Assembly (NCBI RefSeq): GCF_004022265.1
Contig: NZ_SAVB01000015.1
Coordinates: forward strand, 1 to 64,000
Source of the DNA: Paenirhodobacter ferrireducens
Lineage (GTDB): Bacteria > Pseudomonadota > Alphaproteobacteria > Rhodobacterales > Rhodobacteraceae
Reading direction: 5' to 3'
DNA: 64,000 nt
Part shown: in pieces, positions 1-64,000 of the stretch
Layout of the letters: each line of letters begins with the position of its first letter
How positions within the stretch are numbered: position 1 is the stretch's first letter
The notes under the pieces: model-generated
Database searches by the model: none
What the model saw: only the letters and a program-made list of their open reading frames with translations
What the model was told of the DNA's origin: nothing
Position numbers and translations under genes: made by a program

Positions 1-87
1 CCCCACGCCGCCCATGGCGGAAAGCCGCCCGCCGTGGTCTACTTCAACCAGATCGAAACCGACCAGCAGGCGCAGAGAGTAGCTTAA
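1..87 (+). CDS. IS3-family transposase, C-terminal fragment
   Basis: Frame 1 encodes 28 residues and a TAA stop. They include a His-rich stretch (PHAAHGGKPP) and AVVYFNQIET, typical of the extreme C-terminus of IS3-family (DDE, rve-type) transposases common in Rhodobacteraceae. The catalytic DDE residues would lie to the left of the window. The stop codon is about 39 bases before the proposed IS end, a normal spacing for this family. The family assignment rests on a short tail only. Confidence 0.65.
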   Translation, partial: PHAAHGGKPPAVVYFNQIETDQQAQRVA

Positions 88-126
88 ATCATCCCGGAAA
101 CTGTCCAAGGGATCGGGAGTAGCTCA
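1..126 (+). mobile_element. Right end of an IS3-family insertion sequence (truncated by the window edge)
   Basis: The first 87 bases read as the last 28 codons of a transposase. The remaining bases to about 126 are the terminal part, ending in CA as IS3-family elements do. Read inward from 126 the end begins TGAGCTACTCCCGATCCC, a plausible terminal inverted repeat. The native mobilisation sequence resumes directly after 126, and both mob reading frames that cross this point change into IS-derived tails. The other end and the target duplication lie outside the window, so the exact boundary is inferred. Confidence 0.65.
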
Positions 127-1415
127 TCTCGCAGGCGCTCGCCAACCGTTCGACGTAGCCCAGCAATTCGCGCTCCAGCGCGGTCATCGCCTCCTCCATT
201 CAGGGTCTCCTCTCCCGCAAGCAGGGCATCACCTGCCCCATCACCGTGCATTGACGCAGCTCCGCCGTCTCGGGCGGCAACAACAGGTAGCTCTCCCCCT
301 CGATCTGCATCGACGGCCCCAGAAAGCCCAATCTGTCCGGGATCAACGCCCGGCTCCAAAGCCAGCTCAGCCCGATGCAGATCACCAAGTTCAGGAGGAA
401 GATCCCCACCATCGCCCAGGGCGCGCGCCGCATCCCGCGCAAGATCTCTTGGCGCCGATTGTTCAGCACCTGCTCGTTCCACAGAAGGAAGCTCCGGGTA
501 TCGCTCTCGATTGTATCGCGCGCGTCGGTCGCAATGCTCTGCAAATCCTGCCTGAAGCGCGTCAGTTGAGACCGCATCGAGGCGGCGGCTTCCGCCCGGA
601 TCGTGTCCAGCTCCGCGTTCAGCTTCTCGCTCAGGCGCATCGGGCCCGGCTTGCCAGTCTTCATGGAAAATCTCCCCTTTCAGCCGCCAGCGCTCGCCGG
701 TCTCCGGGTCCTTGACGGTGATGTAATCCTTGCCCTGGCGCGGCAGCTCGAAGCCCGCCTCGGTCAGCGCGGCGGCCATCTGGGCGCGATCCTCGATCAG
801 ACCCACAGATATCTGATCGAGGATCCAGCGCTGCAGCCCCTCGCGCCCCTCGGCCCTGTCGGGACGCTCCTGCACCCGCCGCACCTCCTGCGCGTGCGAG
901 GCGTCCATCGGATCGGTCCAGCCGTGTGTCTCGTTCATCAGGTCGCGCAGGCTGTCGAAGGCGCGTTCATAGCCGGGCGGTGCGATATTGAGGCTCTTGC
1001 CGCTCTCCAGCTCCATGCGTGGCGTGCAGAAATGCAGCTCAACCCGCCCCTCATGGCTGTGGCGCACCCAGAGCATGTCGTAGCGGTCGGGGTCGAGCCC
1101 GGCGAAGGCCAGCTCTTCGAAGCGGTCCATGACCTGCTGTTGGTCGGCCTCGCTCGGCGCGTCCTCGGCGGTGAAGGCGATGACGCCGGCGCGATAGCTC
1201 CAGTCATGCGGGCAGGCGTCGATCAGCGCCTCAGTGCGCCCGGGATCGCCGCGCAGCACCTCGGGCAAGGGGGTGCGGATTACGGTCAGCGGCTGGCCAT
1301 CGTCGCCCCGGATCAGATCTCGGTTTTCATCGTAAGCCAGCACCTCGCGCGCGACGAGATAGCCAACAGGCCCGGCCCCGGTGCCCTTGCCGTTCGGAAA
1401 GAACTTGATCAGCAT
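84..1415 (-). CDS. mobA: MobA/MbeA-type relaxase with an IS-derived C-terminus
   Basis: This is a plasmid or island mobilisation relaxase that nicks oriT and carries the DNA strand. The start is MLIKFFPNGK at 1415; the same frame is open upstream but that part is a shadow of mobC. Tyr19 falls exactly where ColE1 MbeA has its catalytic tyrosine. H119, E126 and H128 keep the spacing of the ColE1 HEN metal motif (H97, E104, N106), with His in place of the last Asn. The ATG overlaps the mobC stop by 7 bases. The first ~290 residues are the conserved relaxase domain; the charged, low-complexity C-terminus is where other genes are nested. From about residue 430 the codons come from the inserted IS, so the native C-terminus is lost. 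Activity is probably retained but untested. Confidence 0.85.
   Translation of the reverse strand: MLIKFFPNGKGTGAGPVGYLVAREVLAYDENRDLIRGDDGQPLTVIRTPLPEVLRGDPGRTEALIDACPHDWSYRAGVIAFTAEDAPSEADQQQVMDRFEELAFAGLDPDRYDMLWVRHSHEGRVELHFCTPRMELESGKSLNIAPPGYERAFDSLRDLMNETHGWTDPMDASHAQEVRRVQERPDRAEGREGLQRWILDQISVGLIEDRAQMAAALTEAGFELPRQGKDYITVKDPETGERWRLKGEIFHEDWQAGPDAPEREAERGAGHDPGGSRRLDAVSTDALQAGFAEHCDRRARYNRERYPELPSVERAGAEQSAPRDLARDAARALGDGGDLPPELGDLHRAELALEPGVDPGQIGLSGAVDADRGGELPVVAARDGGAASMHGDGAGDALLAGEETLNGGGDDRAGARIAGLRRTVGERLRDELLPIPWTVSGMI
89..199 (-). pseudogene. MbeD/MobD-like mobilisation protein, truncated by the IS
   Basis: A 36-codon frame begins with ATG immediately after the TGA of the MbeB-like gene (TGAATG). 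Its start, MEEAMTALERELLGYVERL, resembles the N-terminus of small coiled-coil MbeD/MobD entry-exclusion proteins, which are usually about 70-80 residues. Only about 24 codons are native; the rest (SYSRSLGQFPG) is read from the IS end. Position and order match ColE1, where mbeD also lies inside the relaxase gene in another frame. It is very likely non-functional. The identification rests on a short N-terminus plus synteny. Confidence 0.5.
200..664 (-). CDS. MbeB-like mobilisation accessory protein nested in the relaxase gene
   Basis: A 154-residue frame lies entirely inside the relaxase gene on the same strand but in another phase. The N-terminal ~80 residues are an amphipathic, coiled-coil-like region (SEKLNAELDTIRAEAAAS and onward). 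A clear transmembrane segment follows (AMVGIFLLNLVICIGLSWLW), then a short polar tail. A hydrophobic helix and coiled coil are unlikely in a chance overlapping frame. ColE1 mbeB, encoding a membrane-associated relaxosome accessory factor, sits in the same nested position. MbeB family membership is inferred from architecture and position, not from residue-level matches. An internal ATG (MRLSEKL) eight codons later is an alternative start. Confidence 0.65.
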   Translation of the reverse strand: MKTGKPGPMRLSEKLNAELDTIRAEAAASMRSQLTRFRQDLQSIATDARDTIESDTRSFLLWNEQVLNNRRQEILRGMRRAPWAMVGIFLLNLVICIGLSWLWSRALIPDRLGFLGPSMQIEGESYLLLPPETAELRQCTVMGQVMPCLRERRP

Positions 1416-1906
1416 CGCCGGTCTCCCTCGATCAGCCGGGCAAGCTGGCGCTCGATGGCGACCAGTTGCCGAGCGACCTGCAAGGCGTCGATCTGGCGGC
1501 TCTCGCCGGCACGCGCGGCCCGGTTGAGCCAGCGGGCGATCTGGTTGAGGTTGCCGCCGATCCGCCCCGCCGCCCGCACCAGCTCTGGCGCGGCGCGGGG
1601 GATCGGCTTGCGCCGGCGGACCTCGGTCAGGCCCAGAGCCTCGCGCAACAGATCGGCCGCCGACAGGCCCGCCGCTTCGGCCTTGGCCCGAAGCACGGCC
1701 TTTTCGGTCGGGGTGCAGCGAAAGACGAAGATTTCGCTCAGCCGCTCCTTGGCGGGGGCATCGCCCACGCCGGTGGGGTTCGAAGGGGAGGCTTGCCGCC
1801 CCTCGCAAGGTCCCCGGTCAGAAGCGTCCGCGTATGACAGGGGTCGCCTTGCTCTTTGCTCATAAGCCAAGCCTTTCATCTGAGAAACTGCCGCGGGACC
1901 GTTCAC
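1409..1906 (-). CDS. mobC: MobC/MbeC-like relaxosome protein
   Basis: This small basic DNA-binding protein helps the relaxase at oriT. The C-terminal ~90 residues carry the MobC signature: a ribbon-helix-helix-like part (FVFRCTPTEKAVLRAKAEA, then LSAADLLREALG), followed by RIGGNLNQIARWLNRAA, the GxNLNQIAR motif of the family. GTG at 1906 overlaps the TGA of the upstream gene (GTGA), suggesting translational coupling; ATG at 1879 would give a protein nine residues shorter. The first ~50 residues are poorly conserved. The stop overlaps the relaxase start, the same order as ColE1 mbeC-mbeA. Confidence 0.85.
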   Translation of the reverse strand: MNGPAAVSQMKGLAYEQRARRPLSYADASDRGPCEGRQASPSNPTGVGDAPAKERLSEIFVFRCTPTEKAVLRAKAEAAGLSAADLLREALGLTEVRRRKPIPRAAPELVRAAGRIGGNLNQIARWLNRAARAGESRQIDALQVARQLVAIERQLARLIEGDRRC

Positions 1907-2775
1907 AACCGCACCCCAGCGCTCTCGATCTCAGCTCGCGATACGAGGCCACTCGCCAGCACCGCCCGGGCCTGTTTCGTGGTAATATGGCGGCAAACAT
2001 AGTTTTGCCCCTTGATCCATCCCGCCAACTGTTCGAGCTGTCCTTCGAGGCTCTCCGCCGCGGCCTCGCTCTGAGCGCGAAGCGCCTCAGCATGCGCCTT
2101 CCAGCGTTCTTGACGAAACCAATTATCCGAGAAGCTGACTTTCGAGCGCGTGTAACCCGCGCTTTCCTGAGCATATGCCCGAACTGCGCTAGCGATTTCC
2201 GCCGCCGAACTGCCAGCATCGACCACTCGCCGGTAGGAGGCTTGGCAAAAAGCCTTCCCGCGCCGCCTATCCTCGGGGTAGCAGTGCCAGACCTTTTCAA
2301 ATTCCGGATCCTCCTTGGCCTCGAGCGCGCTCGCGCGCGGAGGAGGTTTCTGGATGGTTTTAGGATGGTTTGGGGTCCGCTGTGGACCCGGTACCCCGTC
2401 CAGAGCGGACCCGGTTCTGGGTTCTCTCTGGACCCCGTCCGCTGAGAACCCCGTGTCGGTGGGGGGCTCATCGTCGGGTTCCGCGATGGGTTCGAGGCCC
2501 GAGATCGCCGACAACACGATCCGGTAAATCACGGTGTAGCCGTTCTTGCAGGCGCGGCGCCCGGTCTCGATCAGGATGCCTTCGTTTAGGAAATCGGTGA
2601 TCGTTCGCTTGACCGTACTCTCGCCTAATTCGGTGTGACGCTGCACGGTGCCCTTGGAGCACCAGATCCCTGAACCGTCATCACTGGCCTTATCGGCCAG
2701 GAACATGATGATCTGCTTACGCACGGGGCTGCCGAATTTCCGCTCGGCACAGAGGTTCGCGACCTTCCAGCTCAT
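1903..2775 (-). CDS. Winged-helix replication/regulatory protein of the mobile element
   Basis: The N-terminal ~75 residues form a winged helix-turn-helix of the HTH_36 kind, with recognition region GTVQRHTELGESTVKRTITD. A Pro-rich linker follows, then a C-terminal block containing FEKVWHCYPEDRRRGKAF. That block is reminiscent of the YPRK-type repeats of phage-style replisome organiser proteins. Such proteins are common in Rhodobacteraceae prophages and integrative elements. I use ATG 2775 (MSWKV); a GTG four codons upstream is possible. It is the first gene inside the tRNA and heads the operon with mobC and the relaxase. A role in element replication or control is inference. Confidence 0.6.
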   Translation of the reverse strand: MSWKVANLCAERKFGSPVRKQIIMFLADKASDDGSGIWCSKGTVQRHTELGESTVKRTITDFLNEGILIETGRRACKNGYTVIYRIVLSAISGLEPIAEPDDEPPTDTGFSADGVQREPRTGSALDGVPGPQRTPNHPKTIQKPPPRASALEAKEDPEFEKVWHCYPEDRRRGKAFCQASYRRVVDAGSSAAEIASAVRAYAQESAGYTRSKVSFSDNWFRQERWKAHAEALRAQSEAAAESLEGQLEQLAGWIKGQNYVCRHITTKQARAVLASGLVSRAEIESAGVRL

Positions 2776-2924
2776 GCTGCGCCCCACAAAATTCTAGGGC
2801 CAAACTGTGCAGGGTTTGTGCAAGCGTTCCCTGCGTGTTCCGCGTCAGAAGTCGGAAATTCACGTAGAACCCTGAAATCCGCAGCAGCGAATTTCGGATA
2901 AGGCACTGTAAAAACAAAGATAAA

Positions 2925-3001
2925 TGGTGACCCCGACAGGACTTGAACCTGTAACCTGCCCCTTAGGAGGGGGCTGCTCTATCCAGTTGAGCCACGGGGC
3001 C
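2925..3001 (-). tRNA. tRNA-Arg (anticodon CCT)
   Basis: The 77-base cloverleaf includes an encoded CCA. The acceptor GGCCCCG pairs with CGGGGTC (one G-U pair). The anticodon stem GCCCC/GGGGC encloses the loop CTCCTAA, anticodon CCT. The T arm is ACAGG TTCAAGT CCTGT. Its 3' end points at the mobilisation genes, the usual geometry for an integrative element using the tRNA 3' end as attB. No integrase gene is visible between the tRNA and the left edge. Confidence 0.97.
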
Positions 3002-3188
3002 ACACCCGTCTCTTTTGCGAGGAAAACTGCCGAAACGCAAGCGCGCGGACAGGAAGAGCAGGGCGAAACTGCGGACATGAAAAGGGGGAGCGTTTTGGCC
3101 CACCGCTCCCCCCCTCAATTCCCTGCTGCGATCGGAGTCTACACGCGGCAGCTGTTCGGCTTCGGGTTTTTCGGAGTCTCGCCCGTTA

Positions 3189-3204
3189 CCGTTATCGCTA
3201 ACAT
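3189..3204. promoter_or_regulatory. GntR-type (LacI family) operator candidate
   Basis: On the minus strand this 16-mer reads ATGTTAGCGATAACGG. It matches the E. coli GntR operator ATGTTACCGATAACAT at 13 of 16 positions and contains the inverted repeat GTTA-gcga-TAAC. It lies just upstream of the likely promoter of the adjacent GntR-like regulator gene, so autoregulation is plausible. The match was made by eye from the remembered consensus. Confidence 0.5.
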
Positions 3205-3209
3205 AGCGC

Positions 3210-3238
3210 TTGCCAGCCGCTTGCGCAACGGAAATATT
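3210..3238 (+). promoter_or_regulatory. Candidate sigma-70 promoter of the LacI-family gene
   Basis: TTGCCA at 3210-3215 and AATATT at 3233-3238 are separated by 17 bases, about 40 bases before the TTG start codon. The GntR-like operator lies six bases upstream of the -35 box. Confidence 0.35.
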
Positions 3239-3277
3239 TGGCGCTAAGGATGAGAGGCATTCACGAAAGGTTTTCGA

Positions 3278-4309
3278 TTGGCCCGCTTTCCAGCCGACCC
3301 GCGCCGCCCCCTGACCCTGCGTGACGTTTCCGAGGCCTCGGGGGTCTCCGAGATGACGGTCAGCCGCGTGCTGCGCAACCGCGGCGACGTGTCGGAAGCG
3401 ACACGCGTGAAAGTGCTCGAAGCGGCGCGCACGCTCGGCTACGTGCCGAACAAGATCGCCGGCGCGCTGGCCTCACAGCGGGTGAATCTGGTCGGCGTGA
3501 TCATCCCGTCGCTGTCGAACCTGGTCTTCCCCGAGGTGCTCTCGGGGATCTCGGCCGAGCTCGAGGACACCGGGCTGCAGCCGGTCGTGGGCGTCACCAA
3601 CTACCGCCCCGACAAGGAAGAGGCCGTGCTCTACGAGATGCTGTCGTGGCGCCCCTCGGGGGTGATCATCGCCGGGCTCGAGCACACCGAGGCGGCGCGC
3701 GCGATGCTTGAAAACGCCGGCGTGCCGGTGGTCGAGATCATGGATGTCGACGGCGAGGGGGTCGACTCGGTCGTCGGCATCTCGCACCGCCGCGCCGGGC
3801 GGCACATGGCCGAGGCGATCGTCGCCGCGGGCTATCGCAAGATCGGCTTCCTCGGCACCAAGATGCCCGAGGACCACCGCGCCCGCAAACGCTTCGAGGG
3901 CTTCAGCGAGGGGCTCGCCGAGGCCGGTCTCGCGGTGAGTGACACCGAGTTCTACTCGGGCGGCTCGGCGCTGCTGAAGGGGCGCGAGATGACGCAGGCG
4001 ATCCTCGCGCGCAACCCCGACCTCGATTTCCTCTATTACTCGAACGACATGATCGGCGCGGGCGGGCTCTTGTGGTGCCTCGAGAACGGCTATGACGTGC
4101 CCGAACGGCTGGGCCTTGCAGGGTTCAACGGCGTCGACCTGCTCGAGGGGCTGCCGCGGCGGCTGGCCACGATGGACGCCTGCCGGCGCGAGATCGGCCG
4201 CAAGGCCGCCGAGATCATCGCCGGGCGCCCGCACGGCGGCATGATCGGCGGCGAGGTGATCGAACTCGAACCCGTGCTGCAGCTGGGCGACACGATCCGC
4301 CGGCGCTAA
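3278..4309 (+). CDS. LacI-family transcriptional regulator, GntR-like
   Basis: This 343-residue repressor-type protein has an N-terminal helix-turn-helix (LTLRDVSEASGVSEMTVSRV, residues 13-32) and a periplasmic-binding-protein-like sensor domain. The sensor segments IIPSLSNLVFPEVLSGI, EMLSWRPSGVI and AGVPVVEIMD resemble E. coli GntR/IdnR, the gluconate regulators, more than LacI or GalR. The start is TTG at 3278, preceded by AAAGG at good spacing. A GntR-type operator is upstream. No gluconate genes lie nearby, so targets are probably elsewhere and the ligand is inferred. Its TAA abuts the stop of the convergent permease gene with no spacer. Confidence 0.85.
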   Translation: MARFPADPRRPLTLRDVSEASGVSEMTVSRVLRNRGDVSEATRVKVLEAARTLGYVPNKIAGALASQRVNLVGVIIPSLSNLVFPEVLSGISAELEDTGLQPVVGVTNYRPDKEEAVLYEMLSWRPSGVIIAGLEHTEAARAMLENAGVPVVEIMDVDGEGVDSVVGISHRRAGRHMAEAIVAAGYRKIGFLGTKMPEDHRARKRFEGFSEGLAEAGLAVSDTEFYSGGSALLKGREMTQAILARNPDLDFLYYSNDMIGAGGLLWCLENGYDVPERLGLAGFNGVDLLEGLPRRLATMDACRREIGRKAAEIIAGRPHGGMIGGEVIELEPVLQLGDTIRRR

Positions 4310-4318
4310 TCAGCGCCG
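4301..4318. terminator. Hairpin enclosing both stop codons of a convergent pair
   Basis: CGGCGCT and AGCGCCG form a perfect 7-base-pair stem around AATC. The TAA of the LacI-family gene and the TGA of the permease sit at and in the loop, with no intergenic bases. There is no U-run, so efficiency as an intrinsic terminator is uncertain. Confidence 0.4.
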
Positions 4319-5131
4319 CGCACTCCAGCTGAGCGAGGCATATTGCCGGGTATAGAACTCGCCCATCAGCCCGATCATCAAAAGCGCCAGCCCGACGATC
4401 AGCGAATAGTGCCAGTTCGAGAAATGCGGGTTGTAGTTGATGAAGGTGTAGCCGCGCGCCTGGTCGATGGTGTGGAACAGCGGGTTCCAGCTGAACAGCG
4501 CCAGCATCTTGTGGGTCAGGTTGTTCGCCACGAACATCTTGCCCGAGGCGATCATGTTGGCGCGGGAATAGACCGCCTGCACGATGCCGACGAACCCCGG
4601 CGCCCAGGGCTTGGCCGCAAGGAACACGAGCCCGAGCGCCACCCCGGTGAACCACGACAGCAGCACCATTCCCATCGCGCCGACCCAGTCATAGATCTCG
4701 ATCGGCCCCCAGGCGGCGTGGTAGATGTAGAGCACCACCACCATCGACAGCACCTGCAGGTAAAGCGCGCTCAGCGCCGCGGCAGTGATCGAGACGGCGG
4801 TGGTCATCGGCGCGTGTTTCATCATCGCCGAGGTCGAGCTTTCGGCGCCGAACACCGCGCCCATCGCCTTGGTGTGGGTCAGGTAGAGGAAGATCCCGCT
4901 CATGATGTAGAGCAGAAAGTTGCCCCGGATCGCATTGCCGCGCATGCCGAGCACCGTGTACATCACGTAAAAGCTCACCACGAGCAGGAAGGTCTGCACC
5001 ATGTTGCGCAGCAGACCGAGGATGGCATTGCCCTGCGAGCGACGGATATGGCGCACCGTCGCATGGTAGATCAGCTCCAGCAGACTGAAGGTCGACCCGA
5101 GGGTGCTCTTGCTGCGCTCCGCCCTGAACAT
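4310..5131 (-). CDS. ABC-2 type permease, polysaccharide export (KpsM/Wzm-like)
   Basis: This 273-residue membrane protein has about six hydrophobic segments, for example TFLLVVSFYVMYTVLG and VVVLYIYHAAW, and the ABC2_membrane layout of capsule and O-antigen exporters. The start is MFRAERSKSTL at 5131, preceded by a GGGAG-type ribosome site; the long open frame upstream is the antisense of cysQ. No ATP-binding partner (KpsT/Wzt) is next to it, so the ATPase must be encoded elsewhere. The downstream glycan genes fit a surface polysaccharide role. The glycan itself is unknown. Confidence 0.8.
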   Translation of the reverse strand: MFRAERSKSTLGSTFSLLELIYHATVRHIRRSQGNAILGLLRNMVQTFLLVVSFYVMYTVLGMRGNAIRGNFLLYIMSGIFLYLTHTKAMGAVFGAESSTSAMMKHAPMTTAVSITAAALSALYLQVLSMVVVLYIYHAAWGPIEIYDWVGAMGMVLLSWFTGVALGLVFLAAKPWAPGFVGIVQAVYSRANMIASGKMFVANNLTHKMLALFSWNPLFHTIDQARGYTFINYNPHFSNWHYSLIVGLALLMIGLMGEFYTRQYASLSWSARR

Positions 5132-5254
5132 GCTGCTGCCCTGCTCCCTGTGACGATTCTGGCGCGGAAAACTTGCCGATCCCTTGTCACTCACCTTAAG
5201 TTCTCGGACAGAGCATGGCAATTGGGCCCGGATGTGGCCGGAATGGAGTGTAAA

Positions 5255-6052
5255 ATGGATTTCGACCGTCTGGTGACGATCATGCGCAGGCTCGCCCTCG
5301 AGGCCGGCGACAAGATCATGGAGATCTACACCTCCCCCGAATTCGAGGTGAAGTCGAAATCCGACAACTCTCCGGTCACCGAGGCGGACGAGGCCGCGGA
5401 CGCGCTGATCTCGGAAGGGCTCGCCGAGGCTTTCCCGCAGATGGCCCTCATCACCGAGGAGCAGGCCGCCTCGCATGGCCAGCATGTCAGCACCTTCCTG
5501 ATCGTCGATCCGCTCGACGGCACCAAGGAATTCGTCCAGCGCCGCGGCGATTTCACCGTCAACATCGCCTATGTCGAGGATGGTGTGCCGCTGCGCGGCG
5601 TGGTCTATGCGCCGGCGAAGGGGCGGCTGTTCTACACCCTCGCCGACGGCCGCTCGGTCGAGGAGGTCGGCCCCGTCTTCGCCAAGGACGCGCCCGGCGA
5701 GCAGCGCCCGATCACCGTCTCGGTGCCCGACAACCGCGGGCTGATGGTCGTCGCCTCGAAATCGCATCGCGACCAGGCGACGGATGACTACATCGCGCGC
5801 TATGCGGTGAAGGACATGACCTCGGCCGGCTCCTCGCTGAAGTTCTGCCTCGTCGCCACCGGCGAGGCCGATCTCTACCCGCGCCTCGGCCGCACCATGG
5901 AATGGGACACCGCGGCGGGCGATGCGGTGCTGCGCGGCGCCGGCGGCAAGATGGTCCGCTTCGAGGACCACGCCCCCTTCGTCTATGGCAAGGACGGCTT
6001 CGCCAATCCGTTCTTCATCGCCTATGCCCCCGGTGTGCTGCTGGCAAAGTGA
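5255..6052 (+). CDS. cysQ: 3'(2'),5'-bisphosphate nucleotidase CysQ
   Basis: CysQ dephosphorylates PAP, the by-product of PAPS-dependent sulfation and sulfate assimilation, to AMP. The 265-residue protein carries the Mg-dependent inositol-phosphatase-fold motifs: ITEEQ (residues 66-70), DPLDGTKEF (85-93) and EWDTAAGDA near residue 217. ATG 5255 has GGAG six bases upstream; an ATG four codons earlier is less well placed. Its presence beside glycan genes and a sulfotransferase-like gene is suggestive, since sulfotransferases generate PAP. A second, more divergent family member lies at 43022-43819. Confidence 0.9.
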   Translation: MDFDRLVTIMRRLALEAGDKIMEIYTSPEFEVKSKSDNSPVTEADEAADALISEGLAEAFPQMALITEEQAASHGQHVSTFLIVDPLDGTKEFVQRRGDFTVNIAYVEDGVPLRGVVYAPAKGRLFYTLADGRSVEEVGPVFAKDAPGEQRPITVSVPDNRGLMVVASKSHRDQATDDYIARYAVKDMTSAGSSLKFCLVATGEADLYPRLGRTMEWDTAAGDAVLRGAGGKMVRFEDHAPFVYGKDGFANPFFIAYAPGVLLAK

Positions 6053-6123
6053 CCCGGTCTGCCGCGGCGTCACCCCGATTCGCCGCGGCAGTCCCAGCCC
6101 GCCGCAGGATGTGCCCCCCCCCA

Positions 6124-6142
6124 CCGGAAGGTCTCCTTCCGG
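6124..6142. terminator. Perfect hairpin between cysQ and galU
   Basis: CCGGAAGG (6124-6131) and CCTTCCGG (6135-6142) form an 8-base-pair stem with a TCT loop. It is followed by CAACAATG rather than a T-run, so it may act as a terminator or RNA-stability element after cysQ. A T-run at 6167-6172 lies about 25 bases further on. Confidence 0.4.
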
Positions 6143-6203
6143 CAACAATGAGCTGAAATCCGCGGCTTTTTTCCTCAACTGATTTTTCCGCTCTGCAGCG
6201 CGC

Positions 6204-6232
6204 TTGAGAACCCGCCTGTTCTGGACGAGAAT
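6204..6232 (+). promoter_or_regulatory. Weak candidate promoter upstream of galU
   Basis: TTGAGA (6204-6209) and GAGAAT (6227-6232) have a 17-base spacer. It follows the cysQ hairpin and precedes galU by about 50 bases. The -10 box is poor. Confidence 0.25.
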
Positions 6233-6280
6233 ATCGCGGTGTCTACGCGAGCCGGCAGGCTCATATCAAAAAGGTGCATA

Positions 6281-7174
6281 ATGAAACGCAAGGTCACGAA
6301 AGCGATTTTCCCTGTCGCCGGCCTCGGGACCCGCTTCCTCCCGGCGACCAAGGCGATCCCGAAAGAGATCCTGACCCTGGTCGACCGGCCGCTCATTCAA
6401 TACGCGATTGACGAGGCCCGTGCGGCCGGCATCAAGGAATTCATCTTCGTGACCTCGCGCGGCAAGTCCGCCCTTGAAGACTATTTCGACGACGCCCCCG
6501 AACTCGAAGAGTCGCTGCGCAAGAAGGGCAAGACCGAGCTTCTCGAAGCGCTCCAGGCCACCAACATGGATTCCGGCGCCATCGCCTATGTCCGTCAGAA
6601 CCGCCCGCTCGGCCTTGGCCACGCGGTGTGGTGCGCGCGCAAGCTCGTCGCCGACGAGCCCTTCGCAGTGATCCTGACCGATGACGTGATCGCCGCTGAC
6701 ACGCCCTGCCTGCAGCAGATGATGGAAGCCCATGCCGAAACCGGCGGCAACGTCGTCGCGGCGATGGAAGTGCCGATGGACAAGACCTCGTCCTACGGCA
6801 TCCTCGACATCGAGAGCGAGAACGGCCAGATGGTCAAGGTGCGCCACATGGTCGAGAAGCCGAAGGCGGCAGAGGCGCCCTCGAACCTCGCCGTGATCGG
6901 CCGCTACATCCTGACGCCCGAGGTGATGAACAACCTCAACCAGAAGAAGGAAGGCGCCGGCGGCGAGATCCAGCTGACCGACGCGATCGCCGAGGAACTG
7001 ACCAAGGGCAACCCGGTCTACGGCTTCCGCTTCCGCGGCCAGCGCTATGACTGCGGCTCGAAGGCCGGATTCCTGCAGGCGACGGTGGCCTTCGGCCTGG
7101 CGCGCCCCGACCTGCGCGATGAGTTCGCGGGCTTCCTCGGCGACATCATGGCGATGCAGAAGGCGGCCGAGTAA
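6281..7174 (+). CDS. galU: UTP-glucose-1-phosphate uridylyltransferase
   Basis: GalU makes UDP-glucose from UTP and glucose-1-phosphate. The 297-residue protein starts MKRKVTKAIFPVAG and has the nucleotide-binding signature GLGTRFLPATK (residues 14-24), the sugar-phosphate region MVEKP and LTDDVI. ATG 6281 follows AAAAAGG; an in-frame ATG 14 codons upstream lacks the conserved N-terminus. galE begins seven bases after its stop, so the pair can supply UDP-glucose and UDP-galactose to the glycosyltransferases that follow and UDP-glucose to the dehydrogenase at 21728. Confidence 0.95.
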   Translation: MKRKVTKAIFPVAGLGTRFLPATKAIPKEILTLVDRPLIQYAIDEARAAGIKEFIFVTSRGKSALEDYFDDAPELEESLRKKGKTELLEALQATNMDSGAIAYVRQNRPLGLGHAVWCARKLVADEPFAVILTDDVIAADTPCLQQMMEAHAETGGNVVAAMEVPMDKTSSYGILDIESENGQMVKVRHMVEKPKAAEAPSNLAVIGRYILTPEVMNNLNQKKEGAGGEIQLTDAIAEELTKGNPVYGFRFRGQRYDCGSKAGFLQATVAFGLARPDLRDEFAGFLGDIMAMQKAAE

Positions 7175-7180
7175 GCGACG

Positions 7181-8167
<987 letters not shown>

Positions 8168-8185
8168 CACCCCACGGGGGGTGCC

Positions 8186-9220
8186 ATGACGTCATTTGCC
8201 GATCTGTGGCAGGCAGGGCGGCTGCGCGCGAAGCGCCGCTACCTGTTGGCCCGCGCGATCCGGCGGCGGCGACGTCATCTCACGTCGCGCGTCGACCGGA
8301 CGGCGCAGATCCGCAAGGGGGATATCCTTCTCTTCGCCACGATCCGGAACGAGGCGGCGCGACTGCCGTTCTTCCTGCGCCATTACCGGGCGCTCGGGGT
8401 GAATCATTTCCTCTTCGTGGACAATGCCAGCACCGACGGCAGCATCGACGCGCTGGCGGCCGAACCCGACGTCTCGCTCTGGACGACCCGGGCAAGCTAT
8501 CGCGGTTCCCGCTTCGGGATGGACTGGCTGAACGGGCTGCTCGCGCGATACGGCAGCGGGCACTGGTGCCTGACCGTCGACGCCGACGAGCTGTTGCTGA
8601 TTCCGCATGGCGATCGCGCGACGCTGCGCGAGCTGACCGCGGCGCTTGATGCCCGCGGCCTGCCGATGATGGCGGCGATGATGCTCGACCTTTATCCCGA
8701 GGGGCCGCTGTCCACCGCCCATGCCGCGCCCGGCGAAGACCCGACACAGGCCCTGCCGCTTTTCGATGCCGAGGGCTACGACTGGGAATACCAGCGGAAA
8801 TTCGGCAATATCTCGATCCGCGGCGGAGTCCGGCAGCGGGTCTTCTTCGCCGACGCCCCGGACCGCGCCCCGCATCTGCACAAGACCCCGCTCATCCGCT
8901 GGCACTGGCGCTATGCCTATGTCAGCTCGACCCATATCGCTCTGCCGCGGCGGCTGAATGCGGGCTTCGACGCGCGCCTCGACGCACCGACCGGGGTGCT
9001 TTTGCACACCAAGTTCCTGGGCGAGGTGATCGCGAAATCGCGCGACGAGAAGCTGCGGCGCGAGCATTTCACCCATGCCGAGCGCTATGATGGTTACTAT
9101 GACGGGATCATCGCCGATCCGGTCCTGTGCGATGCGCAGTCGCACCGGCTCTCCGACTGGCGTGACCTCGAGGCGCTCGGACTGATGACGCGGGGCAACT
9201 GGTCCGGGCCAAACCGTTGA
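8186..9220 (+). CDS. Family 2-like glycosyltransferase (Glyco_tranf_2_4), first of a tandem pair
   Basis: The 344-residue cytosolic GT-A protein has a very basic N-terminus. LLFATIRNEAARLPFFLRHY begins the domain, VDNASTDGS (78-86) is the nucleotide-binding loop and DADE (132-135) is the DXD-type metal site. The architecture fits PF13704 proteins of alphaproteobacterial surface-glycan loci. The next gene is a clear paralogue, sharing the pattern SLW-T-ASY and GHW-LTVD-DE. Donor and acceptor cannot be inferred. It follows galU and galE closely on the same strand. Confidence 0.85.
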   Translation: MTSFADLWQAGRLRAKRRYLLARAIRRRRRHLTSRVDRTAQIRKGDILLFATIRNEAARLPFFLRHYRALGVNHFLFVDNASTDGSIDALAAEPDVSLWTTRASYRGSRFGMDWLNGLLARYGSGHWCLTVDADELLLIPHGDRATLRELTAALDARGLPMMAAMMLDLYPEGPLSTAHAAPGEDPTQALPLFDAEGYDWEYQRKFGNISIRGGVRQRVFFADAPDRAPHLHKTPLIRWHWRYAYVSSTHIALPRRLNAGFDARLDAPTGVLLHTKFLGEVIAKSRDEKLRREHFTHAERYDGYYDGIIADPVLCDAQSHRLSDWRDLEALGLMTRGNWSGPNR

Positions 9221-9404
9221 CCGCACTGAGGCAATTGTTTACGCGCCGGCCGGGAGCGCCTATTCTGCCAAGGATTTGATGAGGCTGGGCGGGATGGGCA
9301 GGCAACAGCGGAAAAGGTTTCCGATCCGGAAACTGTTTACCCTGTTTCAATAGCACTCCGTCCGACATTGCCTCCTGTGCAGCTTGCTGGGTGAGAGACG
9401 GTCG

Positions 9405-10415
9405 GTGAACCTGAGAAGCCTATATCGCCTGAGGATGGAGCGCCGGCGACGTCAGTTGCGCGCATTCCGCAAGCGGCGGGAGCTGACCACCGTCATCGAC
9501 CGCACCAAGGCGATTGCGCCCTCTGACATCCTCGCCTTCGTCACCCTGCGCAACGAACGCATCCGCCTGCCCTATTTCCTGCGTTACTATCGCAATCTGG
9601 GCATCAGGCATTTCCTGATCGTCGACAACGGCTCGGACGACGGCTCGGCCGCCTATCTCGAGGCGCAGGAGGATGTCTCGCTGTGGAGCACCGGGGCAAG
9701 CTACAAGGCCGCGTCCTTCGGCGTCGACTGGCTCAACCACCTGCTGCGCCATTACGGCACCGGGCACTGGACGCTGACCGTCGATCCGGACGAATTCTTC
9801 GTCTACCCGTTTTGCGACACCCGCCCGATCGAGGCGCTGACCGACTGGCTCGACACCTACGACATCCGCTCCTTCCCGGCGATGCTGCTCGACATGTATC
9901 CGAAGGGGCCGATCGACGCCGTGCCCTATCGCGAAGGCCAGAATCCCTTCGAGATCGCCGCCTGGTTCGACGCCGGCAACTACACGATCGAACGCAACTG
10001 GTATTTCCAGAACCTGTGGATCCAGGGCGGGCCGCGGGCGCGGATGTTCTTCTCGAAGACGCCCGAGGCGGCGCCCTCGCTGAACAAGATCCCGCTGGTG
10101 AAATGGGAGCGCGACTTCGTCTTCGCCTCCTCGACCCACATGCTGCTGCCGCGCGGGCTGAACATGGTCTATGATGAATGGGGCGGCGAAAAAGCCTCGG
10201 GCTGCCTGCTGCACGCGAAGTTCCTCTCGCCGCTGACCGCCAAGGTGGCGGAAGAGATGAAACGGCGCGAGCATTATTCCGGCTCACGCGAATATGCCGC
10301 CTATCAGGAGACCCTAAGCACCGAGCCGGACCTGTGGACGAAATGGTCCGAGAAATACATCAACTGGCGCCAGCTCGAGATTCTCGGGCTCATGTCGAAG
10401 GGCAACTGGGCGTGA
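9405..10415 (+). CDS. Family 2-like glycosyltransferase, second of a tandem pair
   Basis: This paralogue of the preceding gene has VDNGSDDGS (73-81) and DPDE (127-130), with the same basic N-terminus. I chose GTG 9405, behind GAGAGACGG, because the resulting N-terminal length matches the paralogue; TTG 9384 or ATG 9435 are alternatives. The 184 bases before it contain no gene, and I saw no convincing promoter there. Divergence in the C-terminal half suggests different acceptors. It is followed ten bases later by the GT14-type gene. Confidence 0.85.
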   Translation: MNLRSLYRLRMERRRRQLRAFRKRRELTTVIDRTKAIAPSDILAFVTLRNERIRLPYFLRYYRNLGIRHFLIVDNGSDDGSAAYLEAQEDVSLWSTGASYKAASFGVDWLNHLLRHYGTGHWTLTVDPDEFFVYPFCDTRPIEALTDWLDTYDIRSFPAMLLDMYPKGPIDAVPYREGQNPFEIAAWFDAGNYTIERNWYFQNLWIQGGPRARMFFSKTPEAAPSLNKIPLVKWERDFVFASSTHMLLPRGLNMVYDEWGGEKASGCLLHAKFLSPLTAKVAEEMKRREHYSGSREYAAYQETLSTEPDLWTKWSEKYINWRQLEILGLMSKGNWA

Positions 10416-10425
10416 GGGGGCGGCG

Positions 10426-12123
10426 GTGACAGTCGGGTTCGTGATGATGTGCCACACGGCGCTGCACCGGGCGGCAGAGGTCGCGCGCTACTGGGCCGAA
10501 AGTGGCGCGCCGGTGGTGATCCACGTCGACGCACGGGTGCCGGCAAAGGACTATGCCGCGCTCGGCAAAAGCCTGGCAGACCTCGACACCGTCTCGTTCT
10601 CGAAGCGCTACAAGTGCGAATGGGGCACCTTTTCCCTGGTCGCCGCGGCACAGTCGGGGGCCGAGCAGATGCTTGCCCGCCACGCCGAAGTGCGCCATGT
10701 CTTCCTTGCCTCGGGCTCGTGCCTGCCACTACGCCCGGTCGAGGAGCTGGTCGCCTATCTCGATGCCCGCCCGCACACCGATTTCATCGAAAGCGTCACC
10801 ACCGCCGAGGTCGGCTGGACGGTGGGCGGCATGGACATGGAGCGCTTCACCCTGCGCTTCCCGTTTTCCTGGAAGACGCAGCGCCGGCTTTTTGACCGCT
10901 ATGTCGATTTCCAGCGCCGCATCGGCGTCAAGCGGCGACTGCCCGCGGGGCTCGTGCCGCATCTGGGCAGCCAGTGGTGGTGCCTGACCAGGCAGACGCT
11001 GAGCGCGATCCTCGAAGACCCGGACCGGCCGATGTACGACCGCTTCTTCAAGCGCGTCTGGATCCCCGACGAAAGCTATTTCCAGTCGCTCGCCCGGCTT
11101 TACGCCACCAGCATCGAAAGCCGCTCGCTGACGCTGTCGAAGTTCGACTATCAGGGCAAGCCGCACATCTTCTACGACGATCACCTGCAGCTCCTGCGCC
11201 GCTCGGACTGCTTCGTCGCGCGCAAGATCTGGCCCAAGGCCGACCGGCTCTACGCCACCTTCCTTAGCCCCCGCGCCGCCATCAGCCCGCCGGCCGAGCC
11301 GAACCCGGCGAAGATCGACCGGCTGTTCTCGAAGGCGGTCGAGCGACGCACCAAGGGCCGGCCGGGGCTTTACATGCAAAGCCGATTCCCGCGCCAGGAC
11401 CATGAAAACGGCAAGACCTCGGCGCCCTACTCGGTGTTTCAGGGCTTTTCCGATCTTTTCGAAAACTTCGAGGGCTGGCTGTCGAAATACGTCGTCGCCC
11501 GCGTGCACGGCCATCTCTTCGGCCCCGACCGGGTCGAGTTCGGCGGCGGCGAGACGATGTTCAGCGGCTGCCTCTCCGACAGCGCCAAGTTGCGTGACTA
11601 CAACCCGCGCGGCTTCCTCGCCAACCTGATCTGGAACGCGCGGGGCGAGCGGCAGTGCTTCATGTATTCGCCGCGCGACAACCAGTCGATCGACTGGTTC
11701 ACCGCCACCGATCCGAATGCGCAGATCTCGGTGATCAGCGGAGCCTGGGCGGTGCCGCTGTTCCGCTCGAACCGCAACTTCCGCGACATCCGGCGCGAGG
11801 CGGCGCGGCTGCAGCGGATCGAGACCTATCACCTCGACATCCTGCGCTCGATGTATGTGAAGGCCCGGGTGCGGATCTGGACCATGGCCGATTTCATTGA
11901 GAACCCGATGGAGCCGCTGCAGACGATCATCGACGAGATCAGCCCGCGCAGCACCCGCCGGCTGACCGAGGCGCCGCAGATGGTTGACCTGACCGGCTTC
12001 GGCCAGTTCCTGCAGAACCTGAAGAACCAGGGCATGCAGCCGCGCCTGATGGGCGACTTCCCGGTGGGCGATGACCCGCATCCGAAACACACGCGCCGCG
12101 GGCGCCCCTATCTGGTGAAATGA
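10426..12123 (+). CDS. Core-2/I-branching (GT14-like) glycosyltransferase with extra C-terminal domain
   Basis: The N-terminal ~270 residues match the beta-1,6-N-acetylglucosaminyltransferase-like fold: VIHVDARV, KCEWGTFSLV, FLASGSCLPL and IPDESYFQSL. The C-terminal ~280 residues form the additional domain seen in Rhodobacteraceae members of this group (I recall it as DUF5927/5928), beginning near GLYMQSRFPRQ. Start GTG 10426 is preceded by GAGGGGGCGG. A xylosyl- or GlcNAc-transferase activity is likely but the substrate is unknown. It is one base from the sulfotransferase-like gene, indicating a tight operon. Confidence 0.8.
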   Translation: MTVGFVMMCHTALHRAAEVARYWAESGAPVVIHVDARVPAKDYAALGKSLADLDTVSFSKRYKCEWGTFSLVAAAQSGAEQMLARHAEVRHVFLASGSCLPLRPVEELVAYLDARPHTDFIESVTTAEVGWTVGGMDMERFTLRFPFSWKTQRRLFDRYVDFQRRIGVKRRLPAGLVPHLGSQWWCLTRQTLSAILEDPDRPMYDRFFKRVWIPDESYFQSLARLYATSIESRSLTLSKFDYQGKPHIFYDDHLQLLRRSDCFVARKIWPKADRLYATFLSPRAAISPPAEPNPAKIDRLFSKAVERRTKGRPGLYMQSRFPRQDHENGKTSAPYSVFQGFSDLFENFEGWLSKYVVARVHGHLFGPDRVEFGGGETMFSGCLSDSAKLRDYNPRGFLANLIWNARGERQCFMYSPRDNQSIDWFTATDPNAQISVISGAWAVPLFRSNRNFRDIRREAARLQRIETYHLDILRSMYVKARVRIWTMADFIENPMEPLQTIIDEISPRSTRRLTEAPQMVDLTGFGQFLQNLKNQGMQPRLMGDFPVGDDPHPKHTRRGRPYLVK

Positions 12124-12124
12124 C

Positions 12125-13519
12125 ATGGCCTCCTTCGACAGCTTCGTGATCTTTGCCGAGATGCGTACCGGCTCAAATCTGCTCGAGGCGGCGCTGAACC
12201 TGCTTGACGGCGTCAGCTGCCATGGCGAGCCGTTCAACCCCGAGCTGATCGGCTATCCGAAGAAGACATCGCTCCTCGGCGTCAGCCGGGCAGAGCGCGA
12301 TGCCGACCCGCTGGTGCTGTGGGAGCGGATCCGCACGGCGCCGGGGCTGAATGGCTGCCGCTACTTCCACGATCACGACGCGCGCGTGCTGAGCGCCATG
12401 CTGGACGATCCGCGCTGCGCCAAGATCGTGCTGACCCGCAACCCGATCGAGAGCTATGTCAGTCTGCAGATCGCCCGCGCCACCGGGCAGTGGAAGCTGG
12501 GCGATGCCAGGAACCGCAAGGCGGCCCGCACCGCCTTCGACGCCGCGGACTTCGAAACGCACCTGGCCGAGCTGCAGGGGTTCCAGGTGATGCTGATGCA
12601 TGCGCTGCAGGTGTCGGGGCAAAGCGCTTTCTATATCGACTACGAGGACGCGCAGGATCTTGCGGTGCTGAACGGGCTCGCCGCCTGGCTGGGCGTCGAG
12701 GGGCGGCTGAGCGCCCTGCCCTCGAGCCTTGTGGTGCAGAACCCCGAGGCGCTCGAGGAGAAGGTGACGAACTTCCCGGAGATGGAAGCCTCGCTTGCCC
12801 GGATGGACCGCTTCAACCTGTCGCGCACGCCGAACTTCGAGCCGCGCCGCGGCCCGAACGTGCCGGGCTTCATCGGCTCTGAGGCGGGGCTGCTCTACAT
12901 GCCGCTGCGCCCGACCGCGGACGGGCCGCTGCGTGCCTGGCTTGGCGGGCTTGGGGCGCTGACCGAAGATTTCTCGCAAAAGACCCTGCGGCAATGGAAG
13001 CGCCAGCACCCCGGGCACCGCAGCTTCACCGTGCTGCGCCATCCGCTTTTGCGCGCCCATCTCGCCTTTGCCGCGGTGCAGAGCTGGAACAACATGGCCG
13101 GGATCCGCACCGTGCTGCGCGACACCTACAAGCTGCCGCTACCCGCCGAAGGCAAGACCCTGCCCGCCGCCGACTGGGCCGACGGGCTCGAGGCCTTCCT
13201 GATCTGGCTGAAATCGAACCTGAACGCGCAAACGAGCCTGCCGGTGCACGCGCTCTGGGCCAGCCAGTCGGCCACGCTGCAGGGCTTTGCCCAGATCTCG
13301 CCGCCCGATCTCGTCGCGCGCGAAGACCAGCTCGCCGGGGATCTGGCCTATCTCGCCCACGCCGCCGGGGTCGAGGCGCCGGCCTTCGTGGCGCAGGACG
13401 GCGACACCGCGCCGGTGAAACTTGCCCAGATCTGGACCCCGTCATTGGAAAAAGCCGCGCGTGAGGCTTACACGCGCGACTTCATGCAGTTCGGATTTTC
13501 GGACTGGAAGGTGGCCTGA
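12125..13519 (+). CDS. Sulfotransferase-like protein with two sulfotransferase-type halves
   Basis: The N-terminal half has a PAPS 5'-phosphosulfate loop, FAEMRTGSNLLEA (10-22), and a 3'-phosphate motif, IVLTRNPIESYVS (101-113), as in NodH/LPS sulfotransferases. The C-terminal half shows a second 3'-phosphate-like motif, FTVLRHPLLRAHLAF (301-315), but no second P-loop of the usual form. The 464 residues are roughly twice a single domain of this type. It probably sulfates the glycan made by the upstream transferases, which would produce PAP, the CysQ substrate. The acceptor is unknown. It converges on ptsN with a one-base gap. Confidence 0.75.
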   Translation: MASFDSFVIFAEMRTGSNLLEAALNLLDGVSCHGEPFNPELIGYPKKTSLLGVSRAERDADPLVLWERIRTAPGLNGCRYFHDHDARVLSAMLDDPRCAKIVLTRNPIESYVSLQIARATGQWKLGDARNRKAARTAFDAADFETHLAELQGFQVMLMHALQVSGQSAFYIDYEDAQDLAVLNGLAAWLGVEGRLSALPSSLVVQNPEALEEKVTNFPEMEASLARMDRFNLSRTPNFEPRRGPNVPGFIGSEAGLLYMPLRPTADGPLRAWLGGLGALTEDFSQKTLRQWKRQHPGHRSFTVLRHPLLRAHLAFAAVQSWNNMAGIRTVLRDTYKLPLPAEGKTLPAADWADGLEAFLIWLKSNLNAQTSLPVHALWASQSATLQGFAQISPPDLVAREDQLAGDLAYLAHAAGVEAPAFVAQDGDTAPVKLAQIWTPSLEKAAREAYTRDFMQFGFSDWKVA

Positions 13520-13527
13520 CTCAGGCC
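13513..13527. terminator. Palindrome around both stop codons (sulfotransferase/ptsN)
   Basis: GGCCTGA-C-TCAGGCC is a perfect palindrome of 7-base arms. The TGA of the plus-strand gene and the TGA of minus-strand ptsN are its innermost triplets. Possible bidirectional terminator, without U-runs. Confidence 0.35.
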
Positions 13528-13985
13528 GCCTGCGCACCCTGCGCCGCGGTCAGCACCGCGTGCAGCGCCGCCGGGTCGGTGTTCGCCCGCAGCTTGGCGC
13601 AGGTCTCGGCGTTGCGCATCGTGCGCGACACCAGCGCCAGTGCCTTCAGATGTTCGACCCCGGAATCCTTCGGCGCGAACAACGCGAAGACGAGGTCGAC
13701 CGGCTGCCGGTCGACCGCGTCGAAATCGAGCGGCTTCTCGAGCCGCAGGAACACGCCGATCACCGTCTTCAGCCCGTGCAGACGCGCATGCGGCAGCGCC
13801 ACACCATGCCCCACGCCGGTGGGGCCAAGGGTTTCACGCTCCTGCAGCGCGTCCACGGTCTGGATCGCATCCAGCCCGTAGGCTGAATGCGCGATGTCGC
13901 CAAGGTCCTGGAACAGGCGCTTCTTGCTCGTCACGGTGGCCAGCACCTTGACGGCATCCGGCTTGAGCAATGTCGAAAGATCCAT
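13521..13985 (-). CDS. ptsN: Nitrogen-regulatory EIIA protein (PTS-Ntr)
   Basis: PtsN is the terminal phospho-acceptor of the nitrogen phosphotransferase system and a regulator of potassium, cell-envelope and carbon functions. The 154-residue protein has the EIIA fold with the phosphorylatable histidine at H66 in GVALPHARL, equivalent to E. coli H73 in IPHGKL. ATG 13985 (MDLSTLLKP) follows AAAGGACAG; an ATG eight codons upstream is less likely. It lies 35 bases downstream of hpf on the same strand, the usual lptB-(rpoN)-hpf-ptsN neighbourhood but without rpoN. Confidence 0.93.
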   Translation of the reverse strand: MDLSTLLKPDAVKVLATVTSKKRLFQDLGDIAHSAYGLDAIQTVDALQERETLGPTGVGHGVALPHARLHGLKTVIGVFLRLEKPLDFDAVDRQPVDLVFALFAPKDSGVEHLKALALVSRTMRNAETCAKLRANTDPAALHAVLTAAQGAQAA

Positions 13986-14020
13986 CTGTCCTTTTTCTGC
14001 GCCCGTCATGGATCAGACGC

Positions 14021-14596
14021 TCACTTGCTGTGGCGCGGGTCAATCCAGCCAACGTGACCGTCGTCACGACGGTAGACGACGTTGACCCCGCCATGTTTCT
14101 CGTTGCGGAAGACGAGCAGCGGCTTCGAAGCGAGCTCCATCTGCATCACCGCCTCGCCGACCGAGATCGTGGGGACGCGCGTCTCCATCTCGGCGACGAT
14201 GACCGGGGTCAGGCTTTCGTCCTCGGCCGTCGCGTCGTCTTCATCCGAGGCGAGCACATACAGATCCGCGGCACCGAATTCAACCGGCTCCGAACGTTCC
14301 TTGTGGTGGTCCTTCAGGCGGCGCTTGTGGCGACGCAGCTGCTTGTCCATCTTCTCACGGCACGCTTCGAAGGCCGCATAGACCTCGGTGGCGCGCCCGC
14401 TGGCGGAAGCGGTGAGACCGGTGGACAGGTGCACCGTGGCCTCGCAGATGTATTCATGCGCATTGCGCGAAAAGACGACAGTCGCATCGGTCGGACGCTG
14501 CATGTACTTGTCCACGGTCTCGCCCAGTTCGGACTTCACATGGCTTTGCAGCGCTTCCCCGATATCGATCTGTTTGCCGCTGATCTGGTAACGCAT
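14021..14596 (-). CDS. hpf: Long-form ribosome hibernation promoting factor
   Basis: HPF binds 70S ribosomes in stationary phase and promotes inactive dimers. The N-terminal ~100 residues are the S30AE domain (MRYQISGKQIDIGEALQSHV, ATVHLSTGLTASAS). A charged linker follows, then the C-terminal dimerisation domain (VGEAVMQMEL, KPLLVFRNEKHGGVNVVYRR), so this is the long form (191 residues). Start ATG 14596 has GAAGGAG upstream. The 231 bases between it and lptB contain no gene I can support, only the likely hpf promoter. Confidence 0.95.
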   Translation of the reverse strand: MRYQISGKQIDIGEALQSHVKSELGETVDKYMQRPTDATVVFSRNAHEYICEATVHLSTGLTASASGRATEVYAAFEACREKMDKQLRRHKRRLKDHHKERSEPVEFGAADLYVLASDEDDATAEDESLTPVIVAEMETRVPTISVGEAVMQMELASKPLLVFRNEKHGGVNVVYRRDDGHVGWIDPRHSK

Positions 14597-14827
14597 GGCT
14601 TCTCCTTCACGTCAGTGACCTGCAAGCGGGACGATGCGTCCACGCGGCAGGCTGGTTAAATCCTTGGGGGAACTGCCACATTGCACCGATGAAGCAAAGC
14701 CCCAAAGGTGCCGGGTTTGAAGCGGCGCGCTCGCTCGGGAAAGGGGGCGGTGTTCACGCATTTGTCTCATTTGGGAACGGAACGGCGGGGGTGTCAACGG
14801 GGGACCTACGCCGCGCCGCAGCACCCC

Positions 14828-15604
14828 TCAGGAGATATGGAAATTCTCGCCCAGATAAACCCGGCGGACGTTCTCGTCGCGCACCACCTCATCGGTCGTT
14901 CCGGACATCAAAACCTGACCATCGTGCAGGATATAGGCCCGTTCGACGATCTCCAGCGTCTCGCGCACGTTGTGATCGGTGATCAGCACGCCGATGCCGC
15001 GTTCCTTGAGGTGCGACACCAGAGCGCGGATCTCGCTCACCGCGATCGGGTCGACGCCGGCAAAAGGTTCATCGAGCAGCAGATATTTCGGATCGGCGGC
15101 GAGGCAGCGGGCAATCTCCACCCGGCGCCGCTCGCCGCCCGAGAGCGCCAGCGCCGGCGCCTGGCGCAGATGCGCGATCGAGAAGTCGCCAAGCAGCTCC
15201 TCGAGCCGCTCGCGCCGCCGGTGCGGCTCGGGCACGGCAATCTCGAGAATCGCCATGATGTTCTGCTCGACCGTCAGGCCGCGGAAGATAGAGGCCTCCT
15301 GCGGCAGATAGCCGATGCCCATGCGGGCGCGGCGATACATCGGCAGGCCGGTGGCCTCGCGCCCGTCGATTGTCACCTTGCCCGAGTCGGGGCTGATCAG
15401 CCCGGCGATGGCGTAGAAGCAGGTGGTCTTGCCCGAGCCGTTCGGGCCGAGCAGCGCCACCACCTCGCCGCGCTCGAGATGCAGCGACACATCGCGCAGC
15501 ACCAGCCGCTTGCGATAGCTCTTGCGCAGATTGATGACGCGCAGCCCGCCCGCTTCGGCCGGTGCCGTCAGGCCGAGATCCGCAACCGGATCAAGATCGG
15601 TCAT
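14828..15604 (-). CDS. lptB: LPS export ABC transporter ATP-binding protein
   Basis: LptB powers LPS extraction from the inner membrane with LptFG. Walker A is GPNGSGKTT (53-61), the signature is LSGGERRR and Walker B is YLLLDEPFAG. The H-loop histidine lies in LITDHNVRETL, the exact form seen in LptB. Its ATG overlaps the lptA stop (ATGA). It ends the rnd-kdsD-lptC-lptA-lptB run. Confidence 0.96.
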   Translation of the reverse strand: MTDLDPVADLGLTAPAEAGGLRVINLRKSYRKRLVLRDVSLHLERGEVVALLGPNGSGKTTCFYAIAGLISPDSGKVTIDGREATGLPMYRRARMGIGYLPQEASIFRGLTVEQNIMAILEIAVPEPHRRRERLEELLGDFSIAHLRQAPALALSGGERRRVEIARCLAADPKYLLLDEPFAGVDPIAVSEIRALVSHLKERGIGVLITDHNVRETLEIVERAYILHDGQVLMSGTTDEVVRDENVRRVYLGENFHIS

Positions 15605-16092
15605 TTCTTCGCCTCCGGCTGCAGGATGGTGCGCACCCGCCCGTCCATCTGGCCGGTGCCGGTCTTCAGATCGACGGTCAGCTTCTGGCCCGACATCACG
15701 TTCTGGCCCTGGGTCAACAACACGTCGCCGGTCATCACCACATTCGAAGCGGCGACGTCATAGACCGCCTCCTTCGCCTCGGCGGCCTCGGCGGGCGACA
15801 CCAGCGTCACCCCGCCCGTCGCATGCATGCGGGTGATCTTGCTGCGGTCCTTCGGGTCATATTCGACATCCACCACCGCCGCCTTCAGCCGCATGCCGCC
15901 CTGCACCACCAGCACGTTGCCGGTGAAGGTGGCGCTGCCGTCGGCCTGGTTCACGGCAAGGCTGTCGGCCGTCACCTCGACCGGAGCCTTGGCATCGGCG
16001 CGGATGCCGCCAAGCGCGATCTGCTGGGCAAGCACCGGCCCGGGCAGGAACGCAAGGCACAGCAGGACGGCGGGAACGGCGGAGAAACGCAT
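15601..16092 (-). CDS. lptA: LPS transport periplasmic protein LptA
   Basis: LptA polymerises into the periplasmic LPS bridge. Residues 1-22 are a signal peptide (AVLLCLAFLPGPVLAQ). The OstA-like domain that follows has the repeating beta-strand pattern (VTADSLAVNQADGSATFTGN, LLTQGQNVMSGQKLTVD). Length (163) is normal. The stop overlaps the lptB start, and lptC ends 10 bases upstream. Confidence 0.9.
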   Translation of the reverse strand: MRFSAVPAVLLCLAFLPGPVLAQQIALGGIRADAKAPVEVTADSLAVNQADGSATFTGNVLVVQGGMRLKAAVVDVEYDPKDRSKITRMHATGGVTLVSPAEAAEAKEAVYDVAASNVVMTGDVLLTQGQNVMSGQKLTVDLKTGTGQMDGRVRTILQPEAKK

Positions 16093-16102
16093 CGGAACCT
16101 CA

Positions 16103-35446: not shown

Positions 35447-36232
35447 ATGCGTGCCCTGCAGATAGCCGCCACCGGGATGAGTGCCCAGCAAACGCGGGTC
35501 GAGGTGATCTCGAACAACCTCGCGAACATGTCGACGACGGCATACAACGCCCGCCGCGCCGAATTTGCCGACCTGTTCTACCAGCAGCAGACCCGCCCCG
35601 GCACGATCAGCTCGACCGACGGCACGGTGCTCCCGGCAGGGGTGCAGCTCGGCCTCGGCGTGCGCCCGACGGCAGTCAGCGTGAACCTCGCGCAGGGCAC
35701 GCTCACCCAGACCGGCGGCGATCTCGACCTTGCCATCGACGGTCCCGGCTATCTCGAGGTGACAATGCCCTCGGGCGCCTCGGGCTATACCCGCGACGGC
35801 GGGCTGAAACGCTCGCCCGATGGCGAGATCGTCACCTCGGACGGCTATCCGGTGGCCCCCGGCATCACCATCCCCGACGATGCCAGCACGCTCGCGATCA
35901 ACGCCGCGGGCGAGGTCTATGCCTATTTCAACACCCAGGTGCAGCCGCAGCTTCTGGGCCAGATCACGCTGGCCGACTTCAGCAACGACAAGGGGCTCGA
36001 GGCGATCGGCTCGAACCTCTTCCTCGAGACCGAGGCCTCGGGCCCGCCGCAGGTCTCCGACCCCGGGCAGAACGGGCTTGGCACGCTGCGCCAGGGCTAT
36101 CTCGAGGAAAGCTCGGTCGATGCGGTGCGCGAGATCACCGAGCTGATCAAGGCGCAGCGCGGCTACGAGCTGAACGCCAAGGTCATCACCGCCGCCGACG
36201 AGATGCTCGGCGCCACCACGCAGCTGCGCTGA
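35447..36232 (+). CDS. flgG: Flagellar distal rod protein FlgG
   Basis: The 261-residue FlgG begins MRALQIAATGMSAQQTRVEV and has ISNNLANMSTTAYNARRAEF plus the C-terminal EESSVDAVREITELIKAQRG. Its stop overlaps the flgA start by one base (TGATG). Confidence 0.95.
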   Translation: MRALQIAATGMSAQQTRVEVISNNLANMSTTAYNARRAEFADLFYQQQTRPGTISSTDGTVLPAGVQLGLGVRPTAVSVNLAQGTLTQTGGDLDLAIDGPGYLEVTMPSGASGYTRDGGLKRSPDGEIVTSDGYPVAPGITIPDDASTLAINAAGEVYAYFNTQVQPQLLGQITLADFSNDKGLEAIGSNLFLETEASGPPQVSDPGQNGLGTLRQGYLEESSVDAVREITELIKAQRGYELNAKVITAADEMLGATTQLR

Positions 36233-36657
36233 TGCGGACCGCCCTGCCCCTTGCGCTTGCGCTGCTGGCCGCAGCCCCCGCCCCGGCCGAGACGCTGGTC
36301 GCGGCGCGCGTGCTGCGCGCCCAGACCGTGCTGACCGCCGCGGACGTGACGCTCGACGAGCAGACGGTGCCGGGTGCGCTGACCGACCCGCGCGACGCGA
36401 TCGGGCTCGAGACCCGGGTCGCGATCTATCCCGGCCGGCCGATCCTGCTCGCCGATCTCGGCCCGCCCGCGATCATCGAGCGCAACCAGACCGTGCCGCT
36501 CGCCTATCACCGCGGCCCGCTCGACATCCGGACCGCAGGCCGCGCCCTCGACCGCGGCGGCGTCGGCGACACGATCCGGGTGATGAACACCGCCTCCAAG
36601 GCCATCGTCCTCGCCACGATTGCGGCCGACGGCTCAACCCAGGTCCAGTCGCAATGA
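36232..36657 (+). CDS. flgA: P-ring assembly chaperone FlgA (short form)
   Basis: The 141-residue protein has a signal peptide (LPLALALLAAAPAPAETL) followed by an SAF domain (VLRAQTVLTAADVTLDEQ, AIYPGRPILLADL) and the C-terminal GVGDTIRVMNTASKAIVLAT. E. coli FlgA is 219 residues; the short SAF-only form is usual in alphaproteobacteria. The expected client gene flgI is absent from this window. Confidence 0.9.
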   Translation: MRTALPLALALLAAAPAPAETLVAARVLRAQTVLTAADVTLDEQTVPGALTDPRDAIGLETRVAIYPGRPILLADLGPPAIIERNQTVPLAYHRGPLDIRTAGRALDRGGVGDTIRVMNTASKAIVLATIAADGSTQVQSQ

Positions 36658-36667
36658 AAGGGCTGCC

Positions 36668-37393
36668 ATGCGTCCGCTGATCCTGATCCTGCTCGCCGGA
36701 TCGCTTATCGCCTGCCAGAGGCTCGAGAACGTCGGCAAGGTGCCCGGCATGACCCCGGTCGAGGACGGCGACGAGTTCTTCGCGATGAACAGCGCCGCGA
36801 TGCCCGACCGGCTGAACCGGCAGACCCCCGCGCAGGAGGCCTCGCTGTGGTCGGGCAACCGCGGCTCGCTGCTGGGCGACCGGCGCGCGATGGGGCGCGG
36901 CGACATCCTGACCGTGGTGATCGAGATCAACGACAAGGCCGAGATCTCGAACACCACCGACCGCAGCCGCTCGGGCTCGGACAAGATGGGCATCCCGAAC
37001 CTCGGCGGCATCCCGCAGCGCATCGACCGGCACATGCCCGACGGCGCCTCGATGGCCAATGCCTATGAGACGAATTCAAGCTCCTCCTATCAGGGCGACG
37101 GCTCGGTCGCGCGCAAGGAAAAGCTGACGCTGCGGGTGGCGGCGACGGTGCTCGACCGGCTGCAAAGCGGCGTGCTGCGGATCCAGGGCAGTCAGGAGGT
37201 GCGGGTGAACTACGAGGTGCGCGAGCTGCTGGTCTCGGGCTTCGTCCGGCCCGAGGACATCAGCCGGCAGAACGAGATCACCTATGACAAGATCGCCGGC
37301 GCGCGGATCTCCTATGGCGGGCGCGGCCAGATCACCGATGTGCAGCAACCGCGCTACGGCCAGCAGGTCGCCGACGTGCTGTTGCCGTTCTGA
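36668..37393 (+). CDS. flgH: Flagellar L-ring lipoprotein FlgH
   Basis: FlgH forms the outer-membrane L ring. The lipoprotein signal ends in SLIAC, with Cys as the lipidation site. SLLGDRRAMGRGDILTVVIE and the C-terminal VRPEDISRQNEITYDKIAGARIS (quoted in two overlapping parts: VRPEDISRQNEI and YDKIAGARIS) are diagnostic. ATG 36668 has AAAGGG upstream; the open frame extends 16 codons further into the flgA end. Length 241. Confidence 0.95.
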   Translation: MRPLILILLAGSLIACQRLENVGKVPGMTPVEDGDEFFAMNSAAMPDRLNRQTPAQEASLWSGNRGSLLGDRRAMGRGDILTVVIEINDKAEISNTTDRSRSGSDKMGIPNLGGIPQRIDRHMPDGASMANAYETNSSSSYQGDGSVARKEKLTLRVAATVLDRLQSGVLRIQGSQEVRVNYEVRELLVSGFVRPEDISRQNEITYDKIAGARISYGGRGQITDVQQPRYGQQVADVLLPF

Positions 37394-37402
37394 GGCCCTG
37401 CG

Positions 37403-37894
37403 ATGCGCCGGCTGATCCTCCCGCTCCTCCTTGCCCTGCTCGGCATCGCCGTCGGCGCTGGCGCCGGCTATGTCCTGCGCCCGGCCGCGCCGGCGCAGGC
37501 CGAGACCGGTGCAGCAACGGAACCGGCCGCACCGGCACCGGGCCCGGACCCCGACGCCTCCGGTGAAGGCTCCGAATTCGTGAAGCTGAACAACCAGTTC
37601 ATCGTGCCCGATCTGGACGACGGCGCAATCGTCTCGCTCGTCGTGCTGTCACTCAGCCTCGAAGTCACAACCGGCGGCACCGAGGCGGTCTATGCGGCCG
37701 AGCCGAAGCTGCGCGATGCGCTGTTGCAGGTGCTGTTCGACCATGCCAATGCCCGCGGCTTCCGCGGCGATTTCACCGCCGCCGGGCAGATGGAGGACCT
37801 GCGCCGCGCGCTGCTCGAGGCGGCGCGCCGCATCCTCGGTCCGACGGTGAAGGCAGTGCTGATCTCCGACATCGCGCGCCAGGACCACAACTGA
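37403..37894 (+). CDS. fliL: FliL-like flagellar membrane protein
   Basis: The 163-residue protein has an N-terminal membrane anchor (LPLLLALLGIAVGAGAGYVL), a Pro/Ala-rich linker and a periplasmic domain with FVKLNNQFIVPDL and IVSLVVLSLSLEV, as in FliL. FliL associates with the stator around the MS ring. In place of the usual RDxLI motif it has EPKLRDALLQVLFDH. The stop codon is part of a palindrome shared with the convergent gene. Confidence 0.8.
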   Translation: MRRLILPLLLALLGIAVGAGAGYVLRPAAPAQAETGAATEPAAPAPGPDPDASGEGSEFVKLNNQFIVPDLDDGAIVSLVVLSLSLEVTTGGTEAVYAAEPKLRDALLQVLFDHANARGFRGDFTAAGQMEDLRRALLEAARRILGPTVKAVLISDIARQDHN

Positions 37895-37912
37895 GCCCGG
37901 CCCCCGGGCTCA
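37892..37912. terminator. Palindromic hairpin built from two opposing stop codons
   Basis: TGAGCCCGG-CCC-CCGGGCTCA is a perfect 9-base-pair stem. Its first triplet is the fliL TGA and its last triplet is the complementary TGA of the minus-strand FliJ-like gene. Likely a shared, bidirectional end signal. Confidence 0.5.
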
Positions 37913-38263
37913 GCGACGCTGCCCCTTGCGCAACCGTTCGGTGATCCGTTCAAGCACCTGCTGACGGCCCACCGCCTGCGCCGCCACGGCGAGCTGCGCA
38001 GCCTTCTGCGCCTCGGCCTCGGCAAGCGCCGCGCGCAATGCCGCATCCTGGCCATCGACCCAATGGCTGAACTGCTCGGCCGCCTGCGCCGCGACAACCG
38101 AGCCCTGCCCGTCGCGCCGTGCGCTCTGCGCCGCCTCGGCCAGCTCGGCGCGCGCCGCACGCAGCCGCACCTCCTCGTCCGCCCGTGCCGCGAGTTCGGC
38201 AAGCGCGATCTCGCGCCGCATCCGTGCGATGCGGTTCAGCCCGGCCAGATCCTTCGCACGCAT
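37910..38263 (-). CDS. FliJ-like coiled-coil flagellar protein
   Basis: The 117-residue protein is charged and almost all alpha-helical, with long Ala/Glu/Arg heptad-like stretches (LAELAARADEEVRLRAARAE) and a basic C-terminal end (RITERLRKGQRR). It overlaps the flhB stop by one base (TGATG) and is the last gene of the flhA-fliR-flhB run. Size and composition fit FliJ or another soluble export chaperone, but there are no diagnostic residues, so the function is inferred from position. Confidence 0.6.
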   Translation of the reverse strand: MRAKDLAGLNRIARMRREIALAELAARADEEVRLRAARAELAEAAQSARRDGQGSVVAAQAAEQFSHWVDGQDAALRAALAEAEAQKAAQLAVAAQAVGRQQVLERITERLRKGQRR

Positions 38264-39342
38264 CACCGCCTGCCTTTCGCGCGGGCGCGCATCTTCTCGG
38301 CGAAGCGGATCGCGGCGGCTACGGCGCGATACTGCTCGGGCCGGATCTCCGCGCCGATGTCGATCGTCGCATAGAGCGCGCGCGCCGTTGGCGGGTCGGA
38401 ATGGATCGGCACCGCCGATTTCTGCGCCACCTCGCGGATCCGCGCGGCGATCTCGTCCACGCCCTTGGCGACGCAGACCGGCGCCCGGCCAGAGCCACGC
38501 TGCCATTGCAGCGCAACCGCGTAATGGGTCGGGTTCACCACCACCACGTCGGCCTTCGCGACCTCGGAAATCATCTGCCGCGTGGCGATCGCAATCGCCT
38601 TCTGCCGACGCTGCTGACGGATATGCGGATCGCCCTCGGACTGCTTCATCTCGTCCATCAGCTCCTTGCGCGTCATCCGGTTGCGGCGCAGGAATTCGGC
38701 GCGCTGCCACAGATAGTCGATCGCCGCGATCACCACCGCGATCACCGCGAGCAGCGTCAGGAAATCGAGCAGCATCCGCAGCATCTCGCCCACCGCGATC
38801 TGCACGCCCATTTCCTGCGTGGCGATGATCTGCGCCACCTTGCCCGACAGGAACCGCGCCAGGATCACCGCGATCACCACCAGCTTGACGAAGCTTTTCA
38901 GGAATTCGAAAAGCCCGGTGCGGCCGAATTTCTGCCGCGCATTGCCCAGCGGGTCGATGCGGCTGAGCTTTGGCATGATCTTGTCGGGCGCGACGACAAT
39001 CGCCCGCTGCGCCAGCAGCGCGAGCAGCACGAGGACAGCGGGCGCCAGCAGCCACAGCATCGCCGGCCCCAGCATCCGCGCCACCACCCCCGCGGCCACC
39101 GCGCCGCCACCGCCCAGCATCTGCCGCGACAGCCCGTCCGCCTGATCGAGCAGCACCATCGCCTGATCGCCAAAGGCAATCAGCGCCCGCCCGCCAAGCG
39201 CGAGCGAGGCCAGCAGGATGCCGCCATAGGCCGCGGCGACGGTGATCTCGCTCGAGCGCACGATATCGCCCTTGCGTCGCGCTTCCTCGAGCTTGTGCGG
39301 CGTCGGGTCAAACTCGCGTTCGCTGTCGTCCTCCTCGCTCAT
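38263..39342 (-). CDS. flhB: Flagellar export switch protein FlhB
   Basis: FlhB is an export gate component with an autocleaving cytoplasmic domain. The 359-residue protein begins with a charged region (EFDPTPHKLEEARRKGDIVR), followed by four membrane helices. The cleavage motif NPTH is present in VVNPTHYAVALQW. Its start overlaps the fliR stop by four bases. Confidence 0.96.
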   Translation of the reverse strand: MSEEDDSEREFDPTPHKLEEARRKGDIVRSSEITVAAAYGGILLASLALGGRALIAFGDQAMVLLDQADGLSRQMLGGGGAVAAGVVARMLGPAMLWLLAPAVLVLLALLAQRAIVVAPDKIMPKLSRIDPLGNARQKFGRTGLFEFLKSFVKLVVIAVILARFLSGKVAQIIATQEMGVQIAVGEMLRMLLDFLTLLAVIAVVIAAIDYLWQRAEFLRRNRMTRKELMDEMKQSEGDPHIRQQRRQKAIAIATRQMISEVAKADVVVVNPTHYAVALQWQRGSGRAPVCVAKGVDEIAARIREVAQKSAVPIHSDPPTARALYATIDIGAEIRPEQYRAVAAAIRFAEKMRARAKGRR

Positions 39343-40103
39343 CGGTGGATCTCGAACGGATCGGCGATGAAGGCGTCGAAGGCGCCGTACCAGAGCATCA
39401 GCCCCGAGGGCAGCGCAATGAACAGCAGGATCAGCCCGCCGAGCGTCAGCGCCGGCGCCCCGACGAAGGCCACCATCAGCTGCGGCATGGCGCGGTTGAT
39501 GGCGCCAAGCGCGACGTTGTAGACCAGCGCGCCCAGCACGAAGGGCATGGCGATGGAGAAGGCGAGGGTGAAGGTCTGTGCGACGCCCGACAGCCCCCAG
39601 GCCTGCACCAGCGCCCCGTCCGGGACGCGGCCCGGCGGCAGCGCGTCATAGGACAGCACCAAAAGCTGCGCGAGCTTGACCGGCAGGCCGAGATGCACCG
39701 CCATCGCCAGCCCCGACAGGATCAGAAGGTTGCCGACCGCGGGTTGCGGCTCGCCATCGGTGCCGCCGAAGAGCTGCGACAACGAGATCGACTGCGCGAT
39801 CATCGTGCCCGCGACCTGCAGCGCCAGCACGAAAAGCCGCAGCATCATCCCGAGCAAAAGGCCGATCAGCACCTCGGCAAACAGCACCGGCGAAAAACCC
39901 GCCACCGGCAGTGCGGGGCCGAGCGCGGGCAGCACGATCAGGGTGAAGGCCACGGCCAGCGCCAGGCGCACCCGCATCGGCAGGAACTGCTCGCCGAAGG
40001 CCGGCATCAGCGCCATCGCCGCACCGACGCGCAGGAAGACGACGAAGGCCGCGGCCAGAAAACCCTGCGCCTGCGCCATCAGCTGCGCAAGATCGGCCGT
40101 CAT
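39339..40103 (-). CDS. fliR: Flagellar export gate protein FliR
   Basis: The 254-residue protein has six or more membrane helices (AAFVVFLRVGAAMALMPAFG, LALAVAFTLIVLPALGP, PVLFAEVLIGLLLGMMLRLF) and the FliR loop FALPFVLGALVYNVALGAIN in variant form (AMPFVLGALVYNV). It overlaps flhA and flhB by four bases each, indicating tight translational coupling. Confidence 0.94.
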   Translation of the reverse strand: MTADLAQLMAQAQGFLAAAFVVFLRVGAAMALMPAFGEQFLPMRVRLALAVAFTLIVLPALGPALPVAGFSPVLFAEVLIGLLLGMMLRLFVLALQVAGTMIAQSISLSQLFGGTDGEPQPAVGNLLILSGLAMAVHLGLPVKLAQLLVLSYDALPPGRVPDGALVQAWGLSGVAQTFTLAFSIAMPFVLGALVYNVALGAINRAMPQLMVAFVGAPALTLGGLILLFIALPSGLMLWYGAFDAFIADPFEIHR

Positions 40104-42190
40104 GTCGGCACCACGCCGACCATCGCCGGACGCGCATCGAGGCCGATCTCCTCGAAGCTGAGCACCGGCGTGGTGAGCCCCTTCGCCCCCAGCACCGTGC
40201 GCAGGAAACGCCGCCGCCGGGTCGAGGTGACGAGCGCCGGGAAGATCCCGGCCTCACCCGCCCGCGCGATGCGCTCGGCCACATTGGTGGCAAGGCGGTT
40301 GAACTTGTCGGGCGGCAAGGCAACGTCGCCCGCGCCGCGATCGCCCGGCAGCTGATGGGCAGCGAAGGTCTCCTCCCACTCGGGCGCAAGCTGCAGAAGC
40401 GGCAGCGTGCCGTCCTCGCGCTTCAGTTCGGCCACCAGCTGGAAGCCGAGACGCTGGCGCACATGCTCGCAGATCGCCTCGGGCGATGGCAGCGCGCGCA
40501 CCTCGGCGATCGCCTCGACGATCAGCAGCAGGTTGCGGATCGAGACCCGCTCCTCGAGCAACAGCCGCAGCACCGCAAGCAGCAGATCGACCGGCACCTT
40601 GTCGGGGATCAGCTCGTCGAGGATGCGCCGGTTCGACTCGGCGCGTGCCGGGTCGGACAGGTTGCCCATCTCCTCGAGCAACCGGCGCAGCGCGCGCAGC
40701 GTCATCAGACGCGGGAAGTTGCGCTTGATGACCTCGAGCAGATGCGTCGCCAGCACCTCGGTCGGCGAGACCACGGTCGAGCCGGACAGCGACGCCTCTT
40801 CCTGCTGCGCGCGCGGCAGCCAGCGCGCCGGGGCACCATAGACCGGCTCGCGCACATCCTCGCCCTCGGGCAGCAGGTCGCGGTTGTCAGCGATCAGCGC
40901 CAGCACCCGGTCGGGATGCAGCCGGTCCTTCGCCTGCTCGACCCCCTGGATGCGGATGCGATAGCAGCCGGGGTCGAGCGTCGGGTCGTCGGTCAGCCGG
41001 ATCTCGGGCAGGATCAGCCCGTAGCTTGCCGCGACATGGTTGCGCATGTTCGAGATCCGCGCATCGAGGCCGGTGGCCGGGTCGAGCGCCATCGCCACCA
41101 GATCGGGCGCGAATTCGACATGGATGTCGTCGACGTCGAGCACATCGCCCATCGAGCGCCGCTTCGGCTCGGCCGGCAGCGGCATCTTCATCGCCTCGCG
41201 CCGGGCGCGCTTCTGCTCGGCGCGCTGCACCATCCAGGCAGTGCCGCCGAGCAGAAGCGCCCCCGCCATGAACGGCAGGAAGGGCAGCCCCGGCACCAGC
41301 GCAAAGAGCGCCATCAGCACCGCGACGGTGCCAAGCGCCGGCGGATAGCGCGACAGCTGGCGGAACAGGTCCATGTCGGCCGAGCCCTTGGCACCGCCGC
41401 GCGACAGCAGGATCGCCGAGGCGATCGAGATGATGACCGCGGGGATCTGGCTGGTCAGCCCGTCGCCCACGGTCAGGATCGCATAGGTTTCCAGCGCACG
41501 ACCGATCGGCATGCCATGAACCACGGTGCCGATGATCAGTCCGACGACGAGGTTCAGAAGCGTGATCATCAGCCCCGCCACCGCATCGCCCTTGACGAAT
41601 TTCGACGCGCCGTCGAGCGAGCCGAAGAAGGTGGTCTCGGCCTGTTCGCGCTCGCGCCGGGCGCGGGCCTCGGCATGGTCGATGGCGCCGGCGTTCATGT
41701 CGCTGTCGATGGCCAGCTGCTTGCCCGGCATCGCGTCGAGGGCGAAGCGCGCGCCCACCTCGGCCATGCGGCCGGCGCCCTTGGTGATGACGATGAAGTT
41801 CACGATCAGGATGACACCAAAGACCACAAGGCCGATCAGCACCGAGCCGCCCATGATAAAATTGGCGAAGCCCTGGATCACATGGCCGGCGGCGCCGGTG
41901 CCGGAATGGCCCTGACCGATGATCAGCTTGGTCGAGGAGACGTTCAGCGACAGCCGCAGCATCAGTGAGGCGAGCAGGATCGTCGGAAAGGCGGAAAAGT
42001 CGAGCGGCCGCTCGATGAACAGGGTGACGGTGAAGATCAGGATCGCCAGCGCGAAAGAGGCGGCGAGGCCGATGTCCAGCACGAAGGAGGGCACCGGCAG
42101 GATCATCATCACGATCACTGCCATCAGCGCGAGGGCGAGCAGGATCGTCGGCTGGAACAGGGTGGTCAGCAAAAGGCGCTGCATTCTCAC
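40100..42190 (-). CDS. flhA: Flagellar export gate protein FlhA
   Basis: FlhA is the nonameric export gate and chaperone platform. The 696-residue protein has an N-terminal membrane domain (about 320 residues) with the FHIPEP-family loops RMAEVGARFALDAMPGKQLA and DGLTSQIPAVIISIASAILL, then a large cytoplasmic domain. It starts four bases before the end of the lytic transglycosylase gene. Confidence 0.96.
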   Translation of the reverse strand: MRMQRLLLTTLFQPTILLALALMAVIVMMILPVPSFVLDIGLAASFALAILIFTVTLFIERPLDFSAFPTILLASLMLRLSLNVSSTKLIIGQGHSGTGAAGHVIQGFANFIMGGSVLIGLVVFGVILIVNFIVITKGAGRMAEVGARFALDAMPGKQLAIDSDMNAGAIDHAEARARREREQAETTFFGSLDGASKFVKGDAVAGLMITLLNLVVGLIIGTVVHGMPIGRALETYAILTVGDGLTSQIPAVIISIASAILLSRGGAKGSADMDLFRQLSRYPPALGTVAVLMALFALVPGLPFLPFMAGALLLGGTAWMVQRAEQKRARREAMKMPLPAEPKRRSMGDVLDVDDIHVEFAPDLVAMALDPATGLDARISNMRNHVAASYGLILPEIRLTDDPTLDPGCYRIRIQGVEQAKDRLHPDRVLALIADNRDLLPEGEDVREPVYGAPARWLPRAQQEEASLSGSTVVSPTEVLATHLLEVIKRNFPRLMTLRALRRLLEEMGNLSDPARAESNRRILDELIPDKVPVDLLLAVLRLLLEERVSIRNLLLIVEAIAEVRALPSPEAICEHVRQRLGFQLVAELKREDGTLPLLQLAPEWEETFAAHQLPGDRGAGDVALPPDKFNRLATNVAERIARAGEAGIFPALVTSTRRRRFLRTVLGAKGLTTPVLSFEEIGLDARPAMVGVVPT

Positions 42191-42945
42191 TCCACCCCGG
42201 CGCGGGTCAGCGCGGCGGCGAACAGGCTGGCGCCCGCGGCGGCACCGAGCGGTGGCGGGGCGGCATCACCGCGCTGCAGCAACGGGTAGGTGTTCACCCG
42301 CGGCGGCCGCTCTGGCCCGTTCATCGCCTGCACGATATCCGGGATCTCAGGGATGTCGTCGGGCGAGGTCGAGGAACCGCCGGGCGGCAGCGGCATCCCG
42401 TCCTGCGCGGCGAAACGCGCGCGCAGGGTGGCAAAGCGCGCGGCGTAGCGGTCGGCAAATTCCTTGGTGCGCGAGTGATAGGCCCCCGCGGCGGCGTTCC
42501 ACGACCCGGATTCGGCATAAAGCTCGGCCAGGAATTTCGCGGCATAGACCGCGCTCGACATCGGGTCGAACATCTCGTCGATCGACGAGAAATTCTCGTT
42601 GTGCCACTTGTAGTTGATCTGGAAGCAGCCGACGTCGAAGCTGCGCGCGCCGCGCTTGAACTCCTGATAGACATAGGCGCGCGCCTCGTCGGGCGTGTCG
42701 AACCAGTGCCCGGCGCCCTCCATGTTCACCGTCCAGGGCCAGGGACCGAAGCCCGTGCCGACCTTGCGCCCGCTTTCATTGAGCGCAATCGCCTTCAGCA
42801 CCGAGACCGGCACACCGGTGCGGCGCGAGGCCTCCTCTGCGGCGCGTTCGCAGCTCGCCGACAGCTCGGCCGGCGTCGCCGCCACAGCCGGCAGGCAGGC
42901 CACAAGGGACAGCAGGGCCAAAACGAGGCGCCAGAGGGTCTGCAA
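42187..42945 (-). CDS. Periplasmic lytic transglycosylase (SLT domain), flagellar-linked
   Basis: The start is TTG 42945 with AGGGAG seven bases upstream; it gives a signal peptide (LVLALLSLVACLPAVAA). The SLT domain follows, with the catalytic Glu in IALNESGR, then VGCFQINYKWHNENF and AAGAYHS, all diagnostic of Slt35/goose-type lysozyme-like transglycosylases. It overlaps flhA by four bases, so it probably opens peptidoglycan for the flagellar rod, as SltF does in Rhodobacter sphaeroides. Orthology with SltF is inference. Confidence 0.85.
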   Translation of the reverse strand: MQTLWRLVLALLSLVACLPAVAATPAELSASCERAAEEASRRTGVPVSVLKAIALNESGRKVGTGFGPWPWTVNMEGAGHWFDTPDEARAYVYQEFKRGARSFDVGCFQINYKWHNENFSSIDEMFDPMSSAVYAAKFLAELYAESGSWNAAAGAYHSRTKEFADRYAARFATLRARFAAQDGMPLPPGGSSTSPDDIPEIPDIVQAMNGPERPPRVNTYPLLQRGDAAPPPLGAAAGASLFAAALTRAGVE

Positions 42946-43021
42946 TGGGTTTCTCCCTGCTTCAGCAGTTCTTGCCGAGGCCGAAGCTAGGGGCTGAATC
43001 TTTACATCCGGTAAGTGCCGC

Positions 43022-43819
43022 TCAGCCCGGCCAGGGCCGCAGCCGACGAATGTAATCCTCGTGCAGAACCGGCGGCGCCACGACCAGCCCGTTCGCCTGC
43101 GCCGTGGGGGCGTTGAAGGCGATCGGGCGACCCAGCCGGTCGCTGGCGACGGCGCCCGCACGCTCGGCGATCAGGCTGCCGGCGGCGATGTCCCATTCCC
43201 AGGCCGGGCGCAGCGAGATCGTCGCGTCGAACCGCCCCTCGGCCACCAGGCACAGCCGCCAGGCGAGCGAGCTGCGCAGGCTGCGCCGATATTCGGGCAC
43301 GGGGCCGCGCCACTGTGCGGGATCGTCCGAGAGCTTCGAGGTCAGCACCGTGCTGCCGTCGACCGCGGCCGTGGCGCTTGGCCGGATCGGCTCGCCATTG
43401 AGCAGCGCCGGGCCGCTCGCGGTAGCGCTGTAGTGCAGGTTCAGCACCGGCAGATGCACCACCCCCGCCACCACCCGGCCGCGCTCGACCACCGCCAGCG
43501 CATGGGCGAAACCGCCCTCCTCATTCAGGAAGGCACGGGTGCCGTCGATCGGATCGACGACGAAGATCCGCTCCGCCTGCAGCCGCGCCGGATCGTCGAG
43601 GCTTTCCTCGGAGAGCCAGCCGTAATCGGGCCGCGCCGCGCGCAGCCGCGCCTCGAGCAGGTCGTTGACTGCAAGATCGGCCTCGGACACCGGCCCGGCG
43701 CCGGCATCCTTTTCCCAGGCACTCGGCGCATGCTTCCAATAGCGCAGCGCAAGCGCGCCCGCCGCCTCGGCCGCCTCGCTCAGAAGCTGAAGATCCGCGT
43801 CATTCTCAGGCCCCGGCAA
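43022..43819 (-). CDS. Inositol monophosphatase/CysQ-family phosphatase
   Basis: The 265-residue protein has the fold's metal motifs: WLSEES, VDPIDGTRAFLNEEGGFAHA and AWEWDIAAG. It differs from cysQ at 5255 in the loop after DPIDGT and may act on a different phosphate ester (inositol phosphate, histidinol phosphate or PAP). The start overlaps the pmbA stop by 14 bases. Substrate unresolved. Confidence 0.82.
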   Translation of the reverse strand: MPGPENDADLQLLSEAAEAAGALALRYWKHAPSAWEKDAGAGPVSEADLAVNDLLEARLRAARPDYGWLSEESLDDPARLQAERIFVVDPIDGTRAFLNEEGGFAHALAVVERGRVVAGVVHLPVLNLHYSATASGPALLNGEPIRPSATAAVDGSTVLTSKLSDDPAQWRGPVPEYRRSLRSSLAWRLCLVAEGRFDATISLRPAWEWDIAAGSLIAERAGAVASDRLGRPIAFNAPTAQANGLVVAPPVLHEDYIRRLRPWPG

Positions 43820-45155
43820 GCGTCAGCCCCTCGACCAGAAGCGACGGCACCAGATGGCTCAGATGCGCGCGCGCGTCATTTGCCGGGGTGATCCGGCGCA
43901 GCATCTCGTGCAGGTTGCCGGCGATGGTGCATTCGTTCACCGGATAGAGGATCTCGCCATTCTCGACCCAGAAGCCCGAGGCGCCGCGCGAATAGTCGCC
44001 CGTCGTCGGGTTGATCGTCGCGCCGATGAACGACGTGACCAGAAGCCCCGTCCCCATCTCGGCAATCAGCCCGTCGCGGCCAAGGCGGCCCTGCGTCAGC
44101 GCCACGTTGCCGACCGAGGGCGAGGGCGGCGAGGCCGTTCCGCGTGAGGCATTCGCCGTGCTTTCAAGGCCGAGCTTGCGCGCCGTGGCGAGGTCGAGCG
44201 TCCAGCCCTGCAGCACGCCATCCGCCACGATCGCGCGCCGCGCCGTGGGCAGGCCCTCGGCGTCGAAGGGGCGCGAGCCCGAGATCCGCGGCCGCAGCGG
44301 GTCCTCGATCAGGTTGATGCCGGCGGGCAGAACCTGCGTTCCCATCGCATCGCGCAGCCAGGACGCGCCGCGGGCGATCGCCGTGCCGTTGATCGCCGCC
44401 AGAAGGTGGCCGATCAGGCTGCCCGCAATCCGTTCGTCGAACAGCACCGGGAAGGCGCCGGTCTTCGGGCGGCGCGGATTGGCGCGCTCGACCGCGCGTT
44501 CGCCCGCCTGCCGGCCGACGCTGTCGGCGGCCGGCAGATCCGACTGGAAGGTGCGGCTTTCGGCCGCCCAGTCCCGCTCCATCGCGAGCCCCTCGCCCGA
44601 GATCGCCACCGCCGAGACCGAGCGCGAGCTGCGGGCATAGCCGCCGGAAAAGCCGTTCGTCGCGGCGAAATGCAGCCGCCGCGCGGAATAGGAGGCCGAG
44701 GCCGACTGCACCTGCGACACACCCTCGACGGCCAGCGCCGCGGCCTCGGCCGCGCGGGCGTCGTGTTCGAGATCGGCGGCGGCCGGTTCGGCAGAAGGGT
44801 CTGCCAGTTCGAGCGCCGCCATATCCCAGCCCCGCGCCAGCTGCGCGGGGTCGGCCAAGCCGATATAGGGGTCTTCGGGTGCCAGCCGCGCCATGGTCAC
44901 CGCGCGTTCCGCCATCTCGGCGATGGTGCGCGTGGAAATGTCCGAAGCCGAGACGCAGGCCTGACGCTGACCGAGCAGCACGCGCAGCCCGATCTCGACG
45001 CCCTCGGCGCGCTCGGCCTGCTCAAGCCGGCCTTCGCGCACGTCGATCGACACCGCCCGGCCATCGACGGCAATCGCGTCGGCAGCCCCCGCACCCGCCT
45101 TTTTCGCCGCGTCGAGAAGGGCTTCGGTCAGATCGCTCAGGCGTGTGTCGGACAT
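43806..45155 (-). CDS. pmbA: TldD/PmbA-family metalloprotease component TldE
   Basis: With TldD, PmbA/TldE forms a heterodimeric protease that processes small peptides. The 449-residue protein shows the family N-terminal region (VSIDVREGRLEQAERAEGVE), FAATNGFSGGYARSSRSVSA and the C-terminal NPTTGDYSRGASGFWVENG. ATG 45155 has GGAG six bases upstream. TldD, the metal-binding HExxxH partner, is not in the window. Confidence 0.93.
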   Translation of the reverse strand: MSDTRLSDLTEALLDAAKKAGAGAADAIAVDGRAVSIDVREGRLEQAERAEGVEIGLRVLLGQRQACVSASDISTRTIAEMAERAVTMARLAPEDPYIGLADPAQLARGWDMAALELADPSAEPAAADLEHDARAAEAAALAVEGVSQVQSASASYSARRLHFAATNGFSGGYARSSRSVSAVAISGEGLAMERDWAAESRTFQSDLPAADSVGRQAGERAVERANPRRPKTGAFPVLFDERIAGSLIGHLLAAINGTAIARGASWLRDAMGTQVLPAGINLIEDPLRPRISGSRPFDAEGLPTARRAIVADGVLQGWTLDLATARKLGLESTANASRGTASPPSPSVGNVALTQGRLGRDGLIAEMGTGLLVTSFIGATINPTTGDYSRGASGFWVENGEILYPVNECTIAGNLHEMLRRITPANDARAHLSHLVPSLLVEGLTLAGA

Positions 45156-45215
45156 GGGGTCTCCGTGACTCAAAAGCCGCCCGGAAACTCCGGGCGGCCC
45201 CGCAATGTGGCTCTC

Positions 45216-46703
45216 TTACTGGATCTGCTGACCGTTGGCGAGGATCTTGCCGCCTTCCTTGAACTCGATCTTCGAGGTCATCAGGTCGTCGCCCGCCGGA
45301 ACGGCATAAAGCCCAAGCATCATGCGCGCGAACATCACCTGATCTTGCGGCATCAGCCCCATCTTCACCAGGCTGTCCATCAGCTTATTCGCCCCCGCAA
45401 GCTTCAGGTCGACCGCGCCGAGCGGCATCGGCGTGCCCTGCGAATTGTCGAAGGTGACCGCGCCCTGGCCGGAGAGGTCGGCGCCCGCCAGCGTCAGCTG
45501 CAGCCGCTTCACCTCGAGGCTGTTGACCTCGACCGGCGGCATCTGCGCCTGCGCCGCCTCGGGCGAGAACAGGTCCATCGTCGGCCGCGCGGTGCCGGTG
45601 AGGTCGACGACCAGCGTCGCGGGGTCATGCGGCAGCAGGCCCTGCGCATCGACCATCTTCCAGACCTCCTCGGAGAGGCCGAGCCCGTCGAGCCCGATCC
45701 GCCCGGTGAAGGGCTGCGGCGCATCGCTGCCCTTGAGCGGGAAGGAGAGTTCGAAATCCGCCCGGTCGAGCGTCGCCGACAGCGGCACCGGCACCTGCGC
45801 AGTCTTCGCCTCGATCGTCGCGCCCTCGCCGGTCGCGGCGTATTTCATCCCCTCGGGCGCCAATGTCATGGTGAAGCTGCCCGACTGCGCGCCACCCGAC
45901 AGGCTGCTGGGCCCCTCCTCGGCGCTGGCATCGACGGTGAAGGTCGTGGCGCCATAGGTCCCCGAGACATCCATCCGCAGCCCCTTGGCCAGCGCGGCGC
46001 CAAGATTTTCCATGTTGGAATCCTCGGGCAGGGTCACCTCGCTGCGCATGTTCAGGTTCACGAGGCTCGCATCCATATTGAAGGTGCCGTTGGTCTCGGG
46101 ATCGGCCCCCGAGGCGGTCATCTTCAGCCCGGCGACAGCGACCTCCGAGGTCTCGTGCTGGCCGCCCGCGGTGGTGACCTGATAGGTTCCGTCGATGCCC
46201 GAGAGCGACATCCACACCTTCACCGGCACCTCGGTCTGACCGCCCGCGGTGGTCTGGTCCATGTCGATCACCATCTCGGGGGCGGTGACATGATAGGAAA
46301 GCTGATCGGGCGTGCCGGAGACGATCGTCACCGCATTCGCCTGGGTGATGTCGATCGCCATCTGCAGCGGCGTCTGGCCCTCGATCGCGCTGTTCGCCTC
46401 GGCGCTGATCTTCTCGGCCACGGTCACCTCGACCGTGCCGTCGCCGAGCTCGCGCAGGTGCAGCTCGGGAATCGTCATGGAGAAATCGGAGCCCTCGGCC
46501 TGGTGCGCCAGCCGCACATCACGTTGCGTCAGCGTATCGCCCGAGCGCGCGCTGTCGCCGACCGCAACCTGATAGCCATAGGCCGTATATTGCTTGCTCC
46601 AGGCCTGCCAGACCTGGTCCGCCGTCACATCGGCACGAAGCGCCGTCGTCGCCATCAGCGTGAAAATCGCCGCGCTCATCGCCGCGGAACCGACCCGTGC
46701 CAT
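45216..46703 (-). CDS. DUF2125-type exported protein
   Basis: The 495-residue protein has an N-terminal signal peptide (AAMSAAIFTLMATTALRADV) and a long beta-rich body with repeated strand patterns and many Thr/Gly residues. I recognise this as the DUF2125 type of alphaproteobacterial periplasmic proteins, function unknown. ATG 46703 follows GGAAGGG. A compact C-terminal segment (KIEFKEGGKILANGQQIQ) is typical. It may be anchored or involved in the envelope, but nothing in the sequence decides this. Confidence 0.7.
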   Translation of the reverse strand: MARVGSAAMSAAIFTLMATTALRADVTADQVWQAWSKQYTAYGYQVAVGDSARSGDTLTQRDVRLAHQAEGSDFSMTIPELHLRELGDGTVEVTVAEKISAEANSAIEGQTPLQMAIDITQANAVTIVSGTPDQLSYHVTAPEMVIDMDQTTAGGQTEVPVKVWMSLSGIDGTYQVTTAGGQHETSEVAVAGLKMTASGADPETNGTFNMDASLVNLNMRSEVTLPEDSNMENLGAALAKGLRMDVSGTYGATTFTVDASAEEGPSSLSGGAQSGSFTMTLAPEGMKYAATGEGATIEAKTAQVPVPLSATLDRADFELSFPLKGSDAPQPFTGRIGLDGLGLSEEVWKMVDAQGLLPHDPATLVVDLTGTARPTMDLFSPEAAQAQMPPVEVNSLEVKRLQLTLAGADLSGQGAVTFDNSQGTPMPLGAVDLKLAGANKLMDSLVKMGLMPQDQVMFARMMLGLYAVPAGDDLMTSKIEFKEGGKILANGQQIQ

Positions 46704-46815
46704 CCTGCACCCTTCCGAAAGAACTGTCGCGCGAAGCATCCTTTGACCCGGGGTGATGGTCAAGAGCCCGCGGCCTTGCTAGGACTTTCACGAACGCGCG
46801 TGCGAGGGGAGAAGA

Positions 46816-47427
46816 ATGATCCGGGTTGAAACCGCAGACGGGGTCCGCACCGTCACCATCGACCGGCCGGAGAAGGCCAATTCGCTGACCACCGACATGC
46901 TGACGACGCTCGCCGCGGCCGCCGAGACGGCACCCGAGGCCGGGGTGAAGGTCTTCGTGCTGCGCGGCACCGGCAAGGTGTTCTCGGCCGGCGCCGACCT
47001 TGACGAGGCGCGGGCGGGGCTTGCCACCAACCCGGTCTGGGAACGGCTCTCGGGAGCGATCGCGCGGATGCCCTGCCTGACGATCGCGGCGCTGAACGGC
47101 ACGCTTGCGGGCGGGGCGATGGGGATGGTGCTGGCCTGCGACCTGCGCCTTGCGGTGCCCGGCGCGAAGTTCTTCTATCCGGTGATGAAGCTCGGCTTCC
47201 TGCCGCAGCCCTCGGATCCGGGCCGGATGGCAGCGCTGATCGGGCCGGCACGGGCGAAGATGATCCTGATGGCGGGACAAAAGATCGAGGCCGAGGAGGC
47301 CCTGGCCTGGGGACTGATCGACCGCATCGTCGCGCCCGAGGCGATGGCCGAGACCGTCGCGGCGCTGGCCACCGATGCCCGCGCCGCGGCCCCCGCCCAT
47401 ATCGCCGGGATCAAGGCGCTGTTCTGA
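46816..47427 (+). CDS. Short enoyl-CoA hydratase/isomerase (crotonase) family protein
   Basis: The 203-residue protein has the crotonase fold start (VRTVTIDRPEKANSLTTDML) and the oxyanion-hole regions GKVFSAGADLDEAR and ALNGTLAGGAMGMVLACDLR. Standard crotonases are about 255-260 residues; this one lacks the C-terminal trimerisation helices and usual catalytic Glu positions are not obvious. The reaction cannot be assigned. ATG 46816 is preceded by GGGGAGAAGA. Confidence 0.8.
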   Translation: MIRVETADGVRTVTIDRPEKANSLTTDMLTTLAAAAETAPEAGVKVFVLRGTGKVFSAGADLDEARAGLATNPVWERLSGAIARMPCLTIAALNGTLAGGAMGMVLACDLRLAVPGAKFFYPVMKLGFLPQPSDPGRMAALIGPARAKMILMAGQKIEAEEALAWGLIDRIVAPEAMAETVAALATDARAAAPAHIAGIKALF

Positions 47428-47432
47428 GACGA

Positions 47433-47459
47433 ACGCGCCCGGGAGTGCCCCGGGCGCGT
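47433..47459. terminator. Hairpin between crotonase and DUF2853 genes
   Basis: ACGCGCCCGGG (47433-47443) and CCCGGGCGCGT (47449-47459) form a perfect 11-base-pair stem with a 5-base loop, centred between two convergent genes. No U-run. Confidence 0.6.
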
Positions 47460-47474
47460 CCAAACCCCTGCGGC

Positions 47475-47816
47475 TCAGGCGTAGACGGCTTCCTTACCGA
47501 ATTGCTTGACCAGCATGTAATAGACCACGGCGCGATACTTGTTGCGCTCGGACCGGCCATAGGTCTCGATCACCGCATCGATCGCGTCCATCAGCTCGGG
47601 CCCGTCGGCCAGGCCGAGCTTCTTCATCAGGAAATTGGTCTTCACCGTCTCGAGCTCGCTCGGATCGGAGGCGGCGACGGTCTCGGCATCGGCGTTGTAG
47701 ATCGCCGGCCCGCAGCCGATCGTGACCTTGGTCAGCAGATCCATGTCCGGCATCATGCCGCACTTGGTCTTCAGATCCTCGGCGTATTTCGCAATCAGTT
47801 CGTCTCTCTTCCCCAT
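47475..47816 (-). CDS. DUF2853 family protein
   Basis: The 113-residue soluble helical protein starts MGKRDELIAKYAEDLKTKCG, with internal IYNADAETVAASD and the conserved tail KNFLMKKLGL-like segment (TNFLMKKLGLAD) and YYMLVKQFGKE. It matches the DUF2853 type as I remember it; function unknown. The 207 bases to ahcY contain the ahcY terminator and otherwise nothing I can identify. Confidence 0.75.
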   Translation of the reverse strand: MGKRDELIAKYAEDLKTKCGMMPDMDLLTKVTIGCGPAIYNADAETVAASDPSELETVKTNFLMKKLGLADGPELMDAIDAVIETYGRSERNKYRAVVYYMLVKQFGKEAVYA

Positions 47817-47960
47817 CCCGGAATCCTCACCTGAAATGTCAACCTCGCGACCGTCTTCGGGGCGGCCTCGCGCATGAAGCCTAGGACAGGGCGCGCCGGG
47901 AACAAAGCTATTCTTCCGCGGCAGATCCCCACAGGGGAAAATCCGCCGATCGGGCCCCCT

Positions 47961-48002
47961 AAAAATGCGAAGGCCGCGCCCCCCGGGGAAGGAGGCGCGG
48001 CC
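47961..48002 (-). terminator. Intrinsic terminator of ahcY
   Basis: GGCCGCGCC and GGCGCGGCC (47972-47980 with 47994-48002) form a perfect 9-base-pair stem. On the minus strand it is followed by TTCGCATTTTT. It begins 22 bases after the ahcY stop. Confidence 0.75.
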
Positions 48003-48023
48003 CGATTTCGGCGCCTGCAGCGC

Positions 48024-49415
48024 TCAATAGCGGTAGTGATCCGCCTTGTAAGGACCGTCGACGGTGACGCCGATATATTCGGCCTGGTCCGGGCGCAGCT
48101 CGGTCAGCTTGACGCCGATCTTCGCCAGATGCAGCCGCGCCACCTTCTCGTCGAGATGCTTGGGCAGGATGTAGACGCCCGGCGCATACTCATCGCCCTT
48201 GGTGAACAGCTCGATCTGCGCCAGCACCTGGTTGGTGAAGGAAGCCGACATCACGAAGCTCGGGTGACCCGTCGCGTTGCCGAGGTTGAGCAGACGCCCT
48301 TCGGACAGCAGGATGATCCGGTTGCCCGAGGGCATCTCAATCATGTCCACCTGATCCTTGATGTTGGTCCACTTGTGGTTGCGCAGGCTGGCGACCTGGA
48401 TCTCGTTGTCGAAATGGCCGATGTTGCCGACGATCGCCATGTCCTTCATCACCCGCATGTGCTCGATGCGGATCACGTCCTTGTTGCCGGTGGTGGTGAC
48501 GAAGATGTCGGCCTTCGGCGCCTCATCCTCGAGCACGACCACCTCGAAGCCGTCCATCGCCGCCTGCAGCGCGCAGATCGGGTCGACCTCGGTCACCTTC
48601 ACCCGCGCGCCCGCGCCCTGCAGCGAGGCGGCACAGCCCTTGCCGACGTCGCCATAGCCGCACACGACGGCGACCTTGCCGGCCAGCATCACGTCGGTCG
48701 CGCGGCGGATGCCGTCCACCAGCGATTCCTTGCAGCCATACTTGTTGTCGAACTTCGACTTGGTGACGCTGTCGTTCACGTTGATCGCCGGGAAGGGCAG
48801 CAGGCCCTTCTTGTGCAGGTCGTAAAGACGATGCACGCCGGTGGTGGTTTCCTCGGACACGCCCTGGATCGCGGCGCGCTGCTGGGTGAACCAGCCGGGG
48901 GTTTCCGCCATGCGCTTCTTGATCTGGTTGAACAGGCAGACTTCCTCGTCCGAGGTCGGCACCGCGATCAGCTCGGTCTCGCCCGCCTCGACCCGCGCGC
49001 CGAGCAGGATGTAGAGCGTCGCGTCGCCGCCATCATCGAGGATCATGTTCGCCGTGCCCTCGGCAAAGCGGAAGATCTGGTCGGTATAGGCCCAGTATTC
49101 CTCAAGGCTCTCGCCCTTCACCGCAAAGACCGGGGTGCCGGTCGCGGCGATCGCGGCGGCGGCGTGGTCCTGGGTCGAGAAGATGTTGCACGAGGCCCAG
49201 CGGACATCGGCGCCCAGCACCTTCAGCGTCTCGATCAGCACCGCGGTCTGCACCGTCATGTGCAGCGACCCGGCGATCCGCGCCCCGGCGAGCGGCTTCG
49301 TCTTCCCGAACTCCTCGCGGCAGGCCATCAGGCCCGGCATTTCAGTTTCGGCAATATCGAGCTCCTTGCGGCCAAACTCGGCCAGAGCAATGTCCTTGAC
49401 GATGTAATCGGCCAT
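48024..49415 (-). CDS. ahcY: S-adenosylhomocysteine hydrolase
   Basis: AhcY splits S-adenosylhomocysteine to adenosine and homocysteine, relieving inhibition of methyltransferases. The 463-residue protein shows the NAD-binding [15 protein letters not shown], the substrate regions [16 protein letters not shown] and [15 protein letters not shown], and the C-terminal KADHYRY. ATG 49415 (MADYIVKDI) has GGGAG upstream. In R. capsulatus ahcY is activated by the LysR protein HvrB, whose probable gene is 0.9 kb away. I see no SAH- or SAM-type riboswitch in the short leader. Confidence 0.97.
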
Positions 49416-49446
49416 GAATGGCTCCCAAATGTCGGCATTAAGGCAT

Positions 49447-49475
49447 TGTCTACCATTTCGGGGCCGGCGCGGCAA
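49447..49475 (-). promoter_or_regulatory. Candidate ahcY promoter
   Basis: On the minus strand TTGCCG (49475-49470) and TAGACA (49452-49447) are 17 bases apart, about 32 bases before the ahcY start. HvrB would be expected to bind near or upstream of this box. A T-N11-A LysR box was not singled out with confidence. Confidence 0.4.
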
Positions 49476-49570
49476 TCATCGCCCGGGCAGGCGCCGGCGC
49501 CGCAGCGCCGCGCGGCGTTTACAGCCCGGCGCGCATTCGCTAGCACAGGCAAAGCACAGCGGAGGGCGGC

Positions 49571-50161
49571 ATGAAACGGGCATGGCAGCGGATGCTCTCG
49601 GGGCGCAGGCTCGACCTGCTCGACCCGACGCCGGTCGATATCGAGATCGAGGACATCGCCCACGGCCTGGCCTTCGTGGCGCGCTGGAACGGCCAGACCC
49701 ACGGCGACTACCCCTATTCGGTGGCGGAACATTCGCTGCTGGTCGAGCAGATCTTCGACCGGCAGAACCCCGGCATCGGCACGCGCTGGCAGCTGGCCGC
49801 GCTGCTGCACGACGCCCCGGAATACGTGCTGGGCGACATGATAAGCCCGGTGAAGGCGGCGATCGGCGAAGGCTATCACGAGCTTGATGCGCGGCTCAGC
49901 GCAGCGGTGCACCTGCGCTTCGGCCTGCCCGCGGTGCTGCCCGCACCGATCAAGAAAGCGATCAAGAAAGCTGATACGCTTTCGGCCCGGCTCGAGGCCG
50001 AGCAGATCGCGGGATTTTCGCGGGAAGAGGCGGACCGGATCTTCGGGCACCCCGATCCGGGGCAGATGCGGGGGCTCGCGATCCGTCTGCGTCCCGCCGC
50101 CGAGGTGCGCGCGGAGTATACCGCGCGCCACATGGCCCTGCTGAGCGCGCTCAACGATTGA
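49571..50161 (+). CDS. HD-domain phosphohydrolase
   Basis: The 196-residue protein has the HD-superfamily metal residues in SVAEHSLLVEQI (His) and LAALLHDAPEYVLGDM (His-Asp), plus a later Asp in KKADTLSARLE, resembling YfbR-like 5'-nucleotidases. It is divergent from ahcY across 155 bases. In R. capsulatus an ORF (orf5) is co-controlled with ahcY by HvrB; this gene could correspond, but I cannot confirm it. Its 3' end overlaps a convergent small ORF by 11 bases. Confidence 0.75.
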   Translation: MKRAWQRMLSGRRLDLLDPTPVDIEIEDIAHGLAFVARWNGQTHGDYPYSVAEHSLLVEQIFDRQNPGIGTRWQLAALLHDAPEYVLGDMISPVKAAIGEGYHELDARLSAAVHLRFGLPAVLPAPIKKAIKKADTLSARLEAEQIAGFSREEADRIFGHPDPGQMRGLAIRLRPAAEVRAEYTARHMALLSALND

Positions 50162-50243
50162 AGGTGTATTCGCCCTTGCGCGCGGCCCGCGGCGCGTAGC
50201 CGCCCATCGCGAGGGTCATCACTTCTGCAAGCATACGGATCAT
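50151..50243 (-). CDS. 30-residue small protein divergent from hvrB
   Basis: ATG 50243 has an excellent ribosome site (AAAGGAG, seven bases upstream). The peptide starts MIRMLAEVMTLAMGGYAPRA and ends in RKGEYTFNR, with a hydrophobic first half and basic second half. The 99-base gap to hvrB has an inverted repeat. Position suggests control by HvrB. Function unknown. It overlaps the end of the HD gene on the other strand by 11 bases. Confidence 0.6.
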   Translation of the reverse strand: MIRMLAEVMTLAMGGYAPRAARKGEYTFNR

Positions 50244-50285
50244 TTTCTGATCTCCTTTGTTCTGTTGATGCCTTGTATTTGCGTT

Positions 50286-50307
50286 GACTCGTGGATTTTT
50301 GCGAGTC
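50286..50307. promoter_or_regulatory. Inverted repeat between hvrB and the small ORF
   Basis: GACTCG (50286-50291) and CGAGTC (50302-50307) are perfect inverted arms separated by 10 bases of AT-rich DNA. They lie about 35 bases upstream of hvrB and 43 upstream of the divergent small ORF. The geometry suits a LysR-type operator for autoregulation. Confidence 0.45.
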
Positions 50308-50342
50308 AGGAATTTTTCCAGACCTGCAAGGTGATCTAACAG

Positions 50343-51221
50343 ATGAGTGAAATCGACTGGCGTCACATGCCGGCGTTGACGGCACTGCGGGGCTTTGCCG
50401 CGACAGCGCGGGAGGGCGGCTTCAGCGCCGCCGCGCGCAAGCTCAACGTCACCCCGGCAGCCGTGCAGCAGCAGGTCCGCGCGCTCGAGGCGGACCTCGG
50501 CGTCGCGCTGCTATGGCGCGAGGGCCGGCATGTGCACCTGACCGCCGAGGGGGAACGGCTCGCCTCGGCGCTGACTGATGGCTTCCTGCTGATCCAGACT
50601 GCGGTCGAAGGGCTGCGCACGGCCCGGACCGAGCGGCCGCTGACCGTCACCCTGCCGCCGGCCTTCGCCGCCGAATGGCTGATGCCGCGACTGGCGAAAT
50701 TCTGGAAGCGGCATCCGGAGATTGCGCTGTCGCTGCTGCCCGAACCGCGGGTCGGCGATCTGCGCGAAATGGGCGCGCATCTGGGCATCCGTTTCGGCAA
50801 TGGCCGCTGGCCGGGGGTGAATTCCGAATTTCTCACCTCGGCTCCGCAAATCGTCGTCGCCGCACCGGAATTGCTGGGCGGGCGCCAGAAACTCAGCCTG
50901 CGCGAAATGTCGATGCTGCCCTGGATCCGCGAGGGCGATTGGCCCGAACAAATGCAATTATTGGAATCGATCGGGCTGAAACCCGCGGCGCTGAAATTCG
51001 TTGACTTCCCGAACGAGGAACTGGCGCTGTCGGCCGCACGCGAAGGCATTGGCCTGCACCTCGAAACCGAGGCGCTGATCGAGGAAGACCTGAAAATCGG
51101 CTGGCTGATAAAAATCCGCGAGCTGAACGAGGAAAGCCTCGGCTATTATCTGGTCTGGCCGCCGGGCCCGTTGAGCACGGCGGCACAGATTTTCGTCGAC
51201 TGGCTGAAAACCGAGGTCTGA
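50343..51221 (+). CDS. hvrB: LysR-type regulator, probable HvrB
   Basis: The 292-residue protein has the LysR winged helix-turn-helix (MPALTALRGFAATAREGGFS, AARKLNVTPAAVQQQVRALE) and a substrate-binding domain of the GcvA type. In R. capsulatus the order regB-senC-regA-hvrA-hvrB-orf5-ahcY is established, and HvrB activates ahcY and orf5. Here hvrB sits between hvrA and ahcY, supporting the name. AAGG lies 11 bases upstream of ATG 50343; ATG 50367 is an alternative. Its stop is in a palindrome with the hvrA stop. Confidence 0.8.
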   Translation: MSEIDWRHMPALTALRGFAATAREGGFSAAARKLNVTPAAVQQQVRALEADLGVALLWREGRHVHLTAEGERLASALTDGFLLIQTAVEGLRTARTERPLTVTLPPAFAAEWLMPRLAKFWKRHPEIALSLLPEPRVGDLREMGAHLGIRFGNGRWPGVNSEFLTSAPQIVVAAPELLGGRQKLSLREMSMLPWIREGDWPEQMQLLESIGLKPAALKFVDFPNEELALSAAREGIGLHLETEALIEEDLKIGWLIKIRELNEESLGYYLVWPPGPLSTAAQIFVDWLKTEV

Positions 51222-51229
51222 GCCTCAGA
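51217..51229. terminator. Stop-codon palindrome at the hvrB/hvrA junction
   Basis: TCTGAG-C-CTCAGA is a perfect palindrome containing the hvrB TGA (51219-51221) and the hvrA TGA (51225-51227, minus strand). Only three bases separate the two genes. Confidence 0.35.
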
Positions 51230-51539
51230 TCGCCAGATCTTCGAGGGACTTGCCGGCAGCCAGCGCGGCCTCGACCCATTTCGGCTTGCGCCCGCGGCCA
51301 GTCCAGGTTTCGGCCGGATTTTCGGGGTTGGCATATTTCGGCGCAACCGCCTTACGCGGTTTCGTGCTGCTCAGCTCGGCAAGCTCGGCGAGCGAATAGC
51401 CCATCCTGCGCGCGGTTTCCTCGAGCTCGAGCAGCGCCTCGCGTTTCTTGCGATCCTCATAGGTTTCAATCGCACGGTCGACTTTCGTGCGCAGCGTCTT
51501 GAGTTCGGCAAGTGTCAGGTCGTCGAAATTGATATCCAT
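51225..51539 (-). CDS. hvrA: H-NS-family nucleoid protein HvrA
   Basis: The 104-residue H-NS-like protein has an N-terminal coiled-coil oligomerisation part (LTLAELKTLRTKVDRAIETY) and the C-terminal DNA-binding motif YANPENPAETWTGRGRKPKW, a textbook version of the H-NS hook. HvrA in R. capsulatus modulates photosynthesis and nitrogen-fixation genes in response to light. It is transcribed with regA and senC on the minus strand. Confidence 0.93.
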   Translation of the reverse strand: MDINFDDLTLAELKTLRTKVDRAIETYEDRKKREALLELEETARRMGYSLAELAELSSTKPRKAVAPKYANPENPAETWTGRGRKPKWVEAALAAGKSLEDLAI

Positions 51540-51610
51540 TCCGGACTCTCCAGGGTGGGTTTTCCGGAGATAAACATCAAAATGGAGTCGATTTCAAGTT
51601 TTTCGAAAAC

Positions 51611-52165
51611 TCAGCGGGGGCTGCGCTTCGCCAGAATGCGCTGCAAGGTGCGGCGATGCATATTCAACCGGCGGGCCGTTTCCGAAACATTGCGGTCGCA
51701 CAATTCATAAACACGTTGGATATGCTCCCAGCGCACGCGATCGGCGCTCATCGGGTTTTCCGGCGGCGGCGGCAGGGCCTCGCCATTCGCCAGAAGCGCA
51801 CTGGTGATATCGTTCGCGTCGGCGGGTTTCGACAGATAGTCGGTTGCCCCCATCTTCACCGCGGCCACCGCCGTTGCGATCGCGCCATAGCCGGTCAGAA
51901 CCACGATCCGCGCATCGGGGCGCTTCTCGCGCAGCGCCTCGACCACCTCGAGCCCGTTGCCATCTTCAAGCCGCAGGTCAATCACCGCATAGGCGGGCGG
52001 GCGGCCCTGCACGATCGCCTTGCCGGCGGCAACGGTCTCGGCGGTTTCGGTCTCGAAGCCGCGTTTCTCCATCGCCCGGGCCAGACGGGTGAGGAACGGC
52101 ACGTCGTCATCGACGAGAAGCAGCGTCCGGTCCGCCCCCAGTTTCGCGAATTCGTCCTCGGCCAT
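51611..52165 (-). CDS. regA: Redox response regulator RegA/PrrA/ActR
   Basis: RegA is the response regulator of the redox-sensing RegB/RegA pair controlling respiration, photosynthesis, carbon and nitrogen fixation. The receiver domain has phospho-Asp D63 in VIDLRLEDG, TGYGAIATAV and LSKPAD. The C-terminal Fis-type helix-turn-helix RNVSETARRLNMHRRTLQRI is almost invariant in the family. ATG 52165 gives 184 residues, the size of R. capsulatus RegA; a second ATG lies one codon upstream. Confidence 0.97.
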   Translation of the reverse strand: MAEDEFAKLGADRTLLLVDDDVPFLTRLARAMEKRGFETETAETVAAGKAIVQGRPPAYAVIDLRLEDGNGLEVVEALREKRPDARIVVLTGYGAIATAVAAVKMGATDYLSKPADANDITSALLANGEALPPPPENPMSADRVRWEHIQRVYELCDRNVSETARRLNMHRRTLQRILAKRSPR

Positions 52166-52246
52166 CATCCGTCCCCCGCATGGTTCCTGCCACGGTTCTA
52201 AGGCGTCCGGAGGAACGGGTCAATTTCCGGCTGCCGCGGAAATCCC

Positions 52247-52885
52247 TTATTTCTCCGCGCCCTTCCACGCATCGACGAAACAGGCGACCGAGTCGGCCAT
52301 CTGTTCGGCGGTGGTATCCCGGTTGTAGAATTCCACAAAGCCGATCTCGGGGAAGACCAGATAGGTCTGCGTCGAGTGGTCGATCAGCGTGTAGGGGTCG
52401 CCCGGGTTCTGCACCTTGAAATAGGTGCGATAGGCGCGCGAGGCGGCCGCCACCTGCTCTTTCGAGCCGGTGAGACCGATCATCTTCGGGCTCATGATGT
52501 CGGTGAATTCGCGCAACAGGTCGGGCGTGTCGCGGTCGGTGTCGACCGAGATGAACACCGGCGTCACGTCATAGCCGCGCTCGTCAAGGATATCGGTCGC
52601 CTCGGCATTGCGCGAATTGTCCATCGGGCAGACATCGGGGCAATAGGTATAGCCGAAATAAAGCAGGCTCGGCTTGATGAAAACGTCCTTGTCGGTGACG
52701 GTCTTGCCGGTCTCGTCGACGAGAGTGAAGGGCCCGCCGATCTTCGCGGTGCCGCCGACGACGCTTTTGCGGCATTGCGCGAACATGTCGGCATCGCCGC
52801 CCCGGCTGGCAAGCCAGGTGGCGCCCAGTCCGGCGACCACGAGGACGGCGGCGGCGATGGCGGCGGCTTTCGGGGTGATCTTCAT
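52247..52885 (-). CDS. senC: SCO/SenC/PrrC copper chaperone-like protein
   Basis: The 212-residue protein is anchored by AAAIAAAVLVVAGLGATWLA and has a thioredoxin-like domain with the Cu ligands in YTYCPDVCP and DHSTQTYLVFP. SenC/PrrC is needed for cytochrome oxidase CuA/CuB assembly and links oxidase activity to RegB in Rhodobacter. ATG 52885 follows GGAAGGA; an ATG one codon earlier is also possible. It is divergent from regB. Confidence 0.95.
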   Translation of the reverse strand: MKITPKAAAIAAAVLVVAGLGATWLASRGGDADMFAQCRKSVVGGTAKIGGPFTLVDETGKTVTDKDVFIKPSLLYFGYTYCPDVCPMDNSRNAEATDILDERGYDVTPVFISVDTDRDTPDLLREFTDIMSPKMIGLTGSKEQVAAASRAYRTYFKVQNPGDPYTLIDHSTQTYLVFPEIGFVEFYNRDTTAEQMADSVACFVDAWKGAEK

Positions 52886-52911
52886 CATCGGTCCTTCCGG
52901 TGGGCTGTGCA

Positions 52912-52940
52912 TTGATCGCAGGGCGGGACGCTACTATCAA
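52912..52940 (+). promoter_or_regulatory. Candidate regB promoter in the senC-regB divergent region
   Basis: TTGATC (52912-52917) and TATCAA (52935-52940) are 17 bases apart. On the other strand TTGTCA (52964-52959) and TTGATA (52940-52935) give an overlapping candidate for senC with an 18-base spacer. Both share 52935-52940. In R. capsulatus RegA is known to act on this divergent region. Confidence 0.35.
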
Positions 52941-53001
52941 GGTTCGCGACGGAAAATGTGACAACAGGACCCATGAAATACGGGTCCGGATCGGAGCGGA
53001 G

Positions 53002-54387
53002 ATGGCGGAACGGCCCGAACCCGGACTGCGCCTGGCCGAAAGCCATCAGGACTGGGTCCGGCTGCGCACGCTGATCTTCCTGCGCTGGACCGCGATTGCC
53101 GGGCAGCTCGGCGCGCTGCTCGTCGCCTGCTACTGGTTCGACATCGCGCTCGATCTGCCGCTGTGCCTGGCCACGATCGGCGCCGCGGTCGCGGCAAACC
53201 TGGTGGCGATCCGGCTCTTTCCGGAAAGCCGGCGGCTGAGCCAGGCCGAGGTGACAGCGACGCTGCTCTTCGACACCGCGCAGCTCGCGCTGCTGCTCGC
53301 CCTCACCGGCGGGCTGAACAACCCTTTCGCGCTGCTGATCCTGGTGCCTGCCACGATCGCCGCCACCGCGCTCGAGCTGCGCCCGACGCTGCTGCTGGGC
53401 ACCGCGACGATCGCGATGATCTCCTGCGTCGCGCTCTTCAACCTGCCGCTGACCACGAAGGAGGGCGTCGAGCTGGCGATGCCGCCGATGATCGAATTCG
53501 GCACCTGGGTCGCGATCGTGGTCGGGGTGATCTTCCTCGGCGGCTATGCCCACCGCATCGCCGGCGAGATCCATTCGATGGGCGACGCGCTGCTGGCCAC
53601 TCAGCTCGCGCTGGCCCGCGAGCAGAAGCTGACCGACCTTGGCGGCGTGGTGGCAGCGGCGGCGCATGAGCTCGGCACGCCGCTCGCGACGATCAAGCTG
53701 GTCTCCTCGGAGCTTGCCGACGAGCTCGACGACCGGCCCGAGCTTTACGAGGACGCGCTGCTGATCCGCGAGCAGGCCGACCGCTGCCGCGACATCCTGC
53801 GCTCGATGGGCCGCGCCGGAAAGGACGACCTGCACCTGCGCTCGGCGCCGCTGCTGGCCGTACTGCGCGAGGCGGCCGAGCCGCATCTCGACCGCGGCAA
53901 GGAGATCCGCTTCGAGGCCGCCCCCGCCCCCGGCGGCTCGGACCGGCAGCCGTCGATCTATCGCTATCCCGAACTCATCCACGCGCTGCGCAACCTGGTG
54001 CAGAATGCCGTCGACTTCGCGCAAAGCACGGTCTGGGTCGATGCCGAATGGACCGGCCAGCAGATCACCGTGCGCATCACCGACGACGGCCGCGGCTATG
54101 CGCCCGGCGTGCTCGGCCGGATCGGCGACCCGTTCCTGCACAGCCGCCCGACCGAGCGCAGCGCCCGCCCGGAATACGAGGGCATGGGCCTTGGTCTGTT
54201 CATCGCCAAGACCCTGCTCGAGCGCACCGGCGCCAGCTTGCGATTCGCCAATGGCGCCGAACCGGTGGCCGCAGAAGGCGCCGCCCCGCGCCGCTCGGGC
54301 GCCGTGGTCGAGGTGCGCTGGCCCGCGGCGCGGCTGCTTGCCCCCGAAACCGGCCCTCTGGGCGAAAATATCCCGATCACGCCCTGA
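53002..54387 (+). CDS. regB: Redox sensor histidine kinase RegB/PrrB
   Basis: The 461-residue kinase has six membrane helices and the quinone-binding heptapeptide GGLNNPF (103-109). The H box AAAHELGTPLATIK carries phospho-His H222, and C262 in ADRCRDILRSMG is the redox cysteine. N, G1 and G2 boxes are present (NLVQNAVDFA, DDGRGYAPG, GMGLGLFIAK). ATG 53002 (MAERPEPGLR) follows GGAGCGGAG; the open frame upstream is not conserved. All known signalling residues are intact. Confidence 0.97.
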   Translation: MAERPEPGLRLAESHQDWVRLRTLIFLRWTAIAGQLGALLVACYWFDIALDLPLCLATIGAAVAANLVAIRLFPESRRLSQAEVTATLLFDTAQLALLLALTGGLNNPFALLILVPATIAATALELRPTLLLGTATIAMISCVALFNLPLTTKEGVELAMPPMIEFGTWVAIVVGVIFLGGYAHRIAGEIHSMGDALLATQLALAREQKLTDLGGVVAAAAHELGTPLATIKLVSSELADELDDRPELYEDALLIREQADRCRDILRSMGRAGKDDLHLRSAPLLAVLREAAEPHLDRGKEIRFEAAPAPGGSDRQPSIYRYPELIHALRNLVQNAVDFAQSTVWVDAEWTGQQITVRITDDGRGYAPGVLGRIGDPFLHSRPTERSARPEYEGMGLGLFIAKTLLERTGASLRFANGAEPVAAEGAAPRRSGAVVEVRWPAARLLAPETGPLGENIPITP

Positions 54388-54414
54388 TCGGCCGGCACCA
54401 GCCGGCACCGACGA

Positions 54415-54439
54415 CTCAACTTAACGTTGAGTTAACCAT
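54415..54439 (+). promoter_or_regulatory. CtrA-binding box upstream of the PAS/DivL-like gene
   Basis: TTAA (54421-54424), seven bases, then TTAACCAT (54432-54439) match the full CtrA consensus TTAA-N7-TTAAC. The left part also forms CTCAAC-TTAAC-GTTGAG, an overlapping inverted repeat. It lies 40 bases before the PAS-protein start and 27 after regB. In DNA this GC-rich a chance match is unlikely. Confidence 0.65.
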
Positions 54440-54478
54440 CTTCCCCGAGGATCGAGCAAAGGGTGAAAGGATGCGGTG

Positions 54479-56041
54479 ATGCAAGGCGGTTGGCTCGAGG
54501 CCCTGATCATCGTGACCACGTCGATCGGCGCCGCACTCCTTGCGCTGATGCTGCTTTCCTATCTTGCGCCGCGCCGCCCGTCGGCCCGGCCAAGCGCCGC
54601 CGCGCACCCGGTGCTGGAACCCACGGTGTTCCTGTTCGACGACCGCCACCTCGTCGATGCCACCGGCCCGGCCCGCAGCCTTCTCGCCGCGACCCCGACC
54701 AGCGGCAACGACTGGGACCGGCTGTGCGCCTTCCTTGCGCCGCGGTTCGAGGGCTTCGCCCGTGCCATGGGCTCGCTTGCCGAACAGGGCCGTCTCGAAC
54801 TGATCTCGGTGCCCGAGGCGGACCCGCGCCCACCGCTGCACCTGCTGGCCGAGCACATCGGCGGGCTCGCCCGCATCACCCTGATCGACCCGGCGGCCGA
54901 GGGCCGTGGCGTGCTGGTCGACGGGCTGTCGCAACGCGCGCTCGAGGACGAGCTTGCATTGCTGCGTCAGGCCTTCGACTCGCTGCCGGCGCCGGTCTGG
55001 CGCGAGGATGGGCAAGGCGCCGTATGCTGGGCGAACCGGGCCTATCTGCTGCTGTCGGACGCCTTCGGCGACGGCGAGGACTGTCTCGTCTGGCCGCTGC
55101 CGCGACTGTTCCCGCACGAGGCGGCGCCACCGACCACGCCGCGCCGGCTGCGCATTGCCCGCGCGGCCGGCGCGCTCTGGTTCGACTGCCACAGTTTCGT
55201 GCTGACCGACGGCGCGCTGCATTACGCCCAGCCCGCCGATGCCACGATACGCGCCGAGACCGCGCTGCGCGACTTCGTGCAGACCCTGACGAAGACCTTC
55301 GCCGGCCTGCCGATCGGGCTCGCGATCTTCGACCGCGAACGCCGGCTGCAGCTGTTCAACCCGGCGCTGATCGACCTGACCCAGCTCAGCCCCGATTTCC
55401 TCTCGGCGCGGCCCACGCTCTATGCCCTGCTCGACCGGCTGCGCGAGTCGCGGATGATGCCCGAACCGAAGGACTATCGCAGCTGGCGGCTGCAGATGAC
55501 CGCGCTGGAAAAAGCTGCCGCGGCGGGCTTTCACACCGAGACCTGGAACCTGCCCGGCGGCCAGACCTATCGCGTCACCGGCCGCCCTCACCCCGATGGC
55601 GCCGTCGCCTTCCTGGTCGAGGATATCTCGGCCGAGGTCTCGCTCACACGCCGCTTCCGCGCCGAGCTCGAACTGAGCCAGGAGGTGCTCGACCTGATGC
55701 CCGAGGCCGTCGCGGTGTTCCGGGCCTCGGGCGAGCTTGCGCTGTCGAACCGCGCCTATGACGCACTGTGGCAGGTCGAGCCCGGCACCACGCTCGGCCG
55801 CGTCACCATCCTCGATGCGACCCGGCGCTGGCAGGAAATCTGCGGCGCCAGCATGCTCTGGCCGCAGGCCCGCGCCTTCTGCCTGCGCTCAGCGGAACGC
55901 CTGACGATCGAGGGGGAGGTGCCCCTGCCCGACGGCACCCCGCTGCGCTGCCGCTTCGTGCCGATCCAGGGCGGGGCGATGCTGGCCGGCTTCACCCCCG
56001 CCGCGGTGCCCCTCAGCGCTCTGCCGCAGTCCTCGGGCTGA
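54479..56041 (+). CDS. Membrane PAS-domain protein, DivL-like but without kinase domains
   Basis: The 520-residue protein has one N-terminal membrane helix (ALIIVTTSIGAALLALMLLS) and three PAS-like modules (near FDSLPAPVWREDGQGAVCWA, GLPIGLAIFDRERRLQLFNP and LDLMPEAVAVFRASGELALS). It ends without HisKA or HATPase motifs. In Caulobacter, divL is followed by tsaE; here tsaE follows 40 bases later, and a CtrA box precedes the gene, so it is probably the positional counterpart of DivL. ATG 54479 follows AAAGG; a GTG one codon earlier is possible. DivL orthology is inference. Confidence 0.7.
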   Translation: MQGGWLEALIIVTTSIGAALLALMLLSYLAPRRPSARPSAAAHPVLEPTVFLFDDRHLVDATGPARSLLAATPTSGNDWDRLCAFLAPRFEGFARAMGSLAEQGRLELISVPEADPRPPLHLLAEHIGGLARITLIDPAAEGRGVLVDGLSQRALEDELALLRQAFDSLPAPVWREDGQGAVCWANRAYLLLSDAFGDGEDCLVWPLPRLFPHEAAPPTTPRRLRIARAAGALWFDCHSFVLTDGALHYAQPADATIRAETALRDFVQTLTKTFAGLPIGLAIFDRERRLQLFNPALIDLTQLSPDFLSARPTLYALLDRLRESRMMPEPKDYRSWRLQMTALEKAAAAGFHTETWNLPGGQTYRVTGRPHPDGAVAFLVEDISAEVSLTRRFRAELELSQEVLDLMPEAVAVFRASGELALSNRAYDALWQVEPGTTLGRVTILDATRRWQEICGASMLWPQARAFCLRSAERLTIEGEVPLPDGTPLRCRFVPIQGGAMLAGFTPAAVPLSALPQSSG

Positions 56042-56081
56042 TACGGGTTGCGGCGCGGCCGGGGCGCGGTAGAGTGCGCCC

Positions 56082-56579
56082 ATGCCGACCGAGACGCCCC
56101 CCCTCTTCACGCTTGACCTGCCCGATGCCGAGGCCACCGCCCGGCTGGGCGAAACCCTGGCCCCGCTGCTGCGCGCGGGCGACGTGCTGCTGCTCGAGGG
56201 GCAGATCGGCGCCGGCAAGACGCATTTCGCCCGCGCCCTGATCTCGGCCCGGCTCGCGGCCCTTGGCCGGCACGAGGACATCCCCTCGCCGACCTTCACC
56301 CTGGTGCAAAGCTACGACGCCGCGCCCGAGATCTGGCACGCCGACCTCTACCGGCTGACCCACCCCGACGAGGCGATCGAGCTCGGCCTCGACGAGGCCT
56401 TCGAGACCGCGATCTGCCTCGTCGAATGGCCCGACCGGCTCGGCGATCTGACCCCCCCGGGTGCGCTCACCCTGCGCTTTTCGCTGCGCGCGGGCGGCGC
56501 GGCGCGCGCGGTCGAAATCTCGGGCGATGCCGCCTGGCGTGCCCGCCTGCAGCCCTTGGAAAGCTGGCCCGATGCCTGA
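56082..56579 (+). CDS. tsaE: tRNA threonylcarbamoyladenosine biosynthesis ATPase TsaE
   Basis: TsaE works with TsaB/TsaD to make t6A37 in tRNA. The 165-residue protein has Walker A GQIGAGKTHFARAL, PSPTFTLVQSYD and the Walker B-like IWHADLYRL, then CLVEWPDRLGD. It overlaps amgK by eight bases. Confidence 0.95.
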   Translation: MPTETPPLFTLDLPDAEATARLGETLAPLLRAGDVLLLEGQIGAGKTHFARALISARLAALGRHEDIPSPTFTLVQSYDAAPEIWHADLYRLTHPDEAIELGLDEAFETAICLVEWPDRLGDLTPPGALTLRFSLRAGGAARAVEISGDAAWRARLQPLESWPDA

Positions 56580-57552
56580 GAAAATCGACGCCTTCCTCGC
56601 CGCGGCCGGCTGGGCCGACGCCACCCGCCGCCCGCTCGCCGGCGACGCCTCGGCCCGCCGCTACGAACGCCTTGCCCGCCCTTCGGGTGGCCGCGCCGTG
56701 CTGATGATCTCGCCCGCGGCGGACGAGATCAGCCGCTTTTCCCGCATCGGCCGCTGGCTGCGCGAGGCCGGCTTTTCCGCCCCCGAGATCTTCGCCGAGG
56801 ACGCGGCGGCGGGGCTGATGCTGCTCGAGGATCTGGGCGACGACCTGCTGTCGCGGCTGCTGCACGACGATCCGCCGCGCGAGGGCGAGATCTATGCCTT
56901 CGTCACCGATTTCCTGCTCGACCTGCACCGCCTGCCCGCGCCGGAATTCGTCGCGCCGCTCGACGGGTCGGCCCTGGCCGAGCTGGTCGAGCTGACCGTC
57001 GAACACTATCCGACCCTGTCGCAGACCGCCGCCGAGGCGGTGCCGGGCCAGATCGCCGCGCTTTACGCGGGGCTGTCGCCCGTGCCCCCGGTGCTGTGCC
57101 TGCGCGATTTCCACGCCGAGAATGCGCTCTGGCTGCCCGAGCGGACCGGCACGGCACGGCTTGGCCTGCTCGACTTTCAGGATGCCGTCGCCGCGCACCC
57201 GGCCTATGACCTCGTCTCGGCGCTGCAGGACGTGCGCCGCACCGTCTCGCCCGCGGTCGCGGCGCGCGAAAGGGCGCGCTATGCCGCGGCCCGCGGGCTC
57301 GATCCGGCCGATTTCGACCGGGCCTACGCCCTTCTCGGCGCACAGCGGGCGCTGCGCATCCAGGGCGTCTTCGCCCGCCTCGCAAAGCTCTATGGCAAGC
57401 CGCATTACCTCGATCTGATGCCGCGCAACTGGGCCAACCTGATGCACAACCTCGCCCATCCGGCGCTCGCCGATCTGGCGGCGACGGTCACCGCAGCCTT
57501 CCCCGCCCCCGATGCCGCGCTCATCGCCCGGCTGAAGCAGGAGGCCGCATGA
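56572..57552 (+). CDS. amgK: N-acetylmuramate/N-acetylglucosamine anomeric kinase AmgK
   Basis: The 326-residue APH-fold kinase has the catalytic Brenner-like motif LRDFHAENALW and the metal Asp in LLDFQDAVAAHPAYDL, plus GDASARRYERL at the N-terminus. AmgK and MurU form the cell-wall sugar recycling bypass that feeds UDP-MurNAc and confers fosfomycin tolerance in some bacteria. The overlap with tsaE and the ATGA overlap with murU give a coherent operon. The name follows from the pairing with murU. Confidence 0.87.
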   Translation: MPEKIDAFLAAAGWADATRRPLAGDASARRYERLARPSGGRAVLMISPAADEISRFSRIGRWLREAGFSAPEIFAEDAAAGLMLLEDLGDDLLSRLLHDDPPREGEIYAFVTDFLLDLHRLPAPEFVAPLDGSALAELVELTVEHYPTLSQTAAEAVPGQIAALYAGLSPVPPVLCLRDFHAENALWLPERTGTARLGLLDFQDAVAAHPAYDLVSALQDVRRTVSPAVAARERARYAAARGLDPADFDRAYALLGAQRALRIQGVFARLAKLYGKPHYLDLMPRNWANLMHNLAHPALADLAATVTAAFPAPDAALIARLKQEAA

Positions 57553-58235
57553 GCCCCGACACCCTGATGCTCTTCGCCGCGGGCTTCGGCACCCGGATGG
57601 GAGAGCTGACCCGCAGCCGGCCGAAGCCGCTGGTCGAGGTGGCTGGCCGGCCGCTGCTCGACCACGCGCTCGACATCGCCCGCGCGGCGGGCGTCGCCCG
57701 GATCGTCGCAAACACCCATTACCTTGGCGAGCAGGTCGCGACACATCTTGCCGGCAGCGAGGTGCAGATCTCGGACGAGAGCGAGCGCATCCTCGAAACC
57801 GGCGGCGGGCTGCGCAAGGCGCTGCCGCTGCTTGGCCCCGGCCCCGTCTTCACCCTGAACACCGACGCGATCTGGACCGGGCCGAACCCGCTCGCCACGC
57901 TGCGCGCCGGATGGGCCCCCGCCCGGATGGGGGCGCTTCTCGCCCTCGTGCCGGTCGAACGCGCCACCGGCCACAGTGGCACGGGTGACTTCTCGCTTTC
58001 CCCCGACGGCCGGATCCGGCGCGGGCCCGGCTATGTCTACACCGGGGCGCAGATCCTGAATCCGGCCGGAATAGTGACGATTTCGGACGAGGTCTTCTCG
58101 CTCAACCGGCTCTGGGACCGGCTTCTGGACGAGGGCCGCGCCTTCGGCGTGGTGCATCCGGGCGGCTGGTGCGACGTCGGCCGGCCGGAAAGCATCCCGC
58201 TCGCCGAGGCGATGCTGGGTGCCGCCGATGGCTGA
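57549..58235 (+). CDS. murU: N-acetylmuramate-1-phosphate uridylyltransferase MurU
   Basis: The 228-residue nucleotidyltransferase has the signature LFAAGFGTRMGELTRSRPKP, the metal region FTLNTDAIW and the C-terminal GWCDVGRPESI. It makes UDP-MurNAc from MurNAc-1-phosphate supplied by AmgK. It overlaps amgK by four and addB by eight bases. Confidence 0.88.
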   Translation: MSPDTLMLFAAGFGTRMGELTRSRPKPLVEVAGRPLLDHALDIARAAGVARIVANTHYLGEQVATHLAGSEVQISDESERILETGGGLRKALPLLGPGPVFTLNTDAIWTGPNPLATLRAGWAPARMGALLALVPVERATGHSGTGDFSLSPDGRIRRGPGYVYTGAQILNPAGIVTISDEVFSLNRLWDRLLDEGRAFGVVHPGGWCDVGRPESIPLAEAMLGAADG

Positions 58236-61158
58236 GGCACCGCTCTTCGCCCTGCCGCCGGGTGTCGACTTCGCGCGCGAGCTTGTCACCGGCCTGATCG
58301 CCCGGATGCAGGCCGAACCGCCCGAGGCGATGGCGCGGCTGCGGCTTTATCTGAACTCGGGCCGGATGATGCGCCGCGTGCGCGAGGAATTCGACCGCAC
58401 CGGCGCCCGCTTCCTGCCCCGCCTCGCGCTGATCTCCGACCTGCGGCGCGAGCCCGTCGCCGGCATCCCGGCCAACGTCTCGCCGCTGCGCCGCCGGCTG
58501 GAACTGGCGCAACTGGTGGCAGGCCTGGTCTCGCGCCTGCCTGCTTTCGAGGCCGGCGCGGGTCTTTTCAGCCTGACCGACAGCCTTGCCACGCTGATGT
58601 CCGAGATGCAGGGCGAGGGCGTGCCACCCGAGGCGCTCGAGGCGCTCGACATCCGCGACAGCCACGCCGAGCACTGGCAGTTCAGCCTCGAGTTCATCCG
58701 CATCGTCGCCCGCTTCTTCGAGGCGGACAGCGCCCCCGACATCGAGGCCCGCCAGCGCCGCATCGTCGAGGCACTGGCCGCGCGCTGGCACGACACGCCC
58801 ACGGACGAGCGGATCGTCGTCGCCGGCTCGACCGGCTCGCACGGGGCGACGGCGCTCTTCATCGAGGCGGTGGCGGCGCTGCCGAACGGGCTGATCGTGC
58901 TGCCGGGCTTCGATTTCCAGATGCCCGAGCCGGCCTGGAACAGTCTCTGTTCCGGCAAGATGCCGATCGAGGATCATCCGCAGTTCCGCTTCCGCGCGCT
59001 GCTCGACCGGCTTCACCGCAGCCCGGCCGAGGTGCAGCGCTGGACCGATGCCGAGCCCGACACCGGGCACCGCAATGCGCTTGTCTCGCTCGCGCTGCGG
59101 CCCGCGCCGGTCACCGACCAATGGCTGAACGAGGGCGCGCAGCTGGGTGACCTGCGCCCGGCCTGCGAGGGGCTCTCGCTGATCGAGGCACCCGATCCGC
59201 GACACGAGGCGCTGGCGCTTGCGCTGATCCTGCGCGAGGCCGCCGAGCGGGGCGAGCCCGCCACGCTGATCACCCCGAACCGGATGCTGACCCGCCGCGT
59301 CGCCGCCACGCTCGACCGCTGGGGCATCCTGCCCGATGACAGCGCCGGCGCGCCGCTGCACCTGTCGGCCCCCGGCCGGCTGCTGCGCCATGTCGCGCGG
59401 TTGCGCGGCCGCACGCTGATGATCGAGCCGCTTCTGGTGCTGCTCAAGCATCCGCTGACCGGCGCCGGCGCCACGATGCGCGGCCATCACCTGCGCTTCA
59501 CCCGCGAGCTTGAACTCTGGCTGCGCCGCCATGGCCCGGCCTTCCCCGATGCCGCGGCGCTGACCCGTTGGGCCGGGGGGGATGCGGCGAAACAGGCCTG
59601 GGCTGACTGGCTGGCCGCCCTTCTGCCACGCTTCGAGGACGCCCCGGTTCAGCCGCTTTCGGCCTGCATCGAGACGCATCTGGCGCTGGTGGCCACGCTG
59701 GCCGCCGGCCCGGACGGCTCGCCCGAGGCGAGCGGCTTCTGGCAGCTCGATGCCGGGCAGGAATGCCTGCGGGTCTTCACCGAGCTTGCCGCCGAGGCCG
59801 AGCATGGCGGCAGCTATGGCCCCGCCGATTACGCAGATCTGGTCGACACGCTCTTGCGCGCGGGGCAGGTGCGCAACCCGCTGACCGTGCATCCTGGCAT
59901 CACTTTCCTCGGCGCGCTCGAGGCCCGCGTGCAGGGCGCGGGGCTCGTCCTTCTGGGCGGGCTGAACGAGGGCAGCTGGCCCGAGGCGCCGGCCCCCGAC
60001 CCCTGGCTCAGCCGCAAGATGCGGCTCGATGCCGGCCTGCCGCTGCCCGAACGGCAGATCGGGCTGTCGGCGCATGACTTCCAGCAGGCGATCGGCGCGC
60101 GGCAGGTGGTTCTGTCGCGCTCCCGCCGCGATGCCGATGCGGAAACCGTGCCCTCGCGCTGGCTGAACCGGCTGACGAACCTGCTTGGTGGCCTTCCCGA
60201 CGGCCATGGCCCCGAGGCGCTGGCGGCGATGCGGGCACGCGGCAGCGCCTGGCTGCGGCTGGCCGAGGCGGCCGAGGCGCCGCGGCTGAGCCTGCCGCCC
60301 GCGCCCCGCCCCGCGCCCCGCCCGCCCGCCGAGGTCCGCCCGCGCGAGCTGCCGGTGACCGCGATCAAGACCCTGATCCGCGACCCTTACGCGGTTTACG
60401 CCGGGCGCATCCTGCGGCTGCGCCCGCTCGATCCGCTGCGCCCCGAACCCGACCCGCGGCTGCGCGGCCAGGTGCTGCACCTGATCGTCGAGCGTTTCCT
60501 GAAGACCCGCCCCGAGGTCGAAAGCCTCGAGGACGCCGAGGCGCGGCTCCTTGCCATCGCCGAAGAGGTTCTGGCCGCCGAGATCCCCTGGCCAAGCGCG
60601 CAGCGGCTCTGGCTTGCCCGGATCCGCCGCATCGCCCGCCGCTTGGTCGAGGACGAGGCCCGCCGTCAGGCCGAGGGCACGCCCGTGGTGATCGAAACCC
60701 GCGGCACCCAGGCCCTGCCCGACCTGGGCTTCGTCCTGACCGCGAAACCCGACCGCATCGACATCTGCACCGACGGGCGCGCGCATCTGTTCGACTACAA
60801 GTCCGGCCTGCCGCCCACCGACAAGGAAGTGCGCTATTACGACAAGCAATTGCTGCTGGAAGCCGCGATGATCGAGCGCGGCGCCTTCACCGCGCTTGGC
60901 CCGCGCGAGGTGGCGGCGATGACCTATATCCGCCTCGGCGGCGAGGGCGAGACCCGCGATCTGGCCATCCCGCGCGAGGAGGTCGCCGAGAGCTGGGAGA
61001 AATTCACCCGGCTGATCGCGCGTTACCTCGACCCCAAGACCGGCTATACCGCGCGCCGCGCGCTGCGCTCGACGCGCGATGTCAGCGACTATGACCAGCT
61101 CTCGCGCTTTGGCGAATGGCAGCTGAGCGACCGGGCCGAACCGGAGGATCTGGCATGA
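58228..61158 (+). CDS. addB: Double-strand break repair nuclease subunit AddB
   Basis: AddB is the second subunit of the AddAB helicase-nuclease (the alphaproteobacterial RecBCD counterpart). The 976-residue protein has an inactivated helicase-like body (GLVLLGGLNEGSWPE, LSRKMRLDAGLPLPERQIGL) and a C-terminal RecB-type nuclease domain with HLFDYKSGLPP and the QLLLEAAM segment. ATG 58228 (MAEAPLFALPPG) overlaps the murU stop; a GTG three codons upstream is possible. Its stop overlaps the addA start (ATGA). Confidence 0.94.
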   Translation: MAEAPLFALPPGVDFARELVTGLIARMQAEPPEAMARLRLYLNSGRMMRRVREEFDRTGARFLPRLALISDLRREPVAGIPANVSPLRRRLELAQLVAGLVSRLPAFEAGAGLFSLTDSLATLMSEMQGEGVPPEALEALDIRDSHAEHWQFSLEFIRIVARFFEADSAPDIEARQRRIVEALAARWHDTPTDERIVVAGSTGSHGATALFIEAVAALPNGLIVLPGFDFQMPEPAWNSLCSGKMPIEDHPQFRFRALLDRLHRSPAEVQRWTDAEPDTGHRNALVSLALRPAPVTDQWLNEGAQLGDLRPACEGLSLIEAPDPRHEALALALILREAAERGEPATLITPNRMLTRRVAATLDRWGILPDDSAGAPLHLSAPGRLLRHVARLRGRTLMIEPLLVLLKHPLTGAGATMRGHHLRFTRELELWLRRHGPAFPDAAALTRWAGGDAAKQAWADWLAALLPRFEDAPVQPLSACIETHLALVATLAAGPDGSPEASGFWQLDAGQECLRVFTELAAEAEHGGSYGPADYADLVDTLLRAGQVRNPLTVHPGITFLGALEARVQGAGLVLLGGLNEGSWPEAPAPDPWLSRKMRLDAGLPLPERQIGLSAHDFQQAIGARQVVLSRSRRDADAETVPSRWLNRLTNLLGGLPDGHGPEALAAMRARGSAWLRLAEAAEAPRLSLPPAPRPAPRPPAEVRPRELPVTAIKTLIRDPYAVYAGRILRLRPLDPLRPEPDPRLRGQVLHLIVERFLKTRPEVESLEDAEARLLAIAEEVLAAEIPWPSAQRLWLARIRRIARRLVEDEARRQAEGTPVVIETRGTQALPDLGFVLTAKPDRIDICTDGRAHLFDYKSGLPPTDKEVRYYDKQLLLEAAMIERGAFTALGPREVAAMTYIRLGGEGETRDLAIPREEVAESWEKFTRLIARYLDPKTGYTARRALRSTRDVSDYDQLSRFGEWQLSDRAEPEDLA

Positions 61159-64000
61159 ACAGACCCGATCTGGCGACCGAGCGGCAGATCCGCGCCGCCG
61201 ATCCCGCCGCCTCGACCTGGCTGTCGGCGAATGCCGGCTCGGGCAAGACCAAGGTGCTGACCGACCGCGTGGCGCGGCTGCTTCTGGGCGGGACCGAGCC
61301 GCAGAAGGTGCTGTGCCTGACCTATACCAAGGCCGCGGCGAGCGAGATGCAGAACCGGCTGCTGAAGCGGCTCGGGGCCTGGGCGATGCTGGAAGACGGC
61401 GCGCTGCGCGGCGAGCTTGACCGGCTGGGCGAGGCGGGGCCGATCACCGACGAGCGTCTGGCGCAGGCGCGGCGTCTCTTCGCGCAGGCGATCGAGACCC
61501 CGGGCGGGCTGAAGATCCAGACGATCCATTCCTTCTGCGGTGCGCTTCTGCGCCGCTTCCCGCTTGAGGCCGGTGTGCCGCACGGCTTCACCGAGCTTGA
61601 CGACCGCAGCGCGGCCGAGCTGCGCGCCGATGTGCTGGAAGAGATCGCGGCGGGACCGGAGCGGGCGGTTCTGGATGACCTCGTGGCCTTCCACGCCGGC
61701 GAGGATCTGGGCGAGATCATCGACGAGATTCGCAAGAACAGGGTCGCTTTCCAGCGCGATCCGGACCGCGCCGCGCTGCTCGAGGGGCTGGGCCAGCCCG
61801 CCGGTTTCGGCCCCGACGATCTGCCCGGGATCGCCTTCAACGGCAGCGAGGCGGCGCTGATCGAGGCGGTGCTGCCGGTCTTGCGCGGGCAAAGCGCGAC
61901 GATGAAGAAACTTGCCGAGGGGCTGGCCGCGATCGACTGGCGCGCCCCGGGGCCCGCGGCCCTTCCCCCGCTTTACGGACAGTTCCTCTACAGCAAGGAC
62001 GGCCTGCGCATCGCCGAGGCGAAGACCGCCAGCCTGCTGACCAAGGGCGCGGTCAAGGAGCTGGGCGAAGAGCTGACCGACGCCTTCCGCGCCCTGATGG
62101 AGCGCGTGGCCGAGGCCCGCGGTGCCGAATTCGCGCTGGCCAATGTCGCGCGCAGCCTGGCGCTCCACCGCTTCGCCCGGGTGTTCCTGCCGCGCTATCG
62201 GGCGCGCAAGACGCTCGGCGGCTGGCTCGACTTCGACGACCTGATCGACCGCGCGGCACAGCTTCTGTCGCGCGGCTCGGTGGCGCAATGGGTGCTGTTC
62301 CGTCTCGATGGCGGCATCGACCATATCCTCGTCGACGAGGCGCAGGACACCAGCCCCGGGCAATGGGCCGTGATCGAGCGGTTGGCCGACGAATTCACCG
62401 CCGGCGAGGGCGCCCGGCAGGAAACCCGCACGATCTTCGTGGTGGGCGACCGCAAGCAGTCGATCTATTCCTTCCAGGGCGCGGACCTGCACCGTTTCGA
62501 GGCGATGCAGAGCCATTTTTCGGCGAAATTCGCGGCGATCGAGCGGCCCTTGCAGGTGAGCGAGCTGCAGCACTCCTTCCGCTCTTCGCCGGCGATCCTG
62601 CGGCTGGTCGACCTGACCTTCGCGGGCGAGGCGGCCGGCGGGCTGGGGGGCGTGCCCGAGCATATCGCCTTCAAGACCGGCCTGCCCGGCCGCGTCGACC
62701 TCTGGCCGGTGATCGAACAGTCGAAGGACGAGAGCGAGGACGATTGGGAGGCCCCGGTCGATCTGCCCGGCGCCGAGGATGCGCAGGTCGTTCTGGCCCG
62801 CACCATCGCCGCCGAGATCGCCGCGATGATCGCGCGCGGTGTGCAGATCCCCGAGGGCGCGGGCGCGCGTCCGGTGCACGAGGGCGACTTCCTGGTGCTG
62901 GTGCAGCGCCGCGGCCCGCTCTTTGCCGAGATCATCCGCGCCTGCAAGGCGGCGGGGCTTGCCGTCGCCGGCGCCGACCGGCTCAAGCTTGGTGCGGAAC
63001 TTGCGGTGAAGGATATCGGCTCTGTTCTGGCCTTTCTGGCCACGCCCGAGGATGACCTGTCGCTCGCCGAGGCGCTGCGCTCGCCGATCTTCGGCTGGAG
63101 CGAGCGCGAGCTTTACGCGCTTGCTCAGCCCCGCAAGGGCTATCTGTGGCAGGCGCTGCGGCGCGACACCACCCACCCCGAAACGCTCGACATCCTGCAG
63201 GACCTACTCGATCAGGCCGATTTCCTGCGCCCCTATGACGTGATCGAGCGGTTGCTGAACCGTCATGGCGCGCGCGAACGGCTGATCGCGCGGCTTGGCG
63301 TCGAGGCGGAGGACGGCATCGACGAGCTGATCTCGCAGGCGCTGGCCTATGAGAGCACGGAAATCCCGAGCCTCACCGGCTTCCTCGGCTGGCTTGGCGC
63401 CGAGGAGATCGAGGTCAAGCGGCAGCTCGAGAACGAGGGCCGCACCGTCCGGGTGATGACCGTGCATGGCGCCAAGGGGCTCGAGGCGCCGATCGTGATC
63501 TTGCCCGACACCGCGAAACCGCGCCCGCCGAACGGCTCCGATGTCTACACCACGCCCGAGGGCACGGCCTATTGGAAGGGGCCGACGGCCGAGATGCCGC
63601 CGGTGCTGCGCGGCTTGCACGAGGCGGCGATTGCGCGGGCGCGCGAGGAACGGATGCGGCTGCTGTATGTGGCGCTGACGCGGGCCGAGAAATGGTTGAT
63701 CGTGGCGGCCGCAGGCGATGTCGGCGAAGGCGAGGACAGCTGGTACACGCTGGTGCAGGCAGGGCTCGAACGGGCCGGAACAGAGCCTGTCTCGGCGCAT
63801 TCGGCGCCGGCGCAGGCGCTTGGCCCCGTCGCGCGCCTTGCGCATGGCGACTGGCCCGCCCCTGCCGCCCCCACGCCCGCGGCGCACTCCGATGCCACCG
63901 CCCTGCCCGACTGGATCCGCAACCGGGCGCCGCGGGGCGAACGGCCGGCGGCGACGCTCTCGCCCTCGGACCTCGGCGGGGCGAAGGCGCTGCCGGGCGA
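61155..64000 (+). CDS. addA: Double-strand break repair helicase AddA (cut by the window edge)
   Basis: The frame opens with ATG 61155 and stays open to the right edge (at least 948 codons). It encodes a UvrD/Rep-type helicase: Walker A SANAGSGKTKVLTDRV, CLTYTKAAASEMQNRL, Walker B region HILVDEAQDTSPGQW, GDRKQSIYSFQGAD near residue 430, and VMTVHGAKGLEAPIV with LYVALTRAEKWL. The C-terminal nuclease domain lies beyond the window. It is coupled to addB by ATGA. Confidence 0.95.
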   Translation, partial: MNRPDLATERQIRAADPAASTWLSANAGSGKTKVLTDRVARLLLGGTEPQKVLCLTYTKAAASEMQNRLLKRLGAWAMLEDGALRGELDRLGEAGPITDERLAQARRLFAQAIETPGGLKIQTIHSFCGALLRRFPLEAGVPHGFTELDDRSAAELRADVLEEIAAGPERAVLDDLVAFHAGEDLGEIIDEIRKNRVAFQRDPDRAALLEGLGQPAGFGPDDLPGIAFNGSEAALIEAVLPVLRGQSATMKKLAEGLAAIDWRAPGPAALPPLYGQFLYSKDGLRIAEAKTASLLTKGAVKELGEELTDAFRALMERVAEARGAEFALANVARSLALHRFARVFLPRYRARKTLGGWLDFDDLIDRAAQLLSRGSVAQWVLFRLDGGIDHILVDEAQDTSPGQWAVIERLADEFTAGEGARQETRTIFVVGDRKQSIYSFQGADLHRFEAMQSHFSAKFAAIERPLQVSELQHSFRSSPAILRLVDLTFAGEAAGGLGGVPEHIAFKTGLPGRVDLWPVIEQSKDESEDDWEAPVDLPGAEDAQVVLARTIAAEIAAMIARGVQIPEGAGARPVHEGDFLVLVQRRGPLFAEIIRACKAAGLAVAGADRLKLGAELAVKDIGSVLAFLATPEDDLSLAEALRSPIFGWSERELYALAQPRKGYLWQALRRDTTHPETLDILQDLLDQADFLRPYDVIERLLNRHGARERLIARLGVEAEDGIDELISQALAYESTEIPSLTGFLGWLGAEEIEVKRQLENEGRTVRVMTVHGAKGLEAPIVILPDTAKPRPPNGSDVYTTPEGTAYWKGPTAEMPPVLRGLHEAAIARAREERMRLLYVALTRAEKWLIVAAAGDVGEGEDSWYTLVQAGLERAGTEPVSAHSAPAQALGPVARLAHGDWPAPAAPTPAAHSDATALPDWIRNRAPRGERPAATLSPSDLGGAKALPG

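Follow-up and report, generated by a model that had tools for sequence, protein, structure and literature searches.

A pseudokinase-less DivL behind a conserved candidate CtrA site in Paenirhodobacter ferrireducens

A tyrosine in the H-box, Tyr550, has been described as the hallmark of DivL (PMC4211667). For Rhodobacterales, passages of Vega-Baray 2022 (PMC9430884) present DivL as a regulatory PAS domain only, with a truncation point marked within Rhodobacterales in a figure legend, and the relevant part of Brilli 2010 (PMC2877005) predicts control of divL by CtrA. In R. capsulatus, DivL is reported to be tied to CckA and CtrA and to raise the kinase activity of CckA, while CckA and ChpT are reported to phosphorylate CtrA (sections of PMC9143464 and PMC9638019). 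According to the excerpted expression data, divL transcripts of R. capsulatus were significantly decreased in ctrA knockouts and only mildly increased on ctrA overexpression (Fogg 2019, PMC6363796), and divL1 of P. inhibens was repressed in ctrA and cckA mutants (PMC12363192).

Layout of the locus and domain content of its PAS protein

The locus described here lies in a 64,000-nt stretch of DNA from P. ferrireducens, referred to as the window. In this locus, regA and senC (minus strand) are followed by regB, a candidate CtrA site (hereafter the box), divL and tsaE, with the following features:

52900..54387, plus strand: regB, redox sensor kinase and upstream neighbour (NF045988, 706.6 bits, cut-off 570)
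54421..54436, plus strand: predicted CtrA-type full site TTAACGTTGAGTTAAC (TTAA-N7-TTAAC), 16 bases, zero mismatches
54479..56041, plus strand: short divL (open reading frame 54479-56038, stop to 56041), assigned by Pfam PAS_7 and PAS_8, AlphaFold2, Foldseek and DivL orthology
56082..56579, plus strand: tsaE, 40 nt 3' of divL (TIGR00150, 93.9 bits, cut-off 60.1; PF02367)

The box is contained in TTAACGTTGAGTTAACCAT (54421-54439) and lies 33 nt past the regB stop. An initial annotation of this DNA had proposed a full CtrA site 40 bases ahead of a gene for a membrane PAS protein lacking the DHp and ATPase domains, and the site is indeed present without mismatch, the actual gap of 42 nt between the box end and the divL ATG at 54479 being close to the proposed one. 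A motif scan of the whole window returned this site as the single perfect match to TTAA-N7-TTAAC. With up to one mismatch, three matches were obtained against a shuffle mean of 0.23, with 1 of 100 shuffles reaching three, although these three matches represent two distinct places, one match being the opposite strand of the 54421-54436 site. Neither sigma-70-like hexamers nor a consensus -35/-10 pair were found at the divL locus. As divL is preceded by a conserved box of its own, located past the regB stop, it appears to be a unit separate from regB.

The divL product comprises 520 amino acids with one membrane helix at residues 3-29 of the AlphaFold2 model and a hydropathy peak at residues 8-26. 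The model predicts four PAS-like modules (about residues 49-136, 173-252, 279-382 and 410-507) joined by helices (linkers at 149, 255 and 384). The chain ends directly past the fourth module, at 520. Mean pLDDT was 81.5 and pTM 0.36, and because of the latter value the domain arrangement is unsure. Pfam matches were confined to PAS families (PAS_7 and PAS_8), HisKA and HATPase gave no match up to E 1, and a profile of the kinase half of long DivL proteins did not match the window protein. The pseudokinase half, with its Tyr in place of the phospho-His, is thus absent, as the initial annotation had held, and the protein was therefore filed as a short-form DivL, an ortholog rather than a pseudokinase. 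Top Foldseek matches of the model were multi-PAS proteins including PpsR and FixL, at low TM-scores of 0.16-0.31 on the query, a sequence search of the PDB gave one weak PAS match (BvgS, E 0.00063), and no cofactor-binding residue was identified in the protein.

Orthology to long DivL and the series of forms within the family

To relate the PAS protein to DivL of other families, profile searches were carried out across the class. A profile (A1) that combined 15 short rows with 5 longer ones, searched in 142 class genomes at E <=1e-15, found a match in 87, with 85 of these lying outside the Rhodobacteraceae (140 non-family genomes searched), and none in the other 55. A profile built from short forms only (A2; 29 rows) and run on 38 non-family genomes, chosen from the 85 already matched by A1, had its best match at the same place as A1 in all 38, in open frames of 646 to 994 aa, while the next match to another gene was 1.3e-11 or worse. 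The exception was genome G064, where a second DivL-like frame of 569 aa matched at 1.2e-55; this frame (contig 13, L123), which occurs outside the family besides a long Tyr-DivL (L113), has no detected H-box and is possibly an independent kinase-less DivL. The H-box residue, read by eye in 40 class loci, was Tyr in 33, Phe in one and His in one, with no motif in five including L108. These 40 loci comprise 39 outside the family and L108 inside it, and stand near the top of the 89 A1 places, with the window's own place left out and G197 passed over.

The agreement in place between A2 and A1, the H-box Tyr in class loci, long forms at the same locus within the family and the tree described below support orthology of the PAS protein to long DivL on the level of sequence comparison, in line with the DivL-like identity initially suggested. 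That its PAS modules might be unrelated to those of DivL is contradicted by the profile, same-locus and tree results. An unrelated multi-PAS protein that happens to sit near tsaE can accordingly be given almost no weight: PAS domains are common and Pfam returns generic PAS families only, yet the best matches are long DivL frames of other families, and both the same-locus long forms and the tree speak against a chance neighbour. A separate full-length DivL, which would also have argued against the initial annotation, was looked for in the genome and not found, as A1 has one match at E <=1e-15.

Further genome matches to the window protein were a NahK-like hybrid kinase (3.8e-5) and a place on contig C49 (0.046). 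Since a D. shibae PAS-kinase-receiver protein has been called DivL (PMC6473078) and two divL paralogs have been reported in several Rhodobacterales (PMC8116508), we also weighed a 744-aa protein on contig C25 (L072:4691-6925), the closest of the genome's remaining PAS proteins, as a DivL paralog. This candidate was rejected and read as a NahK-type hybrid kinase, as it possesses a receiver domain and a His residue in its H-box (ASHDLLQPL), and the published naming of the D. shibae protein may be a misnaming. On the same contig (L072 2689-6925), a response-regulator frame, a FIST-like frame and the 744-aa PAS-kinase-receiver frame stand in a row. The neighbour of the 744-aa frame is presumably a FIST-type protein, and we take the frames of this row to resemble a NosP-NahK pair.

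Within the family, a divL match was obtained in 56 of 61 genomes (G014, G029, G033, G036 and G059 gave none), and the ortholog of a second species of the same genus (G046) is 89% identical. Four of the 56 loci (G004, G054, G017 and G008) hold long forms with a HisKA match and no HATPase_c match up to E 0.1, their H-box residues being His, Gln, Tyr and Thr as judged by eye from the alignment. A kinase-half profile made from 31 long DivL proteins matched the four with E-values from 7.8e-50 to 7.9e-42, and no E-value below 0.1 was obtained for any of the remaining 52 family proteins. Two proteins are intermediate in length, namely those of G001 (L064; 716 aa, with a 210-aa tail past the last PAS) and G015 (L062; 661 aa, with a 160-aa tail). 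A search for kinase remnants in these tails gave no significant match (best E 0.13), and the tails are possible eroded remnants of the pseudokinase half. The remaining 50 are short forms, which end past the last PAS and just ahead of the DHp helix in the alignment, with a median tail after the last PAS column of 21 aa (54 rows measured). At one locus (G009, L057), divL is split over two reading frames of 346 and 286 aa, for which a frameshift or an assembly error is possible.

The PAS part of 70 rows was used for a quick maximum-likelihood tree, in which 54 out of 56 family loci are represented together with 16 class loci out of 40; L057 and L071 were left out for broken or contig-edge frames, six class loci by choice and 18 for size. 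On this tree, in which 34 out of 67 inner branches are open, a branch with an SH-aLRT of 98 separates 48 short and 2 intermediate rows from 4 long family rows and 16 outside rows. One change is needed if the intermediates count as short, and two for the short rows alone. The kinase part was probably lost in a single event near the base of the family, and a single loss on the tree agrees with the truncation point in the figure legend of Vega-Baray 2022 (PMC9430884).

Conservation of the candidate CtrA site and of the neighbouring genes

Site frequency provides no evidence for the box, because the counts across the whole genome (4.07 Mb) barely differ from those of the control or fall below them: five perfect sites were found against four for the pattern read backwards, and 48 sites with up to one mismatch against 79, so that genome-wide enrichment, tried as support, was not seen against the backward control. 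Its place in orthologs, in contrast, is what lifts the predicted site at 54421-54436 above chance. Of 136 loci, 90 have a perfect box close to the junction of regB and divL and 126 a box with up to one mismatch (54,110 bases scanned), against three perfect sites on both strands in the 877,329 bases that make up the rest of the same loci. These 136 are not independent cases, as they consist of 56 family and 80 named loci with overlapping species (one record appears as both L015 and L156), the named ones being the best 80 of 523 and hence biased to close kin. The stretch counted started 100 nt before the regB stop and misses perfect sites in L046 and L058, which may be among the three background matches. 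From the box end, the first in-frame start codon follows after 40-59 nt in 54 of the 90 perfect-box loci, and the sister species (L015) has a box with one mismatch, TTAACGTGTAATTCAC.

Sorted by form, the box of the family sample is perfect in 34 of 50 short forms (45 with up to one mismatch) and in one of two intermediates (G001, with one mismatch in G015), but in none of the four long forms, among which G004 has a site with one mismatch near the same spot. Of the 39 loci from other families, one (L118) shows a perfect site no farther than about 400 nt from the start of the divL frame.

The five perfect sites of the genome precede divL, ctrA, a cckA-like gene, a motB-like gene and a small open frame, at about 40-60 nt before the judged starts. 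For the cckA-like gene, the start was judged to lie later because the site falls inside the longest possible frame, and the motB-like gene reaches 175 bits, below its cut-off of 277; the two frames behind it are presumably flagellar. The small open frame (L076 4927-5310, contig 60) encodes a lipoprotein-like product of 107 aa without an NCBIfam match. Sites with one mismatch were also observed at two other places. One of them, TCAACACTCGCTTAAC at 33320-33335 of the window (minus strand), lies between divergent open frames that we take to be fliI-like (31953-33275, minus) and flgB-like (33357-33743, plus), with a flgC-like frame presumably behind the latter; the other lies next to chpT (L107, contig 7), between chpT and a divergent frame assumed to be acyltransferase-like.

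Under the rule applied to neighbouring genes, tsaE comes after divL at 49 of 56 family loci and at 52 of the 80 named ones. Outside the family, where the stretches read at the 39 class loci were of limited length and in part truncated at contig ends, 17 loci had a nearby tsaE on the same strand (a weak one in L146), and in 7 it lay no more than about 400 nt away. The initial view of the tsaE-adjacent position as the divL locus thus holds in part. The gene regB precedes divL in 128 of 136 loci. At the 39 class loci from other families, no RegB was observed next to divL, and the weak matches of a RegB profile (41 bits at most) were to DivL's own frame and to one opposite-strand frame.

This adjacency bears on a reading in which the protein is DivL by descent only and serves as a stand-alone PAS sensor of the RegB-RegA redox system, the CtrA box coupling motility and division state to redox sensing. 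Parts of PMC7232146 report for R. capsulatus that loss of RegA lowers transcripts of the CtrA regulon and suggest FnrL binding beside divL from ChIP-seq and in silico sites, and PpsR and FixL are among the top folds, although any multi-PAS protein might give such matches at these TM-scores. As divL, with a conserved box of its own past the regB stop, seems to form a separate unit, as no residue for cofactor binding was identified, and as the R. capsulatus reports, as excerpted, link DivL to CckA and CtrA (PMC9143464; PMC9638019), we consider this redox reading improbable.

Proposed CtrA feedback and comparison with known systems

The genome encodes CtrA (NF045991, 433 bits, cut-off 350), a ChpT that scores above the cut-off of PF10090 and, with 97 bits, below the NCBIfam cut-off of 225, and a protein whose best NCBIfam name is CckA at 522 bits, below the cut-off of 1000. 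The short-form DivL thus sits in a genome with CckA-ChpT-CtrA, CckA being assigned by best name only. Out of 44 receiver domains in the genome, three short ones were scanned (L094, L097 and L101), and no DivK-named model was among the 25 best listed.

With high confidence, we favour a model in which this short-form Rhodobacteraceae divL, devoid of the pseudokinase half, is activated by CtrA~P and its product raises CckA activity in a positive loop. Close to the base of the family, an ancestral DivL would have been shortened by its pseudokinase half (DHp and CA) to a membrane-anchored protein of four PAS modules. Judging from the conserved site, CtrA~P would bind the box 42 nt upstream and increase divL transcription, and the PAS-only DivL, by analogy to what is reported for R. 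capsulatus, would raise the kinase activity of CckA. Phosphate would then flow along CckA-ChpT-CtrA, and CtrA~P would yield more DivL, closing the loop. With the DivK-docking half gone, DivL could not act as a DivK~P sensor as in Caulobacter, and its PAS modules may be free for another input.

The activation step has expression support, as divL falls in the R. capsulatus and P. inhibens mutants. The opposite sign, in which CtrA represses divL at the box and creates a negative feedback, draws on the position of the box, which lies only 42 nt from the start with no consensus -35/-10 pair, so that position alone leaves the sign undecided. Repression nevertheless appears highly unlikely given the decrease of divL in R. 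capsulatus ctrA knockouts (PMC6363796) and of divL1 in P. inhibens ctrA and cckA mutants (PMC12363192), both as given in the excerpts cited, and given that the CtrA-activated osp of R. sphaeroides is described with a site at a similar spacing, 54 bp before the start (a passage of PMC9430884).

Beyond the positive loop, it is conceivable, if rather doubtful, that the DivK-docking half was lost and the CtrA box gained jointly at the root of the family, once divL was already located behind regB. A switch gated by DivK~P would thereby have become a PAS amplifier of CckA that is induced by CtrA and gated by a ligand or by redox state. A joint loss and gain is compatible with the observation that the intermediates have boxes (perfect and with one mismatch) and that none of the four long forms has a perfect one.

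The idea of a feedback on CtrA, already raised in the initial annotation, has published support and hence is not new, and a kinase-less DivL under CtrA control is a correct rediscovery of what has already been published. What goes beyond the passages cited is the regB adjacency, not met in the consulted parts of the literature on DivL, regB and CtrA, together with the form-by-form box counts over 136 loci. One more genus is herewith confirmed to have a sensor-only DivL behind a conserved CtrA site, and the presence of long, intermediate and short forms at a single conserved locus offers a natural series for how a pseudokinase half is discarded while the PAS half still works.

The closest known counterpart is DivL of R. 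capsulatus (rcc00042, 'PAS domain protein DivL'), which shares 65% identity with the window DivL (best segment residues 1-510) and for which differences were observed at the sequence level only. The corresponding locus of R. capsulatus SP108 (L150), equated with rcc00042 by organism, identity and neighbourhood as no rcc tag was seen, likewise has regB upstream, a distance of 21 nt between the regB stop and the box (TTAACGGCACATTAAC), and a tsaE frame directly behind divL. By InterPro count, the R. capsulatus protein has one PAS domain (PMC6473078), whereas four modules are modelled in the window protein. MopJ of Caulobacter is likewise reported to be PAS-only and to act on CtrA, but has a single PAS instead of four modules. 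DivL of C. crescentus resembles the window protein in having tandem PAS modules behind a membrane helix. According to the construct description in PMC4211667, its three-, two- and one-PAS constructs begin at 152, 281 and 411 and its DHp at 526, close to the linker positions 149, 255 and 384 and to the C-terminus (residue 520) of the window protein. In contrast to the window DivL, the C. crescentus protein keeps the Tyr550 pseudokinase half that binds DivK~P. The short Rhodobacterales DivL of Brilli 2010 (PMC2877005) and Vega-Baray 2022 (PMC9430884), as far as described in the passages cited, lacks the kinase domain as the window protein does, and the latter is no different from it in kind.
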